DNA from: Fervidicoccaceae archaeon
GTDB taxonomy: Archaea > Thermoproteota > Thermoprotei_A > Sulfolobales > Fervidicoccaceae
Length of the DNA stretch: 64,000 bases
Reading direction: 5' to 3'
NCBI GenBank assembly: GCA_038878695.1
Contig: JAVZVD010000003.1
Coordinates: 124,001-188,000 of the forward strand
Positions 1-64,000 of this stretch are shown here, in pieces. The translations under genes were made by a program, and so were the position numbers. How positions within the stretch are numbered: position 1 is the first letter of the stretch; the number at the start of each line of letters is the position of its first letter. The notes beneath the pieces were generated by a model. The model searched no databases and was not told the DNA's origin. It worked only from the letters and a program-made list of their open reading frames with translations.

Positions 1-2
1 GC

Positions 3-959
3 TCCACGCCGTCGGAGGGCGGACACGACGCTAACAAATCATACGTAGAAGTGCCTGCCATACTGCCAGAGAAGATACAGGCGAAGCTCAGGAGGAGGAT
101 GCTGGAAATACTAAGGAGCGAGTTCAACGATGAAGTCAAGAAGCAGGTGAAGAGGTACAGGGAGCTAGGGTTCAATAAGTTGGGAGAGGACGGCTCCTGG
201 AACTGCTTCATCATGCCCCCCAGCGGTGAGGGAGAGACAGACCTAGGGATGTGCGGGTTCTGCCCGGCGTGCAACATCCTCGGAGCGATAATAACAGAGA
301 ATGAACACGGGCTTGCATCGACATCGTACGGCATCAAGAGCAGAGTGGTCCACGACATAGCGTTCGCCACGGTTCCCTACGAGAAGTGCGTAGTCGAGTT
401 AACTCATAATAAGGTCGGCGATGGGGTGAGCTACACCGGTAGGAGCTTATACGAGGAGCCTCACATAGTGCCAGGGACCGTCTTCGTAGGTAAGCTCGCG
501 ATGTACGATGTCACGGAGAGGGAGGCGAAGCTAGTGCTACACTCGCTGGCGACGATAAGCAGGATGGGGGGCGGTGAAACGAAGTACGGCTCCGTGCAGG
601 TGATAATCGTTGGGCTGAGAGCGGGCGATAGGGAAACCATTAGCAGCTACGATATAGCTAGACACGTACTGGAGAAAACCGGAGGCGCGCTGGTCGAGCC
701 AGAGGTGGTTGTCAAGGAGGTTGCTAACTACATAAAGGGTAAGGGGTTTGATGTCGTGATCGACGAAAAGGCGGGGATCGACAGCCTAGACACGGTGGCG
801 GCCGTCTCTGACGATGAGATAGCTAAAATATGGGGAGAGGACAACTACTGGTACTCTGACAACGTAGTAAAGTATATCGCTAGAGCAGAGCCCAAGACAG
901 GGAAAGGCGGGAAGAAGGAGAAGAAGTCTAAGGGAAAAGGTAAAGAGGAGGCTCGATGA
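3..959 (+). CDS. csc2: Type I-D CRISPR Cascade backbone protein Csc2 (Cas7), 5' truncated
   Basis: Csc2 is the Cas7-family backbone subunit that polymerises along the crRNA in subtype I-D effector complexes. Visible features are a Cys cluster (C68, C71 and C74, counted from the GTG at 51) and the family-like stretch GETKYGSVQVIIVGL, which matches the conserved Csc2 core. The C-terminus is a Lys/Glu-rich tail. The reading frame stays open to the first base of the window. Known Csc2 proteins carry about 40-50 residues before the Cys cluster that are not covered by a GTG-51 start, so that GTG is probably internal and the gene is cut by the window edge. It overlaps csc1 by ATGA, implying translational coupling. 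Identification is by recalled family resemblance plus locus context. Confidence 0.85.
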   Translation, partial: STPSEGGHDANKSYVEVPAILPEKIQAKLRRRMLEILRSEFNDEVKKQVKRYRELGFNKLGEDGSWNCFIMPPSGEGETDLGMCGFCPACNILGAIITENEHGLASTSYGIKSRVVHDIAFATVPYEKCVVELTHNKVGDGVSYTGRSLYEEPHIVPGTVFVGKLAMYDVTEREAKLVLHSLATISRMGGGETKYGSVQVIIVGLRAGDRETISSYDIARHVLEKTGGALVEPEVVVKEVANYIKGKGFDVVIDEKAGIDSLDTVAAVSDDEIAKIWGEDNYWYSDNVVKYIARAEPKTGKGGKKEKKSKGKGKEEAR

Positions 960-1678
960 TCGCCAACGAGAGGTACAGCGTCGATGAGCTGAGGTTCTAC
1001 GTAGTGGAGTTAGAGCTACACAGCATCATGTGGTTCTCAACCATAGCCCAGCCGCACCTCAAAACCTTCGTCCAGACGCCGCTACCATTGGTGCACAACT
1101 ACCCTCTGGTGCTGGCGCTACAGGGACAAATAGTCGAGGGGTCGTACATTTCTAAGTACAACGAGTACAAGAGGGTTGGACCGCCGTCTACCATGTTCTC
1201 GGAGGCGATGGTTTATGCCTACCCGATGCTACTCGATAGAGTGTTCTACAAGAAGCTTCTGCTGAGCATGTCCGAGTCCGACTACCTGGTCTACAAACAG
1301 CAGACAAGGCTAGCCGTACCTATCATGGCTACGTACAATGCCTTCGCCCCGGGCACGAGAGGTAAAACTGTGGTCGTGGTCCCGAGGGACAGAGGGCTAC
1401 CCAGGGAGCTCTACCTGAGACTCGGGGCAAAGAGGTACGGCGTGTGGAGGACAACCTACGTCCAGGAAGCACGTGTCGAAGCAGTGGACCGCCCCGTAGC
1501 CGTGTCCTCGCCTTTCAACGTAGCCGATGTCCCGCCCGAGACCGTGAGTAGCAGTCTCGTCGTGCTCAAGCACTATGCTGGAGACATAGCCTTATCCGGG
1601 GTCTTCACCAAAGCTCTCGAGATACGCACCAATAGGGAGAGGATCCTCAAGCCCATACCCTTTTTCATCTCCACCTAA
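956..1678 (+). CDS. csc1: Type I-D CRISPR protein Csc1 (Cas5)
   Basis: Csc1 is the Cas5-family subunit that caps the 5' handle of the crRNA in subtype I-D complexes. The 240-residue product has the early IMWFSTIAQPHLKTF segment and an aromatic-rich middle typical of Csc1. The usual length is about 220-260 residues. The ATG overlaps the csc2 stop (ATGA) and cas3 follows 18 bp after its own stop, so all three are likely one transcript. Neighbours on both sides belong to the same subtype, which supports the call. No odd features are visible. Confidence 0.85.
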   Translation: MIANERYSVDELRFYVVELELHSIMWFSTIAQPHLKTFVQTPLPLVHNYPLVLALQGQIVEGSYISKYNEYKRVGPPSTMFSEAMVYAYPMLLDRVFYKKLLLSMSESDYLVYKQQTRLAVPIMATYNAFAPGTRGKTVVVVPRDRGLPRELYLRLGAKRYGVWRTTYVQEARVEAVDRPVAVSSPFNVADVPPETVSSSLVVLKHYAGDIALSGVFTKALEIRTNRERILKPIPFFIST

Positions 1679-1696
1679 TCGTGGAGGCGCTTTTCC

Positions 1697-3895
1697 GTGT
1701 ACGAGCACGAGGTCATGCTCACCCCCGTCTACGTTGAATCGTCCAGCGAGCAACTCGGCGATATAAGAGTTAGAAAGTTTCAGAAAGAGGTAGCCGACGT
1801 CACGGACGGGTTCGTGGTTCTATCCGCCCCCACAGGCTCCGGTAAAACGGCGACGCTCCTAACGGACGGGGAGCGCGGCGTATCGATTGGGCTGTACCCC
1901 AGTAACGAGTTACTGCGTAGCCAGGTGGCGGGGTTGCACAACTTCATCGTGAACCACATCGGGATGCAACCAAAGGAAACGCTGCTCTACGACTACTGCA
2001 GGACCGGAGCTGTTCCTGAAAACTACGTCCCGATGAACATCTACGTGTCTGACAGAAGCGTTGACCTGTTCGGCAGACGAGTCAGCAAGGTATATATTGT
2101 CGGGATGAGCGGGGACGTGGTCAAGGCGGTAGCCGACCGCGGCAAGCTCGACGTACTGATAGAGGCCTCGGACAGGCTGGCGAGCATAAGTGAAGACGGA
2201 TACGTCGTCGTCCTAGCCACCCCGGATACCTTCTTCCTGCTCACACTCTACGCTTACCGCAACATCGACCTCGCAGGCAGGCTCATCCACCACGTTCTAC
2301 TTAGAGGAGAGCTACCGCGTAGCTACGAAGAGTTCGACGAGCTAATGAGGAGGCTGGGCATGAGTAGAGCCGAGCTCGAGAAGATGGTCAGAGCCTTCCT
2401 CCCCTGCAGAAGGTCGTCGCTGTTCATCGACGAATACCACCTGTACGGCTACTATGAGCTGTCGTCGTTCAAGGCTCTACTCTACACGCTGACCACCGTG
2501 CGCGGATGGAGCGGGAGGGTAATCCTATCGTCGGCCACACCCAGCACGGACTTCCAGGAGGAGCTAGCAAAAGAGGTGGGTATGGCGCCTGTTCACCGTA
2601 TCGATGGGCTCAGGTACGTTAAGGAGAGAGGGGATGCGGACGAGCTGGTCAGAGGACCAATTAAGCTGGTCTTCGCGGAGGTGGGCGAAGATGGGGGAAA
2701 CCAGATCGCTAGGCTCTACGGTGCGAGCAGGCGAGCCTACGAACTGATATCGACGCCGAGGTTCAGGAAGTTCGTAGAGAAGCTTAAAGAGGGTCGCGGC
2801 AAGGGGGCGGTCATACTCGAAAAGGTATCACACGCAGAGGTCTTTGCGGAGAAGCTGTACAGCGAAACCGGGGTTAAGCCGATATGTCTGTACTCGATGC
2901 CACGTGAAGACGTATGCGAGGAGGTGCCTGCATACGAAGTTAGCGGAAGCCTACTCGTGGTCGGAACCGGCGCTAAAATAGGGCAGGGCGTCGAGTTCCC
3001 GGGAGTCTCCTTTGGTGTGGTGGCTAGAGTCTCGGCTGTAGACTTCCTTCAGTCGATCAGTAGGGTAGGTAGGAGGCTTAGAGAGGAGAGCACGGTTCTC
3101 GTGCCAATGGCAGAGAAGGAGCTTGAGGGCGTAGCGGAGGACAGCGTTTTCGCGAAGAAGAAGGTGAGCTACTATGAGCTAGCCGAGTGGGCTGAGAAGA
3201 CAGGGAAACCGCTCATGAGGAAGATACCGACAGGCTACGAAACGGTGTACCGTGGAATAATATCCGTGAGGGAGAGCGTGTTGAAGCTCATCGGGTTAGC
3301 CCTCCACTTCAGACTCTCGGGCGCAAGATACGGAGATATAGCGAGCCACGCCGAAAAACTACGCACCTCACTACAGAACCTGAGAATCATTGCGGCCCCG
3401 GACCACGTGGGCACCCTGCTGATGTTCAGGTCCTCCGGTCCGAGCGTAACCTACTGCCGCGAGATCCAGGGCGAGGTTAAGTGCTATAGCAGAGGCGAGG
3501 ACCTCGGGACACTAATAAGGAACTATGAGGTCACGGCTTACAACGGGTACCCGCTTATCAAGAGCATCGGCAGAAGCGAGATAAGGATCAAGTGCAATGG
3601 GGATAGGGCTGACGATTTGAGACGCTTCGTTGAGAGAGGAGAAGAGAGGATGACGCCGAAGGCCCCGATAATCATCGACTGGCTCACGCTCAGAGACCTG
3701 TTCCAATGCCGCCTCGCGGTCTACAACGGTCCCGGAGAGCCTGAAGAGCTGGGGCGCCTCAGCAGGGAGCTGGAGAACCAGCTATTCCTTATTCCAAGCA
3801 CTACGAGCGACGACCTCGGTGAATACATTTACAGAGCTGGGAAGGGGTTGAGGGTTAAGCTGAACAAGGGCTCTATCATCCTGCTCTACTTATAG
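1697..3895 (+). CDS. cas3: Type I-D Cas3 helicase (Cas3', no HD domain)
   Basis: Superfamily-2 helicase that unwinds target DNA after recruitment by the I-D effector. The 732-residue product shows Walker A APTGSGKT (residues 44-51), a Walker B variant DEYH (about 245-248), motif III SSATPS (about 277-282) and motif VI QSISRVGRR (about 451-459). No HD nuclease domain is visible. This is expected, because in subtype I-D the HD nuclease is on Cas10d (Csc3), which should lie upstream of this window. It starts at GTG after a GGAGG Shine-Dalgarno and is followed 13 bp later by cas2. The C-terminal 250 residues are not recognised beyond being typical of this family. Confidence 0.9.
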   Translation: MYEHEVMLTPVYVESSSEQLGDIRVRKFQKEVADVTDGFVVLSAPTGSGKTATLLTDGERGVSIGLYPSNELLRSQVAGLHNFIVNHIGMQPKETLLYDYCRTGAVPENYVPMNIYVSDRSVDLFGRRVSKVYIVGMSGDVVKAVADRGKLDVLIEASDRLASISEDGYVVVLATPDTFFLLTLYAYRNIDLAGRLIHHVLLRGELPRSYEEFDELMRRLGMSRAELEKMVRAFLPCRRSSLFIDEYHLYGYYELSSFKALLYTLTTVRGWSGRVILSSATPSTDFQEELAKEVGMAPVHRIDGLRYVKERGDADELVRGPIKLVFAEVGEDGGNQIARLYGASRRAYELISTPRFRKFVEKLKEGRGKGAVILEKVSHAEVFAEKLYSETGVKPICLYSMPREDVCEEVPAYEVSGSLLVVGTGAKIGQGVEFPGVSFGVVARVSAVDFLQSISRVGRRLREESTVLVPMAEKELEGVAEDSVFAKKKVSYYELAEWAEKTGKPLMRKIPTGYETVYRGIISVRESVLKLIGLALHFRLSGARYGDIASHAEKLRTSLQNLRIIAAPDHVGTLLMFRSSGPSVTYCREIQGEVKCYSRGEDLGTLIRNYEVTAYNGYPLIKSIGRSEIRIKCNGDRADDLRRFVERGEERMTPKAPIIIDWLTLRDLFQCRLAVYNGPGEPEELGRLSRELENQLFLIPSTTSDDLGEYIYRAGKGLRVKLNKGSIILLYL

Positions 3896-3908
3896 AGCGA
3901 GTGATAGG

Positions 3909-4190
3909 ATGTATGTCATCGTCGCCTTTGACGTCTCGGACGAACGCGTGCGGGGACGCCTACGCAGGTTCCTCAGGTTTCTCGGTCTATCGATGGTCAA
4001 TAGAAGCGTCTACGCCGGCGTCGGGGGACAAAGCATCGTGGAAAAAATTCGGGAGAAAGCTGGAGAGCTCGTTGGAGAACGCGATAGCGTGTTTATCGTC
4101 CTTGTACAGGAGCAGGAGTACATGCGGGCTGTTCTATGCACCAAGGTGGATTGCAAGAGGGTTGAGGACATCTCCTTCGAGGTCGTCTAG
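3909..4190 (+). CDS. cas2: CRISPR adaptation protein Cas2
   Basis: Cas2 is the dimeric structural core of the Cas1-Cas2 spacer integrase. The 93-residue product has the ferredoxin-like start MYVIVAFDVSDERVR with the conserved Asp at position 8, and the VNRSVYAG strand seen in Cas2 proteins. Length is normal for the family. It sits between cas3 and cas4 in the expected I-D order. The ATG at 3909 is preceded by a short purine-rich stretch. A longer overlapping frame from 3901 is only the upstream extension of the cas4 frame and is not coding in this part. Confidence 0.9.
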   Translation: MYVIVAFDVSDERVRGRLRRFLRFLGLSMVNRSVYAGVGGQSIVEKIREKAGELVGERDSVFIVLVQEQEYMRAVLCTKVDCKRVEDISFEVV

Positions 4191-4212
4191 CGTAGCGCAC
4201 CTCTCAGCCACG

Positions 4213-4809
4213 ATGCTCTCGTGGATGGCTAAGTGCCCTCTTGCTAAGAACATCGTGCTTTCATCGGCTGGCTCGCTCTCGTACACGACGCCTCACACGG
4301 TTGAAGAGATGAAGGGTAAGCACGACGAGCTAGTGAAAGTCTTAAGGAACGCTCTCGGCAACGCCTTCTTCTCGAAGCGTGTAAAGGCTCTCGAGCTAGA
4401 GCGGATGAAGCTGTGTCTCACGCTAACGCTGAAGGACTCCACCTACACGGTATGCGGGGTCCCCGACCTAATGTACCTCCTCTACGGCACAGAGCTAGAC
4501 GATCTAATCTTGGTTGTCGAGGCAACGCTCTCCCCCAGCACACGACACCTAATCTACGGAGAGATGCTGTTCTACTCCATAGCCGCATACATCTACTACG
4601 GTTGCAGAGTGGTGGGGCTAGTCGTTAACCCCAGACACGTCTACCTCGTTTCATTCAGAGAAAACGCCGTTAATCGCTTCAGAAGGCTTTTCTCGAGACT
4701 GAAGCACGAGAAAGCAGTAGAGCTATCTGAAAACAGGAGGGCGGAGCATCCGTGGATTTGTAGCTTGTGTGATTTAAAGCATTCATGCCCTCTAGGGAGT
4801 GAGGCTTGA
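4213..4809 (+). CDS. cas4: Cas4-family nuclease/adaptation protein, atypical active site
   Basis: Cas4 trims and selects prespacers with the correct PAM end. The product (about 198 residues from ATG 4213) carries the C-terminal cluster CSLCDLKHSC and an N-terminal Cys (MAKC), the four ligands expected for a 4Fe-4S cluster. The RecB-like nuclease motif II is seen as GVPDLMY. Motif III, normally Glu/Asp-x-Lys, reads VVEATLS, so the catalytic Lys is absent. ATG 4225 or TTG 4162 are alternative starts; the frame before 4162 overlaps cas2 and is not Cas4-like. It overlaps cas1 by TTGA. Confidence 0.8.
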   Translation: MLSWMAKCPLAKNIVLSSAGSLSYTTPHTVEEMKGKHDELVKVLRNALGNAFFSKRVKALELERMKLCLTLTLKDSTYTVCGVPDLMYLLYGTELDDLILVVEATLSPSTRHLIYGEMLFYSIAAYIYYGCRVVGLVVNPRHVYLVSFRENAVNRFRRLFSRLKHEKAVELSENRRAEHPWICSLCDLKHSCPLGSEA

Positions 4810-5780
4810 GAACGATCTTTATTAAGAACGCTGAGCTCGTGACCAGGAAAAGCCGTAGTAGCTTGATCATACATCGAAAAGACGGTACCTACAGAGAGGT
4901 GAATATTAGAGACATAGAGGCTGTTGTGGTCCTAGGAGCTACCACTAGAATAGACTGCGGAGTAGTTTCTCTACTCTCTAGGTATAACATTCCTTTGTCA
5001 ATAGTCAATAAGTTGGGTGTCTCCATTCTAACAGTTCCAGTAGTGACACTTTATAGTGAAACAAGACGTGCTCAGTACTCTTTGAGCGATGATGAGAAAG
5101 CTGAAATCATGCTGGAGATTCTGAAGGCTAAGTTCAGAGGCTTATCAAACATACTCAAATACCACGAGAAGAGCGCTCCGGAGGCGGATCTCGAGGAAGC
5201 AGTAGCGAAGAGAGACCTACTGCGCTGGGAGGCGACTGCGAGCCGCAGGTACTGGCAGCTAATGATAGACCTCATACCGAGTAACATACTCAACGAGCTT
5301 GAGAATAAGTACGAGTTTCAGGGTAGGAATCCACGCGCGAAAGACCCGTTTAATCAGTCCATATCGGCTCTGTACGCGGTTCTCTACTCCTTAAGCACTA
5401 GAGCGCTCCTCGCCAGCGGACTAGACCCCACATACGGGCTACATCATAAGACAAGGTACTCCGTCCCACTCGTCTACGACTATACCGAGATGTATAAACC
5501 GATAGCTGTGCACGCTGTGATCAGAGTACTTAGGAAGGCGGAGAAACTCCCAGTGTTAGATGAAGGCGGCTACTTAACTAAGGAATCCCTGAGCGTGATG
5601 TCGAAAGAACTATTCAATATACTGAATGCGAGAGTACGGGGAACGAGGATTACGCCGCATAGAGCTATCTACATCAACGCGATTAAACTCGCAACGAGAA
5701 TAAGGACAGGAAGCAGACAAGTACGCTACACTTACACGTACAACCCGAAAAAGATACTATACCATAACAGCAATAGATAG
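4806..5780 (+). CDS. cas1: CRISPR-associated endonuclease/integrase Cas1
   Basis: Cas1 is the metal-dependent integrase that inserts spacers at the leader end of the array. The 324-residue product has an N-terminal beta domain and a C-terminal helical catalytic domain. Candidate metal ligands are Glu in RWEATASRRYW, His in YGLHHKTRYS and Asp in LVYDYTEMYKP. The start is TTG, overlapping the cas4 stop (TTGA). The stop is 119 bp before the first CRISPR repeat, so the gene reads into the leader in the same orientation as the array. Codon use becomes more A/T-rich here than in csc1-cas3. Confidence 0.93.
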   Translation: MRTIFIKNAELVTRKSRSSLIIHRKDGTYREVNIRDIEAVVVLGATTRIDCGVVSLLSRYNIPLSIVNKLGVSILTVPVVTLYSETRRAQYSLSDDEKAEIMLEILKAKFRGLSNILKYHEKSAPEADLEEAVAKRDLLRWEATASRRYWQLMIDLIPSNILNELENKYEFQGRNPRAKDPFNQSISALYAVLYSLSTRALLASGLDPTYGLHHKTRYSVPLVYDYTEMYKPIAVHAVIRVLRKAEKLPVLDEGGYLTKESLSVMSKELFNILNARVRGTRITPHRAIYINAIKLATRIRTGSRQVRYTYTYNPKKILYHNSNR

Positions 5781-5899
5781 ACAACGGAGGTGAGCTACTC
5801 GCGTCGATTCTCGTGGGCGGGGCTCGCCCTCTCGCCCGAACCTCTATAAACCTTGGGTGAGAACGGGAGAGTAGATGAAAAGCGCCACGCGAGAGACCT
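5781..5899 (+). promoter_or_regulatory. CRISPR leader with TATA box
   Basis: Non-coding stretch between the cas1 stop and the first repeat. TATAAA at 5845-5850 sits about 50 bp before the first repeat, which would place transcription initiation near 5872-5878, shortly upstream of the array. The repeats end in CTAAAAG, and in crenarchaeal arrays that end forms the 8-nt 5' handle of mature crRNA. Transcription of the array to the right is therefore expected, and this side is the leader and integration end. Confidence 0.7.
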
Positions 5900-6952
5900 C
5901 GCAAAATAACAAAGAACTAAAAGCGCAACGTTAAGATAGTCTGTGCGGGGAACCCCCCGGCGCAAAATAACAAAGAACTAAAAGAGAATGATCTATGTGA
6001 CTTGCCCGAGCTGTCGCAAACGCAAAATAACAAAGAACTAAAAGATCATTGCCCGAGGATCCTCTCCCTCAGTCGAGAGACGCAAAATAACAAAGAACTA
6101 AAAGAGGAGATGGTCGGAGTGACCCCCATCGACTACGTAGTCGCAAAATAACAAAGAACTAAAAGTGCCTTGAAATACTTCCGGCAGCTCGGGCAGGTCA
6201 CGTCGCAAAATAACAAAGAACTAAAAGCTCAGCGTCAGCAAGATCAAATCGACGTCGCTAACTCTCGCAAAATAACAAAGAACTAAAAGCTAGGGAGGAT
6301 CACCTCCGCCTGGCCCGGGGGCCGCGCAAAATAACAAAGAACTAAAAGATGCTGATAGCACGGCATGGACGTGCTCCAGCTCCGGCGCAAAATAACAAAG
6401 AACTAAAAGTGGAGATCAAGAGGGCTCTCGAGGAGGGCAAGGATACGCAAAATAACAAAGAACTAAAAGCCCCTTATTCTTGTTTTTGAGGTTAATAAAC
6501 TTTTCCGCAAAATAACAAAGAACTAAAAGATAACGTTACTAGTTGGGCGGCTAGGTCGTTTACTCCGCAAAATAACAAAGAACTAAAAGAGAGCGCTCTC
6601 GGCCCCGAAGTGGTTGAGAGGATGACGCAAAATAACAAAGAACTAAAAGAGTTCGCGGGCGAACTCGAAGTGAGCTTCGAGGACTCGCAAAATAACAAAG
6701 AACTAAAAGCAGGGTAGGTTCCAGGGAGACAGAGTCGTAACGGGAGTCGCAAAATAACAAAGAACTAAAAGAGTTCGAACTCCCCCCACCGGGGGACCTG
6801 GACTTGGGCGCAAAATAACAAAGAACTAAAAGATCTTCTCGTCGCTACCATCGAGGTCTACCACGAACGCAAAATAACAAAGAACTAAAAGTATTATTCC
6901 CCCGCTTTATATTATTATGTGTACAAGTCGCAAAATAACAAAGAACTAAAAG
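5900..6952 (+). CRISPR. CRISPR array 1: 18 identical 24-bp repeats, 17 spacers
   Basis: Repeats begin CGCAAAATAACAAAG and end AACTAAAAG (24 bp). They start at 5900, 5961, 6021, 6081, 6142, 6204, 6266, 6325, 6386, 6446, 6506, 6566, 6626, 6686, 6748, 6809, 6868 and 6929. All copies read as identical, including the last one, so no decayed terminal repeat marks the distal end. Spacers are 35-38 bp. The array directly follows the I-D cas1 gene and its leader, so it is most likely served by this adaptation set. Predicted crRNA 5' handle is ACTAAAAG. Confidence 0.98.
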
Positions 6953-7095
6953 ATGGGGCTTGCGCGGAGAATCGCGAAGCAATCAGAAAAGACTGAAAGC
7001 GTTGGAGCGTGTATCTTGAGCCTCTCCCTGAAGCAGGTTACACCTCTTACGCCCTCGAAGAACTTCTCGAGAGTTCTCTCAACTTCCTCGCTCAC
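6946..7095 (-). CDS. Possible small or truncated ORF reading through a CRISPR repeat
   Basis: From GTG at 7095, preceded by GGGAGG six bases upstream, a 49-codon frame reads VSEEVERTLEKFFEGVRG and continues through the lone family-2 repeat. It stops in the last array-1 repeat. The first 32 residues have the charged, helix-forming composition of a real protein; the remainder is merely repeat and spacer DNA. It follows the two minus-strand genes to its right with a 41-bp gap, so it may be the surviving 5' end of a third gene of that block. A chance frame is also possible. Confidence 0.25.
   Translation of the reverse strand: MSEEVERTLEKFFEGVRGVTCFRERLKIHAPTLSVFSDCFAILRASPIF
6976..6999 (+). CRISPR. 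Isolated repeat of the second CRISPR family
   Basis: A single 24-bp repeat starting GAAGCAATCAG and ending GACTGAAAG. It is identical to the repeats of array 2 at 8286-8613 and lies in the same orientation. It is only 23 bp from the last array-1 repeat, a gap shorter than any spacer in either array. On its other side 1286 bp of gene-bearing DNA separate it from the next copy. Confidence 0.9.
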
Positions 7096-7136
7096 CGAGA
7101 CCCTCCCCGAGCGGGGTGTACTTTAATTAAGAAGTA

Positions 7137-7583
7137 TTACGACTGCCCTGCGGTGCTGCTTTGATCGATGTCTTCGTCCATCTGGTAGCTGTCCAGCAGC
7201 GGCGACTTAACGCGTATCCCGTGCTCATCGAGGAACCTCTTGGCTATCTTCCCCTCTCTGATCACGTGCTCGAGATAAGCTATGTCCTCCGGCGTCAGCT
7301 TATCCCCCTCCTCCTTCATTATCCTTATAGCTGCCTCAGCGCTCCTAACGGCTGCAGTGTACAGCCCAGCTATGAACGGCCCCACTCTGCCCTCACCCTT
7401 CGTCGCAACGTTGTCCGTTGGTATCCCATGTATCATCTGCTTTCTCCCGACCTTGAACCAGAGGTCCACGAGGGTCTTTATCGCGTCGTCGAACGTCAGG
7501 CGCTTACCGCAGTCCGCGGTGAGCTCTCCGAGGACCCTGGCGAGCGCCTTGTACGTCTCATCCTTAAGCTTAATGGTCTTCAT
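7137..7583 (-). CDS. Ribbon-helix-helix (VapB/CopG-like) protein
   Basis: The 148-residue product begins MKTIKLKDETYKALARVLG followed by a predicted helix-turn-helix-length segment (to about residue 42). This is the pattern of archaeal VapB/CopG-type ribbon-helix-helix DNA-binding domains. The remaining 100 residues (helical, then a polar tail) are not recognised. No PIN-domain toxin lies beside it; the upstream partner is the acidic protein at 7650-8243, 66 bp away. The ATG has GGTGGTGG just upstream and a TTTTTAAA stretch at about 7595-7602. The gene lies between two identical CRISPR repeats, so it may be part of a transferred cassette. Function beyond likely DNA binding is unknown. Confidence 0.6.
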   Translation of the reverse strand: MKTIKLKDETYKALARVLGELTADCGKRLTFDDAIKTLVDLWFKVGRKQMIHGIPTDNVATKGEGRVGPFIAGLYTAAVRSAEAAIRIMKEEGDKLTPEDIAYLEHVIREGKIAKRFLDEHGIRVKSPLLDSYQMDEDIDQSSTAGQS

Positions 7584-7649
7584 TCCACCACCAGGTTTAA
7601 AAAGTGGAAAGAGGGGAAAAAAGGCGTTTGGGTTCGGAGCTAGCGGCGG

Positions 7650-8243
7650 TCATCCGTAGTCGTCCATGTACGAGTAGAACTCCACTTCGCGATTGCAGCG
7701 CTCGCACGCGAGCTTGTACTCCCAGCTCTCGGCGTTCTCGCGTTTTGGCACCGCTCGCCAGTAGCCCGGCAGATCGTCGTCCTCTTCAACTTCTCCCTCC
7801 GAGTCGTCGTCAGATGCTACTCGGAGCTCGCCGCGGTCGATGTAAACGGTTGTGCAGCCGCAGGACGCCCTCACGCTGCACATCGCGTCGTAGAAGTCGT
7901 ATTCGTCGACCGCCAGCTTGAAGAACCGGGGCTTCGTGTACCCGCCGCGCACGTCGCATCCGTTGTGCACCTGCAGCATCACGTAGTAGTCATCGCCAAC
8001 CTTGAATGTTATTCCCTGTAGAACCTGCGACAGCAGGTTGCACTCGAAGTTGTAGGTGTTCCAGTGCCCCAGCACCTCGTATCCGTACTTCTCCCCGAGG
8101 ACTTCGTCAGCGAATTCCTGCATTAGTGTGAACCACGATCCGTCCCTGCTTTCCGCAAACTTGTAGAACTCCTTTTCAAGCTCCTCACACATCTCGTCCC
8201 TGTCGAGTGCCCAGGTCAGGAAGTGGAAGACGCTTATCTCCAC
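7650..8243 (-). CDS. Hypothetical acidic protein with Cys pairs, between CRISPR repeats
   Basis: Not recognised. The 197-residue product is rich in Asp, Glu, Tyr and Cys, with an Asp/Glu run around residues 145-156. A CGC pair lies at mid-protein and CERC near the C-terminus, so a small metal site is possible. No signal peptide or membrane segment is seen. The GTG start at 8243 is preceded by GGAAGGATGG. It is the first gene of the minus-strand pair lodged between family-2 CRISPR repeats at 6976 and 8286. High acidity and this location would fit a virus- or plasmid-derived protein, for example a DNA-mimic inhibitor, but that is speculation from composition only. Confidence 0.55.
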   Translation of the reverse strand: MEISVFHFLTWALDRDEMCEELEKEFYKFAESRDGSWFTLMQEFADEVLGEKYGYEVLGHWNTYNFECNLLSQVLQGITFKVGDDYYVMLQVHNGCDVRGGYTKPRFFKLAVDEYDFYDAMCSVRASCGCTTVYIDRGELRVASDDDSEGEVEEDDDLPGYWRAVPKRENAESWEYKLACERCNREVEFYSYMDDYG

Positions 8244-8285
8244 ATCTATCCATCCATCCTTCCACGCGGTTACCTCGACCGACGG

Positions 8286-8613
8286 GAAGCAATCAGAAAA
8301 GACTGAAAGAAGGGCATATTCCTCTTCCCGGTGGATTCCATCTCAATAGTCGTCGGCGAAGCAATCAGAAAAGACTGAAAGTTAATCGTCGAGCACAAGC
8401 GCTCGGCCTCCTCGGGCGAGTCGACGTACCTGTCGAGAAGCAATCAGAAAAGACTGAAAGTCGCACTCTCGGTTCGGAGAGAACATGCTAGAGTACGCGC
8501 TCGCGCTCGTCGCGAAGCAATCAGAAAAGACTGAAAGGAGGAGGCGTTCGGCAGCGTCAGCTACGACAGAGTCTCGCGGATCCTCAGGCGAAGCAATCAG
8601 AAAAGACTGAAAG
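8286..8613 (+). CRISPR. CRISPR array 2: five 24-bp repeats with long spacers
   Basis: Repeats (GAAGCAATCAG ... GACTGAAAG) start at 8286, 8358, 8437, 8514 and 8590. Spacers are 48, 55, 53 and 52 bp, clearly longer than those of array 1. The repeat differs from array 1 at many positions but keeps the AAAG end, so transcription to the right and a 5' handle ACTGAAAG are expected. No leader of its own is seen: to the left lies the acidic-protein gene and, further on, the lone repeat at 6976. No cas genes for this family are in the window. Confidence 0.96.
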
Positions 8614-8629
8614 GCATTGAGTTGGTAGT

Positions 8630-9373
8630 ATGTCGTTAGAAGAGATTGTGCTGATGAATTGCGGCCTCGCTGTTTTATCGCTACTCTCCGGCATGCTTGG
8701 TCTCGGTGTGGCATTTGCGGCAATTCCTTTTTTGAGCATTTTCTTAACTGATTTAGTTCGCGAGGTGCAGCCGCTGGCGTTGCTGTTGAACGGATTTACA
8801 GCATTATTCTCGGCCATCGGGTTCTCTAGGAGTGGGCTTGTCGAGTGGAAGAGGGCGCTGTTATTAGCCGTGGTCACTACTTCATCGGCGCCCGTAGGTT
8901 CCTTGCTAGTTATGTATGTACCGCAGGTATATGTGTGGATTAGTTACTTCATAGCTGTATCATATTTGGCTTATAGGTTGTTTAAACCTGTTAAGGCAGT
9001 ACCTAAGAATGAGAGGTACTTAATCGCATTGCTACTCGCCGTTCCCATATCGATGCTCTCGGGATTTCTGGGCGTGGGCCCCGGATTCCTCCTAATGCCG
9101 ACTTTGATCGTGGCCGGCTTCGAGCCTAAGAAGGCTGCGGGCATCAACGCGGTTGCGGTGTGCCCTCCCTCGTTCTCGGCGCTCATACCTAGGTTAGGCA
9201 GCATGTCGCTCGACGTAACTATGGTAGCTACGTTACTTATTGTTAGTACGGCGGCATCGTACGCGGGGGCTAGAATAACATCTAAGTACATATTAAGCAC
9301 TACGTTAAGGAAGCTCTTCGGGCTATTAATAGTAGTCATGACGTTATATAGATTGTTAACTTTATTAACTTAA
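8630..9373 (+). CDS. TauE/SafE-family membrane permease
   Basis: Predicted anion exporter of the TauE/SafE (sulfite/organosulfonate exporter) family in the cytoplasmic membrane. The 247-residue product shows about eight hydrophobic segments in two repeated halves. Each half has the family Gly-rich turn: SGMLGLGVAFAAIPF early and SGFLGVGPGFLLMPT in the second half. The substrate is not predictable. Base composition is noticeably more A/T-rich than its surroundings (many TTA and ATA codons), suggesting transfer. The ATG lies 17 bp after the last array-2 repeat with no TATA box of its own visible, so it may be read from the CRISPR transcript. Confidence 0.85.
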   Translation: MSLEEIVLMNCGLAVLSLLSGMLGLGVAFAAIPFLSIFLTDLVREVQPLALLLNGFTALFSAIGFSRSGLVEWKRALLLAVVTTSSAPVGSLLVMYVPQVYVWISYFIAVSYLAYRLFKPVKAVPKNERYLIALLLAVPISMLSGFLGVGPGFLLMPTLIVAGFEPKKAAGINAVAVCPPSFSALIPRLGSMSLDVTMVATLLIVSTAASYAGARITSKYILSTTLRKLFGLLIVVMTLYRLLTLLT

Positions 9374-9473
9374 TCATGAGACGGGCTCTAGACCTCTTCG
9401 AGTCAAAAGAGGCCGAGCAGGGATTCGGGGGATTGGAGCAGCGCCGTAGACCTCGCCTCGCTCTTCGCCAAGC

Positions 9474-9497
9474 GGAGCAAGTAGAAAAGACCGAGAG
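9474..9497 (+). CRISPR. Decayed copy of the family-2 CRISPR repeat
   Basis: The 24-bp stretch starting GGAGCAAGTAG and ending GACCGAGAG matches the array-2 repeat at 19 of 24 positions, including the contiguous core AGAAAAGAC, in the same orientation. Decayed repeats commonly mark the leader-distal end of an array. It lies 860 bp beyond the last intact repeat, on the far side of the TauE/SafE gene. A chance match cannot be excluded by eye. Confidence 0.45.
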
Positions 9498-9557
9498 CGC
9501 GCTCGGCTCTCGCTCTCGCGAGAGCCCCCCGGTCCGCGAAAGCGATCGAAAGACCAG

Positions 9558-9632
9558 CGGGCCCGCCGGGATTCGAACCCGGGGTCTCCGGCTCCGAAGG
9601 CCGGCGCCTTATCCTGGCTAGGCCACGGGCCC
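9558..9632 (-). tRNA. tRNA-Arg (anticodon TCG)
   Basis: A 75-nt cloverleaf on the minus strand. It has acceptor GGGCCCG/CGGGCCC, D stem GCCT/AGGC, anticodon stem CCGGC/GCCGG with loop CTTCGGA (anticodon TCG), T stem CCGGG/CCCGG with TTCGAAT, and discriminator G. No intron and no encoded CCA. It is a near twin of the tRNA at 24003-24077 but reads a different Arg codon. Confidence 0.95.
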
Positions 9633-9814
9633 CCTCCTCTCGGCGAGCCAGCGGGAAATCGGACCGAGGGCTCTCGCGGCCCGCGCCGTCGATCTATTAT
9701 CTTCGTTCGTATTTGAAGATTCGTGCTCAAAGCCTCGCGAAGAGCCGGCCGGGGGCGGCTTCCGCGTGGAACGCTTTTAATCCGTTCGCGAGGAGGCCTG
9801 ATAAGGAGCCGGTC

Positions 9815-10888
9815 GTGGCCCCCTGCCCGCTCATGCGCAGATACGAGGGCAATCCCGTGCTCGCGCCCAGGCCCGGCTGCTTCTGGGAAGCCGGGGGGAC
9901 GTTCAACCCGGCGGTCTTCAGATACGGCGGCAAAATCTACATGGTGTATAGACAGGTCTCGAGGAATTGCGTCTCGACTCTGGGCCTGGCCGTATCGAGG
10001 GACGGCTACGAATTCCTCGATAGAATGCCCCAGCCCGTCTACGTGCCGAGAGCCAGATTCGAGACGCACCCGGAGGCTCTGGGAGAGCTGCGCGGCAAGG
10101 ACTTCTGCTCCAGGGTGGCGAGCTTCAGACACGTCTCGGGGGCGAGCTGCTTCGGAGTGGAGGACCCGAGGATCGCGCTGATGAATAATAGGATTTACCT
10201 GACGTACGTGGCCTTCAACGGGGTGGACCCTCCCCGCGGCGCCCTCACGTGGATAGACGTCGTAGACTTTCTCAACGAGAGGTGGGACATGTGGGCCAAG
10301 CCGATCCCGGTCACGCACCCCAGCATACCTGACAAGAGCGTCGTGATGCTGCCGAGGAGAGTGAGGGGCAAGATCGCGTTCTTCCACAGGATATTCCCGC
10401 ACGTGTGGCTCGACTACGTCGACGACGTCTCGGAGCTGACGAGGAGGTACCTATGGGGTTACCCCGCCATAAGAACGAGGCCTCCGTCGTGGGACAGCAG
10501 GAAGATAGGCGTGGGCAGCGTCGTCGAGTGGGGCCCCTACTTCCTGGCGACGTACTACGGCGTGACCGGGTGGGACGACTACTACTACAGCGAGGGCCTG
10601 AGCCCGAGGGACTTCGCCGAGAGCGACGGCTACAGATACAAGATCGGCGTCATGGTACTCGACGGAGAGGACCCGTCGAGGGTGCTGTACAGATCGCCCG
10701 AGCCCGTCGCCGAGCCGGAGGCCTGGTACGAGCTCCACGAGCCCGTGACTCCCAACGTGATTTATCCCACGGGCTCTCTGCTCGAGGGAGAGAAGCTCCT
10801 CATTTACTACGGCGCCTCGGACTACTTCGTGGCTCTCGGGGAGCTAGACCTGGGCCCGCTGAGGGACGAGCTGTCGAGGGAGCTCTGA
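9815..10888 (+). CDS. GH130-type glycoside phosphorylase/hydrolase, paralog 1
   Basis: Five-bladed beta-propeller enzyme of the GH130 type. Characterised members phosphorolyse or hydrolyse beta-mannosides. The product (about 357 residues) has the N-terminal motif RYEGNPVLAPR, FNPAV, the catalytic-region motif VEDPRI, and the C-terminal YYGASDYFVALGEL blade. The frame is open back to a TTG at 9713. GTG 9815 is preferred because it has GGAG seven bases upstream, a TTTTAA box at about 9775, and gives the same short N-terminus as paralogs 2 and 3. First of three tandem genes. Substrate is unknown; phosphate-binding residues were not resolved by eye. Confidence 0.85.
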   Translation: MAPCPLMRRYEGNPVLAPRPGCFWEAGGTFNPAVFRYGGKIYMVYRQVSRNCVSTLGLAVSRDGYEFLDRMPQPVYVPRARFETHPEALGELRGKDFCSRVASFRHVSGASCFGVEDPRIALMNNRIYLTYVAFNGVDPPRGALTWIDVVDFLNERWDMWAKPIPVTHPSIPDKSVVMLPRRVRGKIAFFHRIFPHVWLDYVDDVSELTRRYLWGYPAIRTRPPSWDSRKIGVGSVVEWGPYFLATYYGVTGWDDYYYSEGLSPRDFAESDGYRYKIGVMVLDGEDPSRVLYRSPEPVAEPEAWYELHEPVTPNVIYPTGSLLEGEKLLIYYGASDYFVALGELDLGPLRDELSREL

Positions 10889-10956
10889 GGGCCTCCCGGC
10901 GAGCCCTCGCGCTTTTAGCTCGGGAGCTCTCAGTCGATCGACCGGAGGACTCGCTC

Positions 10957-11946
10957 TTGCTTAAGCTGAGGAGGCACGCGGGCAACCCGATCCTGACGCC
11001 GCGCGCGGATTTCTGGCTCGAGGGAGAGGCGGTGTTCAATCCGACGGTGATCAAGCGCGGCGAGAAGGTGGTGATGCTGTACCGCGCTCTATCGAGGCCT
11101 CTGCAAAGATCCCCCGAGGAGCATATCAAGATATCGACGATAATGAGAGCGGAGAGCTCGGACGGCGTGAGCTTCGAGCGGAGGGGGCTTTTCATCGGGC
11201 CCGAGCGGCCCTGGGAGGCCTACGCCACGGAGGACCCCAGGGTGACTCGAGTCGGCTCGACCTATTTCATCACGTACACGGCCGTCAGCAGGTGGCCCCC
11301 GAGGCCTGAGTCCGTGAGGCTCGCCCTGGCCCTCTCCGAGGACCTGGTCAAGTGCACGAAAGTCGGCGTGATTTGCCCCTACAACTCCAAAGCCGGCTTC
11401 GTCTTCCCGAGAAAATACGAGGGCCGCTACTTGATGGCTCTGACCCTGAACCCCGATAGACCCCCCTCCAGCGTAGTGCTCGTCGCGTTCGACGACGTGA
11501 GGGACCTGCTAGAGGAGGAATTTTGGAGAGGCGCTCTGAGCGAGGCTAAGGCGCTGCTGAGGGGGACGAGCGAGAAACCCTTCGTCGAATTGGGGACCCC
11601 TCCGCTCGAGGTCGACGACCACTGGCTCCTCTTCCTCCCGGATATACTCTACGAGAAGGGGCACTTCGTCGAGTTCAGCATCACCGCCGCGCTGCTCAGA
11701 GCGGATGACCCGAGCGAGCTCGTGGCTCTCTCGACTAGGCCTCTGCTGAGGCCCGAGCTGGAGTACGAGCTCACGCAGAACGCCTACCCGAGGGGGATCG
11801 CCTTCCCCTCGGGAGCTCTGCTGGTGGGCGACGAGGTCTGGGTCTACTACGGGGCCGCCGACAAGTACGTCGCGCTCGCTCGCGTAGAGCTCGCGCGGCT
11901 CCTGGACTATCTATTGAGGGAGTGTAGAGTTGGGCGCGCCGGTTAA
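10957..11946 (+). CDS. GH130-type glycoside phosphorylase/hydrolase, paralog 2
   Basis: Second tandem GH130-type beta-propeller (329 residues). Motifs in order: RRHAGNPILTPR, FNPTVIKRG, ATEDPRV, and the closing blade YYGAADKYVALARVEL. TTG 10957 is chosen as start because GGAGG lies nine bases upstream and the N-terminus then matches the paralogs. The frame runs open far upstream (to 10405), but that portion is antiframe to paralog 1 and not coding. It lies 68 bp after paralog 1 and overlaps paralog 3 by 17 bp, so all three are likely co-transcribed. It diverges most from the other two around the middle blades. Confidence 0.83.
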   Translation: MLKLRRHAGNPILTPRADFWLEGEAVFNPTVIKRGEKVVMLYRALSRPLQRSPEEHIKISTIMRAESSDGVSFERRGLFIGPERPWEAYATEDPRVTRVGSTYFITYTAVSRWPPRPESVRLALALSEDLVKCTKVGVICPYNSKAGFVFPRKYEGRYLMALTLNPDRPPSSVVLVAFDDVRDLLEEEFWRGALSEAKALLRGTSEKPFVELGTPPLEVDDHWLLFLPDILYEKGHFVEFSITAALLRADDPSELVALSTRPLLRPELEYELTQNAYPRGIAFPSGALLVGDEVWVYYGAADKYVALARVELARLLDYLLRECRVGRAG

Positions 11947-12886
11947 GCTCCAGAGGCACAAATCGAATCCCCTGCTGTCGCCCGACCCCGCGAGGCGGTT
12001 CAGGAGCAGCGCCGTCTTCAACGCCGGGGCGTTGATGCTTCGAGGCAAGATATATATATTGTACAGGGCGCAATCCGCGGACCTCACGTCGACCATAGGT
12101 CTCGCGGTGACGAGCGACGGCGTCTCGATAGAGGAGAACCTCGACGAGCCTATCTACGCGCCGAGAGAGGAGTTCGAGTCGAGGGTGCTCGGCGGCCCCG
12201 GCCCGGTGGGCTGCGAAGATCCGCGACTCACGATCTTGGACGACACGATCTACATGTTGTACACGGCCGTCAGCGACGCGTTCGATTACGTCAGGGTGGC
12301 CCTGACCTCGATACGCGTCGGCGAGTTCCTCGAGAGGAGGTGGTCGGCGTGGACTAAGCCGATCCTCGTGAGCCCGCCGGGCGTGTGGGACAAGAACGCC
12401 TGCCTCCTCCCCAAGAGGATTCAAGGTAGATACGTGGTGATACACAGATTCTTCCCGAGCATCTGGGTGGACTTCGTCGAGAGCCTAGACTTCGAGGGCT
12501 ATTGGGTCAGAGGATACGAGGTGATGAGGCCCAGGCCGAGGTCCTGGGACAGCGACAAGGTCGGCCTGGCCGGCGTGCCGGTTGAGACGAGCGAGGGCTG
12601 GGTCATGATATATCACGCGAGGAGCGCCTACGATGGGGCCTACAGGCTCGGCGCGGCCCTCTTGGATAGGGAGGACCCGACCACCGTGTTGGCGAGGCTC
12701 CCGTATCCTCTGCTAGAGCCGAGAGAGTGGTACGAAAGAGACGGAGGCGACATAGTGTTCTCCTGCGGTCACGTTATCCTCGACGGCAGACTCTACGTGT
12801 ACTACGGCGCCTCCGACAAATACCTAGCCGTGGCCTCCGTGGACTTCGGCGAGCTCGTGGGCGAGCTACTTAGATACGCTTCTTGA
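11930..12886 (+). CDS. GH130-type glycoside phosphorylase/hydrolase, paralog 3
   Basis: Third tandem GH130-type protein (318 residues). It shows RHKSNPLLSPD, FNAGALMLRGK, CEDPRLTILDD and a closing YYGASDKYLAVASVDF. The TTG start at 11930 overlaps the end of paralog 2. It is closest to paralog 1 in the mid-section (both have RPRSWDS/RPPSWDS followed by K-x-G-x-G/A), so 1 and 3 may share substrate specificity. No signal peptide: all three appear cytoplasmic, pointing to intracellular turnover of a mannose- or glucose-containing glycan or compatible solute. Confidence 0.85.
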   Translation: MGAPVKLQRHKSNPLLSPDPARRFRSSAVFNAGALMLRGKIYILYRAQSADLTSTIGLAVTSDGVSIEENLDEPIYAPREEFESRVLGGPGPVGCEDPRLTILDDTIYMLYTAVSDAFDYVRVALTSIRVGEFLERRWSAWTKPILVSPPGVWDKNACLLPKRIQGRYVVIHRFFPSIWVDFVESLDFEGYWVRGYEVMRPRPRSWDSDKVGLAGVPVETSEGWVMIYHARSAYDGAYRLGAALLDREDPTTVLARLPYPLLEPREWYERDGGDIVFSCGHVILDGRLYVYYGASDKYLAVASVDFGELVGELLRYAS

Positions 12887-13251
12887 GCCCTCGCGAGCTA
12901 GAGCCGCCGGATCTCAGAGAATCATTAGCGAAGCGGAGGGGGGAGAGAAGCGATAAAAAGCGTAAGAGTCAAGCATTTCGGGAGCCTCGAAAGTCGCTCT
13001 ACTTCTTCTCCTCCTTCTTCTCCTCCTTCTTCTCCTTCTTCTTGCTCATGGTGCTTCCCGCTTAGCGGTATTCCGGCGGCATCGATAAATACGTGCGTTG
13101 ACGCGAGAGAGAAGAAAGCGAAGCGGCATAAGGCGGCCCGGCCGCTCCGAATAGCATCACGGCGTGAGATGAGAAAGTCAACGCGAGGTTAACGAATTGG
13201 CGCGAGATCATTAACGAAATAACTTTAAACTGATTCGAGGAGGTCTCGTAG
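12887..13251. other. Intergenic region, 365 bp, mostly without genes
   Basis: Between the GH130 cluster and the PRTase-like regulator. It holds a Lys/Glu micro-ORF on the minus strand (12999-13049), its possible TATA box (GATAAATAC at about 13084-13092), and the TTTAAA box (about 13224-13229) with GAGGAGGT (13237-13244) of the next gene. A 60-codon plus-strand frame starting at 12883 has random, Phe/Ser-rich composition and is not accepted as a gene. Confidence 0.6.
12999..13049 (-). CDS. Possible 16-residue Lys/Glu-rich micro-peptide
   Basis: Minus-strand ATG at 13049 opens a 16-codon frame reading MSKKKEKKEEKKEEKK and then TAG. A TATA-like GTATTTATC on the minus strand lies about 38 bp upstream, and GGGAAG precedes the start by a few bases. 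Promoter, leader and start are thus laid out as in real archaeal genes. The coding part is nevertheless a simple AAGAAGGAGG-type purine repeat, so it could be low-complexity DNA. No function is proposed. Confidence 0.25.
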   Translation of the reverse strand: MSKKKEKKEEKKEEKK

Positions 13252-14037
13252 GTGCCCGAGCAGGTCGGGGGTCAGAGTGGTTCTTCGATGAAGCAAGGAC
13301 ACGCGGACAGAGGCTCACGGCATCTCCTCGTCGATCTCGTGAGGCTCCTCAACTACTTCTACTCTTTCCGCGAGCTCGAGGAGACGCTCGGGATCCCCTC
13401 TCAAGTGCTCTGGAGATACGCGACGCTGAGATCTGTGCCCGAGCGCGAGACCGCCCGCAGACTGCTCGTTAAGATACGCGAAAGCGGTCTCCTGGAGAGC
13501 GCGGTCGCGCGCTTGAATCTCAACGAGAGAGAGCTGTGGGTCCTCGCGAGCAACCCGGGCATAATCGAGCTCTCGGCGCATAAAGTGGTAGAAGCCCTCG
13601 GAGCCTCGAGGATCGAGACGGTGGTCTCGGCGCCGGAGAGTTATTCGAGCGCCTTCGCCTCGGTCATCTCGAGCCGCCTCAGAGCGACGCTCTGCTTAGC
13701 CTCTCGCGAGCGATACTCGGAGGAGAGCCTCTACGCGGCTTACAGCGAGGGCGAGCACCACGTCCACGCCCTGGCTCTCCCGGCAAAATGCTTGGGGAGG
13801 GGCTCGAGGGCTCTACTCGTGGCCTTCTGCGCTCGCGATGAACCGTCCATAGCGGCCACCCTCGGGCTCTTGGCCGGCGCTCACGCCGAGCTCTGCGGGC
13901 TCTTCGTAGTCGTGGGCTCTAGGATCAGATTAAAGCGCTTAGTGGACGAGCTGGAGGAGAGAGAGGGGCTCAGGACGTCGAGTGATTTCAAGGTGCTGAC
14001 GCTCATTGACCTGGACGCTAGGTCGCAACAAATCTAG
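13252..14037 (+). CDS. HTH plus degenerate phosphoribosyltransferase-like regulator (GfcR-like)
   Basis: The 261-residue product has an N-terminal helix-turn-helix (FRELEETLGIPSQVLWRYAT, about residues 39-58) and a C-terminal PRTase-like fold. This architecture is that of archaeal GfcR-type transcription regulators. In those proteins the PRPP loop reads VDD-x-x-x-(S/T)-G-x-T. Here the aligned stretch is LLVAFCARDEPSIAATLGLL, so both Asp residues and the Gly-Thr end are lost. It probably regulates transcription rather than catalysing, and cannot bind PRPP in the usual way. It has its own TTTAAA box and GAGGAGGT before the GTG start. The PAP2 gene follows 22 bp later. Confidence 0.6.
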   Translation: MPEQVGGQSGSSMKQGHADRGSRHLLVDLVRLLNYFYSFRELEETLGIPSQVLWRYATLRSVPERETARRLLVKIRESGLLESAVARLNLNERELWVLASNPGIIELSAHKVVEALGASRIETVVSAPESYSSAFASVISSRLRATLCLASRERYSEESLYAAYSEGEHHVHALALPAKCLGRGSRALLVAFCARDEPSIAATLGLLAGAHAELCGLFVVVGSRIRLKRLVDELEEREGLRTSSDFKVLTLIDLDARSQQI

Positions 14038-14059
14038 CTCGCGAGGAGTCGAGAGGCTC

Positions 14060-14683
14060 ATGTCGCGCGAGGAGCCCCGCGCGGTCCTCGGCGCGCTCGC
14101 GCTGGGAGCGCTCGTGGCAGTTCTGACCGCCCTCGCGCGAGCCGGGGTCTACGCTCCCATCGACGAGATGGTCTACGAATTGACTCCGCGCAGCTCCTCG
14201 CTCCCGCTGATCGCTTTGAGCGAGACTGCCTCGATCTACGCGGCGGCGGCCTACGTGGCGGCGGCGTTGATCCTGGCTCGGAGGAGGAGCCGAGGGCGCG
14301 CGGAGGCGCTGGAGTTCGCGCTGGCCATGCTCATTACGACGGCTCTCGTGGCTGCGTTGAAGGTCGCGGCCGGAGTCCCCAGGCCGGGAGCCGAGCACTC
14401 TGAAGCGACGCCCCTCGCCGTTCTCGCCGGGCACTACGCCTTTCCATCGGGTCACTCGTCGAGAGCGGCCGTCTTGGCGTACTACGCGGCGAGGAAGCGG
14501 CCAGAGCTTAGGTGGCCTCTCTGGATCTATGCCGCCTGCGTAGCTCTCTCGAGGATTCTCCTCGGAGCTCACTGGGCGAGCGACGTGCTCGCGGGCTTGC
14601 TAGTGGGTTATTGGGGCTCCAAGGTCTCCGAGCTAGCGTTGGGGGAGAGGGTGCGGGGGAGGCGCGGTGGTCAGCCCGGATAG
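14060..14683 (+). CDS. PAP2-superfamily membrane phosphatase
   Basis: Integral-membrane phosphatase acting on lipid-linked phosphates. The 207-residue product has about six hydrophobic segments and the three PAP2 motifs: K-x6-R-P (KVAAGVPRPG), PSGHS, and S-R-x5-H-x3-D (SRILLGAHWASD), supplying the catalytic His/Asp pair. ATG 14060 is preferred over an upstream ATG at 14006 that overlaps the previous gene. The next gene starts inside its last codons (GTG 14667), so the two are coupled. Likely substrate is an isoprenoid or phospholipid phosphate; specificity is not visible. Confidence 0.85.
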   Translation: MSREEPRAVLGALALGALVAVLTALARAGVYAPIDEMVYELTPRSSSLPLIALSETASIYAAAAYVAAALILARRRSRGRAEALEFALAMLITTALVAALKVAAGVPRPGAEHSEATPLAVLAGHYAFPSGHSSRAAVLAYYAARKRPELRWPLWIYAACVALSRILLGAHWASDVLAGLLVGYWGSKVSELALGERVRGRRGGQPG

Positions 14684-15134
14684 AGCTATGGCTATTCTCC
14701 TGCTCTCGCTGGCGCCGGGATTCGAGGGGAGATACGCCGTGCTGACGGCGCTGGCCATGGGCCTCGAGCCGGCGGCGGCCCTCCTACTCGCTAGTCTCGG
14801 GACGGCCGTGCTAGCGCTCGCGCTGCCCGTCTCCTTGGATAGGCTCGAGAGAGCGATTCTGAGGAGGAAGCGTCTCAACCCGATCGGGAGGCTCTACGAG
14901 AAGTACGTTGAGTCGACGAGGAGGAGGATCTCGCCCTACGTCAATAGGTACGGGCCGCTGGGCCTCGCCCTCTTCGTCGCGCTGCCTCTACCTCTCACCG
15001 GGCTGTGGTCCGGCGCTATCGCGGCCTCAGTGTTAGGCATGGATAGAGCTAGAGCCGCCCTAGCTCTGTTGACCGGGGGACTCGCGGCCGAGCTCGTGGT
15101 CCTGCTCCCTCTCGCTGCTCTGAAATCTCACTGA
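14667..15134 (+). CDS. COG2426-type small membrane exporter-like protein
   Basis: The 155-residue membrane protein resembles the COG2426 (putative small multidrug export) family. It has an N-terminal hydrophobic stretch with LAPGFEGRYAVLTALAMG, a cytoplasmic basic loop with RRISPYVNRYGPLGLALFVALPLPLTG (split here as two halves of one motif), and a final hydrophobic segment. The name is historical and transport has not been shown for most members. It overlaps the PAP2 gene by 17 bp and converges on the AGOG gene, overlapping its 3' end by 7 bp. Confidence 0.65.
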   Translation: MVSPDRAMAILLLSLAPGFEGRYAVLTALAMGLEPAAALLLASLGTAVLALALPVSLDRLERAILRRKRLNPIGRLYEKYVESTRRRISPYVNRYGPLGLALFVALPLPLTGLWSGAIAASVLGMDRARAALALLTGGLAAELVVLLPLAALKSH

Positions 15135-15994
15135 TCTCCACCGCATAGGGAGAGCGTCAGCTCTCTCGCCACGGCCCCCCCGGACGCTCCGGCGAGCCCG
15201 AGCAGCCTCGCCTCGATCGAGGTCCTGGAGGCTCGACACTCGAAGCCCGAAGCCCTCACGGCGTCGGCGGAGAGCCAGAGCAGCGCGTCGAGGTTGAGCG
15301 GGGGGATCGCGGCGCGCTCCGCCACGGCGACCCACGCCCTCGAAGCGAGCTCTCTCTTCCCCCCGCGGAGCTCTCTCCAGACCTCTCTCCAGTGGCGCCC
15401 CGCCACTAGGCCGCTCGTTGCGGTGACTAACGCGACTCTGAGGTCCACGGGGACGGGGACTTCGCGCGGGGGATCGGGCTCGAGGCCAAGGGCTCTCGCC
15501 GCGTAGTACGCCATTTTGACGGCGAACGCCGAAGTCTTCGATGGGCCGAAGAGCTGGCTCAGCTTGAGCCACAGCACCCTGAGCCCCTCCTCCGATGACA
15601 GGATCTCGGGCCACCTAGCCCTGAGGAGCGCGGAGAGAGAAGAGCTCTCGAAGGCCCTCACTCTACTCAGCTTTTGCTCGAGCAACGCCCTGTTCGCCCT
15701 GGATTCGCGCAGAAAGCGCTCGAAGAACTCCGCGACAGAGCTAGCATCCGAGGAAGAGGCGGCCAGCGAGAACTCGGCCCAGAACTCCTCGCCTCGGCTC
15801 GTGAGCTTGTAGCTAACGAGAGCGTTCGCCACGACCATGGCGACGAAAAGGCCGGGGTCCCTTGAGGAGGCCGCGAGCCTCGAGATGGCCTCGAATTGGG
15901 GGTCGCCTCTCTCGAGAGCCAGCAGAGCTCCGCGCCCTAGCTCGGCTACGGCTCGAGCTACTACATCGATCCTATCTCGCTTCAGATAGAGCAG
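15128..15994 (-). CDS. Archaeal 8-oxoguanine N-glycosylase/DNA lyase (AGOG), probable CTG start
   Basis: AGOG removes 8-oxoguanine and cleaves the abasic site using a catalytic Lys. Visible are SKTSAFAVKM with candidate Lys residues, the Asp in VPVPVDLRV, and the C-terminal PPLNLDALLWL, all family hallmarks. The first canonical start (GTG/ATG near 15838) would begin at MVVANALVSYKL. Upstream in the same frame are residues ALERGDPQFEAIS, which match the N-terminal helix region of AGOG. No ATG, GTG or TTG occurs in this extension before a stop near 16043. CTG 15994 has GGAGG nine bases upstream and a TATATTT box about 35 bp before it. The product would be 288 residues. Confidence 0.8.
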   Translation of the reverse strand: MLYLKRDRIDVVARAVAELGRGALLALERGDPQFEAISRLAASSRDPGLFVAMVVANALVSYKLTSRGEEFWAEFSLAASSSDASSVAEFFERFLRESRANRALLEQKLSRVRAFESSSLSALLRARWPEILSSEEGLRVLWLKLSQLFGPSKTSAFAVKMAYYAARALGLEPDPPREVPVPVDLRVALVTATSGLVAGRHWREVWRELRGGKRELASRAWVAVAERAAIPPLNLDALLWLSADAVRASGFECRASRTSIEARLLGLAGASGGAVARELTLSLCGGDQ

Positions 15995-16085
15995 CGAGGG
16001 TCTCCTCCTCGTTCGAGGGGTCGGCGAAAAATATAGAGCTTAGCTTAATTCTAGCCACTCAAGAAACGCTATTTTGGGTGAGAGC

Positions 16086-16391
16086 TTGGCGGTGATAGCG
16101 ATGTTTTACGTTGTCCCGATCGCCGGCGGCCCCAGCGTGTCTAACATCGTGGCCAGGGCGGTCGAGGTCGTCAAGAAGCGCGGCCACAAGTACATGGTGA
16201 CTCCGGCCTCGACGATATTCGAGGCGGCGAGCGTGCGCGAGGCGCTGGAGACCATCGCGGAGGCGATCGAGGAGGTCAAGAGGTGCGAAGGCGTATTGAG
16301 GGTGATCGCGGAGATAAAGTTGGACGAGAGACTTGATAAGCCGCTGAGCATGGAGTCGATGGTCGAGAGCGTTCGAGAGAAGCTCGCGTGA
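16086..16391 (+). CDS. MTH1187-family thiamine-binding protein
   Basis: Small ferredoxin-like protein of the MTH1187/YkoF (DUF77) family; characterised relatives bind thiamine or its precursors. The sequence shows FYVVPIAGGPSVSNIV, KYMVTPASTIFEA (the ligand-site strand) and a long helix of the type seen in this family. Length is typical (about 101 residues). TTG 16086 is chosen because GGGTGAG lies just upstream; TTG 16074 and GTG 16092 are alternatives. Its stop overlaps the next start (GTGA), coupling it to the CcdA-like gene. The function link to the ThiW/ThiN locus at 44-48 kb is inferred only. Confidence 0.75.
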   Translation: MAVIAMFYVVPIAGGPSVSNIVARAVEVVKKRGHKYMVTPASTIFEAASVREALETIAEAIEEVKRCEGVLRVIAEIKLDERLDKPLSMESMVESVREKLA

Positions 16392-17107
16392 GCAGGGCTG
16401 ATGGTTTGCACGACCTGGCGCGGGCCGCGGTGTCTCTGGCTCTCGTCGATTCGATAAATCCGTGCGTCTTCTACATCTACGCGTCCATGTTGGTCGCGGC
16501 CTCGCTGGCGGGATCGGTCGATCCGCTCGCTCGAGCGAGCGTCGGCAGGGCTCTGCTCGCCGGCCTCAGCTTCGCGTCGGCCGTCGCCTTAGGCTACGCG
16601 CTGCTGGGGCTAGGGCTGGTCGCCCTCCTGCCCCCGGTCCCGAAGGCCGCCCTCGCGGTCGTGGGGTTCTCGCTCGGCGCTTGGAGCGTCTACAGGGGGC
16701 TGAGCGGGCGGTCGTGCCCGGGGGAGTGCATAGAATTCCCCCGCATCGGTCCCTCCTCGTCGCTGCTCGCGCGCCTGAGCGGCCTGCTCTCGAGGGCCTC
16801 GACGAGCGCGGCGGCCTCCTTCGCGCTGGGCCTCGCGATCTCGCTCACTCTGCTCCCCTGCAGCGCGGGCCCGTACGTGATCTTCCTGGGCCTGATATCC
16901 GGGCTCCCCGCGGCTCGGGCCGCCCCGCTGCTCTTCCTCTACGACTTCGTCTTCATCTCCCCTCTCCTCGCCGTGCTGGCGGCGGTCTGCGCGGGGCTCT
17001 CGACCCCCGGGCTCAGGAGGGCCCTCTCGTCTCGCTCGAGGGAGATATCGGTGATCGGGGGGCTCCTCCTCATAGCGCTCACGGCTTACGTCGTGAGGTT
17101 CTACTGA
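16388..17107 (+). CDS. CcdA/DsbD-like thiol-disulfide membrane protein
   Basis: Membrane protein of about six segments that moves reducing equivalents from cytosolic thioredoxin across the membrane. Two conserved Cys-Pro/Pro-Cys sites are seen: SINPCVFY in the first segment and LLPCSAGPY in the fourth, as in CcdA. An extra CPGEC pair in the loop after the third segment (about residue 110) is not standard. Length 239 matches CcdA. The GTG start overlaps the preceding stop. The thioredoxin-like protein at 44052-44471 is a possible partner but is distant. Confidence 0.8.
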   Translation: MSRADGLHDLARAAVSLALVDSINPCVFYIYASMLVAASLAGSVDPLARASVGRALLAGLSFASAVALGYALLGLGLVALLPPVPKAALAVVGFSLGAWSVYRGLSGRSCPGECIEFPRIGPSSSLLARLSGLLSRASTSAAASFALGLAISLTLLPCSAGPYVIFLGLISGLPAARAAPLLFLYDFVFISPLLAVLAAVCAGLSTPGLRRALSSRSREISVIGGLLLIALTAYVVRFY

Positions 17108-17125
17108 GCAGCCAGCGCCCGCGCC

Positions 17126-17575
17126 TCAGAGAAGCTCCTCCAGCGAGAAAACGCGCCTCGGGGGCTCGAACTTGAGGACGTGTCTGCTAGTGCGAGGTGG
17201 CAGGAGCTCGCCGGTGAGGCCGGCCCTCCTCACGAGCTCTTTCGTCACGATTTCGCCCTCCCTCCACGCCGCGACCTCGACCAGGTCGCAGTCGTAGTCG
17301 ACCAGCAGGACAGGCGCGTATCTGGCCCCGAGCCTCTTAAGAGCCTCGAGTCTGTGGTGGCCGTCCAACACGACCAAGGTCTTGCTGTCGACGAGGATCG
17401 GGGCGGCGAGGGCCCGAGTCCTCGAGATCTCCTCCATGACGAGCGCGACCCGCTCCTCCGAGACTCTCTCGTGAGGTCTGAGCACGTCCAGAGGTAGGAG
17501 GTCTAAGCCGACGGCCCGACCCGCGAGTCCTCGGCCTCGCCCGCTCTCGCTCCGCCGGCTCTCTCCCATCCGCAC
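17126..17575 (-). CDS. ParB/SerK-like nuclease- or kinase-fold protein
   Basis: The 149-residue product has the ParB-like fold motif LDGHHRLEALKRLG at about residues 70-83, preceded by LLPLDVLRPHERVSEERV. The D-G-H-H-R motif is the active site of the archaeal free-serine kinase SerK and is also found in ParB-like DNA-binding proteins. The protein is shorter than characterised SerK (about 240 residues), so serine kinase activity is not certain. It lies 10 bp downstream of the ABC permease gene on the same strand and may be the last gene of that operon. The first 20 residues (Arg/Gly-rich) may not be translated. Confidence 0.6.
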   Translation of the reverse strand: MRMGESRRSESGRGRGLAGRAVGLDLLPLDVLRPHERVSEERVALVMEEISRTRALAAPILVDSKTLVVLDGHHRLEALKRLGARYAPVLLVDYDCDLVEVAAWREGEIVTKELVRRAGLTGELLPPRTSRHVLKFEPPRRVFSLEELL

Positions 17576-17585
17576 CCGCGCCCGC

Positions 17586-18803
17586 TCACTCGTACCTCAG
17601 GGCCCTCACGGGGTCCAGCCTAGCCGCTCTCCAGGACGGGTATATGCTGGCTATGGCGGTGACGAGGATCGAAGCGATCGCCGCGAGCGTCACGTAGATC
17701 GGGTCGAACGCCGGGCTCACGCTGAGAGCGAACTGCGACGCGCCTCCGGGCCGCGGAGAGCCCCCGAATCCCGCTCCGAGCAGCGACCCGAGCCCCCTTA
17801 TTATCAAGTGAGCAGCGGCCACGCCCGATGGGAGCCCAACGGCGAAGCCCAGCAATCCTATGATCAGCCCCTGGGAGACGAATAACATCATGACGTCCCC
17901 GTCTCTCATCCCGAGCGCCTTGAGCACTCCTATCTCTCTCGTCCGCTCCAGGACCGAGACCATCATGATGTTTAGGGTTCCGAGCCCAGCTGCCACGAAG
18001 GACGTGGAGGCTATCCCGATGAGGAGCATCGATATGTATCCCATGACTTGGCCGACCTGGGAGACCATCTGTCGGAGCGAAGTGACGCTGGCTCTTCCCC
18101 GCAGAATAACGCTCAGGCTCTCGGCCACCTCATCAACGGAGTCAACGCTCTCGGCCTTCACGATCAGCATGTTGTACCCAGCCCCTCTAGCTACGGTCTC
18201 GGCGTAGGACGCCGACACGAATATGGCGTCGTCCACGGGGATCCCGCCTAAGAACGAACCATAAGGCTCGAGCACTCCGACTACATTGAGCACGACGATC
18301 CTTCCTCCTACATTGAGAGAGACCGGCTGATTTGTGGAAAACGCCCTCTGGCCGCTTCTATCGTCTATGAGCGCGTTGGACCCCGCAACGGCGAGGGGAG
18401 CGGGGGCATCTAGATAGAGCGAGCCCTCGGCCAGCTTGAGCTCTCCCAGCAGCTTAGCTAGATCGCCGGGCGAGATCCCAACGATCGTGAGAGCGGAGTC
18501 TTTCCACGGGGCCTGGGCGACGAGGGTCCTGAGCGGGATCACGCTCTTCACGCGAGGGACGCTCTTCACCACGGCCACGTCCGCGTCCGTGAGCAGAGAA
18601 CTTCCCCGCTGCGACACTATCACGGTCTCCGGGCCCAAGGCGATGAGGCGCTTCTCGACCTCTCGCGCTATTCCGCCCGTTATCGACGAGAGCGCTATGA
18701 TCATCACTACACCGACGGAGACGGCTAGCACGGTCAAGATCGATCTGAGCCTCCTCTCGCGCAGTTGCCTCCAGGAGAGCCCGACGAGATCGCGCGCTCT
18801 CAA
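17586..18803 (-). CDS. ABC exporter permease (FtsX/MacB family)
   Basis: Membrane permease of the MacB/FtsX type. It has an N-terminal segment (RSILTVLAVSVGVVMIIALSS), a large extracytoplasmic domain of about 200 residues, then three C-terminal segments with the FtsX-like TREIGVLKALGMRDGDVMML coupling region. TTG 18803 is chosen because it forms a TTGA overlap with the stop of the adaptor gene; a start at 18833 would add an unsupported extension. It works with the ATPase (21748-22440) and the giant adaptor protein. The family exports macrolides, peptides or lipoproteins; the substrate here is unknown. Confidence 0.88.
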   Translation of the reverse strand: MRARDLVGLSWRQLRERRLRSILTVLAVSVGVVMIIALSSITGGIAREVEKRLIALGPETVIVSQRGSSLLTDADVAVVKSVPRVKSVIPLRTLVAQAPWKDSALTIVGISPGDLAKLLGELKLAEGSLYLDAPAPLAVAGSNALIDDRSGQRAFSTNQPVSLNVGGRIVVLNVVGVLEPYGSFLGGIPVDDAIFVSASYAETVARGAGYNMLIVKAESVDSVDEVAESLSVILRGRASVTSLRQMVSQVGQVMGYISMLLIGIASTSFVAAGLGTLNIMMVSVLERTREIGVLKALGMRDGDVMMLFVSQGLIIGLLGFAVGLPSGVAAAHLIIRGLGSLLGAGFGGSPRPGGASQFALSVSPAFDPIYVTLAAIASILVTAIASIYPSWRAARLDPVRALRYE

Positions 18804-21751
18804 GACCCGACCTCGCCCCTCAGCCTCTTCCACGCGAAGACGATGGCCACCCCAGCGGCGAGGCCGACCGCGAAGAGAGCGAGCCTCGCCCAGGGGGCCG
18901 TTTGCGCGGTCGAGCCCCTCGCGACGTTCAATGCGTACGCTCCGGTCTGGTTCTGGTGCGACGTCTTCACCGTTACGTTGACGTAGCTCTCGAGAGGGTT
19001 CCGCAGGTTATCATAGTAACTGAGCTTGATTGGTATGACGAGTATATCGGTCGCGTTGAGCACCACGAAGTTCAGCGTCAGCGTGGTTGGCCTGTTGGGA
19101 TCCACGTCCCCGAGGAAGACCGAGGACGAGCCCACCAGTCTCAGGGGGAGCCCCTCGACTCTGGGCGATACGATGACCGAGTGCGCGCTCGACGTCCCTG
19201 TGTTGACTAGGGTCACTACCACGGAGAACAGCTGACCGGGCGACGGGGCCTCGGGTAGCACGGAGACGTCGAGCGCGCGCAGCTCGACTAGTCCTCGGAG
19301 GGGTACCTGGAAGCTTCTGCTCGATGACAGGACACGACCGCTCCCGAGCTCCTTATATTGCGTCGTCACGGTCACGGAGAGGAGCTGCGACGTCGTGCTC
19401 GGAGGCGTGTAGACCTCGAGAGGTAGGACGACGCTCTCCCCGACCTCCAGGAGCTTGACGATCCATGACGCTTCTCCCACGATCCTGGCCCCCTGCCCAG
19501 CGTCAACGCTCACGATCACGTCGAGCAGAGGGGAGGTCCCGGCGTTCTTCAGGACCAACTGCGCTGATTCGCGCGCTCCTATCGTGAAGTGGCTCGCGAT
19601 TAAGTCTACGAGGAGCCCGGCGGATGGAGGCTCCGGCTCAAAGACCAAGGGGATCGTGGCTACGTGAGCGAAGTCCGCCCCCCACGGGCTGGTCCAGGAG
19701 AGCGTAACCGAGAGGAAGCCGGAGGATCTGAGCGAGTAGCTCGGGACTAAGACCGCGAGAACGAGCTCCCTCATCTCCCCCGGCTCGAGCTCTCCGAGCT
19801 TGATCGGAGTGGCGTTGAGCAGGCTCGCGCCCTGGAGCTTTACGTCCAGGCTCGCGTCGAGCATCGGAAAGCTCAACGTGTTCTCAATCGTCATCTCAAC
19901 GACGCGCTCGCCGGGGGAGAGGAGCCTATCGGGTCTCACCGATACGAAGTCCGAGAGCTTAGGCTCCTTGACCTTCACCTCGACCGCGCGCCTGAGCTGA
20001 GAGCCCTGGCCATCTCGATCAACGTATGTCGCGAGAGCTGTGGCCCAATAAGTTCCGGGAAGCTGAGGGGCTATCACCTCGAAGAACGCCGTCGCAGCCT
20101 CTCCCGGCTCGAGCTCGTTCCAGCAGATCTGTCTATCCGACGAAGCGATCAGCGGGCTCGCGACTTGGAGGGCAACGCAAACGCTCTTGAGAGAGGCAGA
20201 CCCCGCGTTGCTCACCTCGATCGTCACGTTGCCTGTTTGGAGAGGCCAGAGCTCGAGTCGGCTCGCAGTTACATTGAGAGAGACCGTCGGAGTCCCCGGG
20301 GTCAGCGTCAGAGGGAGCGTTTGCGAGTGGCTGGCCGAGGTCCCCCAAGGAGTTCTCCAGTCTAGCCTAGCGCTCAGCGCAGCGACCGACGTCGAAGAAC
20401 AGGCGGGGACCTGGACTCCGATCGCGAGAGGGCGCTTGTCGCCCGGCTCGAGCTCTCCGAGCTTGATCGGAGTGGCGTTGAGCAGGGCGAGCCCCTGAGC
20501 CGCTAGGGTTAAGCTCGCGTCCCCCATGACGTAATCGAGCAAGTTCGTCACTTCGAGCTCCACCGAGCGGAGCCCCGAACAACTCAGCTCTCGCTCTCGC
20601 ACCTCGATGAGCACTCGAGACGTCTGCGGAGGCGTTGCGGTCACTCTCAGGGGGAGCTGGAGGGTCTCGGTCCTCTGAGCTCCGCGCGAGTCTGTGAAGC
20701 GCAGCTCGACCTGTAGCTGCGAGCTCGAGTCGTAGCTCGACGGCGGGGCGCATAGCTCGAGCGCGATCTCGGTCGACGAGCCCTCGCTCAAGTCCCCGAT
20801 CTCGTAGAGAGCCTTTTCGTTGCATAGCGAGAGCGGCGGGAGAGCTTGCACTACCGCTTTCGTGCCCGAGATGGGCCCGGGCCCCGCGTTGAGTATTCTC
20901 AGCCTCACCGTCGAGGAGACGCCAGCCTCTACCTGCGTCGAGTCGAGTTGCACGAGCAAGCGCTGAGAGGGCTGAGAGACGCGCAGCGTAGACGCCGAGG
21001 TCGAGGAATAGCCGACGCTCCTCGGCCCTCGATAGCTGACATCTATCGCTAGCGTCAGCATGGAACCGACCTGCGCGCTCGAGACCTCCACCGGGACCTC
21101 GACGGCCTTCCTCTCCGATGTGGAGAGCGCGCCGACGTACGCGACGTCCTGAAGCACAGTAACCCCGGGCGACTGAGGCCTGAGCCTTAAGGCCACCTCC
21201 TTAGCGTCGGCGGAGCCCACGTTGGTCACCTCGATGACTACCGCGCCCACTCCTGGCTCGATCTGCTGCGTTAGAGGTCGAGCAACGAGCGAGGGCCTCC
21301 CCGTCACCTCGAGGGCGATCTCGAGAGCGCAGGTCTCCTCTCCTACCGACGCAAAAGTCTGGTAGCGCGCGATCAGAGTCGCTTCGTAGGTACCGGGCCT
21401 CAGCTCGCGCGAGATGTAAATGGGCGCGCTCAGGTTGAACTTAGCCCCGTACTCGACCACGACCCCCCTCAGGACCTCGACCTGGTAGGACCTCCCGCGA
21501 CCCACGGCGCTGAATCCGTCTGGGAGTAGAAGCTCGAAGCTCAGCTTCCCTAGCTTAGAGGCGCCAACATATCTCACCACGACGACGAGGGCGAGCTCGT
21601 CGCCCGGGGCCGCCTCGCTAACCTCTGAGGAGCCCAACATCCACGAGACTCTCTCGACCTCGAAGGGCGACGAGCTCCCCGTCATCACGCTCGCGAGCGA
21701 AGAGGAGATCGCCAGGAGAACGATGAGCGATAGCAGAGCGATCCTCTTCAG
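18800..21751 (-). CDS. Giant secreted adaptor with CARDB/NEW3-like repeats, membrane-anchored; CTG start
   Basis: Surface protein of about 983 residues resembling COG1361 S-layer-type proteins. It has a signal peptide, then at least six beta-sandwich repeats. Each repeat has a pattern like LELEVTNLLDY ... LGELEPG and ends with Ser/Thr-rich strands. A single C-terminal membrane segment (LALFAVGLAAGVAIVFAW) and basic tail follow. The first canonical start (GTG 21688) would cut off the hydrophobic core. In frame upstream, CTG 21751 overlaps the ATPase stop as CTGA and yields MKRIALLSLIVLLAISSSLA, an excellent signal peptide. Inferred role: extracytoplasmic part of an archaeal MacAB-like exporter. 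Confidence 0.85.
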   Translation of the reverse strand: MKRIALLSLIVLLAISSSLASVMTGSSSPFEVERVSWMLGSSEVSEAAPGDELALVVVVRYVGASKLGKLSFELLLPDGFSAVGRGRSYQVEVLRGVVVEYGAKFNLSAPIYISRELRPGTYEATLIARYQTFASVGEETCALEIALEVTGRPSLVARPLTQQIEPGVGAVVIEVTNVGSADAKEVALRLRPQSPGVTVLQDVAYVGALSTSERKAVEVPVEVSSAQVGSMLTLAIDVSYRGPRSVGYSSTSASTLRVSQPSQRLLVQLDSTQVEAGVSSTVRLRILNAGPGPISGTKAVVQALPPLSLCNEKALYEIGDLSEGSSTEIALELCAPPSSYDSSSQLQVELRFTDSRGAQRTETLQLPLRVTATPPQTSRVLIEVRERELSCSGLRSVELEVTNLLDYVMGDASLTLAAQGLALLNATPIKLGELEPGDKRPLAIGVQVPACSSTSVAALSARLDWRTPWGTSASHSQTLPLTLTPGTPTVSLNVTASRLELWPLQTGNVTIEVSNAGSASLKSVCVALQVASPLIASSDRQICWNELEPGEAATAFFEVIAPQLPGTYWATALATYVDRDGQGSQLRRAVEVKVKEPKLSDFVSVRPDRLLSPGERVVEMTIENTLSFPMLDASLDVKLQGASLLNATPIKLGELEPGEMRELVLAVLVPSYSLRSSGFLSVTLSWTSPWGADFAHVATIPLVFEPEPPSAGLLVDLIASHFTIGARESAQLVLKNAGTSPLLDVIVSVDAGQGARIVGEASWIVKLLEVGESVVLPLEVYTPPSTTSQLLSVTVTTQYKELGSGRVLSSSRSFQVPLRGLVELRALDVSVLPEAPSPGQLFSVVVTLVNTGTSSAHSVIVSPRVEGLPLRLVGSSSVFLGDVDPNRPTTLTLNFVVLNATDILVIPIKLSYYDNLRNPLESYVNVTVKTSHQNQTGAYALNVARGSTAQTAPWARLALFAVGLAAGVAIVFAWKRLRGEVGS
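19779..20486. repeat. Exact 45-bp direct repeat inside the adaptor gene
   Basis: The segments 19779-19823 and 20442-20486 are identical over 45 bp. They encode LLNATPIKLGELEPG on the minus strand in two tandem beta-sandwich domains. Surrounding sequence of the two domains is diverged, so the identical patch implies recent duplication or gene conversion between repeats. Confidence 0.9.
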
Positions 21752-22440
21752 TCCGCGTCCCCCCCAATCACCTCGACGACTACCCCGTCCTTCAACCTCG
21801 CGACTCTATCGCATTTAGCCGCTAGCTCGAGGTTGTGAGTGACCATCACCACCGTGACTCCTTCTCTGCTCAGCTCCTCGAAGAGTCCGACCACGGATTC
21901 GGCCGAGGCGCTATCCAGATTTCCCGTGGGCTCGTCGGCCAGCAGCAGGGAGGGCCCCGCCGCGAGGGCCCTCGCTATGGCGACCCTCTGTTGCTCTCCA
22001 CCGCTCAGCTCGGCCGGCTTCTTTCGCGCCTTATCCCTCAAGCCTACGGCCTCTAAGGCGACCAGGGCTCTTTCTTTGGCCTCGCTGGGCCTCACTCCTC
22101 GTATTATGAGCGGTAACGCGACGTTTTCGAGCGCTCCGAGATAGGGCAGGAGATTGAACATCTGGAAGACGAAGCCGACCTTCTCGTTCCTATAGCGGGC
22201 CAGCTCTCGAGGAGAGAGCTTGGCCAGGTCTAGCCCGTCGACCCTGACTACGCCTCTCGTAGGTCTATCGAGACCTCCGATTATGTGTAAGAGCGTTGAC
22301 TTACCGCTGCCGCTCGGCCCCACAACGGCTAAGAATTCCCCTCTTTCTACGTCGAGGTCCACTCCCCTCAGCGCGGCGTACTCTGACCTCCCGGACCTAT
22401 AGATCTTCCAGACGCCTCGCAGCTCAACGGTCGAGCCCAT
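21748..22440 (-). CDS. ABC exporter ATPase (MacB/LolD type)
   Basis: ATPase of the MacB/LolD group, about 230 residues. It shows Walker A GPSGSGKST, Q-loop FQMFNLLP, signature LSGGEQQR, Walker B LLLADEPTGNLD and the H-loop MVTHNLELA. ATG 22440 (MGSTVELRGVWKIY) is preferred over an upstream GTG because it matches family N-termini and lies just after a TATTTTAAAA box (about 22470-22480). First gene of a three- or four-gene exporter operon. Its stop overlaps the adaptor start as CTGA. Confidence 0.93.
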   Translation of the reverse strand: MGSTVELRGVWKIYRSGRSEYAALRGVDLDVERGEFLAVVGPSGSGKSTLLHIIGGLDRPTRGVVRVDGLDLAKLSPRELARYRNEKVGFVFQMFNLLPYLGALENVALPLIIRGVRPSEAKERALVALEAVGLRDKARKKPAELSGGEQQRVAIARALAAGPSLLLADEPTGNLDSASAESVVGLFEELSREGVTVVMVTHNLELAAKCDRVARLKDGVVVEVIGGDAD

Positions 22441-22822
22441 GCTCGATCTGGCTGCACTTCGCACAAAGTATTTTAAAAAAGAGAGCTTGGGAACGCGTCG
22501 CAATCCTTAAAGGAGGAGACCTCCGGGGGAGCGAGCGCGCGAGAAGAGGGGCTTTGCGCGCTTCGGCTTCGAGCTCGGTCTGCTCCATCGTTCGTGCGGG
22601 CTCACGAAATCGTCGGAGGAAGCGGGGAGAGAGTGTAGGAGAGCCGATCTCGACGGGCTCGGGGGGTCGGAGCTCCTTAGTTGAGAACCTAGGGAGAGGG
22701 GAGCTCCTCGCCGCGTCTTCCAAATCTAGGATAAAGAGCCGGGCCTCGCTGAGGACTCTGCTGCCCTCTTCTCTCGAGACCGTGAGCCGCCGAGGAGCCG
22801 GAAGCAGCCGAGGAGCCCAATG
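22441..22822. other. Intergenic region, 382 bp
   Basis: Divergent spacer between the ABC exporter operon (minus) and the CDF gene (plus). TATTTTAAAAAAG near 22470-22483 is the likely promoter of the exporter operon. Open frames cross the region on both strands because stop codons are rare in this GC-rich DNA, but none has protein-like composition. No RNA gene is seen. Confidence 0.5.
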
Positions 22823-23746
22823 ATGAAGAGGCTCGACAAGAGAAGAGCGGCGCTTCTGCAGGCCATCCCGGCAGTACTTGTGAGCGCCGCACTGGGCTTG
22901 GCGCAGTTTTACGTGGGCCTCCTCTACGGTTCGGCCGCGCTCGTTGGCTTGGCTCTCCACACGGCGGCCGACGCCTTCATCTCGGTCGGTATACTATTGG
23001 GCTATAGGCTGGCCTCGAGGCCGGCAGACGAGAGGCACCCCTTCGGTCACTGGCGAGCCGAGCAGGTGATGGCCCTCGCTCTAGCGATGCTGTTGATCTT
23101 TGGTTGCGTCGAGGTAATCCGAGAGAGCGTGGGGAAGCTCCTGGCGAGAGCAGCCCCCCTCTTCGGAGCCTCGGCCGTCGTCGTTCTAATAGCGACGGCA
23201 GCCTCTAAGGAGCTGTTAGCTAGATGGTCCGAGCGCTTGGGGAGAGAGGCGGAGGCCGCGCCTCTCGTGGCCGAGGCGTGGCATCATAGAAGCGAAGTCT
23301 TCACGTCTCTCGTCGTCCTGGCGGGCCTGCTCTTATCGTTGAAAGCGTGGTGGATAGACCCCATCCTCGGCTTGATCCTCTCGTCGCTGATCCTCCGCGT
23401 GTCGCTCAAGCTGGCCCGGAGCTCCGCGGACGAGCTACTGGGGCTCGGCGCGACGAGGGAGGAGATGGAGCGCCTGAGAGAGATCGTCGAGACCTGCTCG
23501 CCGAGCGCGAGAGAGCCGCACGAGATTAAAGTCCACAGGTACGGGTCTCACGTTGAGATCACGCTCCACGTGAAGATGCCGAGCGACATGCCGCTCGAGG
23601 AGGCCCACAGCATCGCCGACAAGATAGAGAGAGCTATAAAAGAAAAAATAGGATGGGAGGCTACGGTGCATTTAGAGCCCGAGAAGAGCTGCGAGAAGCT
23701 GGAGCGCGGGGACAAAGCGCGCGGCCGAGGAGATCGAGAGAAATAG
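22823..23746 (+). CDS. Cation diffusion facilitator (CDF) metal transporter
   Basis: Six-segment antiporter exporting divalent metals such as zinc or manganese in exchange for protons. The first metal-site helix has HTAAD (H-x3-D) and the second has HHRSE, where most CDF proteins have H-x3-D; the Glu may shift metal preference. A DERHPFGHWRAE loop and the C-terminal cytoplasmic ferredoxin-like domain (EIKVHRYGSHVEITLHVKM) follow. The tail is Lys/Arg-rich. ATG 22820 or 22823 are equally possible starts. Stands alone; no metal-responsive regulator is adjacent. Confidence 0.88.
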   Translation: MKRLDKRRAALLQAIPAVLVSAALGLAQFYVGLLYGSAALVGLALHTAADAFISVGILLGYRLASRPADERHPFGHWRAEQVMALALAMLLIFGCVEVIRESVGKLLARAAPLFGASAVVVLIATAASKELLARWSERLGREAEAAPLVAEAWHHRSEVFTSLVVLAGLLLSLKAWWIDPILGLILSSLILRVSLKLARSSADELLGLGATREEMERLREIVETCSPSAREPHEIKVHRYGSHVEITLHVKMPSDMPLEEAHSIADKIERAIKEKIGWEATVHLEPEKSCEKLERGDKARGRGDREK

Positions 23747-24002
23747 AAGCGGAAGCGAGAGAACGCGCTAAGGCCGCGCTCGACACGCGTCTCCGCGGCG
23801 GGGCGGGCCTCGATCATTGGCCCACGAATTGTCGCGACTCACGTACGCGGATAGAAGCCCAAGGCGCCGGGAGCTCAGGTGGAGATCGCGAGCTCGGAGG
23901 CCCAGAACAACGACGCTCGAGCTATAGAGGGCCTCAACGACGCGCCGAGGCTCCCGCGTTCGAGCGCAAACGCTCGACGCGTTCGAGGCGGAGGACGAGA
24001 AG

Positions 24003-24077
24003 CGGGCCCGCCGGGATTCGAACCCGGGGTCTCCGGCTCCGGAGGCCGGCGCCTTATCCAGGCTAGGCCACGGGCCC
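24003..24077 (-). tRNA. tRNA-Arg (anticodon CCG)
   Basis: A 75-nt cloverleaf with the same acceptor, D and T stems as the tRNA-Arg at 9558-9632. The anticodon loop is CTCCGGA (anticodon CCG), and there is one D-loop change. No intron, no encoded CCA, discriminator G. The two genes are paralogs that together read CGA and CGG. Confidence 0.95.
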
Positions 24078-24111
24078 ATCGGGTGAGCATAGTAGGCCGA
24101 TCCGCGCGAAA

Positions 24112-25365
24112 TTAAGCTGAGCTCGCCGGCCCGGGGGGCTCCGCGCAGTCTCTCGGGAGCCTGAGCTCTCTGTGGTAGCTCAGAGCCCTCTCGACGATCA
24201 CGTCCTTGGGGGCGTGCTCAGCCATCAGCGAGGCTAGCTTATCGCGGTCGACGCTCGTCGACGCCCTCGGCGAGGCCAAAGCGCAGAACTCCCTGCTCTT
24301 GACGCTTATGTCGTGCGTGCCTATCCTCTTCGCCAGCCGTATTATCTCCTCCTTATCCATGCCGATGAGGGGTCTCAGGACCGGGACCTCGACGTACTCC
24401 TCCGTCACGACGAGGTTGTGGAGGGTCTGGCTGGAGACCTGGGCGAGGCTCTCGCCGGTGACGAGGGCCCTGGCCCCGTATTTCTTAGCCAGAGCCTCGG
24501 CTCCAACGTACATCGCGATCTTGAGGGCCACGTGCCTGAAGCCCTCGGGGAACTTTAACTCGAGCAGGGGGAGCATCCAGCGCAGCTCCACCTCGAGCAG
24601 CCTCGGCTCGTGGCCGAAGGACCACTCTCTCGCGAGATAACACGCGACCTCCCTCGCCACTTTGGCGTGCTCCTCGCCCCCTATGTTGAAGAACGCGAAG
24701 TCCGCTCTCGCCCCCCTCTTCATCATCATCCAGGCCGCCACGGCGCTGTCGAATCCCCCCGATATCAGCGCGAGGACTCTGCCCTCGCTCCCGAGGGGGA
24801 GGCCGCCGGGCCCCTCCGCGACGGAGTCGTAGAGGAAGACCCTCTTGCCCCGCACCTCGACGCGCACGGTGTACTCGGGCCTCTCCAGATCCACGCCGGA
24901 GGCCCCCCTCTCTAGCATCGCCGAGCCCAGCCTCCTGGCCACGTCGAGGCTGGTGAAGTCGTGCCGCCCCACTCTCCTGGCCTCCACCTTGATCTTCTTG
25001 CCGACGAACGAGCTCCCCAACAGCTCGACGCTCTTCTCGGCGATCTCCTCCAAGCTCGAGGCCTCGAAGACGAGGCAGGGGCTCGCGCTCACGACGCCGA
25101 AGACTCTGGTCGCCGCCTCGACGGCCCTCTCCATGGGCTCAGGCCTCGAGACGATGATCCTGCCCTCTTCGATCCTGATCCCTGCTCTGGAGACGCCTCT
25201 CGCGTCGAGAGCCCTCTCGAGGTTATCGAGGAGGAGCCTCTGCATCTTCCTCCGAGAGTAGGAGCCCTTGACCGCGATCTCGCCGAACCTGACCAGTAGA
25301 GCCGGCTCGGCCCAGCCGGAGCCCCTCTTGAGCCCCTCTTCGACGAGAGCCCCGATCGCCCCCAT
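24112..25365 (-). CDS. thiI: tRNA 4-thiouridine synthetase ThiI
   Basis: ThiI adenylates U8 of tRNA for sulfur transfer and in some organisms also serves thiazole synthesis. Domains in the 417-residue product: N-terminal ferredoxin-like domain (LVRFGEIAVKGSYSRRKMQ), THUMP domain (about 80-170), and the PP-loop ATPase domain with SGGFDSAVA near residue 205. A Cys in SREFCALASP matches the conserved Cys of the catalytic domain. The C-terminal rhodanese domain of bacterial ThiI is absent, as usual in archaea. It lies between tRNA-Arg and tRNA-Leu genes. A GTG or ATG further in is possible, since the first 15 residues are weakly conserved. Confidence 0.9.
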   Translation of the reverse strand: MGAIGALVEEGLKRGSGWAEPALLVRFGEIAVKGSYSRRKMQRLLLDNLERALDARGVSRAGIRIEEGRIIVSRPEPMERAVEAATRVFGVVSASPCLVFEASSLEEIAEKSVELLGSSFVGKKIKVEARRVGRHDFTSLDVARRLGSAMLERGASGVDLERPEYTVRVEVRGKRVFLYDSVAEGPGGLPLGSEGRVLALISGGFDSAVAAWMMMKRGARADFAFFNIGGEEHAKVAREVACYLAREWSFGHEPRLLEVELRWMLPLLELKFPEGFRHVALKIAMYVGAEALAKKYGARALVTGESLAQVSSQTLHNLVVTEEYVEVPVLRPLIGMDKEEIIRLAKRIGTHDISVKSREFCALASPRASTSVDRDKLASLMAEHAPKDVIVERALSYHRELRLPRDCAEPPGPASSA

Positions 25366-25440
25366 GACCCTCGACTCTCTACTGCGGCGTCCCGCCCTAT
25401 TAACGACGCGGCGATTTTCTCGAAGGCCCCGAGAACTCGC

Positions 25441-25528
25441 TGGTGCGGGGGGTGGGATTCGAACCCACGCAGGCCTTCGCCACGGGAGCCTCAGTCCCGC
25501 CCCTTTGTCCTGGCTCGGGCACCCCCGC
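25441..25528 (-). tRNA. tRNA-Leu (anticodon GAG), CCA encoded
   Basis: Class II tRNA on the minus strand. It has acceptor GCGGGGG/CCCCCGC, anticodon stem CGGGA/TCCCG with loop CTGAGGC (anticodon GAG), long variable arm, T stem GTGGG/CCCAC with TTCGAAT, and discriminator A. CCA is encoded at 25443-25441, unlike the two tRNA-Arg genes. No intron is seen. Confidence 0.95.
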
Positions 25529-25596
25529 CCCGGCGCGAGGGATCTGCGACGGAACTAAAAAACTTGCAGTCCGCGCTGCGCGGGGAGCGGGCGCGC

Positions 25597-26541
25597 CTAG
25601 GCCCGGCCGGAGGCGAGCTCGCTCTTCCTAGTCGAGACCATACTGCTCAGCACCTCAAAGAACTTGGCGCGCCTGGCCTCCTCGTCTACGGCCACGCCGA
25701 GGAGCTTTCTCGCTCTCGTCGTGTCGAGGAGCCATCGGCCCGTCAAGAAGGCCTCTCCTCTCCACTCCTCCTCTGGGACGAGCTTCACCCTAGAGGGAGA
25801 GCCAGCCAGCTCTATCAGCTTCTTGACCAGCTCCTCCCAAGTCACGTAGAAGCTGGCCACGTTGATCACCTCGTTGAAAACTCTCTCGTTGAGGGCCGCC
25901 GCCAGGAGGAACTTGGCGAGGTCCCCGGTGTAGACCACGCTCCCGCCGGCTCCGCTCGGGACCTCGATCTCCTCGCCGCTCAGCGCTCGATCTATGAGCC
26001 TTCGCAGGGTCCTGCCGGGTATCCTCTCGTCGCTGAAGGCCCACCAGAATCTGAAAATGGTGTAGTTGAGGCCCTTGGTCCTCCTGAAGAGCTCGTTGAG
26101 CTCGAGCGTGATCACCCTCGTCAGAGCGTACAGCGGAGCCCTAGACGCGTAGGGGATCAGGGGGTGCTGTTCGTCGACGGGGATCCACAGAGGCCTCCCG
26201 TACGCTATGGTGCTGTCCGCGAACATGAAGTGCTTGACGCCGGCCTCGCTGGAGAGCTCGAGGACGTTGGCGTAGCCGGCCAAGTCGACTCTGAACGCGT
26301 CGAGGGCCCTCTGAGCGAAGGACCACGCGCAGTGCACGACGACGTCCACGCCCTCGACAGCCCTCTTGACGACATCGTGCTCTTCTACTCCCCCAAGCAC
26401 CACGGAGAGCCTCGGGTGCTTGAGCCCGGCGAGGCCCCCCTCCACCTTGTCCAGGGCCACGACATCGTGACCGGCCTCTAGGAAGGCCTTAGTCAGCTCC
26501 AACCCAACGAAGCCCGCCGCCCCCGTCACTAGGACTCTCAC
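25597..26541 (-). CDS. NAD-dependent epimerase/dehydratase (extended SDR)
   Basis: Nucleotide-sugar-type extended SDR. It has the N-terminal GAAGFVG Rossmann motif, Asp of ALDK for NAD preference, Ser/Thr in ADSTIAYG, and the active-site Tyr in PLYALTR. The usual Y-x3-K reads Y-x3-R here, which would alter the active site. The C-terminal substrate lobe (FRFWWAF, later SVVYTGDLAKFLLAA) is typical. GTG 26541 (MRVLVTGAAG) is preferred because GGTGAG lies four bases upstream; GTG 26550 is the alternative. Stands alone, so the sugar substrate is not indicated. Confidence 0.82.
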   Translation of the reverse strand: MRVLVTGAAGFVGLELTKAFLEAGHDVVALDKVEGGLAGLKHPRLSVVLGGVEEHDVVKRAVEGVDVVVHCAWSFAQRALDAFRVDLAGYANVLELSSEAGVKHFMFADSTIAYGRPLWIPVDEQHPLIPYASRAPLYALTRVITLELNELFRRTKGLNYTIFRFWWAFSDERIPGRTLRRLIDRALSGEEIEVPSGAGGSVVYTGDLAKFLLAAALNERVFNEVINVASFYVTWEELVKKLIELAGSPSRVKLVPEEEWRGEAFLTGRWLLDTTRARKLLGVAVDEEARRAKFFEVLSSMVSTRKSELASGRA

Positions 26542-26683
26542 CGAGCTCACCGGTGAAGCGTCTGTCTACCCAGTATTTTAGCTTGTTATAACGGGGTTTC
26601 CACGCGGGGCTCCGCTTCGACAGAACTTTATACGCGCCGCCTGCCACATTTCGCGCGAACAACGGGTGCACTTTTTGTCGCTC

Positions 26684-27619
26684 ATGTGGGAGTTCAAAGA
26701 GAAGCTGAGCTTGCGTCGCCGGAGCCCGGGGGAGCCCAGGAGGGAGGAGAAGGAGCGCAGAGCTCTTCGAGAAGAGCCGACGCCTCTCGCCACCCCTCCC
26801 AACTACGACTTGAGCAGAAGGCGCGGGGAGCGCTGGGAGGACGTCAACGCCGCCTTGCTGTTGACGATAGGAGCCCTCATCTTCATCGTAGCTGGCCTCG
26901 TCGGTAGCCCGCTCATAGCCATGGGGGCCATAATAGTCGGAGTCGCGCTCACGTTCCTTCAGCCCATGATAGGCTACGAGAGGTGGCCCACGGGATACGG
27001 GGTGGCGAGGGCTCTGAGCGGCAAGGGGTTACTCGAGGAGTGGGCCATCCTCGGGCCCAGAGTCCCCATAGTAGCGAGACTTCGCAGCGGCCACCACCTC
27101 GCGGTGAAGCTCGAACTCTTCGGGCTGAAGGCCACGGTGATCGTGACGAGCACGGCGGGCCACGTTACGTTGCCGGTGGGGCGAGCGAAGCTCGCTCGCG
27201 TGAAGATCAAGAGGCACGGCCCGCTGGGCAGCGAGAGTCTGCGGATGCCCGAGGACCTGGGCAGGATCGTCCGGGCCAGGGCGAGCGTGTGGTTGGCCGA
27301 GGCTCTGATGCCCTCTCTCCGTTCGCCGCGCCTATCGATGTATTATCGAGGAAAGGTCGTCCTCGTAGACCTCCTCGCGAAGTTCTCGCTCGAGTACAAG
27401 CGGCTCGACGAGGCGCTGCTTATCGCTACGGAGAGAGCCCTGGAGTTGCTCTACGAGCCGCTTAAGCCCTCCATTCTACGATCGAGAGAGAGCCTCCGGA
27501 CTAGGCTCGCGAGGAAATTAAGAGAGGTCGCGAAGACTAGTCAGGCACTAGCCGGGCGAAGAGCGTGGGCTCTCTCGCGAAGAGGCTCGAGCGAGCGATC
27601 TCGGCGAAGGTCAAGCTGA
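26684..27619 (+). CDS. Hypothetical membrane protein with two transmembrane segments
   Basis: Not recognised. The product (about 311 residues) has a basic N-terminal tail of about 50 residues. Two adjacent hydrophobic segments follow (AALLLTIGALIFIVAGLVG and PLIAMGAIIVGVALTFLQ), then a 200-residue soluble domain with a basic C-terminus. ATG 26684 is preferred to GTG 26666; an ACTTTATAC box lies at about 26625. The radical-SAM gene follows directly, so the two may be co-transcribed. The predicted topology leaves both tails in the cytoplasm. Confidence 0.6.
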   Translation: MWEFKEKLSLRRRSPGEPRREEKERRALREEPTPLATPPNYDLSRRRGERWEDVNAALLLTIGALIFIVAGLVGSPLIAMGAIIVGVALTFLQPMIGYERWPTGYGVARALSGKGLLEEWAILGPRVPIVARLRSGHHLAVKLELFGLKATVIVTSTAGHVTLPVGRAKLARVKIKRHGPLGSESLRMPEDLGRIVRARASVWLAEALMPSLRSPRLSMYYRGKVVLVDLLAKFSLEYKRLDEALLIATERALELLYEPLKPSILRSRESLRTRLARKLREVAKTSQALAGRRAWALSRRGSSERSRRRSS

Positions 27620-27627
27620 GAGACGCT

Positions 27628-28725
27628 ATGGCATCGAGGTTAGACGAGGCCTCGCTGAGGAGAGCGGAGTCAGATCCTCACGCCAGGAGAAGGCCGAGAC
27701 CGTGCGGCCTCACGATCCATCCGGCGATCGGCTGCACGCGCGGGTGCCTCTACTGCTACGTTCCCTCCGTCCTGAAATGGGGGAGGACGTCAAGGGTGGA
27801 CGTCGAGTTGAGCGACCTTATGCCAGAAGAGCTGGCGCTCGCTCTGTTGGCGAACCCTTACTTCCTGCCGGGCCCTGAGGGCACGTTGTTGGCAGTCGGA
27901 TCGGTCACCGACCCGTTTCTCGACGAGCGCGTGACGTCGAGGACCCTCTCCTACTTGAGAGCGATACGCGACGTCCTCGGTAATCCGGTGCAAGTGGCCA
28001 CGAAGTCTGTCCTAAGCGGCGAGGAGCTCGAGGAGCTCAGAAGATCCGCTGAGCCGAGAACGAGTGTGCTCGTGACGGTGATCTCGCTTAGGCTAGCTCG
28101 AGTGCTAGAGCCTCGAGCCCCTCCGCCAATGGAGAGGCTCGAGTTCCTCGGGCGTCTGGCCGAGGCGGGACTCTCGCCGGCCCTCTTCATGAGACCTCTC
28201 CTGCCGGGGGTCCCCTCCGAGGAGCTGCGCGAGATCATGAGGATCTGCTCGGAGAAAGGCGTGAGAGACGTGGTGCTCGGGAGCCTTCAAGTCGACGGCG
28301 AGATACTCGCTAAGCTGAGAGCCGCTCCGAGGATCGCTGCCGAAGTCGAGAGGAGAGTCGGGCCGACCGGGCCGGGCCTGAGTCCGATCAGAGCGCCCGA
28401 GCTGAAGACGAAAGCGGCGCGGCTAGCCGAGGAGCTGGACCTGAGAGCGCACCCGGCCTCGTGCTCGGCCAGCGTAAGCTCGCACGGCCTCTCCTGCGCC
28501 AGGTGTCGCATGGGGCCCTGTGGCGTCGGATGTCCGCCGCCGATCGAAGAAGATGACGCCAGAGAGGCCCTAGAGGTGCTCGGCCTCGAGGTCGTCGAAG
28601 TCCGAGCCGGCGAACATCTCGAGGCTCTAATCAAGGGCGAACGCTCGAGGGCTCGACTCGACGTGCTCGAGGAACTCATAGAGACCATCGCTCGGAGGAG
28701 AGCTCGCTTGCGCCTCCTCTCTTAG
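27628..28725 (+). CDS. Radical SAM protein, SPL-like, with extra C-terminal Cys cluster
   Basis: Radical SAM enzyme of the spore-photoproduct-lyase-like archaeal group. The cluster motif CTRGCLYCY (C-x3-C-x2-C) follows CGLTIHPAIG near the N-terminus, then GSVTDPF and VATKSVL strands of the TIM barrel. The C-terminus carries a second cluster, CARCRMGPCGVGC, that could hold an auxiliary Fe-S centre. The reaction is unknown. ATG 27628 begins just after the previous stop; GTG 27565 would overlap by 55 bp. The N-terminal 30 residues are basic. Confidence 0.75.
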   Translation: MASRLDEASLRRAESDPHARRRPRPCGLTIHPAIGCTRGCLYCYVPSVLKWGRTSRVDVELSDLMPEELALALLANPYFLPGPEGTLLAVGSVTDPFLDERVTSRTLSYLRAIRDVLGNPVQVATKSVLSGEELEELRRSAEPRTSVLVTVISLRLARVLEPRAPPPMERLEFLGRLAEAGLSPALFMRPLLPGVPSEELREIMRICSEKGVRDVVLGSLQVDGEILAKLRAAPRIAAEVERRVGPTGPGLSPIRAPELKTKAARLAEELDLRAHPASCSASVSSHGLSCARCRMGPCGVGCPPPIEEDDAREALEVLGLEVVEVRAGEHLEALIKGERSRARLDVLEELIETIARRRARLRLLS

Positions 28726-28809
28726 CCAAGCGCCTAGTTAACTGAAAGGGGCTTCGCATTATGAACGAGATACTCAACCATTATCGTAAATTAAAAATAT
28801 TAGAGAGAA

Positions 28810-29691
28810 ATGGGGAAAATATCGGGAAATTCGATGAACGGACTCCCCGAGCGGCGAGCAGCCAATGATAAAAGACCGGGGAGCCCCGCCCAACTCGAGC
28901 GGCTTCCTTTAGAGATCCCGCTGCTCGTCAGGGAGAAACCGGGCGAGAAGCTAGAAGGAGTGGAGGTTCTGGTCATAGACAGATCGGGGATATTCGACGA
29001 GGTCATCCGCGCGATCAACGAAGAGGGGTACTTCATTAGGTTCGCCGAGCGCTCAGCGAACGTCAACAACGCGTTCCTAATCTTCGCGATACTCGACCTA
29101 AGCAAAAGCGAGCCTCGCCTGAGCCTCGGCGGACTCCTCGAGAGACTCGGTCAGATCGACGGAGTCCTCGAAGCGAGGCGCGCCAAAAGGCTCGGCCCGT
29201 TGATATATAGCGAGAGTTTCTTGCCGATCACGGGCGACCGTAGATGTTACATTCTCCGCGAGGATCAGCTCGAGCTCTTCCTAGAAGAATTGGGGAGAGC
29301 TCTCGGGGCGGGACGCGAGCAGTTGTTGAACGCGGTCATAGGCAGCATAGCTTACGCATTGGGCCGGAGCCTCGCCAGGGTATGGCGGGAAGCGGCGCCT
29401 CGCGTCGAGAGCCTGTCGGAGGCCGTTGGCATCTTGAAAGCGGCCGTGGCCGTCGCGGGAGGCCCCATCGTCGATAGACATGAAGCATACGATGACATCG
29501 TAATCGTGAGGTTGAGAGATCCGTGGGCTGAGGTCAAGGAGGAGACGCTCCCCACCGCGGAGCTCTTCGTGGCGAGCTTCTTATGTGGGTTCTTCTCGGA
29601 GTTCTCCTTGACTCCTATGGTCGCTCACGACTGGAGGAGCGAGAAGACGCCGGAGGGCTATCGACTCACCGTAGTCCTCAAGAGGCTCTGA
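28810..29691 (+). CDS. ACT-like plus V4R-like domain protein
   Basis: The 293-residue product seems to have two ligand-binding parts. An ACT-like region comes first (VEVLVIDRSGIFDEVIRAI ... YFIRFAERSANVNNAFLIF, residues about 51-97). The C-terminal half looks like a V4R domain, ending with TAELFVASFLCGFFSEF, a pattern near the V4R Cys/His region. Archaeal proteins of this make-up are thought to be small-molecule sensors. A TAAATTAAAAAT box lies at about 28787-28798, so ATG 28834 (residue 9) is an alternative start. No enzymatic motif is visible. Confidence 0.5.
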   Translation: MGKISGNSMNGLPERRAANDKRPGSPAQLERLPLEIPLLVREKPGEKLEGVEVLVIDRSGIFDEVIRAINEEGYFIRFAERSANVNNAFLIFAILDLSKSEPRLSLGGLLERLGQIDGVLEARRAKRLGPLIYSESFLPITGDRRCYILREDQLELFLEELGRALGAGREQLLNAVIGSIAYALGRSLARVWREAAPRVESLSEAVGILKAAVAVAGGPIVDRHEAYDDIVIVRLRDPWAEVKEETLPTAELFVASFLCGFFSEFSLTPMVAHDWRSEKTPEGYRLTVVLKRL

Positions 29692-29704
29692 GCCTTCGCC
29701 TCTA

Positions 29705-30253
29705 TTAGACGCCTTCTCTAACGAGGACGCGGGCCTCTTCTTGAGCCCATATCCACTTGAGCCTCTCCGGGCCTCCTAGTTCCTCGATGAATCTGGCTGT
29801 GCCAGGGGTGACCAGCTCCTTCCACTCGGGGTCGCCCCGCGCCATGAGCTCCCTGACTCTGGCGCCGCTCAGTCTGGCTCTATCTATAGGCTCCGGTATC
29901 CTAGTCTTCACTCCGAGCTCTTGGAACATTCTCGCGACGATCCTGTTTCCAACGACCACTTCGTCTACTTTGGGCGAGTACTTGAGTATGAACAGCGCGC
30001 TGGCCACGTGTACGTCCAACGTTGGGACGGTCACGGTGATTATTCTCTCCAAATCTATCCCGGCATCACGCGAGGATATCCTAAGCATCTCGATCCTCTC
30101 CCCAGCCGTGAAGGGATTCCTCATAGTGTGGCTCTCCGAAGCCATCCCCACCGCGAACACGAGCTCGTCGTGTATCTCGAGGATCCTCTTGGCCACCTCC
30201 ACGTGCCCTAGGTGAGGAGGCTGGAATCTACCTACGAAGAGGGCTCTGCTCAA
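29705..30253 (-). CDS. nadM: Nicotinamide-nucleotide adenylyltransferase, archaeal NadM
   Basis: Forms NAD from NMN and ATP. The 182-residue product has the nucleotidyltransferase start VGRFQPPHLGH and the C-terminal ATP-binding motif RLSGARVREL, corresponding to I-S-G-T-x-I-R in the family. Length is typical for archaeal NadM. The start is TTG at 30253. Divergent from the hypothetical gene at 30303, with 49 bp between the two starts. Confidence 0.95.
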   Translation of the reverse strand: MSRALFVGRFQPPHLGHVEVAKRILEIHDELVFAVGMASESHTMRNPFTAGERIEMLRISSRDAGIDLERIITVTVPTLDVHVASALFILKYSPKVDEVVVGNRIVARMFQELGVKTRIPEPIDRARLSGARVRELMARGDPEWKELVTPGTARFIEELGGPERLKWIWAQEEARVLVREGV

Positions 30254-30302
30254 TTGGGAGTCGCCGAGGACAAAAGGGTCTCAGATCGTAAAAAGAGGAT
30301 CG

Positions 30303-30743
30303 GTGGCAGCGTTGGGGGAACTGATCGAGCTGCGCGTCGATGGTCGCGAGGTCGAGGCCAGAGCGCGCGAGCTCCTCGAGCCGATCTACGAGTACAACCG
30401 CTCGCTGAGGGGGCTCTTCTATCTCAAGCCCGTCCACATCGTCTACAGAAGGGGGACCGGCGGCCTCGTCAAAGTCTACTTCTACTATGGGAGGTACTGG
30501 TATAGAGTAGAATACGCTGGTAAGAGGGGGAATAGGTCGGAGCTGAGGTGGATCTACCTCGGCCGTGAGAGGCCCCCGGGCGCCCCTCCTCCGCCGCCGA
30601 ACCCCCTCGAGGGCTTGAGCTATTTTGCTCTACGAGGAGACGAGAGCAGGATATACGTAGACGCTCGAGTGCTCGTAGAGTTCGCGTGGTTCTTCGAATC
30701 TTTGAGCTCTCTCAGGGGCCTCTCCGCATCGCTAACACTCTGA
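30303..30743 (+). CDS. Conserved-looking hypothetical protein
   Basis: Not recognised. The 146-residue product is rich in Tyr and Arg, with a strand-rich middle (LVKVYFYYGRYWYRVEYAGK), a Pro run (PPGAPPPPPNP) and a mixed C-terminal part. No membrane segment. GTG 30303 follows GATCG and an A-rich stretch. Its 3' end overlaps that of the convergent amidohydrolase-like gene by 32 bp. The codon pattern looks coding, so I accept it as a real gene without a function. Confidence 0.6.
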   Translation: MAALGELIELRVDGREVEARARELLEPIYEYNRSLRGLFYLKPVHIVYRRGTGGLVKVYFYYGRYWYRVEYAGKRGNRSELRWIYLGRERPPGAPPPPPNPLEGLSYFALRGDESRIYVDARVLVEFAWFFESLSSLRGLSASLTL

Positions 30744-31755
30744 CTTTCTCGGCCACCTTCTCGGCTAATGACAACAGCGGCTCCTCGAGGAGGAGCTGCT
30801 GACCTCCGTCGACCACCACCTCTCCCTTGATCACGACGGTCTCTAGCGCCGGGGGCCAGACGTCGAGGCGCGAGAGCACCCAAGCTATGTCATCCCATCG
30901 CAGTCCGGCCAGAGGAGGCTCGTCGAGCTTGACCGAAATTAGGTCGGCTGGGCCTCCTCTCTCCAGCCAGCTCCCGTCGAGCTTGGGCTTCTCGCCTCGC
31001 TTCCACTCCGTTCTCGTGAGCCTCTTCAGAGTCCTGGGAGGCCTCTCTCTCGCTCTCACGGGCTCGTCGCAGAGCAAAATAGGCAGCCTGCCCGAGAAAG
31101 AGGCGTTGTGCCCCACGGCATAGTAATCGACCTTATCGCACATCTCGGCGCTGGGCCACGCGAGCGCCGTGGCCGAGCCCAGCGACAGGCCCAAGGTGAT
31201 CCCCCTCGGCCCCTCGAGTCTCTCGGCTCGGTCGATCCAGATCTCGGAGGCCTCGAGGCCCGAGAGAGCCTCTCTCTCTGCCTCCATTGGAGAGACGTCG
31301 GACGGGGCTATGATGAGGGCGTCGAGGTCGTACTCTGCCACGACCTCCGCGGCCGCGCTAGGCTTGGGCTCGAAGAGGCCGAAGCTCGTGTAGCCCTTCT
31401 CGATCAACTCTCTCAGCCCCAATAACATGAGGAGAGAGTATTCTCGTCGACTCAACTCGGCCACGCTTCTCCAGGCGGCATCGAAGCTCAGGGTGAAGCC
31501 GAGCTCCGTCCTCAGTGGGTAGAGACCGAGGTGTATCACCGGCGAGGAGAGGCCTGGTAGGAGCAATCTCCTCCCCCACCCCTCGTAGATCAGTGCGGCG
31601 CTTCTGAGATCATCGGGGGTCTCTCCGTAGCCTAGCTCCGCTATGACGCCACCCTCGACGTAAACGTACCCGGTCTCCAGCCCCTGATCTCTGGGCAAGT
31701 AGTAGTCCGCGAAGAGTATAGTCGGCTTACCGTCGCCTCGCGGGGAGGACCTCAT
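30712..31755 (-). CDS. Amidohydrolase-like protein lacking metal-binding motif
   Basis: The 347-residue product has the layout of the amidohydrolase superfamily: an N-terminal beta domain (YVYVEGGVIAELGYGE), a transition GRRLLLPGLSSPVIHLGLYP, a barrel region, and a C-terminal strand (ETVVIKGEVVVDGG). Active members have PG-x-x-(N/D)-x-H-x-H at the transition. Here it is PGLSSPVIHLG, with one His and no H-x-H, and later metal His residues are also not obvious. It is therefore probably a non-hydrolytic relative. It overlaps the upstream gene by ATGA, so it is coupled to a membrane-anchored protein. Confidence 0.6.
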   Translation of the reverse strand: MRSSPRGDGKPTILFADYYLPRDQGLETGYVYVEGGVIAELGYGETPDDLRSAALIYEGWGRRLLLPGLSSPVIHLGLYPLRTELGFTLSFDAAWRSVAELSRREYSLLMLLGLRELIEKGYTSFGLFEPKPSAAAEVVAEYDLDALIIAPSDVSPMEAEREALSGLEASEIWIDRAERLEGPRGITLGLSLGSATALAWPSAEMCDKVDYYAVGHNASFSGRLPILLCDEPVRARERPPRTLKRLTRTEWKRGEKPKLDGSWLERGGPADLISVKLDEPPLAGLRWDDIAWVLSRLDVWPPALETVVIKGEVVVDGGQQLLLEEPLLSLAEKVAEKVRVLAMRRGP

Positions 31756-32519
31756 CGCAGCGCCACCCTCGGCACGGTCTCCATCTTCGAGACTCTCCGC
31801 TGAGCCACGATTAGCCCGAGGAGCAGAGCCGCCAAGAGCGCTTGGCCGACGAGCGCTCCCACGTCGAAGGCCTCCTCGCTGCTCGGTCTAGTCTTCTCGA
31901 CAACGCGGACCACCCTCTTGAGCCCGTCGATCTCGAGCACGTGGTCTCCGGGGCCGAGCCCCCTGACCACGAAGACCTCGGACCCGAAGTAGCCCCCTGG
32001 AAGCCTGACCCTCCTTATCTCGAGAGGCACACCGTCTACGAAGAGGACGAGGTCGGTGACGCCGGGCGCGTCATCGGCGTTAACCACGAGGACCTTGGCG
32101 ACGACAGCGTCGCCGCGGGTCACGCTCTCCGGGACCACGAAGTCTAGCACCACTATCGTCCCGGTCCTGGCAAGATCTATCACTACGAAATATGCCTGAA
32201 GTCCGTTGACCTCGACCACATAAATGCCCCGCGGACCGGCTGTGAACTCGAGCGAGACCCTAGATCGCGCCCTCGCCTCGAGCTCGACCAGCCGCTCGGC
32301 TACAAGCGTCCCGTTGATCTTCAACTTGAGGACGCACAAGCTCGAGCCCTCTCGCGGGCCCTCGACCACGACGTACACCGAGCCGACCTGGCCCGAGTAC
32401 AAGATCCTACGCGATAGCTCGAGGCTCAAGACGGAGCAATACGGAGCCTCAGAGAGCTGGGGCGAGATCCCCATCGTAGAGAGCAACAGCAACGCTACGA
32501 TGAGAAACGCTCGAATCAC
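31752..32519 (-). CDS. Hypothetical extracellular membrane-anchored protein
   Basis: Not recognised. The product is about 255 residues. It has a signal peptide (IRAFLIVALLLLSTMGISPQ), two beta-sandwich-like domains with Gly/Val-rich strands, a C-terminal membrane segment (VGQALLAALLLGLIVA) and a basic tail. This type-I topology puts the body outside the cell. GTG 32519 is chosen because GAGGAG lies six bases upstream, and a longer start would put a polar stretch before the signal. Coupled to the amidohydrolase-like gene by ATGA. Confidence 0.65.
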   Translation of the reverse strand: MIRAFLIVALLLLSTMGISPQLSEAPYCSVLSLELSRRILYSGQVGSVYVVVEGPREGSSLCVLKLKINGTLVAERLVELEARARSRVSLEFTAGPRGIYVVEVNGLQAYFVVIDLARTGTIVVLDFVVPESVTRGDAVVAKVLVVNADDAPGVTDLVLFVDGVPLEIRRVRLPGGYFGSEVFVVRGLGPGDHVLEIDGLKRVVRVVEKTRPSSEEAFDVGALVGQALLAALLLGLIVAQRRVSKMETVPRVALR

Positions 32520-32630
32520 GAAACGCTCCTCGCTCGATGGCTCTGGGGCTAGCAAATAAAGCTTTGCCGAGCCTCCTCCTAAATAAGCTCCGACGAGCTC
32601 AAGCTATTCGTAGATCTAGGGGTCGAGCTC

Positions 32631-34340
32631 TTGGCCAGGTATGTCGTCTGTAGCGCTTGGCCCTACGTTAACAATGTACCGCACTTGGGAACCATGATAG
32701 GGAGCCTGCTCTCCGGCGACGTCTACGCGAGGTTCCTCAAATTGATGGGCGAGGAGGTGATCTACGTCAGCGGGAGCGACGAACACGGCTCGCCAATAGA
32801 ACTAGAGGCCAGGAGGCTGGGCGTAGAGCCCAAGACGCTTACCGACGCGATGCACTCCTACGTCGTCGAGCTCATAAAGAGATGGGACATAGAGTTCTCG
32901 AACTACACGAGAACTCACAATCCAACTCACATAGAGTTCGTGAGAGAAATCATGATGAGGCTTTACGAGAATGGCTACGTGAGGCGCAAAACGGAGGTCC
33001 TACCGTACTGCCCCATCGACAAAGCCTTCCTCGCTGACAGATTCGTAGTGGGCAGGTGCCCCCACTGCGGCTACGAAAGAGCCAGGGGCGACCAGTGCGA
33101 GAACTGCGGCAGGCTCCTCCACCCCACGGAGCTCATCGAGGCGCGCTGCGCCATCTGCGGAGCCGAGCCGGAGCAGAGGGAGACCTCGCACTGGTTCTTC
33201 GACCTTCCTAAGCTCAGAGATAGACTGCTCGAGTGGCTGCGCTCTCATCGGGAGCTGCCAGACTCGGTCAGGAACTATAGCCTGAGCTGGGTCGAGGAGG
33301 GCCTGAGGGAAAGGAGCATCACGAGGGATAGCTCGTGGGGGGTGCCCGCGCCCTTCCCCGGCGCCGAGGGCAAAACCATATACGTGTGGTTCGAGGCTCT
33401 CTTGGGATATCTAAGCGCAACTAAGGAGTACTATGAGAAGCTCGGGAGAGCTGAGGAGTTCGAGAGAACGTGGCTCGATCCAAACACTAGGACCGTGTAT
33501 TTCATTGGAAAGGACAACATACCGTTCCACGCGATAATACTCCCGGCTATGCTCATGGCCTCGGGGCGACCTTACGCTCTGCCGTGGCAGATAGGAGCCA
33601 CCGAGTACCTGTTGTTTCACGAGGAAAAGTTCAGTAAGAGCAGAGGCGTTGGTGTTTGGGCCGACGAGGCTTTAGAGCTCTTGCCCGCGGACTACTGGCG
33701 CTTCGCGCTGATTAGAATGAGGCCGGAGACCAAGGACACGAGCTTCAGCTGGAGAGAATTCTACAGGGTGGTCAACGATGAGCTCAACGACGACGTGGGA
33801 AATTACATCCACAGAGTCCTCACGTTCGCCAAGAGGAAGTACGGGTCCGTGCCGGGGCCGGGCTCCATGGAGGCGGAGGACGCGGTCTTTTGGAGCGACG
33901 TCGAGAGGCTGACTAAGCGCGCGATCGAGATGTACAGCTCGACGAGGCTTAGAGCCGCGAGCGACGCTATAGTTGAGCTGGCCAGGCGCGGAAACCAGTA
34001 CCTAAATGCGAGAGCCCCCTGGGACCTCGTGAGGGATCGACCGAGCGAGGCCGAGGCCGTGATATATCTGGCTCTCAATTCTCTAAGGACTCTCGCTCTG
34101 CTGCTCTACCCGATCATGCCTAGCTCCTCATCGAAGCTCTACTCAATGCTAGGTCTCGAGGGCCCGAAGCCGGGAGAGATGCGGCTGGCGGGGGAGATCT
34201 CGCTGAGACCTGGCCACGAGCTCGGACAACCTGAGCCTCTCTTCCGTAAGCTCCCGGAGGACTTCCCCGAGAGAGCCGACGAGCTCTTAGCCGAGGCTAG
34301 GAACAGAGCTCAAGCCGGGAGGCCCAGGGTGGCTCGGTGA
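32631..34340 (+). CDS. metG: Methionyl-tRNA synthetase
   Basis: Charges tRNA-Met. The 569-residue class I enzyme has the HIGH-type motif PHLGTMIGS near the start. A zinc-knuckle insertion follows with four Cys pairs (CPIDK, CPHCGY, CENCGR, CAICGA, about residues 125-182). The KMSKS-type motif is KFSKSRG near residue 335. The C-terminal tRNA-binding domain of bacterial MetRS is absent; archaea often encode it separately. TTG start at 32631. The dUTPase-family gene follows after 16 bp. Confidence 0.97.
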   Translation: MARYVVCSAWPYVNNVPHLGTMIGSLLSGDVYARFLKLMGEEVIYVSGSDEHGSPIELEARRLGVEPKTLTDAMHSYVVELIKRWDIEFSNYTRTHNPTHIEFVREIMMRLYENGYVRRKTEVLPYCPIDKAFLADRFVVGRCPHCGYERARGDQCENCGRLLHPTELIEARCAICGAEPEQRETSHWFFDLPKLRDRLLEWLRSHRELPDSVRNYSLSWVEEGLRERSITRDSSWGVPAPFPGAEGKTIYVWFEALLGYLSATKEYYEKLGRAEEFERTWLDPNTRTVYFIGKDNIPFHAIILPAMLMASGRPYALPWQIGATEYLLFHEEKFSKSRGVGVWADEALELLPADYWRFALIRMRPETKDTSFSWREFYRVVNDELNDDVGNYIHRVLTFAKRKYGSVPGPGSMEAEDAVFWSDVERLTKRAIEMYSSTRLRAASDAIVELARRGNQYLNARAPWDLVRDRPSEAEAVIYLALNSLRTLALLLYPIMPSSSSKLYSMLGLEGPKPGEMRLAGEISLRPGHELGQPEPLFRKLPEDFPERADELLAEARNRAQAGRPRVAR

Positions 34341-34356
34341 CGCGTGGCGATGCGCC

Positions 34357-34833
34357 TTGGCTCTGCCCGGTCGCGAGGTTCTCCGCTACGTGATCGGAGC
34401 CGCCGATGAGGCGCAAGTCCAGCCGGCCGGAGTCGACCTCACAGTTCAGCGCGTGTTCAAGTTCAGAGGGGCCGGCGTGGTGGCTCGAGGTCTCAGAGTG
34501 CCGGCTGAGGTGGAAGAGCTAGAGCCCGAGGGCGGGGTCTGGCGCCTGGAGCCGGGGGCTTATAAGATAATCTACGGCGAGGCGGTGCGCGTGCCGGAGG
34601 ACTGCGTGGGCCTGTGCTTCCCCAGGTCTACTCTACTCAGATACGGCGCCTTCGTCGAGTGCGCCGTGTGGGATCCGGGCTACGAGGGGAGAGGCGAGTC
34701 CCTGCTCGTCGTGCTCAACCCCAACGGCCTCGTGCTCGAGAGAGGCGCGAGAGTGGCTCAGCTCATCTTCATTAAGACAACCGAGAGGATCTCTTCGCTC
34801 TACTCCGGAGCGTATCGCGGCGAGAACATGTAA
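34357..34833 (+). CDS. dUTPase/dCTP deaminase family protein
   Basis: Trimeric nucleotide-metabolism enzyme. The 158-residue product has the family motifs QPAGVDLTV, FPRSTLLRYG, WDPGYEGRG and GARVAQLIF. The deaminase Glu expected in an L-E-(L/I) strand after the G-Y-x-G motif is not there (ESLLVVLN is found). This leans toward dUTP diphosphatase activity rather than dCTP deamination. TTG start 16 bp after metG. Family membership is firm; the exact reaction is not. Confidence 0.8.
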   Translation: MALPGREVLRYVIGAADEAQVQPAGVDLTVQRVFKFRGAGVVARGLRVPAEVEELEPEGGVWRLEPGAYKIIYGEAVRVPEDCVGLCFPRSTLLRYGAFVECAVWDPGYEGRGESLLVVLNPNGLVLERGARVAQLIFIKTTERISSLYSGAYRGENM

Positions 34834-34887
34834 TCAGCGCTCCTCTGGAGATGATGGACCTCGAGGCTCTATGTCGAGGGCTCCAGG

Positions 34888-35259
34888 CTGGAGCTGGAGC
34901 TCGACGAGCTGCACCTCATCGCTCTCGAGGACTCTCTCGTGCTGCGCTTACCCTCCCCTCCGAGCGTCTCGCTAGGCGAGGGCCTCGGCATGAGCTACAT
35001 CTACGTGGAGCCGCGAGCTCCTCTGAGGCTCGAGGGACTCGCTAAAGCGCTGGGCGAGAACGCAACGAGGATCCTCGGGAGATACATGATAAGGCACCTA
35101 GAGCTCTCGATCGGCACGGTCTTGCTAGTGGTCACCCCGGCCGACTTCAGCTACGAAAGGATAATCATTTCCCCCCACGTCGTGGCCATAGAGCATAGAG
35201 AGGTCAGGAAGCCCAAAGTAAACGCGGTAGGCCCTATGGTCGAGGTAGTCTTCAAGTAG
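34888..35259 (+). CDS. Hypothetical protein, start uncertain (possible CTG)
   Basis: Not recognised. The first canonical start (GTG 34939) gives 106 residues. The frame is open upstream to a stop at 34852, and this extension has the same coding-like composition (LYVEGSRLELELDELHLIAL). CTG 34888 has GAGGG seven bases upstream and would give about 123 residues. The protein is a mixed alpha/beta sequence with no membrane segment and ends in a strand (VGPMVEVVFK). It sits between the dUTPase gene and a membrane-protein gene on the same strand. Confidence 0.55.
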   Translation: MELELDELHLIALEDSLVLRLPSPPSVSLGEGLGMSYIYVEPRAPLRLEGLAKALGENATRILGRYMIRHLELSIGTVLLVVTPADFSYERIIISPHVVAIEHREVRKPKVNAVGPMVEVVFK

Positions 35260-35375
35260 CATGCCATCGCGGTCGAGAGTTCGGAGCGAGCTTCTCGCGG
35301 GACCCGAGGGGCGCGGCAAAGTTAAAGCATCCGCTCCTACACTTTACCACTCGACTCGAGGAGAGAGGAGGACTC

Positions 35376-36158
35376 TTGGCGGCTCCCATTGAGACGACGC
35401 GTAGGCAGCTGATTCTGAATCAGATCTCTATAGCGCTCTTCTCTCTGGTCGCCGGACTCGTGGGGAGGATGAGCTGGACCTACTGGGTCTTCGTCTTATT
35501 GTACATGATCGTCTTCGCCGCGGCCATGCAGAGATTCGCCAATCCCGCCAGAGTAGCTCAGGCGAGAGTTGAGGAGGTGGAGAGCGGCAAGGTGCTCTTC
35601 AAAGAGGAGAACGCGACGAGGCTCCTCCTCGAGGACGTAGAATATCAGAGAGAGGTCGCTGAGCAGATGAAGATGGCTCAGGTCAGCCTCCTCACGATGG
35701 TGCCCATCTTGGTCTATTTCTATTTGATGTATCAGCCCGTGCTCACGCACATACCCAAATACTTTGACCATTCCAGGCTCGGCTACGTGGCCGCGTTCTT
35801 CTTGCTCTTCGAGGGCAGCTACCTTGTCAGCAGACTCTTCCAGAAGTACCTCGAGGTGAGGATCTTCGCTGGGCAGAAGAGGAAGCTAACGATGATAAAT
35901 GCTCCGAGGGCCTATATTGTAACGAGCCGAGGCATAGTGCTGCAGGGCGCATTCTCGAAGAGCGCTTTAGCGTTCCCATTGACGGAATACGAGGTGAAGG
36001 TAAATCCAGCGAGAAACTTCGTTGAATTAGTGAAGGAGACAGACAAGAGCGTAGTGAAGCTCAGGCTCTACACGAAGAACCCAGAGAAATTGTACTCCGT
36101 GATAACGCGTAAGAGAGGCGAGACTAAAGAAGAGATCGGGAGGAGCGCGGGGAAGTAG
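35376..36158 (+). CDS. DUF2208-like integral membrane protein
   Basis: The 260-residue product resembles crenarchaeal DUF2208 proteins. It has two N-terminal membrane segments (about residues 17-50), a cytoplasmic helical region rich in Glu/Gln/Arg, two more segments (SLLTMVPILVYFYLMY and VAAFFLLFEGSYLV), and a C-terminal soluble domain with a basic end. Function is unknown. The TTG start follows GGAGAGAGGAGG. It stands alone, with short spacers to convergent and upstream genes. Confidence 0.6.
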   Translation: MAAPIETTRRQLILNQISIALFSLVAGLVGRMSWTYWVFVLLYMIVFAAAMQRFANPARVAQARVEEVESGKVLFKEENATRLLLEDVEYQREVAEQMKMAQVSLLTMVPILVYFYLMYQPVLTHIPKYFDHSRLGYVAAFFLLFEGSYLVSRLFQKYLEVRIFAGQKRKLTMINAPRAYIVTSRGIVLQGAFSKSALAFPLTEYEVKVNPARNFVELVKETDKSVVKLRLYTKNPEKLYSVITRKRGETKEEIGRSAGK

Positions 36159-36261
36159 TGATGAGTAGAGAAAGGCCGAGCGGAGAGCCGTGAGGTGACC
36201 TGTCTCAGCTGAGCCCGAGCCGAGGGAGGAGCTCGCGCTCCTCTCGGCCCTCCTAACGGGC

Positions 36262-38334
36262 TCACTCGAGCTTCACCTCGGCCAAGCGGTCGAGCGTCGC
36301 AGCGTCAAAGACCCTAACGGAGCTCCCGGAAACTGTGAAGACCTCCGCTCCTATGTAGATCGTCCTGCTGGCCCCGGGGTGCTCGAGCACGCCCTCTAAC
36401 GTCAGTTCGTCGTTAACGTATCTGATCACGGCTACGCCCGAGCTCGTGTAGTGAGCCGACTTAGCGTGTATAGTGACCGGGACGTAGATCCTCTGCCTGT
36501 CGGGGTCCACGGTCACGGCGTGGTGATCGCCCAGGGCCTGAGACCACGAATCGGCGATGTGCAGCGCGGCCGTCTCTCTCATGCTCCTCGGATTCGATAC
36601 ATCAAATAGCGAGATCTTCAGCGCGCTGCTCTCGACTCCTAGGCCTAACAGCTTGCCGCCCGGCAGCGGGTGGAGGTACTCGCTGAAGCCCGGCACTTTG
36701 AGGAATCCGAGGACCTCGGGCCTAGAGGGGTCGCTCATGTCGATAGCGAAGAGCGGGTCAACCTGCCTGAAAGTCACGAGAAAGAGGATCTCGCCGACGA
36801 GCCTCGACGCGTAGATCCTCTCGCCGGGGGCGAGCCCCCTCACCTCTCCGAGCAGCCTCAGGCCCTCCGTCGAGACGACGAAGACGTTGTTTTCGCTCTC
36901 GCCGACTTGGAGGGGCCAAATCTGTAGAACGGGCTCCGGCGGCGGGGCTGGCGCCACGGTTAAATTGACGAGCTTGACCTCGCAGGTACCTCTCGAGCAC
37001 TCGAGGACCTCGACGGTTACGACGCGGCCCTGCTCCTCCTTCGGTGGACCGAGTATCTTAACGGGCTCGGCGAACCGCGCCTCGATCCCCCACGCTCTCG
37101 AGGTCGTGGCAACGATGAAATGGCCTCTCCGCTCCTCCATGGAGAACTGGTCTAGAACGACGCCCGGGACTTCGAAAGAGCCGGAGAAGTCTAAGTGGAG
37201 CCCCCTCGTTGAGAAGACGTAGAACCTCGTGCTGTCCTCAAGGGTCCCCACTTCAGCAGCCGCTTTTTTTAAGAGAGCGTCGGCCTCCTCGCCTCGTAGC
37301 CCTCTCAGGTAGGCCTCGGCGGCTCGGAGAGCGGCCTCGAGGTCTCCCTGCTCTAGCGCCCTGGTTATGTTCAACGAGGCGTCGCTCGGCGCGTGCATCG
37401 CCAGCGCCCTCAGGAGCAGCTTCGCCGCGTCCTCGCGAGAAGGAACGTAACTCGAGGCGGCGTAAAGTCTGCCCTCGGCCGACATGTAGATCCAGCTGCT
37501 AGACCCCGTGAGGAACGCGACCGCCGAACTCCTCAGCGTGTCGGGATCTACGGCCGCTACCACGGTGTAGTGCGTGGGGCTCGAGCTAAGAACTCCTATG
37601 CTGGAGGGAGCTAGCGGGGCCCCGTCGACGAGCGGGACCATGCGCGGGAGGGCCGCGAGCGACAACACGAGGTAGACCACGCCGCTGTTCATTCTAGTGC
37701 TCACTAGATAACCGGTAAAAGAGAGTGAGCCGACTCGGCGCGGACCGGAGGGGTCGCTCACATCGTAGACCGTAACGGTGGTGTTGATGGGCCGTGCGAT
37801 GGTGTAGTCGGAGTGTAACGCGACGAGCCTCGAGCCATTCAGATAAAGGCCGAGGACGAGCCCCCCCACGTCGATCCTAGAGATGATCCTCCTACCGGCC
37901 GCGTCGACCAAGTATACTCTGTCGCCCGAAGCCACTGCGATGATCCTGCCGTCGGTCTTAACGACGTCGGCTTCGTCTACTCCCTCTACCTGCACGTTAG
38001 TGAGCGAGTAGGGCTCCGCGGCGGAGCCTAGCTTAAATGACTGAGCTTCGGGGATCATCCCTGCGGTCGTGTATCGAATCGATTGAGCCGAGCGAGCCGC
38101 TCGTTCCAGGAACGCGAAGAGCTCCTCGTAGGTCGAGAAGGTAGGCACTCCTCGCAGCTCGGCTCCGACCGAGTGGTGCGGCCCCGAGATCGCGGCCTGA
38201 CTCGGAGTGATCGGAGCTCCCGGGGCCATCAATGTGCTCAGAGATAGAGGCAGCGATAGACCCAGCACTAGTGCCGCGAGGAGCAGGACGGCGAAGCGTT
38301 TCTCCACGTCTAGAATCACCGCGAGTAGCTCCAA
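36262..38334 (-). CDS. Secreted beta-propeller protein
   Basis: The 690-residue exported protein has a signal peptide (FAVLLLAALVLGLSLPLSLS) and the hallmark TNVQVEGVDEADVVKTDG that opens the archaeal/bacterial secreted beta-propeller family (COG4880-like). Repeated blades containing VTVYDVSDPSGP, FAIDMSDPSRPEV and SLFDVSNPRSM follow. A Cys pair (CSRGTC) could form a disulfide. Role unknown; likely cell-surface binding. The start at 38334 puts a short basic stretch before the signal. Divergent from a membrane wHTH gene that may regulate it. Confidence 0.85.
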   Translation of the reverse strand: MELLAVILDVEKRFAVLLLAALVLGLSLPLSLSTLMAPGAPITPSQAAISGPHHSVGAELRGVPTFSTYEELFAFLERAARSAQSIRYTTAGMIPEAQSFKLGSAAEPYSLTNVQVEGVDEADVVKTDGRIIAVASGDRVYLVDAAGRRIISRIDVGGLVLGLYLNGSRLVALHSDYTIARPINTTVTVYDVSDPSGPRRVGSLSFTGYLVSTRMNSGVVYLVLSLAALPRMVPLVDGAPLAPSSIGVLSSSPTHYTVVAAVDPDTLRSSAVAFLTGSSSWIYMSAEGRLYAASSYVPSREDAAKLLLRALAMHAPSDASLNITRALEQGDLEAALRAAEAYLRGLRGEEADALLKKAAAEVGTLEDSTRFYVFSTRGLHLDFSGSFEVPGVVLDQFSMEERRGHFIVATTSRAWGIEARFAEPVKILGPPKEEQGRVVTVEVLECSRGTCEVKLVNLTVAPAPPPEPVLQIWPLQVGESENNVFVVSTEGLRLLGEVRGLAPGERIYASRLVGEILFLVTFRQVDPLFAIDMSDPSRPEVLGFLKVPGFSEYLHPLPGGKLLGLGVESSALKISLFDVSNPRSMRETAALHIADSWSQALGDHHAVTVDPDRQRIYVPVTIHAKSAHYTSSGVAVIRYVNDELTLEGVLEHPGASRTIYIGAEVFTVSGSSVRVFDAATLDRLAEVKLE

Positions 38335-38451
38335 TAGTTGTCCTGATAATTACGAGGACCGAACGCTCTCGTTCGATCTCTCGAACGCGCCGAGAGGACC
38401 GCGATACGTTATTATGTTAGGCTCCGGACCCGCCGGTGGAGCCGAGGAAGC

Positions 38452-38901
38452 TTGCAGGCCGAGAAGCTGGGCATCACGGCGCTTAGGATCTACGCTAAGC
38501 TCCTCGAGGCGGGAGAGATGGGCGTGAGAGAGCTGGCGAGAGAGCTCGGTGTATCCGCCAGCAGCGTGCACTATCATTTGAAAAGACTCGAGGAGCTCGG
38601 CTTAGTGGCGAGGGGCCGCGAGGGCTACACGGTATCGAGGCTCATTCCTATTGAGGGCTACGTGTTGTTGAAAAGAAGGCTCGTTCCCCGATTAATGATC
38701 TACTCGTTCTTTTTCTTGGGGATAGCGGTGGGCGAGGCAGCAGCTCTGGCGGCTCGAGGCTCTCTCGATTCCGACGGCGTGGTGGCTCTCTTCTCCGCGA
38801 TCACCGCCTCGGTCGTCCTGATGATTGAGGGAACTCGCGCCTCTAAGCTCACGTCGCGAGGGAGTGGGAGCGGAAGAGGTGAGCGACTTAATAATCGATA
38901 G
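38452..38901 (+). CDS. Membrane-bound winged-helix transcription regulator
   Basis: The 149-residue product begins with an ArsR-like winged helix (VRELARELGVSASSVHYHLKRLEELGLVARG, in two parts, residues about 25-55) ending with the wing. Two hydrophobic segments follow (LMIYSFFFLGIAVGEAAALAA and VVALFSAITASVVLMI), then a basic tail. Membrane anchoring of a DNA-binding domain suggests sensing at the membrane. It is divergent from the secreted beta-propeller gene, 117 bp apart, so that gene is a candidate target. TTG start. Confidence 0.75.
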   Translation: MQAEKLGITALRIYAKLLEAGEMGVRELARELGVSASSVHYHLKRLEELGLVARGREGYTVSRLIPIEGYVLLKRRLVPRLMIYSFFFLGIAVGEAAALAARGSLDSDGVVALFSAITASVVLMIEGTRASKLTSRGSGSGRGERLNNR

Positions 38902-38984
38902 TTACAAAAGAGGAATAAGCTTATTTTGCGCCTCCCCGCCTCTTCGTCGGACCCTCCTATATTCGTCCAGGTAGGGTGCGCCTC

Positions 38985-40331
38985 TTGAGCGATTTGGTGT
39001 GCCCATTCGATTTCAGGTACGGCTCGGACGAGATGCGCTCGATCTTCTCTAGGAGCGCTACTCTCAGGAGGTTGGCTGTCGTCGAGGCGGCTATAGTTGG
39101 GGGCCTAGAGGATGCCGGCCTCGCCCCGAGAGGCTGCTACGAGAGGATCCTCGAGTGCTCTTCGTCGGTGGCGCCCGAAGAAGTCGACGCCGAGGAGAGG
39201 AGAACGGGCCACGACGTGGCGGCTTTCGCGTCTCTCTTGGGCGAGAGATGCGGCGAGTGTGGCAAGTACGTGCATCTGGGAGCTACGAGTTACGACGTCG
39301 TTGATACGGCGTGGGCCCTCGCCCTGCGCGATGCCCTCGCGGTGTTGAAGAGGAGAATGCTCTCCCTGGTCGCTAGGCTCTCTCGGCTCGCGAAGGAGCA
39401 CTCGGGCACGATCATGGTGGGCAGGACCCATGGGCGCCACGCGCTCCCGATAACCCTCGGCTTCAAGCTGGCCAACTACGCGTACGAGCTGGCCAGAAGC
39501 TATGAGAGGCTGTGCGAGTGCGAGAAGAGGCTGACGCGAGGGAAGATCGCCGGGGCAGTCGGCACAATGGCGGGTTGGATGGGTCGAGGGCTCGAGGTAG
39601 AGAGAGGAGCCCTCGCGCGCCTGGGTCTCGAGCCTCACGCCATATCGACGCAGATCGCCCCGCGAGACGGATTCGCAGAGCTCGTCTGCTCTCTAGCCCT
39701 AATAGCCAGCCAGCTCGACAGATTGGCTCTCGAGTTGAGGGAGCTGGCCAGGGACGAGATAGGCGAGGTAAGGTTAGCCGCGAGGAGGATAGGCAGCAGC
39801 GCCATGCCGCACAAGAGGAATCCGATTTTAGCGGAGAGAGTTTCGGGCTTAGCCAGGCTCTCGCGCGGACTCTGCGCCTCGGCTCTCGAGAACGTAGTTC
39901 TGATGCACGAGAGGGACCTAACCAACAGCAGCCTCGAGAGGATCCTGGTTCCCCACGCGCTTCTGGTAGTCGACCAAATGTTGATAGACATGGGGGCATT
40001 CCTCGACGAGGTCGAATTCGATGAGGAGGCCATGAGGAGAAACCTAGAGCTCAGCGGAGGCGCGCTGGCTAGCGAGTGCTTAGTAGTGAAGCTCGTAACA
40101 ATGGCGGGCCTCTCCAGGCGCGAGGCCTACTCGAGAGTAATGGAGTTGATCTCGCTCTGCTCCGAGAGGAGGGAGACGGTTCGCGATGCTCTGAGCCGAG
40201 GGGCTCTGGACGACCTGCTCGAGCGCGGGGAAGCCCTAGAGTGTCTGAACTATTCTAAATATCTAGGCAATGCGCGCGAGCTGACGGAGAGAGCCCTCGA
40301 ATACGTCGAAGAGGCTGTGAGAAGATGCTAA
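38985..40331 (+). CDS. purB: Adenylosuccinate lyase
   Basis: Cleaves SAICAR to AICAR and adenylosuccinate to AMP. The fumarase/aspartase-superfamily signature SSAMPHKRNP is present as GSSAMPHKRNPI, with TSYDVVDTAWALAL and GRTHGRHALP for the other conserved regions. About 448 residues, normal for the family. TTG 38985 (SDLVCPFDFRYGS) has GGTAGGG seven bases upstream; GTG 38976 is the alternative. It overlaps purA by 7 bp, making a two-gene AMP-forming unit about 10 kb from the main pur cluster. Confidence 0.95.
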   Translation: MSDLVCPFDFRYGSDEMRSIFSRSATLRRLAVVEAAIVGGLEDAGLAPRGCYERILECSSSVAPEEVDAEERRTGHDVAAFASLLGERCGECGKYVHLGATSYDVVDTAWALALRDALAVLKRRMLSLVARLSRLAKEHSGTIMVGRTHGRHALPITLGFKLANYAYELARSYERLCECEKRLTRGKIAGAVGTMAGWMGRGLEVERGALARLGLEPHAISTQIAPRDGFAELVCSLALIASQLDRLALELRELARDEIGEVRLAARRIGSSAMPHKRNPILAERVSGLARLSRGLCASALENVVLMHERDLTNSSLERILVPHALLVVDQMLIDMGAFLDEVEFDEEAMRRNLELSGGALASECLVVKLVTMAGLSRREAYSRVMELISLCSERRETVRDALSRGALDDLLERGEALECLNYSKYLGNARELTERALEYVEEAVRRC

Positions 40332-41338
40332 CCATAATAGTCGGCGGATTCTTCGGCGACGAGGGCAAGGGCAGCGTGACGGCCTACCTGGCCTTGGCCG
40401 ACGACGCAGACGTCGCCGTTAGATGCGGGTCCGTGAACGCCGGACACACTGTCGTGTGGAGGGGAGTCGAGTACAGGCTCAGGATCGTCCCCGCGGCCTT
40501 CGTCAATCCGTCGACCAGGCTCCTCGTAGCTCCCGGGGCGCTCGTGAGGCTCGACCTGCTGTTCGAGGAGATGGAGAGGACGGGGACCAGGGGGAGGCTG
40601 TTCCTCGACGAGAAGACCGGCGTCATAGAGGAGAGGCACATCGCTATGGAGGCCGGAGACGAAAATCTGGCCAAGCGCGTTGGCTCGACTCTGCAGGGGG
40701 TCGGGGCGGCTACGGCGGACAGAGTGCTAAGGAGGTTGAGGCTGGCGAGAGAATTCGAGGAGCTGAGAGGAATGCTCACGGACGTCTCGGGAGAAGTCGT
40801 AGAAAAGGCGCGCTCGGGCGAGACGGTCCTCGTGGAGGGCACCCAGGGCACGTTCTTGAGCCTCTACCACGGGACCTACCCATACGTCACGAGTAGAGAC
40901 ACGACGGCTTCGGCTTTCGCCTCCGAGGTCGGGATAGGGCCTAAGGACGTCGACGAGGTCTTGGTAGTCTTCAAGAGCTATGTCACGAGAGTCGGAGAAG
41001 GCCCGCTGGCCGGCGAGCTCTCCTCGGAGGAGGCCGCCAAGCGCGGCTGGGTCGAGCGAGGCACCGTGACGGGGAGGCCGAGGAGAGTGGCTCCCTTCAA
41101 CGTAGAATTGGCCCGTCGAGCCGTTATGCTTAACTCCGCTACGCAGGCAGCGGTGACGAAGCTCGACGCGCTCTTTGCGTCGGTCAAGTGCACGAGGAGC
41201 TGGGAGAAGTTGCCGCTCGAGGCGAGGAGGTGGGTCGAGGAGATCGAGAACTCAATAGGAGTCCCCGTGACCCTGATAGGAACCGGCAGAGAGCTGGATT
41301 GCATCGTAGACAGAAGAAGAGAAGCGGGGGGCCTCTAA
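40325..41338 (+). CDS. purA: Adenylosuccinate synthetase, short archaeal form
   Basis: GTP-dependent ligation of IMP and aspartate. The 337-residue product has the glycine-rich loop GGFFGDEGKGS at the N-terminus, VNAGHTV with the catalytic His, and EGTQGTFLSLYHGTYPYVTS. About 90 residues shorter than the bacterial enzyme, as known for archaeal PurA. The ATG lies in the last codons of purB. The FAD oxidoreductase gene begins at the next base after its stop, so the three are likely one transcript. Confidence 0.95.
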   Translation: MLTIIVGGFFGDEGKGSVTAYLALADDADVAVRCGSVNAGHTVVWRGVEYRLRIVPAAFVNPSTRLLVAPGALVRLDLLFEEMERTGTRGRLFLDEKTGVIEERHIAMEAGDENLAKRVGSTLQGVGAATADRVLRRLRLAREFEELRGMLTDVSGEVVEKARSGETVLVEGTQGTFLSLYHGTYPYVTSRDTTASAFASEVGIGPKDVDEVLVVFKSYVTRVGEGPLAGELSSEEAAKRGWVERGTVTGRPRRVAPFNVELARRAVMLNSATQAAVTKLDALFASVKCTRSWEKLPLEARRWVEEIENSIGVPVTLIGTGRELDCIVDRRREAGGL

Positions 41339-42748
41339 GTGGAGTTCGATGTAGCCGTCGTGGGAGCGGGGCCCGCGGGGCTATTCGCTGCATACGAGCT
41401 GGTGATGAGGTCGGGCGATAAGCTGAGAATCGCCGTTATCGACCGAGGGGCTCGAGCGTCGGAGCGCGTCTGCCCAATGCACGCCTCCTCGTTGCGGGAG
41501 CCGGAGAAGCCAGCTCCTTGCGCCAAGTGCGCGCCGTGTCGCGTGATGCATGGCGTCGGGGGGGCTGGCCTCATAAGCAGCGGCGCCTTCAATCTGAGGC
41601 CAGACGTCGGAGGAGACATAGATAAGCTGATCGGCAGCTTCGTCGCAGCCGAGAGACTCATCAGCTACGTGGACTCGATCCTAGTTAAGCTGGGAGCTCC
41701 CGAGGACTCCCTAGTGCTGCCCAGCGAAGAGGTCTCGGAGCTCGAGAGATTAGTCGCGAAGACCGGCGCGAAGTTCGTGCCCACGCCTCAACGCGTCTTG
41801 GGCTCCGAGGGCACGCTCAAAGTGACGGAGAACATGCACTCTTTCCTCGAGAAAGCGGGGGTGAAATTTTTCCTCAACACTTTTGTCGCGCGAGTGCGCT
41901 CGAGCGGCCGAGCGTTCCTGCTCGAGACGAATTCTGGCACGATAGCGGCGCGCTTCGTTCTGCTGGCGCCGGGTAGATCTGGCGCCGCCTGGTTCTCGGC
42001 GATAGCCCGAGAGCTCGGGATAGAAGTAGAGCCCGGCCCTCTCGACGTAGGCATAAGAGTCGAGATACCATCTTACGTGGCCGAGCGCGTGACGAACGTG
42101 GTGAGGGACCCGAAAATCATAATGTATACGAGAGCTTACGACGATAAGGTGAGAACCTTCTGCACGAACCCAAACGGATTCGTCGTGCAAGAGGTTTACA
42201 ATAACGAGATGGTCGCGGTCAATGGGGTCAGCTATAGAGGTCTAAAGAGCGCGAACACCAACATGGCTCTCTTGGTCACGGTGAAGCTCACGGACCCCCT
42301 CGAGGACACGATAGCTTACGGGAAGAGCATAGCTATGTTAGCGACCAAGCTGGGCGGCGGGAAGCCCATAGTTCAGAGGCTGGGAGACTTGCTGTCTGGG
42401 AGGAGGAGCACGTGGAGCAGGATCTCGAGGAGCAATGTTGAGCCTACGCTGAAGAACGTGACCCCCGGGGACGTCACGATGGCTCTCCCTCACAGGATCG
42501 TGTCAAATCTCCTCGAGTCGATCGAGAGACTTGACGACGTCATGCCGGGCTTGTACTCCGGCTCAACTCTCATCTACGCACCCGAGATGAAGTTCTACAG
42601 CGTGAGAGCAGTTGTTTCGAAGAAGCTGGAGACGACCGTGGAGAACGTCTTCGTCGCAGGAGACGGCGCCGGGCTCTCGAGAGGCCTCAATGGAGCGGCC
42701 GCGACGGGAGTCCTGGCGGCCAGGGGCATATTGGAGAAGCTGACTTAG
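41339..42748 (+). CDS. FAD-dependent oxidoreductase (COG2509-like)
   Basis: Flavoprotein with the N-terminal dinucleotide-binding motif VGAGPAGLFAAYEL, followed by a Cys-rich CAKCAPCRVMHGVGG and the C-terminal FAD motif VFVAGDGAGLSRGLNGAAATG. The 469-residue length and motif set match COG2509 (uncharacterised FAD-dependent dehydrogenases). The Cys-rich loop may bind metal or be redox-active. GTG start abuts the purA stop. Substrate unknown; the purine context may be incidental. Confidence 0.8.
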   Translation: MEFDVAVVGAGPAGLFAAYELVMRSGDKLRIAVIDRGARASERVCPMHASSLREPEKPAPCAKCAPCRVMHGVGGAGLISSGAFNLRPDVGGDIDKLIGSFVAAERLISYVDSILVKLGAPEDSLVLPSEEVSELERLVAKTGAKFVPTPQRVLGSEGTLKVTENMHSFLEKAGVKFFLNTFVARVRSSGRAFLLETNSGTIAARFVLLAPGRSGAAWFSAIARELGIEVEPGPLDVGIRVEIPSYVAERVTNVVRDPKIIMYTRAYDDKVRTFCTNPNGFVVQEVYNNEMVAVNGVSYRGLKSANTNMALLVTVKLTDPLEDTIAYGKSIAMLATKLGGGKPIVQRLGDLLSGRRSTWSRISRSNVEPTLKNVTPGDVTMALPHRIVSNLLESIERLDDVMPGLYSGSTLIYAPEMKFYSVRAVVSKKLETTVENVFVAGDGAGLSRGLNGAAATGVLAARGILEKLT

Positions 42749-42776
42749 GAGGAGGGGCTCGGCCTCGCTCTCTTAC

Positions 42777-43127
42777 CTGCTCGAGCTCTCGTGTAGAAGC
42801 GGAAGAGTTGAGACGAGGGCTGGAGCCTTTGAGTTGGAGGCGGGGAGCTACGTTTACGTGGGCTCGTGCGGCAGGAGCTGCGCCAAGAGGATCTCTAGGC
42901 ACTTCTCAGAGAAGAAGAAACGCTTCTGGCACATCGATTTTCTGACCGATGCTTGCTCTCCCACCTCGGTCGTAGTTCTGAGGCTGCCGGAGCCCTCTCT
43001 CGCCCTCTCCCTCTCGAGAATATTGCCGGGCGTCCCGGGTTTCGGCTCCTCCGATGATAGAAAGGCCGGCACTCATCTCTTCAGAGCCACGCTGGCATCG
43101 GTCATTGACGCGCTTACAGAGCTCTGA
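42777..43127 (+). CDS. DUF123/GIY-YIG-like protein, start uncertain
   Basis: Resembles DUF123 proteins, a GIY-YIG-fold family often linked to endonuclease III. It has the motif AGSYVYVGSCGRSCAKRISRH, shown here in part as SYVYVGS and RISRHF, then WHIDFLT and a short C-terminal helix. The first canonical start (TTG 42834) would remove the first strand of the domain. Upstream in frame, SYLLELSCRSGRVETRAG fits the family, but no ATG, GTG or TTG is found before the frame reaches the previous gene. CTG 42777 is the best candidate, although AGGAGG is about 20 bases away. Confidence 0.65.
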   Translation: MLELSCRSGRVETRAGAFELEAGSYVYVGSCGRSCAKRISRHFSEKKKRFWHIDFLTDACSPTSVVVLRLPEPSLALSLSRILPGVPGFGSSDDRKAGTHLFRATLASVIDALTEL

Positions 43128-43935
43128 GGAGCTCGAGGTCCTCGCGTGAGAGCCTCCAGCCTAGAGCTCCTCGAAATTCATCGATTCTCCTGGCTTTCTC
43201 GCTCTTGGGTATCGCGATGACTCGCTTGTGCGATATCAAGTAGTTGAGAGCCACCTGCGCGGCGGTCTTCCCGTACTTCGAGCCCACCCTCTTCAGCTCC
43301 TCTATTTCAACCACGAGCCCCCTCTCGAGCGGTGTATAGGCTTGCAACGTAACCCCAGCCTCCACGCACAGAGGCAGCAGCCTCCTCTCGACGCTCTTGT
43401 CCAACACGCTATACTTCACCTGGTCGACCACTATATCGTGCTTGCGCGTTGAGCTCAGCGCCAGCTCGAGCTCTTTCTCGTCGAAGTTGCTCACTCCGAT
43501 GTATCTGGCGAGGCCGGCCTCGGCAGCTCGCTCGAGGTTCCTCACTTGGATCTCAATGGGCAATACGGGGTGCGGCCAGTGTATCAGGAGCAAGTCCACG
43601 CTGCTTACGCCGAGCCTCGAGAGGCTCGCTCTGGTCGCTCTCAGCACCATCTCGGGCGACGTGAAGCGCTCCGGGAGGAGTTTCGTTACTATGAAGACGT
43701 TGTCGCGACCGACTCTCGCGACTACGCGGCCCACGAGCTCCTCGGCTTTCCCCGAGTCGTACATCTCGGCTGTGTCGATGAGGTTCAGCCCCTCCTCGAT
43801 CGCCCTCGTCAACGCGTCTTCGGCTTTCGCGTAGTCTCTGATGTCCCACGTGCCGATTCCTATGGCCGGAACCCTCTCTCCCGTCCTCCCCAGCTCTTTG
43901 CGGTCTTCCCAGTCGATCACGAGCTCGACGCTCAA
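43114..43935 (-). CDS. Aldo/keto reductase
   Basis: NADPH-dependent carbonyl reductase, 273 residues, TIM barrel. The catalytic tetrad is visible: Asp and Tyr in LIDTAEMYDSGKAEELVG, Lys in VTKLLP, and His in LLIHWPHP. NADP-binding residues are in the C-terminal AIPKSEKARRIDEFRG. TTG start at 43935. Convergent with the DUF123-like gene, overlapping it by 14 bp. Substrate not predictable. Confidence 0.93.
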   Translation of the reverse strand: MSVELVIDWEDRKELGRTGERVPAIGIGTWDIRDYAKAEDALTRAIEEGLNLIDTAEMYDSGKAEELVGRVVARVGRDNVFIVTKLLPERFTSPEMVLRATRASLSRLGVSSVDLLLIHWPHPVLPIEIQVRNLERAAEAGLARYIGVSNFDEKELELALSSTRKHDIVVDQVKYSVLDKSVERRLLPLCVEAGVTLQAYTPLERGLVVEIEELKRVGSKYGKTAAQVALNYLISHKRVIAIPKSEKARRIDEFRGALGWRLSREDLELLRAL

Positions 43936-44051
43936 ACGCCCCCGGGCCCTCTCACGTAGATCGCGCTCGCAATTATTATTTGGGGCTCCGAGACCGAGGC
44001 CCTGGAGAGAAAAGAGAGCGGCGAATCCCCGAGCGGAGGGGGCGACGGCTC

Positions 44052-44471
44052 TTGCCTCTGCCGGAGGGGGTTTACCTCTACGAGAACGGGGTGCCGAAGC
44101 GAGCCGAGAGGCTCGAGCTGCCGGACGGCCCCACTTTGATATTCTTCGACAACGTCAACTGCCCGTACTGCAGGATCTTCGATGTGCTGTGGGACGCCAT
44201 GGTCGAGGACAGAGAATTGAGGTCCCTCAACTTCGCTCGCGTGGTTTGCACTTACTTCGAGAGCAACTGCGGAGACCCTGGCTCGAAGAAGGCTTTCGGG
44301 GAGTTCAAGGTGAAGAGGAGCCCCTTCGTGGTGCTCGCTCTGAAGAATCCCGAGGGGACAAAGCTCGTCGAGCTTCCCCCCTCCAAGTTCAATTATGATT
44401 ACGTGGCCATGAAGAAGGCCATACTAAAGGCCCTTGAGGAACACGAGCAGCAGCGGGTGGAGGAGCGCTAA
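44052..44471 (+). CDS. Thioredoxin-fold protein with CPYC motif
   Basis: Redox protein of about 139 residues with the active-site motif NVNCPYCRIF and the cis-Pro strand KRSPFVVLALK. Two more Cys (VVCTYFESNC) lie between. TTG 44052 is preferred because GGAGGGGG lies upstream and the N-terminus then starts at a natural strand; the frame is open from 43980. No signal peptide, so it is cytoplasmic. It may serve as electron donor to the CcdA-like protein at 16388-17107, but that is inference. Its 3' end overlaps the convergent EcfT gene by 48 bp. Confidence 0.75.
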   Translation: MPLPEGVYLYENGVPKRAERLELPDGPTLIFFDNVNCPYCRIFDVLWDAMVEDRELRSLNFARVVCTYFESNCGDPGSKKAFGEFKVKRSPFVVLALKNPEGTKLVELPPSKFNYDYVAMKKAILKALEEHEQQRVEER

Positions 44472-45074
44472 GAAGACGAAGACGACGTCGGCTGGCCCCC
44501 ACGATATCTTCCCATACCAAGCTCTCTTCCTCGTGGGCCTCTTGAAGTACAGAGCCTCAGCCAAATAGAGCGAGGAGTTGAACGAGAAGACCACTAAGGG
44601 TAGGGGGACCTTGGTGACAATCGCGACCTTCCCTCGCACCCCTCTCCCTCTCATCGCGGCGTAAGCCTCGTAGACCGAGCTAAGCAGGAACTCCGATAGC
44701 CTGATCGTCACGGGAAGGGCGAATCCGACCAATGGGGGGATGCCCGCCTTGTTGAGCAGTCGAGCTAGCCCTGAGAAGTCGACGGCGATGAGAGCAGAGG
44801 ATGTGCCCACGACTAGGACGAGTATTCTGTAAGCCGTCTCGAGAGCCGTCTCCAAGTCCATGAAGGCCCACACAACGATGAGTGAAGGAACGGAGGCCCA
44901 CGCGTAGAGCGGGTAGAGCCTTCGGAGAGCTCTAGTGTATAGGGCCGCGGCTAGCGAGATGAGGCCCGCCTCAGCGAGCCTGCCCGTCGCGAGCGCGAAG
45001 AGCAACCAGGCAACCAGCGCGAGCGACGCGAAGGGATTGAGCCTCGCCTCAGCCTTCTCGGAGGCACTCGTCAA
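44424..45074 (-). CDS. ECF transporter transmembrane coupling protein EcfT
   Basis: Coupling membrane subunit of an energy-coupling-factor importer. The 216-residue product has four to five hydrophobic segments and, after them, the cytoplasmic coupling helix region with AAMRGRGVRGK, an EcfT-type A-R-G-x-R-x motif. Last gene of the operon ThiW, P-loop protein, EcfA, EcfA', EcfT. TTG start overlaps the preceding ATPase gene by 26 bp. Confidence 0.82.
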   Translation of the reverse strand: MTSASEKAEARLNPFASLALVAWLLFALATGRLAEAGLISLAAALYTRALRRLYPLYAWASVPSLIVVWAFMDLETALETAYRILVLVVGTSSALIAVDFSGLARLLNKAGIPPLVGFALPVTIRLSEFLLSSVYEAYAAMRGRGVRGKVAIVTKVPLPLVVFSFNSSLYLAEALYFKRPTRKRAWYGKISWGPADVVFVFLALLHPLLLVFLKGL

Positions 45075-45744
45075 CGCTTCTCAGCCTCATTCCCACGCTC
45101 TCGGCCAGTTTGACGAGGTCCGTCTTCGGGAACCCCTCCTCCCACAGCGCTCCGCTGTAGACTACGTCGAGGGCCTCTCCCTCGAGCACCACTTTGCCCT
45201 CGCGCAGGATGATCACTCTGTCCGCAACCTCCAAAACGAAGTCCACATCGTGGCTCGCGACGACGACGGGCTTACCGAGTTCGCGGAGCATCCTGGCAAC
45301 CTTCCTCCTCTCTCTCGCGTCGAGCCCCGTTGTCGGCTCGTCGATTAGGACCGCGTCGGGATCCCACGAGATGGCCAGAAGAATGGACAGGATCCTAGCC
45401 TGGCCGGCGGATAGCGTGAAAGGCGATCGGTGGGCCAGGCTCGAGAGCCCGTGATCCTCTAGGAGGCTCCGAGCTCTCTGGCCGCCCACAGCCTCGCTGA
45501 GCTCGTCGAGCACCGTCGACTTATAGAACGAATAATAGGGGTTCTGCCAAGACGAGCCGATCCTCTCGGGCCTACTGACTCGACCTCTATCGGGCCTCAG
45601 CGCTCCCGAGAGCACCCTCAACAGCGTGGTCTTGCCGCTGCCGTTGCGACCAACGAGAGCCGTGATCCCTCCCCAGATCTTCAGAGTCACGCCGCTCAGC
45701 CTATTGCGAACCCACACATCCTCTAGCTCGAAGATGGGACGCAA
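45049..45744 (-). CDS. ECF transporter ATPase EcfA'
   Basis: Second ABC ATPase of the ECF module, 231 residues. It shows Walker A GRNGSGKTT, signature LSAGQAR, Walker B VLIDEPTTGLD, and H-loop VASHDVDFV. It pairs with the ATPase at 45701-46447 to form the heterodimeric motor. TTG 45744 overlaps the previous gene by 44 bp. It completes the core of the ThiW-type importer with EcfT. Confidence 0.9.
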   Translation of the reverse strand: MRPIFELEDVWVRNRLSGVTLKIWGGITALVGRNGSGKTTLLRVLSGALRPDRGRVSRPERIGSSWQNPYYSFYKSTVLDELSEAVGGQRARSLLEDHGLSSLAHRSPFTLSAGQARILSILLAISWDPDAVLIDEPTTGLDARERRKVARMLRELGKPVVVASHDVDFVLEVADRVIILREGKVVLEGEALDVVYSGALWEEGFPKTDLVKLAESVGMRLRSVDECLREG

Positions 45745-46447
45745 GGTCCTCGAGCCTCCTGAAGCCCAGCTTAGCGTGGATCGGGAGATACACCGTATCG
45801 CCGAGGATCTCGCCGACCTCTAGTAGGTCTCGAGCCTCGATGACTCTCCCGTCGATCACCACGAGGATTCTATCGTACCAGCCGTCGAAGTAGTGGAGCC
45901 TGTGGTCGGCCACTACCACGCCCTCGACCTCGAGGTCGCTCAGGAGCTCGATCAGCTCAATGCACCCTCGCGGGTCGAGGTAGGCTAGAGGCTCATCGAG
46001 CATGAGAAGCTCCGCCCTCGTGAGGAGGGCGCTGGCTATGGCCACTCTCTGCTTCTCGCCCATCGAGAGCCTCGACACGTTTCTTCTCAAGATCTTCTCG
46101 ATGCCTAGCCTCTCGGCGATCTCCCCGATCTTCTCGGAAGCCTCTTCCCACGGTAAACTCTCGTTCTCCGCCACGAACCTCAGCTCCTCCTCCGGGGTCC
46201 TCATTAAGATGAAGACCTCGAAGAGCTGCGGTACCACGATGACCCTGGACATTATCTCGACTCTGCCTCGCAGCGTGCCCCCGTAAACCGAGGGCGCGAG
46301 GCCCGAGGCCACGCGCAGGAGGGTGGACTTCCCGCTCCCAGTGGCCCCGACCACGAGAGTTCTGCCTTTTCTCACCTCCGTCGTCACGCCGCGCAGAACC
46401 CAAGGGCCGCTCTCGTCGTACTTGTAATATACATCGTTGAGTCTCAC
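45701..46447 (-). CDS. ECF transporter ATPase EcfA
   Basis: First ABC ATPase of the ECF module, about 248 residues. It shows Walker A GATGSGKST, signature LSMGEKQR, Walker B LLMLDEPLAYLD, and H-loop ADHRLHYFD. The GTG at 46447 forms a GTGA overlap with the stop of the P-loop gene, which decides the start; the same frame runs open to 46717 but only as a shadow. The C-terminal 40 residues extend past the usual ATPase core. Confidence 0.9.
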   Translation of the reverse strand: MRLNDVYYKYDESGPWVLRGVTTEVRKGRTLVVGATGSGKSTLLRVASGLAPSVYGGTLRGRVEIMSRVIVVPQLFEVFILMRTPEEELRFVAENESLPWEEASEKIGEIAERLGIEKILRRNVSRLSMGEKQRVAIASALLTRAELLMLDEPLAYLDPRGCIELIELLSDLEVEGVVVADHRLHYFDGWYDRILVVIDGRVIEARDLLEVGEILGDTVYLPIHAKLGFRRLEDLASHLRARGCVGSQ

Positions 46448-46992
46448 AAGCGCCAGACCAAATCCACCTCCTCGGCCAACCTCTCGATGGATTTCCTCTC
46501 GCGCTCCCACAGGCCGCACGCGTCTCTGAGCTTCTCGCCGTAGTAAGCGTTCCCTACGAAGAAGGAGGACCTCTCTAGGGCCTCGAGCATGAGGCGCTCG
46601 TCCCCGGCGTGGAGATGCACGCTCAGGTCGTTTACGAAGAGCACCGGCGTGGGACGCGACAGATATTCCGACAGGGCTCTCGAGGTGGCCTCTGCGTTGA
46701 GCCTCGCGTACAGCCACACCTCTTCGCAGCTTCTCCCCTCGAGTCTCGGAGCGAAGATCCTGGGCGGCCTGACGAGCCTGACGCGCTCTCCGCCCACTCC
46801 GCTCACGGCGAGAGGTCTCCCCACTCCTCGATAATTCGGCGCGAAGTCCAGCACCGTGACCAGGCCGGGATCAACAAAAGATAGGAGGGATCCTAGGATC
46901 CTCTCGGTGACCCCCGTCTTGCCCGAGCCCGTCTCGCCAATGATCAGCAGTCTAAATGAGCTTCGCGGTCTTGAGCAGCTTGAGGGCCGCAA
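46444..46992 (-). CDS. P-loop NTPase of unknown role in the ThiW transporter operon
   Basis: Not assigned to a known family. The product (up to 182 residues) has Walker A GETGSGKTGVTERIL very near the N-terminus and a likely Walker B, PVLFVNDLS, around residue 120. It ends with Asp/Trp-rich residues (EEVDLVWRL). It lacks the ABC signature and is not an ECF subunit. The start is unclear: TTG 46992 overlaps thiW by 41 bp, while the frame core LLIIGE begins with CTG codons right after the thiW stop. It is coupled to EcfA by GTGA, so it is made with the transporter. Confidence 0.6.
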   Translation of the reverse strand: MRPSSCSRPRSSFRLLIIGETGSGKTGVTERILGSLLSFVDPGLVTVLDFAPNYRGVGRPLAVSGVGGERVRLVRPPRIFAPRLEGRSCEEVWLYARLNAEATSRALSEYLSRPTPVLFVNDLSVHLHAGDERLMLEALERSSFFVGNAYYGEKLRDACGLWERERKSIERLAEEVDLVWRL

Positions 46993-47488
46993 AACCTACT
47001 ACCGTCCCGATAGATGTGCTCGCTAGCCATATCAACCATATGGGTACCAACGCGGCCATCCATGCCTCGTATTTTCCAATGAGCGGGGCGAAGACGTAGA
47101 GAGCCAGCAGGAAGCCCACGACGGCCGTGCCCACGGGCTCGATGAAGGCTGCATACTCCGTCGGCTTGCCCCTCTTCTCTAGGTACAACGCCAGCAAGCC
47201 CACCAAGAGGGCCCCGGGTATTCCGCCGGGGTAAGCGAAGATCGTGCCCAGACCGAGGGCTATTCTGACAGTCCCTATGAGAATCGCCATGCCGGTGGCC
47301 CACCAGGGTCCTAAGATCACTCCGGCCAACACGTTGACCATGTGTTGCCACGGGAAAGCTTTCGTGGGACCCACCGGTATGTTTATCGGTGCGAGCGCCA
47401 CGGCCAGGGCCGACAGCATCAGAGCTAGGGCGATCTTACGCTCCACGCTCCACTTGACCGGCACGCGCGACCCCTCCTCGGTTCTCAT
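46952..47488 (-). CDS. thiW: ECF transporter S component ThiW
   Basis: Membrane substrate-capture subunit for the thiazole moiety or another thiamine precursor. The 178-residue product has about five or six hydrophobic segments and the ThiW hallmark KAFPWQHMVNVLAGVILGPWW (given here as FPWQHMVNVLAG and GPWWATG). ATG 47488 is first in a five-gene operon. Divergent, 100 bp away, is the ThiN thiamine-phosphate synthase, which supports a thiamine-precursor substrate. No TPP riboswitch is visible in the divergent region, which contains only AT-rich promoter-like stretches. Confidence 0.88.
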   Translation of the reverse strand: MRTEEGSRVPVKWSVERKIALALMLSALAVALAPINIPVGPTKAFPWQHMVNVLAGVILGPWWATGMAILIGTVRIALGLGTIFAYPGGIPGALLVGLLALYLEKRGKPTEYAAFIEPVGTAVVGFLLALYVFAPLIGKYEAWMAALVPIWLIWLASTSIGTVVGFAALKLLKTAKLI

Positions 47489-47588
47489 CTTCCCCGAATT
47501 ATGTACTTTTCTTTAACCAGATTAAAGCAGCGATCGCTACAAAATTAGCCGGGGGAGAGAGGAGGAGACCGGGGGAAGGGGAGAGGCC

Positions 47589-48743
47589 TTGGCTAGATTG
47601 GCTGTGCTCTCGTGCACATCGGACCCGGCCAGATGCGCTGAGGCGGACGTGAAAGCCGCCGTCGCCTACGACTTAATCCCCCTCATCTTGAATCGCGCCA
47701 AGCTGAGAGAACAGCTGAGCTCGCTCGCGGAGCACGACGTACTCAAAGTGTCCTTCACGGACGAGACGGGTCTAAGCCTCGAGGAGGCCGAGCTCATCTC
47801 GGCGAGCCGAGCGCTCCTCGTGCTGGGGCCGGGCGTGAGCGTCGACCTCTGGGGAGCGCTGCTGCCGAGGGCCTCTCTTGCGGTATCGATCGAGGGATCC
47901 AAGCTCCTCTTGACGTGGAAGGAGAAAGAGAGGGCCGTTAGCGTAGAGAGCCTCGTCTCGAGGAGGGGCCCCGATGCTCAAGCCTACGCCAATACGGTAG
48001 CGTCGCTAGCCTCGTGCTTCCTCGCGCGCGGGGAGGAGCCTGGGAGCGCGGCCAAGCGAGCTCTGGCCGCGGCTTGGGAGGCGTGGAGATACTGCGAGCC
48101 GAGCGAGCATGGGTGCGTGCCGGCTCCCGAGGCTCCCAGAATGCTCGGTTATCACAGATGGGAGGTCCTGGAGAATCTCCAGAGAGCTCTAGGGACTTTG
48201 GCGGCCTCATCGAGCCTCATAATATCACTGGGTCTCGTACCGGAGGTCGGAATAAACGTAGCCATGTCTCTACCGAGTAAGTACGCGAGGGGACCCGAGG
48301 ACGTCGCGGCTTTCCCGGGAAGGATAGTCGCGGCCGAGGGACTTCTCAGAGCCCTAGGCCCTCCGACTTTCGGCGCCTCGAGGCACCTCGCCAGAGCGAT
48401 CCTGGCGGTTCAGAAGAGCCACCCCGTTGTTAGGGCGGCGGTCAACGTCAGATACAGCGAGAAGCTCGTCGAGGCGGCCCAGTGGCTCGGTCTGAACGTC
48501 TCCAGCTACGACAGGAGAGAGGAGCCGGAGGAGGTCAAGGCCAGAGAGGGCGCCACAATACCCTGGGGCGTGGGCGTGGCGTTGGAGAAGCTGAGGGGGG
48601 CGCGGCCCGACGTGATCTACCACGTGGGCGACTACGGGAAAGAGCCCATGCTCACGGTATTCGGGGAGAGGGCTACTGACGTCGTAGATAAGCTCGTGAG
48701 GATGGCCAGAGCGGCGGCCGGCGCAGTCCCTTCGCTAATTTGA
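47589..48743 (+). CDS. ThiN-type thiamine-phosphate synthase with degenerate ThiD-like N-terminus
   Basis: The C-terminal half (about residues 190-384) is a ThiN domain: RWEVLENLQRAL, PEVGINVAMSLP, DVAAFPGRIV, FGASRHLARAIL and VIYHVGDYGKEP are all family-like. ThiN couples HMP-PP and thiazole-P into thiamine phosphate in archaea. In ThiDN fusions the N-terminal half is an HMP-P kinase. Here it is only about 185 residues and the ThiD anion-hole/Asp region (G-T/x-G-D) is replaced by GPDAQAYA, so kinase activity is doubtful. TTG start, divergent from the thiW operon. Confidence 0.82.
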   Translation: MARLAVLSCTSDPARCAEADVKAAVAYDLIPLILNRAKLREQLSSLAEHDVLKVSFTDETGLSLEEAELISASRALLVLGPGVSVDLWGALLPRASLAVSIEGSKLLLTWKEKERAVSVESLVSRRGPDAQAYANTVASLASCFLARGEEPGSAAKRALAAAWEAWRYCEPSEHGCVPAPEAPRMLGYHRWEVLENLQRALGTLAASSSLIISLGLVPEVGINVAMSLPSKYARGPEDVAAFPGRIVAAEGLLRALGPPTFGASRHLARAILAVQKSHPVVRAAVNVRYSEKLVEAAQWLGLNVSSYDRREEPEEVKAREGATIPWGVGVALEKLRGARPDVIYHVGDYGKEPMLTVFGERATDVVDKLVRMARAAAGAVPSLI

Positions 48744-48749
48744 CGCTCA

Positions 48750-49571
48750 TCAAGTCGAACCGGCCGCGGTGAAGTAGTGCTCGCGCCCGGGGAAGACGCG
48801 ACTTCTGACCTCTTCGGCGAATCTCCTCAGAGCATCTCTCGTCGAGGCTGAGATGTCCGCGTATTTTTTGGCGAAGGGCGGCGGAGATGCCGAGAGCCCG
48901 ATTATGTCGTGGAGCACGAGGACTTGGCCATCGCAATAGGGACCGGAGCCTATGCATATCGTCGGTATCGCCAACCTCTCGGTAACCTCTCTAGCCACCT
49001 CCGCGACGACGAACTCCAAGACCACCGAGAACGCGCCGGCCTCCTGAACGGCCTCGGCATCTCGCAGCACCTGCTCTCTCTCGTCTAGCTTCTTTCCAAT
49101 GAGTCTGTAGCCGCCAAGCCTCAGGTACCTCTGGGGAGTCAAGCCCACGTGCCCCATGACCGGGATCCCCGCTCTCACGATGGCTCTTATCTCGTCGCGA
49201 AATTCCTCGCCCCCCTCTAGCTTCACCGCCTCGGCTCCGGCCCTCGCGAATGCTCCGGCGCTCCTCGCCGCTTGAGTTGGGCCGAGCTCGTAGCTCATGA
49301 AGGGCATGTCGGCCACTACGAGCGCCATTGGCCTTGCCCTGGCGACCGCCCTCACGTGCTCGAGCATCGTGCGCATCGAGATGCCCAAAGTATTGTCCAT
49401 ACCCCAAACCACCATGGCCGCCGAGTCTCCTACGAGTATTATGTCGACTCCCGCTTCGTCGACCAGTTTGGCGAAGACGTAATCGTAGGCGGTGGTCATC
49501 ACGATCTTCTCTCCCCTCTCTTTCTTTCGCAAGATCTTTCTGACGGTGATCTTCTCCCCCAACGTCTTCAC
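48750..49571 (-). CDS. panB: Ketopantoate hydroxymethyltransferase
   Basis: Transfers a hydroxymethyl group to alpha-ketoisovalerate, the first pantothenate/CoA step. The 273-residue product has VGDSAAMVVWG with the metal-binding Asp, MPFMSYELGP, MGHVGLTPQ and IGSGPYCDGQVLVLHD. Length and motif order match PanB. The start is GTG 49571. Convergent with thiN, 6 bp apart. No other CoA genes are in the window. Confidence 0.95.
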   Translation of the reverse strand: MKTLGEKITVRKILRKKERGEKIVMTTAYDYVFAKLVDEAGVDIILVGDSAAMVVWGMDNTLGISMRTMLEHVRAVARARPMALVVADMPFMSYELGPTQAARSAGAFARAGAEAVKLEGGEEFRDEIRAIVRAGIPVMGHVGLTPQRYLRLGGYRLIGKKLDEREQVLRDAEAVQEAGAFSVVLEFVVAEVAREVTERLAIPTICIGSGPYCDGQVLVLHDIIGLSASPPPFAKKYADISASTRDALRRFAEEVRSRVFPGREHYFTAAGST

Positions 49572-49605
49572 CGCGGAGCTCCTCAGCTCGACTCGCTAAA
49601 AACTC

Positions 49606-51042
49606 CTACGAGACGAGGGCGTAGTGCTTGTCGCGCGCCACGGCCACGTATAGGGAGGCCGCAACGATGATGAGTGAAGCGATCGAGGAATATTCGGCGA
49701 GGAGCCCCAAGTCGCCGCTCCCCCTAGACGATACTTCGAAGGAGCTCACGAAAGGCTCGCCCGGGCTGGCTGAGCAGGCCCCCCCGGTTCCAAAGGTCAC
49801 GTTGACGACGACGCTCGCGAGGATACCCCTCGCCTCCTTCGCGAGCCCCCTCTCGTCGTAGACCGCTACGAGCCCCCTGAACTGCACCGGGACCTCGAGA
49901 GGGGAGCCGGGGCAAGCGAGCACGCGAGCGGTCGTGGTCAACGAGTCTTTCTCCAGCAAGCCCCCCTTCATCGTGGGGTTATAGAGCAGCCCCGAGCCCC
50001 AGAGCCTATTGAGCGTGATCCTCGCGGCGTCCGGCATGAGCTCCGAGCCCGTTATAGCGGGGGATCCGTTCACCCACGTCACCAGGAACCTCCCCGAGGA
50101 CTTCAACGTCTCGTCTATGTTTAGCTCGAGGAGCGAGGCGGAGAGACCCGGCCTCGCTGCGATGTTGACGTACGCCAGCCCCGCTATCATGGAGACCACG
50201 AGGATGGCTAACGCGAGCCTCCCTCCTCTGCCGAGGCCCGAAGGCCTGGCCTGGCCGAAGAATCTAATGAAGGAGAAGAGCCCCTCTCTCAGCGCCACAT
50301 AGTATTTCAAAGAGGCGAGCCTCTCTCCGCGCAGGAGGAGAGGCAGGAGAGCGATCCCCGCAACGAAGCCCCCTGCGTGAGCGAAGAACGCTACGGCCGC
50401 TCCGCGGCTCGCGTACCCGTAGATCACCTGCGTGGCGAACCAGAAGAGCAAGAAGTACGAGGCCCTCGTCGTGAAGCAGAGAGGGAGCACGAAGAACCAG
50501 AGGCAAGCCGTGAGGTGAGTGCCCGGGAACAGCAACAGATAGGCTCCGAGGACACCGCTTATGGCCCCCGAGGCGCCTACGGCTGGCACGATGAGAGACG
50601 AGACGCCTTGCACGAAGCCGAAGGCCGTGTGGGCTACGGCGGCGGCGACTCCGCTGAGCATGTAGAGGGTCAAGAATCTGCCCGACCCGAGGACCCCCTC
50701 TAGGGCCTTTCCGAAGAAGTACAGGAAGTACATGTTGAAGAATATGTGGAAGACGTCGGCGTGGGTGAACATGCTTGTGAAGATCTTTAAGAAGCTCGAG
50801 GGTTGAACCGCCAGCTCGGCGGGGACGAAGCCGAGCTCGGAGACCCATCGATCGGCGGAGCGCAGGAAGAAATTCGATGAAGACGTCATCAGGTATAAGG
50901 CCGCGTTGATCGCTACGAGGCTCAGCGTGACCCCCCTCTTAGGCGAGATGCCCGGAAGGCTCGTCCTGGTTGGGAAATACTTGAGCCTGGGCGTCTCGCC
51001 CGTGCCTCGACGGATCAAAGCCCAGCTACTCTCCAACATCAT
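49606..51042 (-). CDS. Rhomboid-family intramembrane serine protease with large C-terminal domain
   Basis: Membrane protease of about 478 residues. The rhomboid core spans roughly residues 30-240, with HADVFHIFFNMYFLYFFG, the catalytic Ser in VGASGAISG, and the catalytic His in AFFAHAGGFVAG. After the core comes a further membrane segment (LALAILVVSMIAGLAYV), an extracytoplasmic domain of about 170 residues, and a final segment near the end (SIASLIIVAASLYVAV). ATG 51042 or 51039 is preferred because a TTTTAAAC box lies just upstream (51056-51063); the frame runs open to 51237. Confidence 0.85.
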   Translation of the reverse strand: MMLESSWALIRRGTGETPRLKYFPTRTSLPGISPKRGVTLSLVAINAALYLMTSSSNFFLRSADRWVSELGFVPAELAVQPSSFLKIFTSMFTHADVFHIFFNMYFLYFFGKALEGVLGSGRFLTLYMLSGVAAAVAHTAFGFVQGVSSLIVPAVGASGAISGVLGAYLLLFPGTHLTACLWFFVLPLCFTTRASYFLLFWFATQVIYGYASRGAAVAFFAHAGGFVAGIALLPLLLRGERLASLKYYVALREGLFSFIRFFGQARPSGLGRGGRLALAILVVSMIAGLAYVNIAARPGLSASLLELNIDETLKSSGRFLVTWVNGSPAITGSELMPDAARITLNRLWGSGLLYNPTMKGGLLEKDSLTTTARVLACPGSPLEVPVQFRGLVAVYDERGLAKEARGILASVVVNVTFGTGGACSASPGEPFVSSFEVSSRGSGDLGLLAEYSSIASLIIVAASLYVAVARDKHYALVS

Positions 51043-51133
51043 CTTTTTCGGACTCGAGTTTAAAAGAAGAGCTGAAACGCGAAGAATAGATAGATTAGCG
51101 CTCGATGCCTCCTGAAGAACGAGGTGTCTTCGA

Positions 51134-51421
51134 GTGAACATAGCGTTCGAGACGTGGAAGGGGAGAGCTCTGGCCACGCTATCGTCGATCCGCTCCGAGC
51201 TGCAGAACCCCGGGCCGGAGCTTCTCGAAGACATCAAGAGGCTCGAGTGGTGGATACCGAGGCTCAGGCTAGAAGATCTCCCCGTGTTCGACGAGATCGT
51301 GCGGGAGCTCAGCCGGCGTTACGCCTCCGAAAAACTGCTGAGTCTCCTCCCGACCGAGGAGGAGAGATCTAAAATCAGAGACGAGAGCATCGAGAGGATG
51401 CTCTTCAGGGTAGGCGACTGA
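51134..51421 (+). CDS. Small hypothetical helical protein
   Basis: Not recognised. The 95-residue product is mainly helical and charged, with two Trp in LEWWIPRLRL and a Lys/Arg/Glu-rich C-terminus. No membrane segment or metal motif. GTG 51134 follows a GAGGTG sequence about 10 bases upstream. It is divergent from the rhomboid gene and convergent with purE, 6 bp before that gene's stop. Composition looks coding. Confidence 0.6.
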   Translation: MNIAFETWKGRALATLSSIRSELQNPGPELLEDIKRLEWWIPRLRLEDLPVFDEIVRELSRRYASEKLLSLLPTEEERSKIRDESIERMLFRVGD

Positions 51422-51427
51422 TTCTTT

Positions 51428-51955
51428 TCATTGGTGAGCTCTCGACGTCGAGTTAGAGGTTGAGGGCTGAGGAGCTCCTCCCGCTCCTCGGGGGAGCTCA
51501 AGTCGCTTGAGCCCTCTCTTGATCTTCTTCTCGTAGTACTCGCGGAGCCTCTCTCGGATCTCCGGGTACTTCACGGCGAGAATCCTGACCGCCAATAGTG
51601 CAGCGTTCTCTGCCGCGTCGATCCCAACGCAGGCGACGGGAGTGCCCGGCGGCATCTGAGCTATAGAGAGCAGGGAATCCAAACCGCCCAGCTTGACGGA
51701 CCTAGGCACACCCACTACGGGTTTCAAAGTCCTCGCCGCTATGGCACCTGGCAGAGCCGCCGAGAGCCCAGCGACGCAGACGAAGACCTCGACCTCTGAC
51801 GATTCGACGTACTTCTCGAGCTCGTCGGGATCTCTGTGAGCGGATACGATAACGTACTCCGTCTCGATGCCTAGCTCCGCGAGGATCGAGCATATCTTGT
51901 CTCCTAATTCGCGGTCCGACTCGCTCCCCAAGACAACCGCTACTCGGGGAGGCAA
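51428..51955 (-). CDS. purE: Phosphoribosylaminoimidazole carboxylase PurE
   Basis: Carboxylation step making CAIR. The 175-residue product has GSESDRELGDK for phosphate binding, SAHRDPDEL with the catalytic His, and AGLSAALPG; the C-terminus has an extra basic tail. No purK is found in the window, so either PurE uses CO2 directly (class II-like) or N5-CAIR comes from elsewhere. TTG start. It shares an 81-bp divergent region with purM that contains ATTTAAAGAG, usable as a TATA box in either direction. Confidence 0.93.
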   Translation of the reverse strand: MPPRVAVVLGSESDRELGDKICSILAELGIETEYVIVSAHRDPDELEKYVESSEVEVFVCVAGLSAALPGAIAARTLKPVVGVPRSVKLGGLDSLLSIAQMPPGTPVACVGIDAAENAALLAVRILAVKYPEIRERLREYYEKKIKRGLKRLELPRGAGGAPQPSTSNSTSRAHQ

Positions 51956-52036
51956 GAATCACCCCCACCCGACGATGGGTCTGCGCGGCATTTAAAGAGC
52001 CCCTTTGAGTCGAGGAGCTCGCGAGGTACGCGAGGC
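51956..52036. promoter_or_regulatory. Divergent purE/purM promoter region
   Basis: The 81 bp between the two divergent pur genes contain GCATTTAAAGAGCCCC at about 51988-52003. TTTAAA is palindromic and lies about 35 bp from the purE start and about 40 bp from the purM start, suitable for a TATA box serving both genes. No operator repeat is obvious. Confidence 0.5.
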
Positions 52037-53203
52037 GTGGGTCTTTACGAGAGGCTAGGTGTAGACGCTCAGAAGAGGGGGGTCGAGGAGGCCTTCTCTC
52101 GTCTGTTGAGGAGCGCGGTGCCCGGAGCCTTCGCCAACATAATGAGGTGCCCCCAGCGCGGCGACGGTTTGGTCCTCCACGTGGACGGGGCCGGGAGCAA
52201 GCCCGTCATAGCTTATCTGTGCTATAAGGAGGAGGGGGGAGGCGAGTGCTTCGATGGATTAATGCAGGACGTCGTGGCGATGAACGTGGACGACGTAATC
52301 GCCGTGGGGGCGAGGCCTCTGCTCTTCGCCGACTACGTAGCGGTGAACACTCACAGAATCGATAAGCAGCTTCTCCTGAGGGCTCTCGCGCGGGGGCTCG
52401 ATAGAGCTCTCTCTCTCCTCTCCACTCACGGGGTGCCGCTGGAGCTAGCCGGCGGAGAGACGGCTGATCTTCCAGATCAATTGAGGACCCTCGATCTGGT
52501 GGGGGTGGTGCTCGGCGAGATCAACTTGGAGAGGGCGGTGAGAGGGAACGTGCGCGAGGGCGACGTGCTCGTGGGGCTTAGAAGCGGCGGCAGAGCGAAG
52601 TACGAGGAGAGAGAGAACAGCGGCATAATGTGCAACGGACTGACGCTGGCCCGACACGTTCTACTGAGCAAGAAGTACTCGGAGCGTTACCCGGAGACGA
52701 GAGAAGAGAAAGCGGCCGAGCTCACTTATCGCGGGAGGTACGAGCTCGACGACTATATCGATGAGCTCGGCTCGACGGTGGGAGAGGCGCTGCTCTCTCC
52801 AACGAGGATATTCGCGCCGATCATCGGTGAGGTCCTGGTCAGGGCCGCGGAGTCAGTGAGAGGGATAGTTCACGTGACGGGTGGGGGCCTCACCAAGCTC
52901 ACACGCCTAGGCAGAGGCGTGAGATACGTCGTGGACTCTCCTCCGAGGCCCGACCCCATCTTCGAGCTGATAAGGCGCGAGGGCCGGATAGACCTAAGGG
53001 AGATGTACGAGGTCTTCAATATGGGGATCGGCATTGTCGTCATAGCGGAGAAGGGGGCCGAGGAGGAGATCATAAGTGCGTCGGAGAAGTACGATGTCGA
53101 GGCCGCGGTGATAGGACGAGTCGTCGAGGGGGAGCCTGGAGTAAACGAGCTCGTCGTATACGCGGAGAGCTCGAGGCTGCACTATTCGAGGACCGTTGGC
53201 TGA
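52037..53203 (+). CDS. purM: Phosphoribosylformylglycinamidine cyclo-ligase (AIR synthetase)
   Basis: ATP-dependent ring closure from FGAM to AIR. The 388-residue product has the PurM-type phosphate region DVVAMNVDDVIAVGARPL, the LAGGETADLP motif and HVTGGGLTKL in the second domain. It is longer than the bacterial enzyme (about 345), with an insertion around residues 205-255. GTG start after GAGGCGTG. Its stop lies 163 bp before purC, so purC may have its own promoter. Confidence 0.93.
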   Translation: MGLYERLGVDAQKRGVEEAFSRLLRSAVPGAFANIMRCPQRGDGLVLHVDGAGSKPVIAYLCYKEEGGGECFDGLMQDVVAMNVDDVIAVGARPLLFADYVAVNTHRIDKQLLLRALARGLDRALSLLSTHGVPLELAGGETADLPDQLRTLDLVGVVLGEINLERAVRGNVREGDVLVGLRSGGRAKYEERENSGIMCNGLTLARHVLLSKKYSERYPETREEKAAELTYRGRYELDDYIDELGSTVGEALLSPTRIFAPIIGEVLVRAAESVRGIVHVTGGGLTKLTRLGRGVRYVVDSPPRPDPIFELIRREGRIDLREMYEVFNMGIGIVVIAEKGAEEEIISASEKYDVEAAVIGRVVEGEPGVNELVVYAESSRLHYSRTVG

Positions 53204-53366
53204 CCTCGGGGGATTTCGAGCCCGGGCAGCTCGCCAATTAACTTTTGGAGGGCGAAGTTTTCTCGACGCAGATCCTTTCTGAGGATCCCCTCGGATCTCC
53301 CGAAAAAGAGGCGCTCTAAGCTAAAAAGAGGTCTTAGCGAGAGCGCGAGCTCAGAGGCCCCCCCTC

Positions 53367-54326
53367 TTGCGGTTGTTCGACGCGATCACAGAGATCCTCC
53401 CCAATCCATTCGAGGAGGGCTCGGTCGTCGAGGCCGTCCGAGGCACTCTCGAGCTGGTTCGCGGGTCTAGGCTGAGGAGGGGGAAAGTTAAGGAGGTCTA
53501 CTCGCGCAACGGGGAGCTCCTCATATTCTTCACCGATAGAGTCTCGGCGTTCGATGTGGTCTTAGAAGATCTCGTGCCTCTGAAGGGGGCGTTCCTCGCC
53601 AAGCTCTCGGCTCTCTGGTTCGAGAAGTCTGCGAGCGTTTTCCCGAACCATTTCATCGAGCTCGTCGACGATAGAACTCTGTTGGTCAGCAGAGCTCAGA
53701 GAGTAGACATCGAGTGGATAGTCAGAGGCTACATCTACGGTTCTATGTGGAGAGCCTACGAGAAAGGGGAGAGGATTTTCTCCGGCGTGGAGCTGCCGTC
53801 GGGGCTGAGGCTCGCCGAGAAGCTGCCGGAGCCCGTGCTGACTCCCACTACGAAGAGTGACGTGGGTCACGACGTCGAGATAACGAAGGAGCAGGCTATA
53901 TCGCTCGGCCTCGTGAAGCGCGACGAGTGGGCCGAGCTCGAGGAGGCCAGCCTCAGGCTGTACGAGTTCTACTCTAAAGAGGCCGAGAAGAGAGGCATCA
54001 TAGTGGCGGACGTGAAACTGGAGTTCGGCAGGACGCGCGAGGGCATCATCCAAATAGACGAGCCGCCCACTCACGACTCGGCCAGGCTCTGGTCTGCCAA
54101 GCACTACGAGCCTGGCAGAAGGCAGGAGTCGTTTTGCCTCGACAAGGAGTTCTTAAGGGCATACCTGCAGAGGCGGGGCTATCGAGGAGAGGGCTCTCCG
54201 CCTCGCCTACCCGGAGAGATCGTCAGGCAGGTGGCTTTGCGAGCCCGAGGGGCCTATGAGGTGCTCGCGGGGAAGTCATCGATAGAGAGCCTGGGGCTGA
54301 GATCCCTGGAGGAGCTAGAGCTATGA
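53367..54326 (+). CDS. purC: SAICAR synthetase
   Basis: Couples CAIR and aspartate. The 319-residue product has RGKVKEVYS (lipid-kinase-like start of PurC), FFTDRVSAFDVVLEDLVP, EWIVRGYIYGSMW, and QIDEPPTHDSARLW, the PurC signature with D-E-P-P/x-T-x-D-S. A C-terminal extension of about 50 residues is present, as in eukaryote-like or archaeal forms. TTG start. Overlaps purF by ATGA and opens a tight eight-gene run ending at purQ. Confidence 0.95.
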   Translation: MRLFDAITEILPNPFEEGSVVEAVRGTLELVRGSRLRRGKVKEVYSRNGELLIFFTDRVSAFDVVLEDLVPLKGAFLAKLSALWFEKSASVFPNHFIELVDDRTLLVSRAQRVDIEWIVRGYIYGSMWRAYEKGERIFSGVELPSGLRLAEKLPEPVLTPTTKSDVGHDVEITKEQAISLGLVKRDEWAELEEASLRLYEFYSKEAEKRGIIVADVKLEFGRTREGIIQIDEPPTHDSARLWSAKHYEPGRRQESFCLDKEFLRAYLQRRGYRGEGSPPRLPGEIVRQVALRARGAYEVLAGKSSIESLGLRSLEELEL

Positions 54327-55825
54327 GGAAGCCAACCGAGAGCTGCGGCGTGGCTGGAGCAGCGAGCTCGATCGGGGAAGATGTTCTGCCTTACGTGTAT
54401 AGGATGCTCATCGTATTGAATCATCGCGGGCAGCAGTCCTACGGGATTTTGGCCTACGACGGCGGAGTCTTCAGAGGCCTGAAGAGAGCCGGCCTCGTAT
54501 CCGAGACGGATCTGGAAGAGTTAGTCGGCACGCGCGGCCTCTCGGGGAGCCTCGCGCTCGGTCACGTCAGGTATGCCACCTCCGGCGGAGACTCGCCCGA
54601 CGAACTCCTCCTCGGAGCCCAGCCCGTCTTGGTGGAGAGAAACGGACTGAGGCTAGCCTTAGCCTACAACGGCAATCTCGTAAACGCGCGAGAGCTCGCC
54701 GAGAAGCAGAGGTCGAGAGGCTCCGAGACCGGGCTCTTCGCGGATGCCGACGTCTTAGCTAGAGAGATCCTCGATGGGATAATCGAGACAGGCGACGTGG
54801 TCGAGGCTCTCGCGCTACTAGCTGAGAGAGTGGACGGGGCCTACTCTGTCGTGTGCGCGCTGAGCGATGGCTCGCTGCTAGCCTTCAGGGACCCTCGCGG
54901 CTTGAAGCCGCTCGCGGTGGGCTCCATCGATGAGAGGAGAATGTTCCTCGCGTCTTCGGAGAGCGCCGCTTTGGAGGATCTCGAGGTCTCCTCGTGGACC
55001 CACGTGGGCCCGGGCGAGCTAGTCTCATTCGATGGCGAGGAGACGAGTAGGCTCAGGTTCGCCCCCGGAGAGGAGAGGCTCTGCGCTTTCGAGTTCGCGT
55101 ACTTCGCGCGCCCCGACTCGAGACTCCTGCCGGGGTGCCGCTACGTTTACGAAATCAGGAGAGAGCTCGGGGCAATTCTGGCCGAGAGATTTCGAGAGGT
55201 AATGAACAGGATAGATATAATCGCGCCCGTCCCCGAGACGGCCGTCGACGCGGCTCTAGGGCTGGCCTCGGCCTCGGGCAAGCCCATCGAGCCGGTCATC
55301 GTGAGGCACAGGTACGTGAAGCAGAGGGCCTTCATACTCGATGAGGCGACCAGGAGGAGGATCCTAGAGATGAAGTACAACGTGCTCAGAGACAAGGTCG
55401 CCGGGGCCAGAATAGCGCTAATCGACGATAGCATAGTTCGCGGCGAGACCACGCGCTTGCTCGTGGAGCGCCTCAAGAGGGCTGGGGCTAGGGAGGTGCA
55501 CGTCTTCAGCACCTTCCCGAAGATCTCGCATCCCTGCTTCTACGGTATCGATATGGCTACATACGAGGAGCTGGCGGGCTTCGAGAGGGGACCCGAGGAA
55601 GTGGCCAGGCTGATCGGAGCCGATTCCGTTTGCTACCAAGAGCCTGAGGACTACGTCAGGGCCGTGGGCTCGAACTCCCTCTGTATGGCGTGCGTCACGG
55701 GCATTTACCCGACTCCTCGCGCTCAGAGGCTCGCCGACGAGGCCCGCGAAGAGGCCTCGAGGAGGATCGAGCTAACGAGCTCCAGAACTAGGAGGGTAAG
55801 GATTTTGGAGAGCCACGGAGCGTGA
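54323..55825 (+). CDS. purF: Amidophosphoribosyltransferase
   Basis: First committed purine step: PRPP plus glutamine to phosphoribosylamine. The 500-residue product has an N-terminal glutaminase whose nucleophile is Cys8 in ESCGVAGA, so a seven-residue propeptide is likely cleaved. NHRGQQSYG and YNGNLVNA follow. The PRTase domain has the PRPP loop ALIDDSIVRGETT. The C-terminal LCMACVTG may be an Fe-S or structural Cys pair, as in class-I PurF. It is followed after 6 bp by a second, altered copy. Confidence 0.95.
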   Translation: MRKPTESCGVAGAASSIGEDVLPYVYRMLIVLNHRGQQSYGILAYDGGVFRGLKRAGLVSETDLEELVGTRGLSGSLALGHVRYATSGGDSPDELLLGAQPVLVERNGLRLALAYNGNLVNARELAEKQRSRGSETGLFADADVLAREILDGIIETGDVVEALALLAERVDGAYSVVCALSDGSLLAFRDPRGLKPLAVGSIDERRMFLASSESAALEDLEVSSWTHVGPGELVSFDGEETSRLRFAPGEERLCAFEFAYFARPDSRLLPGCRYVYEIRRELGAILAERFREVMNRIDIIAPVPETAVDAALGLASASGKPIEPVIVRHRYVKQRAFILDEATRRRILEMKYNVLRDKVAGARIALIDDSIVRGETTRLLVERLKRAGAREVHVFSTFPKISHPCFYGIDMATYEELAGFERGPEEVARLIGADSVCYQEPEDYVRAVGSNSLCMACVTGIYPTPRAQRLADEAREEASRRIELTSSRTRRVRILESHGA

Positions 55826-55831
55826 GACTTC

Positions 55832-57130
55832 GTGCCCGGGATAATCGCCTTGTATCCCTTCGGCTTGGGTCGCGAGAACTGGAAGATCGCGAGATTCGTC
55901 TATTATGGCCTCATGGCTCTGCAGCATCGCGGGCAGGAGACCGCGAGCCTAGCTGTTCTAGGAAGAGGCGGAATGAGGGTGCTCGAGGCGACGGGCCCAG
56001 CCGAGGAGGCCTTCGAGCTCGATGACCTGGGCGGCCTAGATGGTTTCATTGCTCTCGGTAGAGTCTCGCCGCTCCCCCGAGACTCGCTGGCCTCGTCGAG
56101 CTCGCCTATCGAGCTCGTCGTGGCCGGAGACGGCTGTCCCGAGCTCGACGGCGAGAGAGACTGGAGAGCGTTCGCCGAGGTGCTGAGCGATGAGATGAGC
56201 AGAGTAGGGGACCCTCTCAGGGCCTCCGTCAACGTGATAGAGAGAGCGAGAGGGGGGTACTCCTTCGTGGCCATAACGGCGGAACAGATCATGTTGGCCG
56301 GCAGAGACCCGAGGGGGATCAAGCCCCTCGAGGTCGGCTCGCTCGGCTTCGATATAGGAGCCGTCGCGTCGGAGAGCTGCGCGCTGGACGTGCTCGGCAT
56401 GGAACACGCAGGCTCCGTGAAACCGGGCGAGGTGCTTAAACTCGACCCATACAGCATAGAGAGAGCGCGCGCGAGGCCTAGGGGGAGTGATCCGCCCTCT
56501 CTATGCAGCTTCGAGCTAGTTTACCTGGCTAGACACGACTCAGTGGTAGACGGCATCGACGTATACGCGGTGAGGGAGAAGATAGGCGCAAGGCTAGCGC
56601 GCGAGGCGCCGGCCGAGGCCGACGTCGTCATCGGCGTTCCCGAGACGGCGACGCCATTCGCGCTGGGCTACGCGAAGGCGTCGGGCACGCCGGCCAGCCT
56701 GGGCTTCGTGACGACAGGCAGGAGGCTGAGGACCGCCCTCAAGCCGTCTGCTCTCGAGAGGCTGATAGGGGTTCAACTCAAGCTGAACCCCATAAGATGC
56801 GCCGTGGAGGGACGAGACGTGGTGCTCATAGACGATAGCGTGGTCCGAGGCACTACGCTGAGGAATACGGTCTGGAACCTCAAGCGCAGAGGAGCCAGGA
56901 GAGTGCACGTGAGGATAGGCAGCCCGCCTCTCAGGAGCCCGTGCCCATACGACCCCGGATCGACCGAACCAGACGAGCTCATAGCGAGGTCGCTCTCGCC
57001 GAGCGAAATAGCGGAGGTCGTGGGTGCGGACAGCTTAGCATTCATATCCGAGGAGGGGCTGGCCGAGTCTGCGGGCCTCCCAACGCATCGCCTCTGTATG
57101 CTTTGTTGGCGCGCAGGTGAAGCGCGTTGA
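55832..57130 (+). CDS. PurF paralog without glutaminase nucleophile
   Basis: A second PurF-like protein of 432 residues. The N-terminus reads MPGIIALYPFG where active enzymes have M-C-G-I, so the nucleophilic Cys is Pro. QHRGQETASL is kept, but much of the glutamine pocket around residues 55-110 is shortened. The PRPP loop VLIDDSVVRGTTL and the C-terminal LCMLCWRAG remain. It may use ammonia directly or act as a partner or regulator of the active PurF beside it. GTG start 6 bp after purF; overlaps purD by TTGA. Confidence 0.85.
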   Translation: MPGIIALYPFGLGRENWKIARFVYYGLMALQHRGQETASLAVLGRGGMRVLEATGPAEEAFELDDLGGLDGFIALGRVSPLPRDSLASSSSPIELVVAGDGCPELDGERDWRAFAEVLSDEMSRVGDPLRASVNVIERARGGYSFVAITAEQIMLAGRDPRGIKPLEVGSLGFDIGAVASESCALDVLGMEHAGSVKPGEVLKLDPYSIERARARPRGSDPPSLCSFELVYLARHDSVVDGIDVYAVREKIGARLAREAPAEADVVIGVPETATPFALGYAKASGTPASLGFVTTGRRLRTALKPSALERLIGVQLKLNPIRCAVEGRDVVLIDDSVVRGTTLRNTVWNLKRRGARRVHVRIGSPPLRSPCPYDPGSTEPDELIARSLSPSEIAEVVGADSLAFISEEGLAESAGLPTHRLCMLCWRAGEAR

Positions 57131-58659
57131 AGGTCATGGGAGTGGGATCGGGAGCCAGGGAGCACGCGATAGCGGAAGCCCTGGCGAGAAGCGCGAGGGA
57201 GCCCAAGATATTCTGGGCAGGGGACCTTAGGAACCCCGGCATATTCAGGCTCGTCGAGAGGACCGGGGGTCGCTACGCGCTCGTCAACACGAACGACGCG
57301 AGAAGAGTAGCTGATCTCGCGGCCGAGTGGAGCGTCGATCTCGTAGTTGTGGGCCCAGAGGAGCCGAACTTCCACGGCATCCCGGACGAAGTCGAGAAAT
57401 TGGGGATTCCCTGCGTTGGAGCAAAGAGGAGACTCGCTGTTCTCGAGATGTCGAAGGCGGAGATGCGGAGGATTCAGTGGAGGCACGGCATACCGGGCAG
57501 GCTTCTCTTCAAAGTCTACAAGAGCTACGAGGAGGCCCTGGCCGATCTCTCGAGGAGAGCGGACGACCCGACGTGGCTTCAGAACGTCGCTCTGAAGCCG
57601 GCGAGGCAGGCCGGGGGCAGAGGGGTGAAGGTGATCGAGGACTCTCAGGTCTACTTGAGAGAAGAGAAGAGAGACTTCAAGAGGAGACATGTCGAGTGGC
57701 TAGAGAAGTACGTGGAGCTCTACGGGGACATCGAGGAGAAAATACTAGTCGAGGAGAAGGTCTGGGGGCCCGAGTACACGCTCCAGTGCGCGACGGACGG
57801 CAGGACCGTTCTCGGGATGCCGCTCGTCCAAGACAATAAACACGCTCACGACTTCGACATCGGGCCCGAGACTGGAGGTATGGGCTCCTACACGGGCCGA
57901 GGTATGCTGCTCCCCTTCATAACGATTGAGGAGTACGAGAGAAGCCTCGAGATCGTTAGGAGAATGGTCGAGGCGATCCAGAGGGAGACAGGCGAGCTCT
58001 ACAAGGGCTTCGTGGCAGGTCAGATGATGTTGACGGAGATCGAGGGGCCGACGTTAATAGAGATGTACTCGAGGCTGGGAGACCCCGAGGCCCTCAACGT
58101 GCTCGTCACTATGGAGACAGATTTTCTCGACCTCCTCGAGGCGATAGTGGACGGGAGGCTAGCTTCCCTAAAGCTCGAGTTCTCCGAGGAGGCCACGGTG
58201 GTCAAAGCTGTGGCGCCGAAGGGCTATCCCGACTTCAAGGAGATAGCGCGAGGCCACCCGATAGCAGTCAATGAAGAGGAGCTCAGAAGCAGAGGCTGTC
58301 GCGTGTACTGGGGCTCGGTTCACCTGTTCGACGATGGCTCGATGATGACCGGAGGCTCCAGGGCCGTAGAGCTTCTGGCCTCCGCTGCTACGCCGCAGGA
58401 GGCCTCCAGACTCCTCGACGAGTGCCTCGAAACGGGTGCGGTGAAGCTTCTCGACGGATGGGGCCTCTTCTATAGGAGAGACATAGGCTCTGAGGAGATG
58501 GTCGCGAGGAGAACGAGGTTGGCCGAGAGAGCGAGGGCTCTCTACAAGTACAGAGAAAAACGAGGGCTCTTGGGCAGGAGAGTGGATTGGATCCCCAAGG
58601 TAGGCAAAGTCGACCCGTCGATCGAGATGATGAAGGAGGCCCTCGCGGAGCGGGGGTGA
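57127..58659 (+). CDS. purD: Phosphoribosylamine-glycine ligase (GAR synthetase)
   Basis: ATP-grasp ligase forming GAR. The 510-residue product begins KVMGVGSGAREHAIAEAL, the typical PurD phosphate loop. VVGPEEPNF, VALKPARQAGGRGVKVI and IEMYSRLGDPEALNVL (metal and substrate region) follow. It is about 80 residues longer than bacterial PurD because of inserts near residues 180-205 and at the C-terminus. The TTG start overlaps the PurF paralog by TTGA. Confidence 0.93.
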   Translation: MKVMGVGSGAREHAIAEALARSAREPKIFWAGDLRNPGIFRLVERTGGRYALVNTNDARRVADLAAEWSVDLVVVGPEEPNFHGIPDEVEKLGIPCVGAKRRLAVLEMSKAEMRRIQWRHGIPGRLLFKVYKSYEEALADLSRRADDPTWLQNVALKPARQAGGRGVKVIEDSQVYLREEKRDFKRRHVEWLEKYVELYGDIEEKILVEEKVWGPEYTLQCATDGRTVLGMPLVQDNKHAHDFDIGPETGGMGSYTGRGMLLPFITIEEYERSLEIVRRMVEAIQRETGELYKGFVAGQMMLTEIEGPTLIEMYSRLGDPEALNVLVTMETDFLDLLEAIVDGRLASLKLEFSEEATVVKAVAPKGYPDFKEIARGHPIAVNEEELRSRGCRVYWGSVHLFDDGSMMTGGSRAVELLASAATPQEASRLLDECLETGAVKLLDGWGLFYRRDIGSEEMVARRTRLAERARALYKYREKRGLLGRRVDWIPKVGKVDPSIEMMKEALAERG

Positions 58660-58666
58660 GAAGATC

Positions 58667-60034
58667 GTGGACCCCTTGGAGAAGAGGCTCAGACTGCTCG
58701 AGGAGGCCGAGGCGTTCGGCCGAGAGCTCGAGGAGAGACTAGAGCCGCTCGAGGAACTGAGACCGACCGACCCGTTCGTTTTCATTTCTCTGGGCGGAGG
58801 AGAGCTGGGAGACCTCATGGTGACGGCGGCGAGGACCATCCTCGGAGGCGCCAGGGGAGGCGTACTCACCGTCACCATGGACAGGTACGAAGGCTTCCCC
58901 GCTCAGGACTCCTCGGACTACAGCGAGGTCCTAGACCTACTCAACGGGGCCGAGCTGAGGAGAGCCATAAAGAAGTACGTGCCGAGGCCTCGCGAAAGAA
59001 AGCACGCGATATGCCTCGAGATAGAGAGGATCGATACCGCTACCGTGGCCAGAATGGGGATAGAGGAGGGTTACAACATCGTCTCTACCCCCTACGCTCC
59101 TCTCGTTGGCATGGACCGAGTGGCCACGAAGCTCTTAATGGAGAAATTGAAGATACCAATGGTCGAGTGGAGATACGCGAGTAACGAAGAGGAGCTGAGA
59201 AGAGCCGCGAAGGAACTAGGTCTCCCGGTCATCGTGAAGCCTGTTATGACTTCCAGCGGACACGGGACCACGATAGTCAAGACGAGCGCGGACCTGGAGA
59301 GAGCCTACGAGTACGCCCTGAGACACGCGAGAGGGCGAGGAGACGAGGTGGTGGTGGAAGAGTACCTCGAAGAGCTCAAAACCGAGGGGCTCGAGGTAAC
59401 CCAGCTCGTGCTGAGGCACTTCGACGAGAAGGGGAGCGTGGTTAGCAGCGAGCTGCCGCCCGTAGAGCATCAGAGGCCAGGCGCCACGTATCACGAGAGC
59501 TGGCTCCCCCCCACTCTACAGAGCTCCGTTCGCGAGAGCTGCAGGCAGTTCGCTAAGAAGATAGCAGACTTCTTCGGGGGCCTCGGAATATATGCCGTGG
59601 AGCAGTTCGCGATAAGAGGTCGGGTATACAACAGCGAGTTCGCCAATAGACCTCACGACACGGGGATGGTGACGAAGTGGGCAATGTCGAGAGACGAAGG
59701 CGCGCTTCACCTGTTGGCGTCGATGGGCCTCCCGATAGGAAGCGCGGACCTCTCGCTCTCTCTGCCCCGAGGCTTCGCCGTAGCTCACGTGGTGCTGGCC
59801 CCTCAAGCAGTTAGAGAAGGGGCTCGCGTGCTCTCGTGGAGACCCTCAGCCGTTAAGGCCTTCGCGATGAGCCGGGGATACTCGGCCGACCTATGGTACT
59901 TCGGTAAGCCCACCGCCTACCCGGGCAGGAGGATGGGACTCGCGGTGGCCTTCCACGAGGATCTCGCCGAGGCTAGACGCATCGCTGAGGAGGTTGCGCA
60001 CTTCGCCGAGAGGGCCGTCATCTACGAGGGGTAG
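58667..60034 (+). CDS. purT: Formate-dependent GAR transformylase
   Basis: ATP-grasp enzyme that forms FGAR from GAR, ATP and formate, replacing folate-dependent PurN. PurT-like motifs are KPVMTSSGHGTTIVK, AVEQFAIRGRVYNSEFANRPHDTGMVT (shown in part as EFANRPHDTG) and YPGRRMGLAVA. Related archaeal PurP was considered, but the K-P-V-M-x-S-S-G-x-G and R-P-H-D-T-G motifs favour PurT. The N-terminal 130 residues diverge from the bacterial enzyme. GTG start 7 bp after purD. Confidence 0.8.
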   Translation: MDPLEKRLRLLEEAEAFGRELEERLEPLEELRPTDPFVFISLGGGELGDLMVTAARTILGGARGGVLTVTMDRYEGFPAQDSSDYSEVLDLLNGAELRRAIKKYVPRPRERKHAICLEIERIDTATVARMGIEEGYNIVSTPYAPLVGMDRVATKLLMEKLKIPMVEWRYASNEEELRRAAKELGLPVIVKPVMTSSGHGTTIVKTSADLERAYEYALRHARGRGDEVVVEEYLEELKTEGLEVTQLVLRHFDEKGSVVSSELPPVEHQRPGATYHESWLPPTLQSSVRESCRQFAKKIADFFGGLGIYAVEQFAIRGRVYNSEFANRPHDTGMVTKWAMSRDEGALHLLASMGLPIGSADLSLSLPRGFAVAHVVLAPQAVREGARVLSWRPSAVKAFAMSRGYSADLWYFGKPTAYPGRRMGLAVAFHEDLAEARRIAEEVAHFAERAVIYEG

Positions 60035-60037
60035 TCT

Positions 60038-60295
60038 GTGCCGCGCTACAGAGCTAGAGTCGAGGTTTGGCTCAAGAGGGACCTCGTCGACGCGGAGGGC
60101 AGGACTGTGATCGAGGCGCTCAGGAGCCTTGGCTATAAGGTCTCCGACGCCAGGGTTGGAAAAGTCTACTCAATAGAGGTCGAGGCCGAGAGCGAGGAAG
60201 GGGCGTTGAAGGTCCTCGACGAGATGTGTAGGAGGCTCTTGGCGAATCCCGTCAAGGACACGTACTCGGTAGTTCTGGAGGAGCGGAGGGAGTGA
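60038..60295 (+). CDS. purS: FGAM synthetase subunit PurS
   Basis: Small subunit that docks PurL to PurQ. The 85-residue product has the PurS fold pattern: RARVEVWLKRDLVDAEGRTV, EALRSLGYKVSDARVGK and YSIEVEAESEEGAL (each a strand-helix unit). Length is normal. GTG start 3 bp after purT; its stop overlaps the purL start as GTGA. Confidence 0.92.
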   Translation: MPRYRARVEVWLKRDLVDAEGRTVIEALRSLGYKVSDARVGKVYSIEVEAESEEGALKVLDEMCRRLLANPVKDTYSVVLEERRE

Positions 60296-62667
60296 GGAGC
60301 GCTCGCAGCTCCCGATTGGTCGAGACGATAAAGCTCGTCGGAGCCTCTGACGAGAGGCTCCGAGAGATAAACGAGAAGCTGGGCTTGAAGCTCTCGCTCG
60401 ACGAGCTGCGCGCCGTGAGTAGGTACTTCGCGGAGCGCGGCAGGGACCCAACGGACGTTGAGCTGCACACTCTGGCCCAGACGTGGTCGGAGCACTGCAG
60501 ACACAAGACCTTCCGGGGAGTGATCGTCGACGAGAGCGGGAGAGTAGTCGCCGAGGATATGCTCAAGAGCTACATAGCGAGAGCCACGGAGGAAATAGGA
60601 GCCCCTTGGGTCCTCTCGTTTCTCAAGGACAATGCGGGGATAATAGAATTCGTCGACGGCTACGCCCTCGCCGTCAAGGTCGAGACGCACAATCACCCGT
60701 CGGCGGTTGACCCATTCGGTGGAGCTGCTACCGGGGTTGGTGGAGTCATAAGAGACGTCTTGGCCGTGTGGGCTAAGCCCGTGGCGCTAATCGACGTATT
60801 GTGCTTCGGTCCTCTCGACTACCCACACGAGAGGCTCCCTCTCGGCGTCAAGCACCCCAGGTATCTCTTCCGAGGCGTAGTCTCGGGGATAGGATACTAC
60901 GGCAACAACGTGGGCATCCCAACGGTCGCCGGAGCAGTCTACTTCGATGAGGGCTACGTTGGGAACGTGGTCGTTTACGCTGGCTGCGTAGGCGTGTTGC
61001 CGAAGAACGCTTACAAGTGGGCCGCGAAAGCCGGAGAATACCTCTTGCTCCTCGGCAATAGGACGGGAAGGGACGGCATAGGAGGCGCGACCTTCGCTTC
61101 GGACGAGCTCAGCAATGAGGCCGAGGCCCACAGGTCGGCGGTCCAGATACCGGATCCCATAGAAGAAGAGAAGCTCAAGAGGGCCATCCTCAGGATACGA
61201 GATGAGGGCCTCGGCACCGGCATCACGGATTTAGGAGGAGGAGGTCTGGCCGTAGCCGTTGCAGAAGTAGCCGGTAGAGCGGGGACTGGGGCCGAGGTGG
61301 AGCTCGGGGAGGTTCATCTGCGCGAGCCCCTCGCACCGTGGGAGATCTGGGTCTCAGAGTCGCAAGAGAGGATGCTCCTGACCGTTCCTCGAGAAAATGT
61401 CGAGAGAGTGCTGGACATCGTCGAGGAGGAAGAGCTCGAGGCCTCGGTGATCGGTCGTCTCACGAGCGGGCGGTCGCTGCGCGTCTACTATTACGGAGAG
61501 ACCGTAGCCGACTTGGACGTAGAGTTCCTTCTCAATCCCCCGAGAGCGGTGAGGGTCGCGTCGTGGAGGCCCCCGAGCCTCGAGGAGCCCGAGCTGCCCG
61601 AGCCGAGCGACCTGAGCTCGGAGCTTCTCCGGCTCCTAGCGTCTCCGAACGTGGCCAGCAGAGAAGAGATCATCAGAACGTACGATCACGAGGTTCAGGG
61701 CAACACGCTGCTCAAGCCGTTAGACGGCGAGCTTGGCGGTCCCAACGATGCCGTGGTACTAAAGCCGCTCGACGACAGCTGGGCTGGCGTCGTGATCTCG
61801 GTCGGGCTCAAGCCCTCCTACTCCAAAATAGACCCCTATTGGATGGCGGCTTCAAGCATCGAGGAGGCTTTGAGGAATAACGTAGCGGTGGGAGGCAGGA
61901 GGATAGCGATCCTCGACAACTTCGTTTGGGGTAATCCGGAGAAGCCGGATAGGATGGGGGCGCTCCTGAGAGCCGTGGAGGCTTGCTATCACTTCGCCAA
62001 GACTTTTGGGACTCCCTTCATCTCGGGCAAGGACAGCCTCTACAACGAGTCGCCGCTCGGTCCGGTACTCCCCACGCTCTTGATAACCGCGATCGGCGTG
62101 ATCCCGGACGCCAAGAAGACCGTCTCGGTCTCATTGAAGAGGGCCGGCGATCCCATCTACGTATTGGGCCTCACGAGGAGAGAGCTCGGCGGATCAGAGT
62201 ACTACAGGCTTCGAGGCATAGTCGGAGCCTCGGTTCCAAAGGTGTACCCGGACGAGTCGAGGAAAACTATGAGAGCTCTGACGAGGGCCATAGACCTCGG
62301 GCACGTCCTAGCGGCCCACGATATATCGGAGGGAGGTCTGGGGGTAGCGATCGCAGAGATGACCTTAGCGCGAGGTCTCGGCGTGGTGCTGGAGCTCAGC
62401 TCTCTCCCGCGCGTTGGGGTCGACCGCGACGATCACGCTCTCTTCTCCGAGAGCAACGGCAGATTCTTGGTCGAGGTCGAGAGGAGCCGAGCGCGCGAGT
62501 TCGAGGAGCTGATGTCGAGCATGGGTTGCGCGTTCGCCAAAATCGGTGAGGTGAGAGGCGACGGGAGGCTCGTGGTCTACGGATTGAGGCGCCCGGACGA
62601 GGTGGTCGTCGACTTGGGAGTGAGCGAGCTCAGAGAAGCGTGGAGAAGAGGTCTGATGGTCCGTTGA
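60292..62667 (+). CDS. purL: FGAM synthetase catalytic subunit PurL
   Basis: ATP-dependent amidation of FGAR. The 791-residue small-type PurL has TWSEHCRHKTF with the catalytic His, VETHNHPSAVDPFGGAATGVGG and the second-half DSWAGVVI and ISGKDSLYNE motifs. AAHDISEGGLGVAIAEM completes the second PurM-like half. It is slightly longer than typical small PurL (about 720-750). It overlaps purS (GTGA) and purQ (TTGA). Confidence 0.96.
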   Translation: MRSARSSRLVETIKLVGASDERLREINEKLGLKLSLDELRAVSRYFAERGRDPTDVELHTLAQTWSEHCRHKTFRGVIVDESGRVVAEDMLKSYIARATEEIGAPWVLSFLKDNAGIIEFVDGYALAVKVETHNHPSAVDPFGGAATGVGGVIRDVLAVWAKPVALIDVLCFGPLDYPHERLPLGVKHPRYLFRGVVSGIGYYGNNVGIPTVAGAVYFDEGYVGNVVVYAGCVGVLPKNAYKWAAKAGEYLLLLGNRTGRDGIGGATFASDELSNEAEAHRSAVQIPDPIEEEKLKRAILRIRDEGLGTGITDLGGGGLAVAVAEVAGRAGTGAEVELGEVHLREPLAPWEIWVSESQERMLLTVPRENVERVLDIVEEEELEASVIGRLTSGRSLRVYYYGETVADLDVEFLLNPPRAVRVASWRPPSLEEPELPEPSDLSSELLRLLASPNVASREEIIRTYDHEVQGNTLLKPLDGELGGPNDAVVLKPLDDSWAGVVISVGLKPSYSKIDPYWMAASSIEEALRNNVAVGGRRIAILDNFVWGNPEKPDRMGALLRAVEACYHFAKTFGTPFISGKDSLYNESPLGPVLPTLLITAIGVIPDAKKTVSVSLKRAGDPIYVLGLTRRELGGSEYYRLRGIVGASVPKVYPDESRKTMRALTRAIDLGHVLAAHDISEGGLGVAIAEMTLARGLGVVLELSSLPRVGVDRDDHALFSESNGRFLVEVERSRAREFEELMSSMGCAFAKIGEVRGDGRLVVYGLRRPDEVVVDLGVSELREAWRRGLMVR

Positions 62668-63455
62668 GCGTTAAAATACTAGTGCTGAGAGCTCCGGGAA
62701 CGAACTGCGATGAGGAAACGGCGAGGGCGGTTAGAGACGTAGGCCTAGAGGCCGAGGTGGTTCACGTAAGCTTGTTAATTCGCGGAAGAAAGAGGCTCGA
62801 GGACTACGCTGGCTTGATCATACCCGGAGGCTTCTCTTATGGCGATAGAGTGAGAGCCGGAGCGATATTGGGCAAGCTTCTCGAAGCGCACCTGGGAGAC
62901 GAGCTCAGGGACTACGTGAGCTCGGGAGCCCCAGTGCTCGGGATATGTAATGGGTTCCAGGCTCTCGTCGAAGCCGGGCTCTTGCCCGACTCCGGGCGAT
63001 TCGGCGGGGTCTCGATGGCTCTGGCCCCCAACGTCACGGCCAGGTTCGAAGCCAGATGGGTTAGGCTCATAGTAGAGAGACCGGAGCTCTGCGCTTTCAC
63101 CAGGCTCGTGCCGGAGGGAGCTCTGCTGCGAATGCCTGTGGCTCACGCCGAGGGGAGATTCATTGCGCCGCCAGAGGCTCTACGCGATCTAGTCTCTCGC
63201 CCCAGGACCCTCCTTAGGTACGCGAAGCCCGACGGCAGCCCGGCGGCGGGCGAGTACCCATACAACCCGAATGGGTCGATGATGGACTTAGCCGGTTTGT
63301 GCAACGAACGCGGCAACGTTATGGGGCTCATGCCGCATCCGGAGAGAGCCCTCTACTCGTGGCAGCTGCCCGAGGGCCCCCGCAACGACTCGCGGTCGGA
63401 CGGGCGGCTCATTTTCGCGTCGATGGCCGATTACGTGCTTGAGCGGCTCAGGTGA
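62664..63455 (+). CDS. purQ: FGAM synthetase glutaminase subunit PurQ
   Basis: Supplies ammonia from glutamine to PurL. The class-I glutaminase has LRAPGTNCDEETARAV at the start, the nucleophile Cys in VLGICNGFQALVEAGLLP, and the His-x-Glu of the triad in MPHPERALY. TTG 62664 overlaps the purL stop as TTGA and gives 263 residues; a GTG at 62640 is less likely. Last gene of the purC-purQ run. Confidence 0.95.
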   Translation: MSVKILVLRAPGTNCDEETARAVRDVGLEAEVVHVSLLIRGRKRLEDYAGLIIPGGFSYGDRVRAGAILGKLLEAHLGDELRDYVSSGAPVLGICNGFQALVEAGLLPDSGRFGGVSMALAPNVTARFEARWVRLIVERPELCAFTRLVPEGALLRMPVAHAEGRFIAPPEALRDLVSRPRTLLRYAKPDGSPAAGEYPYNPNGSMMDLAGLCNERGNVMGLMPHPERALYSWQLPEGPRNDSRSDGRLIFASMADYVLERLR

Positions 63456-63573
63456 CGTCGGCGGCCCGGCAAGAGCATGATAAATATTCCTCAAATGACC
63501 GGCTTCGTTTCACTCGAGTTGCAACCGCTTTTTAGAGCGCGGTTGATTAGCAAGCTCAGGCGGTGCACCTCGT

Positions 63574-64000
63574 GTGCTCGAAGCTCGCTCGAGCCTCTGC
63601 CCCTATTGCGGCATCGGTTGTCGAGTGAGAGCGAAGCGGGTCAATGGAGCTAGCATCATCTTGGGTCTCCCGGGGGAAGGTCCTCACAACGGAGCCATCT
63701 GCGGCAAAGCTCGAGACCTATCGTTCATCTCCTCTCGAGATAGGCTGCTGAGACCGCTCGAGAGGAGGGAAAGCGGCTTCAGAGAGCTGAGCTGGAGAGA
63801 CGCCATCAAGAGGGTCGCGGAGGGGCTGCGCGAGATCGCGAGAACTCGCGGGCCCGAAAGCTTGGGATTCATCGTGGGAGCGAAGCTCTTCAATGAGGAG
63901 ATCTATGCGATCCAGAAGCTGGCGAGGCTCCTAGGCACGAACAACGTAGACAACTGCGCCAGGCTCTGCCACGCCCCCACGGTCTTGGCCATGAGGGCGA
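63574..64000 (+). CDS. Formate dehydrogenase-like molybdopterin oxidoreductase, 3' truncated
   Basis: N-terminal part of a catalytic subunit of the formate dehydrogenase/molybdopterin oxidoreductase type. The [4Fe-4S] motif is SLCPYCGIGCRVRAK (C-x2-C-x3-C) with the fourth Cys in GAICGKARDL. It is followed by RLLRPLERRESGFRELSWRDAI (shown in part as LSWRDAIKRVAEGL) and NNVDNCARLCHAPT, as in FdhA/FdhF. GTG 63574 has GGTG nine bases upstream; an AT-rich GATAAATATT box lies at about 63479-63488. The gene runs off the window, so the Sec/Cys site of formate dehydrogenases cannot be checked. Confidence 0.88.
   Translation, partial: MLEARSSLCPYCGIGCRVRAKRVNGASIILGLPGEGPHNGAICGKARDLSFISSRDRLLRPLERRESGFRELSWRDAIKRVAEGLREIARTRGPESLGFIVGAKLFNEEIYAIQKLARLLGTNNVDNCARLCHAPTVLAMRA

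Follow-up and report, generated by a model that had tools for sequence, protein, structure and literature searches.

A TauE/SafE permease gene at the leader-distal end of a leaderless type I-D CRISPR array, possibly acquired at a repeat edge

The window analysed here, 64,000 nucleotides of a Fervidicoccaceae genome (G000, a five-contig assembly), harbors a type I-D CRISPR-Cas locus with two consecutive arrays and, just past the last intact repeat, an intact gene for a TauE/SafE permease. With moderate confidence, this permease is regarded as a mobile gene that resides in the oldest interval (8590-9474) of the second, leaderless relic type I-D array (array 2), where it would have arrived as a foreign block at the edge of a repeat. 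Oversized DNA flush with the repeats does occur in the family of arrays that share the array-2 repeat (repeat-2). For the permease itself such an entry is tentative, as a single decayed repeat next to a tRNA gene defines the right edge of its interval. A location in the oldest interval makes the permease either the first uptake event of the array or a later insertion.

As in the type I-D CRISPR-Cas systems of thermophilic archaea, Csc1 and Csc2 (Cas5d and Cas7d), Cas3d, Cas1 and Cas2 adjoin the repeat arrays of the locus (Table 1), which is accordingly assigned to this type. The leader sequence of array 1 also precedes a second, upstream array with the same repeat (window 5781-6975 and L049 12488-14850, respectively), and the intervals in the repeat-1 arrays of G000 range from 34 to 40 bp. 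Array 2 differs from array 1 in its repeat and is leaderless, as though array 1 with a newer leader had taken the place of its older leader; the 23-bp truncated spacer joins the two arrays. An assembly joining error at the 24-bp repeats of the locus may also have occurred.

Table 1. Features of the CRISPR-Cas locus and its surroundings (positions in the window).
Feature	Positions	Strand	Remarks
Whole type I-D cas gene set	51-5780	+	
csc2/cas7d	51-959	+	Pfam, PADLOC
csc1/cas5d	956-1678	+	Pfam, PADLOC
cas3d	1697-3895	+	Pfam, PADLOC
cas2	3909-4190	+	Pfam, PADLOC
cas4-like, putative	about 4191-4809	+	C-terminal cysteines by eye; no family match
cas1	4806-5780	+	Pfam, PADLOC
Array 1 leader	5781-5900	+	TATA box CTATAA at 5844
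Array 1	5901-6952	+	18 repeats CGCAAAATAACAAAGAACTAAAAG, spacers 35-38 bp
Truncated spacer linking array 1 to array 2	6953-6975	+	23 bp; from the sequence itself
Array-2 repeat, first copy	6976-6999	+	24/24
Oversized interval (cassette)	7000-8285		1286 bp, virus-like DNA; three minus-strand genes, outer two cut by repeats
ORF3′	7000-7095	-	Initial 32 codons, gene interrupted by the repeat at 6999; reading frame
ORF1	7137-7583	-	148 aa, no family match
ORF2′	7653-8285	-	211 codons, phrog_11344 family, cut at repeat
Five exact array-2 repeats	8286-8613	+	At 8286, 8358, 8437, 8514 and 8590; spacers 48, 55, 53, 52 bp
Gap, last intact repeat to permease ATG	8614-8629	+	16 bp, no TATA box
TauE/SafE permease, intact	8630-9373	+	247 aa; PF01925 E 2.6e-29, residues 14-240
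Gap, permease stop to decayed repeat	9374-9473		100 bp, no gene found
Probable decayed terminal repeat of array 2	9474-9497	+	GGAGCAAGTAGAAAAGACCGAGAG, 19/24
tRNA-Arg (TCG)	9557-9632	-	Downstream side faces array

The window contains six exact copies of the array-2 repeat GAAGCAATCAGAAAAGACTGAAAG, all perfect and all on the plus strand, which are separated by intervals of 1286, 48, 55, 53 and 52 bp and followed after 860 bp by the copy at 9474. The 19/24 similarity of this last copy in the same orientation, reported in a first-pass annotation of the DNA, was confirmed: apart from the six exact copies, no site in the window matches the repeat better, the runner-up scores being 15/24 (two sites) on the plus strand and 14/24 on the minus strand. 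Permuted repeats give an expected 0.002 matches of at least 19/24 per strand per 64 kb, and a match of this quality is therefore rare, albeit not astronomically so, because the backwards repeat as a composition-matched control attains 17/24 in the window. The background at five mismatches was measured on about 95 kb of G000 (the window and two other stretches, both strands), where matches of 17-18/24 are absent and scattered 19/24 matches, which had been named as the observation that would speak against a terminal repeat, did not appear either. The whole genome was searched to three mismatches and yielded one further copy, a solo 22/24 match on contig C2 (L045:5665-5688; G000:C2:171664) situated in an intergenic, low-complexity region.

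The 9474 element thus displays similarity above background, the same strand and a leader-distal position, as expected of a decayed terminal repeat; the normal spacing is absent, with 860 bp to the preceding repeat vs 48-55 bp elsewhere in array 2 (the 1286-bp interval apart). Four of ten sister arrays have a leader-distal repeat altered by one to four substitutions (20/24 in G011, 22/24 in both G117 and G084, 23/24 in G114), and several others finish in an intact terminal repeat. With array 2 and its 19/24 included the count is five of eleven, so that a decayed terminal repeat past the permease would represent common, though non-universal, behavior of the repeat-2 family. The decayed sister ends and the perfect state of the six other copies lend support to the annotated terminal repeat, and from this comparison we infer that 9474 is probably the old end of array 2, with the permease occupying its last interval.

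Alternatively, array 2 stops at 8613 with the permease merely following as its downstream neighbor, and the 9474 element is a chance likeness aided by a T-rich terminator of the tRNA-Arg gene. A hairpin with a T-run, located downstream of this gene on the minus strand, ends in the 9474 element and could be its terminator; the core AGAAAAGAC of the element reads GTCTTTTCT after the hairpin. Such a coincidence, which is considered somewhat unlikely, would agree with the presence of a single decayed copy and with the score that the backwards repeat reaches by chance. However, the terminator covers nine of the 19 matching positions, while AGCAA and the 3′ GA..AG match as well, and the expected count per strand per window is very low. 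Array 2 would then also be devoid of a decayed terminal repeat, although this holds for several sister arrays, too. An island inserted at tRNA-Arg was considered separately and discarded, as the matches near the locus revealed no second tRNA 3′ end. Beside tRNA-Arg (TCG) in G002 and G005, CRISPR and permease genes are absent.

The first interval of array 2 is likewise oversized. ORF2′ of this cassette matches phrog_11344 with an E value of 3.5e-18 (protein residues 11-148 on profile positions 63-202 of 273) as well as hypothetical proteins in 32 phage records. In comparison with four full-length phage proteins (alignment A1) the conserved N-terminal TENTGRH..LDSGGAYGR is missing; the homology starts at the repeat, and the gene is cut within 0-33 bp of the repeat at the right end of the cassette. 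At the left end, ORF3′ employs GTG as start codon and is without any homologue. Judging from these alignments, the cassette probably stems from the interior of a virus-like genome; it lies between two repeats, at the first (youngest-side) repeat of array 2. No relatives of the cassette genes were found in viral contigs, nor was the cassette found in other genomes of the order. ORF3′ and ORF2′ as the two halves of one gene from a small circle were ruled out, ORF3′ being without the motif that ORF2′ is missing, and the integration of a virus by crossover in a spacer was ruled out by the absence of any 8-mer common to both cassette ends. For the insertion of a transposon into a spacer, neither a transposase nor inverted ends or a duplicated target are present: apart from the repeat itself, the interval ends have no direct or inverted 8-mers in common, and no transposase is among the Pfam and PHROG matches of the ORFs in the oversized intervals.

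In other families of the order, type I-D loci use repeat-2 (G046, G114), and further arrays of it occur in G011, G031, G088 and G117. The 195 intervals in eleven repeat-2 arrays have a median length of 50 bp; eight measure 61-100 bp, three 101-200 bp and four more than 200 bp (309, 860, 1286 and 2091 bp), two of the latter belonging to array 2. With four intervals above 200 bp and more at 61-200 bp, these arrays thus control interval length loosely, and extreme lengths are rare. The origin of the 61-126 bp spacers from two spacers with a lost repeat in between fits G117 only (126 bp, repeat partly N-masked).

In G114 (L078), nucleotides 1-307 of the last, 309-bp interval align with one frameshift to an internal stretch of a primase/helicase gene; G111 has this gene in intact form, and it is related to Hyperthermophilic Archaeal Virus 2. 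The piece reaches within 2 bp of both repeats and leaves no spacer remnant because it fills the interval end to end. Flush at both ends, it is the cleanest evidence for oversized fragments. The 2091-bp interval of the same genome comprises three paralogous genes, the third of which is truncated at the repeat. These tandem paralogues (L078:6054-8144; 228, 223 and 219 aa) belong to no recognised family and have one weak relative in the order.

The permease itself matches PF01925 in full length (profile positions 6-236 of 237; 103 bits vs a cut-off of 32.6). Its ATG is separated from the last intact repeat by 16 bases (8613 to 8630) instead of the 17 annotated at first, and the reported lack of an own TATA box holds, no TATA-like hexamer being found in 8461-8640. 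The description of the gene as more A/T-rich than its neighbors applies to the GH130 genes on its right (GC 0.481 vs 0.62-0.63) but not to cas1 on its left (0.467), and A/T-richness was therefore dropped as a sign of foreign origin. The closest relatives are found in two other genera of the family, in G004 (65% identity, beside galE) and G003 (72%, N-terminal part lost), further ones of about 60% in one Thermodesulfobacteriaceae MAG and one Verrucomicrobiae MAG, and the rest of the order searched gave distant matches only (23-33%). The subfamily is patchy, and the permease is most likely a horizontally mobile, ordinary TauE/SafE gene. Close relatives do not lie inside or beside an array in the stretches examined, and viral contigs contain no relatives. 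The alignments with relatives stop within the gene and do not reach the edges of the permease interval.

The permease might also have been resident first, with array 2 placed or extended next to it. An intact, full-length gene whose family occurs in three of the five genera examined of the host archaeal family is in line with this order of events. The contexts of the relatives differ, however (galE in G004, elsewhere in G003), and are away from cas genes and tRNA-Arg; moreover, the 9474 copy beyond the gene is left unexplained. A resident permease is hardly credible. In the Verrucomicrobiae and Thermodesulfobacteriaceae MAGs (L050/L051), an FmdE-like gene (assigned by eye) comes after the permease relative, and the two might form a conserved pair. 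Further to the right in the window, three adjacent glycoside-phosphorylase-like genes (9713-12886; the first GH130 by Pfam, the others 39-43% similar to the first) form a trio that is almost missing from the rest of the host archaeal family.

According to the favored explanation, a foreign DNA block including the permease would have been joined at a repeat edge, most likely by the adaptation machinery integrating an oversized fragment or, alternatively, by recombination through the repeats. The same kind of joining may have taken place at the other end of array 2 (1286-bp fragment) and in G114 (309-bp and 2091-bp fragments). The adaptation route agrees with the cut genes and flush ends that the cassette and the G114 intervals show. 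In a homologous recombination, chromosomal repeats would have paired with a repeat or mini-array of a plasmid or virus, putting DNA of the element and the permease between repeats. Small CRISPR loci are indeed present on the Sulfolobales plasmids pNOB8 and pKEF9, and recombination between repeats occurs (PMC4390879); solo copies of the array-2 repeat are also scattered in relatives. Yet in both the cassette and the G114 intervals, genes break off precisely at the repeat, so that the donor would need a repeat inside its genes. Little credence is given to this route.

Since the permease is without its own promoter, its transcription would be part of that of the pre-crRNA, and Cas6, by cutting within the 8590 repeat, could free a permease message starting with ACUGAAAGGCAUUG, the 8-nt repeat handle. 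Expression from the array transcript, if there is any, is assumed because no TATA-like element is located upstream. In favor of capture, the 9474 element, just past the array and in the orientation of its repeats, far exceeds the background; terminal decay in sister arrays, the cassette gene cut at a repeat, the G114 blocks and the patchy occurrence of the permease point in the same direction. Against it, the permease is a whole gene while the other oversized intervals hold gene fragments, and the AGAAAAGAC part of 9474 could be the T-run of an opposite-strand tRNA terminator. Of the two captures originally proposed for array 2, that of the cassette stands as foreign, virus-like DNA cut at a repeat, whereas uptake of the permease hinges on a right edge formed by one decayed repeat.

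Copies of the repeats are also encountered outside of arrays. The coding sequence of G000 cas6 (L049:14854-15714, minus strand; G000:C3:119853-120713) contains on its sense strand two array-1-repeat-like copies, CACAAGATAACAAAGAACTAGAAG (21/24) and CACGAAATAACAAAGAACTGAGGC (18/24), in the same codon phase. Among synonymous recodings of cas6, 0.24% gave a 21/24 match and 0/5000 the two copies together, and Cas6 might possibly control itself by cutting its own mRNA. In G114, a repeat-2 copy (L083:8112-8135, 23/24 to the G114 repeat) extends across the stop codon of a large gene upstream of csc2, a putative cas10d in the type I-D cas operon, and ends at the start of the next gene; it is likely a Cas6 site within the cas mRNA. 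Solo or paired repeat-2 copies are scattered over L061, L062, L063, L064, L067 and L080 (G015, G088, G003). A leader-like sequence, AAAGCTTATAAACCC...GAATCAACGACTA|GAAGCAAT, is found upstream of the copies in G015 and in a looser form in G088 and G003, and these copies are possibly leader-plus-one-repeat mini-loci or crRNA-like regulators.

The oversized intervals suggest that repeat-2 arrays sometimes take up gene-sized DNA instead of short spacers. In a bolder reading, which is distinctly unlikely, loose length control lets repeat-2 type I-D arrays accept, in addition to spacers of about 50 bp, DNA of 0.3-2 kb flush between repeats; an adaptive-immunity locus could then capture whole genes, and array 2 would express a captured transporter from pre-crRNA after Cas6 cleavage. 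If the adaptation machinery does join kilobase DNA to repeats, genes could be taken up through CRISPR arrays, and how type I-D Cas1-Cas2 (with Cas4) measures length would become a testable question. Gene uptake at CRISPR repeats would echo casposon integration.

In the leaderless CRISPR locus F of S. solfataricus, two repeats flank an 899-bp fragment of a pNOB8-like plasmid (PMC4390879, section 4.5), and such array irregularities are very rare in Sulfolobales (PMC4390879). The cassette resembles it as gene-sized mobile-element DNA between repeats of a leaderless archaeal array; since the locus F fragment has already been described, the cassette adds another case to a known oddity, of which the permease is a variant. 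A dedicated site for gene integration, as which the repeat family had been proposed, is not borne out, given the rarity of oversized intervals (4/195) and this similar known case. In contrast to locus F, array 2 has a second, intact cellular-type permease gene in its last interval, and sister arrays with repeat-2 carry further oversized fragments. In the I-D loci of G046 and G114 repeat-2 is the working repeat, whereas in G000 the cas genes are followed by repeat-1 arrays with array 2 as a fused remnant. The decay at 9474 corresponds to the degenerate leader-distal repeats described for CRISPRDetect, where repeats decay at the 3′ end of the array (PMC4869251), but unlike the spacer-like long gaps considered there, the last interval of array 2, at 860 bp, contains a gene in place of a spacer.

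Follow-up and report, generated by a model that had tools for sequence, protein, structure and literature searches.

We analyzed a stretch of 64,000 nucleotides from a Fervidicoccaceae archaeon (referred to as the window here), in which the purine biosynthesis (pur) genes include, directly 3′ of purF, a second PurF-like gene without the catalytic cysteine. This gene is called purF′ here, and the GAR synthetase gene that follows it is called purD′. The genes and features of the locus, in window positions, are the following:

51428-51955, minus strand: purE, on the strand opposite to the rest of the pur genes
52037-53203, plus strand: purM
53367-54326, plus strand: purC
54323-55825, plus strand: purF, with a CGV motif behind a 7-residue N-terminal extension and intact glutaminase motifs
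55823-55825, plus strand: TGA stop of purF, in frame with purF′ and two codons 5′ of its start
55832-57130, plus strand: purF′, the PurF paralog without the catalytic Cys (432 amino acids; GTG start; stop TGA at 57128-57130)
55832-55837, plus strand: GTG start followed by the Pro codon where PurF has Cys1
56504-56506, plus strand: Cys225 of PurF′, the first of four Fe-S type cysteines
56819-56857, plus strand: PRPP motif VVLIDDSVVRGTT of PurF′, residues 330 to 342
56942-56944, 57095-57097, and 57104-57106, plus strand: the other three Fe-S type cysteines of PurF′ (C371, C422, and C425)
57127-58659, plus strand: purD′, GAR synthetase of the PurF′-linked type (TTG start; TIGR00877 score of 301.6 bits, cutoff 288)
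57868-57870, plus strand: Glu248 of PurD′, which replaces the Asn of GPNTGGMG
58066-58068, plus strand: Tyr314 of PurD′, which replaces the Asn of ExNxRxGDPE
58546-58611, plus strand: C-terminal extension of PurD′ of about 22 residues (approximately 474 to 495), nearly absent in other PurDs
58667-60034, plus strand: purT-like gene
60038-60295, plus strand: purS
60292-62667, plus strand: purL
62640-63455, plus strand: purQ

The operon has the order purC-purF-purF′-purD-purT-purS-purL-purQ; purM precedes it, and purE is encoded on the opposite strand. Several of these genes score below their curated family cutoffs. Only GAC TTC separates the TGA of purF from the GTG of purF′, which lies in the same frame, and the stop of purF′ overlaps the TTG start of purD′ by 4 nucleotides. 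The initial annotation had described a tandem PurF paralog with proline in place of Cys1, in agreement with the N terminus M-P-G-I-I-A-L. It had also pointed to an in-frame upstream start as a way of restoring the cysteine; no such start is possible, given that the in-frame TGA of purF precedes the GTG by two codons. The window operon (51428-63455) looks horizontally acquired: its purL is 64 to 70% identical to genes from other families (G246, G212, G140, G284, and G062) and 38% identical to that of G052 from the same family, and PurF′ shows 61 to 63% identity to genes from other families versus 35% within its own.

The predicted structure of the window PurF′ (AF2 pLDDT of 92.6) is PurF-like, and its best PDB match by Foldseek is B. 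subtilis PurF. The model has the full-length fold of B. subtilis PurF (1ao0/1gph) and E. coli PurF (1ecb), with a Foldseek TM of 0.84 to 1ao0, and PurF structures rank first in VIA-align (Z of 43.6, rmsd of 2.6 over 410). It shares with them the PRTase site and four cysteines (as in B. subtilis) but differs in the glutaminase residues. Among the traits of TIGR01134-type proteins, the fold and the PRPP motif and PRTase residues are present, while the N-terminal Cys is absent and the glutamine/oxyanion set is incomplete. The TIGR01134 score of 264.5 bits lies under the NCBIfam cutoff of 350, which is a weak criterion, since the adjoining PurF also stays under it (325.3 bits). Beta-lactam and carbapenam synthetase structures were also among the fold matches. 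Beta-lactam synthetase, carbapenam synthetase, and carbamoyl-phosphate synthetase I retain a glutaminase fold or domain without the nucleophile; unlike PurF′, these dead-glutaminase enzymes have other acceptor domains and are not PRPP enzymes.

A Cys-less PurF is already on record. In the accessible part of their paper, Brown et al. 2011 (Biol Direct 6:63, PMC3261824) distinguish two PurF clusters in Crenarchaeota, name the Cys-less one PurF′, and propose that it is possibly ammonia dependent, stating that E. coli PurF can still use ammonia when Cys1 is missing and that duplicated genes such as purF have no established biochemical or regulatory explanation. The window gene lacks the N-terminal Cys, falls into the separate cluster, and has purF and other pur genes as neighbors; it is PurF′, a known paralog without characterized function, in a version with Pro1, whereas the same part of that paper mentions Ala or Val in place of the Cys. 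That part notes neither a tie between PurF′ and PurD nor a PurD variant, and the lineage range is wider here. No later work on PurF′ was found in our literature search, which had most subscription papers outside its reach, and the main text of the S. islandicus essential-genome paper (PMC6249222) contains no mention of purine, purF, amidophosphoribosyltransferase, or PRPP.

We aligned 47 PurF′ sequences with a partner set of 47 Cys-type PurFs, one of which (L083) belongs to a genome that is 77% complete and in which PurF′ was not seen, and with 38 solitary PurFs, i.e., PurFs from genomes in which PurF′ was not seen. Positions refer to E. coli PurF, in which R73, N101, G102, and D127 are glutamine-binding and oxyanion residues. 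Cys1 is absent in 47/47 PurF′ proteins and present in 47/47 partner and 38/38 solitary PurFs, which were recognized partly by that cysteine. Its loss in PurF′ is not due to chance. The residues found in its place are mostly small (Ala in 21 sequences, Ser in 7, Thr in 6, Pro in 5, Gly in 3, Met in 2, and Val, Ile, and Leu in 1 each). Over seven glutaminase positions, PurF′ proteins keep 61/329 alignment cells versus 329/329 in partner and 266/266 in solitary PurFs, and none of the 47 keeps the glutaminase site: C1, R73, and Y74 are retained in no sequence, T76 in 1, N101 in 2, D127 in 17, and G102 in 41. In the window PurF′, GHVRYAT has become GRVSPLP and NGNL has become DGCP, with Ser at R73 and Asp at N101; Gly102 and the Asp aligned with D127 are retained. 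The initial annotation had reasoned correctly from Cys1 that the glutaminase must be dead; it had missed the further motif changes.

The PRTase half is strictly conserved. At ten PRTase positions, PurF′ retains 470/470 cells, partner PurFs 455/470, and solitary PurFs 330/380, counting Asp/Glu or Ser/Thr as kept at three of the ten, and R332 and K349 are conserved in 47/47 PurF′ proteins. As annotated at first, the PRPP loop of the window protein is intact. F334, a channel residue in E. coli PurF, is replaced by Ala, Met, or Gly in 47/47 PurF′ proteins, and the flexible loop NRYVGRTFI has mostly become TGxxxR[TS][AM]. The C-terminal Cys pair noted earlier is present but forms part of a set of four Fe-S type cysteines that align with those of B. 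subtilis PurF (C225 in 45/47; C371, C422, and C425 in 47/47). The strict PRTase conservation rules out a decaying or recent pseudogene, in keeping with the earlier view of an intact gene maintained in the operon. PurF′ has thus retained a working-looking PRPP half and lost the glutaminase half.

In the PurF-family tree, the 47 PurF′ rows form one side of one branch (SH-aLRT of 100), and PurF′ is apparently an old PurF paralog of single origin. (The tree, the grouping tests, and the divergence ratios omit the Cys-type PurFs of L088 and L091; the PurF′ grouping tests also omit L087.) One scan of genome contigs yielded five relatives, four of them of the close PurF′ kind. A candidate PurF′ in a bacterium (L037) was rejected as an ordinary Cys-type PurF. 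For the distribution, 300 genomes of the window's own phylum were searched with a PurF′ profile (E of 1e-20). Among the matches listed, 199 genomes have a PurF-family match and 96 of these, about half, have PurF′, not all of them aligned. A first reading gave 95 genomes, 82 assigned by score and another 13, all from family f17, by paired hits (two of the f17 PurF′ proteins were aligned, and the other 11 are best matched by the window PurF′ in gene context); the 96th, G046, has a PurF′ cut by the contig end. G011 has two PurF-family hits and no PurF′ by score. Genomes with a single hit among the matches listed were taken to have the Cys-type PurF only, from the alignment for the 38 solitary PurFs and from the hit table for the others. 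Among the 96 PurF′ genomes, the matches listed contain no uncut case of PurF′ without PurF: the PurF match is missing in G246, whose contig begins inside the 3′ end of PurF, and in G228, whose PurF′ runs into the contig end. Another PurF-like protein, a weak match of about 460 amino acids, is present in both f46 genomes searched (G227:C14:37818-38885 and G283:C1:572626-573669; 119 and 104 bits).

A phylogeny of the PurF pairs, suggested as a check in the initial annotation, points to partner swapping. While PurF′ is one clade, its PurF partners belong to several deep PurF lineages, some of which adjoin solitary PurFs in the tree; by loop type, the partners in classified genomes comprise 35 with the canonical loop, 10 with a 13-residue loop, and 1 with a 16-residue loop. 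The two trees conflict, with one grouping rejected for PurF (AU p of 1.7e-54) and another for PurF′ (p of 0.0066); the PurF-rejected grouping, slightly enlarged, is not rejected on PurF′ (p of 0.126). A model of an in-frame PurF:PurF′ fusion, built from a seven-row alignment, reached a pTM of 0.52 and gave no confident arrangement.

The sequence RGETT in the PRPP loop of the window PurF had prompted the idea of an activity split, with PurF acting only as glutaminase and PurF′ only as PRTase. This is refuted by genomes that have only PurF and use the same PurF subtype. Asp is found at that place of the PRPP loop (RGDT) in 17/38 solitary PurFs, and G062 (99% complete), where PurF′ was not seen, has the flexible loop of the window PurF with one difference. 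The ratio of PRTase to glutaminase divergence, computed over nonindependent row pairs, is 0.74 in partner PurFs, 0.71 in solitary PurFs, and 0.58 in PurF′. The PRTase half of partner PurFs is kept and shows no relaxation, and the Cys-type PurF can therefore presumably make phosphoribosylamine (PRA) alone. In family f5, which we take to be Sulfolobaceae, the flexible loop of the nine Cys-type PurFs (L061-L069) has lost R328/Y329, and 8/9 carry Asn at 373. They differ in this from the 38 solitary PurFs, and their PRTase half is possibly altered. Solitary PurFs with a 16-residue loop (L092, L094-L096, L101-L103, L105-L107, L120, L124-L126, and L128-L130) have His or Asn at R261 and mostly no Lys at the position aligned with K349, and they appear to serve alone.

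The window PurD was likewise compared with the 300 phylum genomes (E of 1e-15). Among the matches listed, PurD was found in 197 genomes, 97 with the window type (mostly at least 340 bits, with a few fragments lower) and 100 with another type (at most 234 bits). The window type, PurD′, occurs in 96/96 PurF′ genomes among the matches listed, with presence read from hits that were not all aligned, and neither PurF′ nor window-type PurD is listed for any of the 100 genomes with the other type. The 97th genome with window-type PurD (G093) is represented by a fragment at the beginning of a contig and is uninformative; G216, G217, and G011 gave no PurD hit and were left untyped. In a PurD tree that left out hits under about 300 amino acids, the 64 aligned PurD′ rows form one side of a branch with an SH-aLRT of 100, apart from 42 ordinary-type rows from 35 genomes (seven genomes are represented twice). 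As far as our searches of the literature show, this coupling of PurF′ and PurD′ has not been described before.

On an EF-2 tree of 60 rows, the PurF′ state needs 11 changes (10 without G046); when seven doubtful rows are removed (odd paralogs, fragments, and G046), 9 changes are needed, or 7 among rows with typed PurD. In independent pairs on both EF-2 trees, PurF′ and PurD type are concordant in 6/6 cases (p of 0.031), six being the minimum number of pairs able to reach significance, here on a single-gene tree. Scoring G046 as lacking PurF′ gives one extra pair, which shows no difference, and the same pair test found no association for the PurF loop type (4 pairs). We also typed the operon genes found on the fetched pieces by how closely they resemble their window counterparts. 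Similarity of purD separates the groups with and without PurF′ fully (58 versus 18 rows), and the types of purF (AUC of 0.45), purC (0.20), and purL (0.26) do not separate them; purE (0.8), purT (1.0), purM (0.04), purS (0.09), and purQ (0.12) have 2 to 3 rows on one side and are little informative. Across 39 loci, the distance correlation of PurF′ with PurD′ is 0.78, and 0.64 given PurF; that of PurF′ with PurF is 0.60, and 0.14 given PurD′; and that of PurF with PurD′ is 0.68, and still 0.43 given PurF′.

Of 67 purF′ loci, 50 have purD as a direct codirectional neighbor (downstream in 43, upstream in 7), and 6 have it no more than 1 kb upstream, separated from purF′ by purQ. In 47 loci, purF′ directly follows a purF of the same strand. 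Where purF′ has no codirectional purF neighbor, purD is beside purF′ in 16/20 loci, the other four being L080, with a divergent purD about 3 kb off, L070 and L072, with purF′, purF, and purD all apart, and L049, on a short contig. In the 13 f17 genomes, purD lies at most 1 kb from purF′; their purF falls outside the fetched piece in 11 and is on the opposite strand in 2. G137 and G095 have purF′, purF, and purD′ at three separate places. In four loci with a separated purF (L071, L073, L076, and L081), purD is not beside purF. Among the 47 loci with purF adjoining purF′, 7 have no purD beside purF′, of which five have it a few genes on and two are cut pieces. Given that purD also lies directly downstream of 20/38 solitary purF genes, nearness of purine steps 1 and 2 is common in itself. 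One piece of G062 (L131, G062:C1:795000-805500) has the order purP-purC-purF-purS-purL-purQ with a window-like PurF and lacks purF′, purD, and purT between purF and purS.

PurD′ positions are numbered after A. aeolicus PurD (2YW2), with roles of charged residues taken from the accessible part of PMC8880213. The ATP, Mg, and glycine residues (E100, K103, K143, E185, E192, D212, R287, and E292) are kept in 64/64 PurD′ sequences, so that the handling of these ligands looks normal, and the window PurD′ scores as a GAR synthetase with TIGR00877. The differences from 2YW2 lie elsewhere: Glu replaces N224 and Tyr replaces N285 in 64/64, and R215 has become His in 51, Asn in 12, and Tyr in 1. All three positions are invariant across the 42 other PurD rows (from 35 genomes) and both aligned PurD structures. 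In addition, K214 is Pro in 27/64 and Ala in 1/64, and PurD′ has a 9-residue insert besides its C-terminal extension. According to the same part of PMC8880213, the binding mode of PRA in PurD is not clarified; we infer that the changes at N224, N285, and R215 lie on the amine side.

The reading that we favor, and to which we give about an even chance, is that PurF′ is a PRPP-using partner that forms PRA or delivers it to the adjacent PurD′. PurF′ would bind PRPP in its own PRTase site, make PRA from free ammonia or take over PRA formed by PurF, and pass this very labile compound straight to PurD′, whose amine-side pocket would have been rebuilt around unchanged ATP and glycine sites. This would involve physical contact between PurF′ and PurD′. 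The pairing evidence points to PurD rather than PurF as the partner of PurF′, because PurD′ is present in 96/96 PurF′ genomes among the matches listed, purD is kept beside purF′ in 16/20 loci without adjoining purF, and the PurF partners come from several lineages. A bolder version, which we consider a long shot, is that PurD′ makes or presents activated glycine or glycinamide and that PurF′ joins it to PRPP, giving GAR directly or within a PurF′-PurD′ complex and avoiding free PRA; a putatively rebuilt amine site of PurD′ and the altered acceptor side of PurF′ (F334 to Ala or Met) next to an intact PRPP site might fit such a route. If true, it would suit hot-living archaea, where PRA would decay very fast.

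The initial annotation had offered an ammonia-using enzyme, a heteromer partner of PurF, or a sensor; all of these keep some probability, while the pairing evidence favors PurD over PurF. A stand-alone ammonia-dependent PRPP aminotransferase, as in the proposal of Brown et al. 2011, would serve as an alternative to the glutamine-fed enzyme, PurF, and would not be specially tied to PurD. The intact PRTase positions, the ammonia use of Cys1-less E. coli PurF, and the replaced F334 all fit it, yet PurF is not seen to be replaced in any uncut PurF′ genome among the matches listed, and the link of 96/96 with an altered PurD is left unexplained, which makes this reading possible, if rather doubtful. 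A role of PurF′ as a regulatory or scaffold subunit within a PurF heteromer, sensing PRPP or nucleotides, seems unlikely to us. PRPP-synthetase-associated proteins play a comparable role for PRPP synthetase, purF stands directly upstream of purF′ in 47/67 loci, and the matches listed show PurF′ without PurF in no uncut genome; however, the partners span several deep lineages with conflicting trees, the distance correlation with PurF drops to 0.14 given PurD′, and R332 and K349 are kept beyond what sensing would seem to need.

The main alternative to a functional coupling, and its chief caveat, is hitchhiking: given the linkage of purF′ and purD, their shared transfer could yield co-inheritance without joint function, and PurF′ would act elsewhere in purine synthesis. 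Their adjacency in 50/67 loci and the apparent acquisition of the window operon as a block, seen in purL and PurF′, are what this explanation would predict. It sits poorly, however, with the failure of purF, purC, and purL types to track PurF′, with G062, which has a window-like PurF and a 64% identical purL and yet no PurF′ seen and the other PurD, and with the 13 f17 genomes in which purD stays near purF′ without purF. We hold it to be improbable on these grounds, and we return to a PRPP-using partner of PurD′ as the preferred reading.

Named in 2011, PurF′ is still without an established function, though it is present in 96 of the 199 PurF-family genomes sampled, among the matches listed. 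Its link to a PurD with replacements at otherwise invariant residues makes its role approachable by two-protein experiments. If PurF′ handles PRA together with PurD′, this would show how these archaea protect a very unstable intermediate from loss, and it may reveal altered chemistry where purine synthesis begins.
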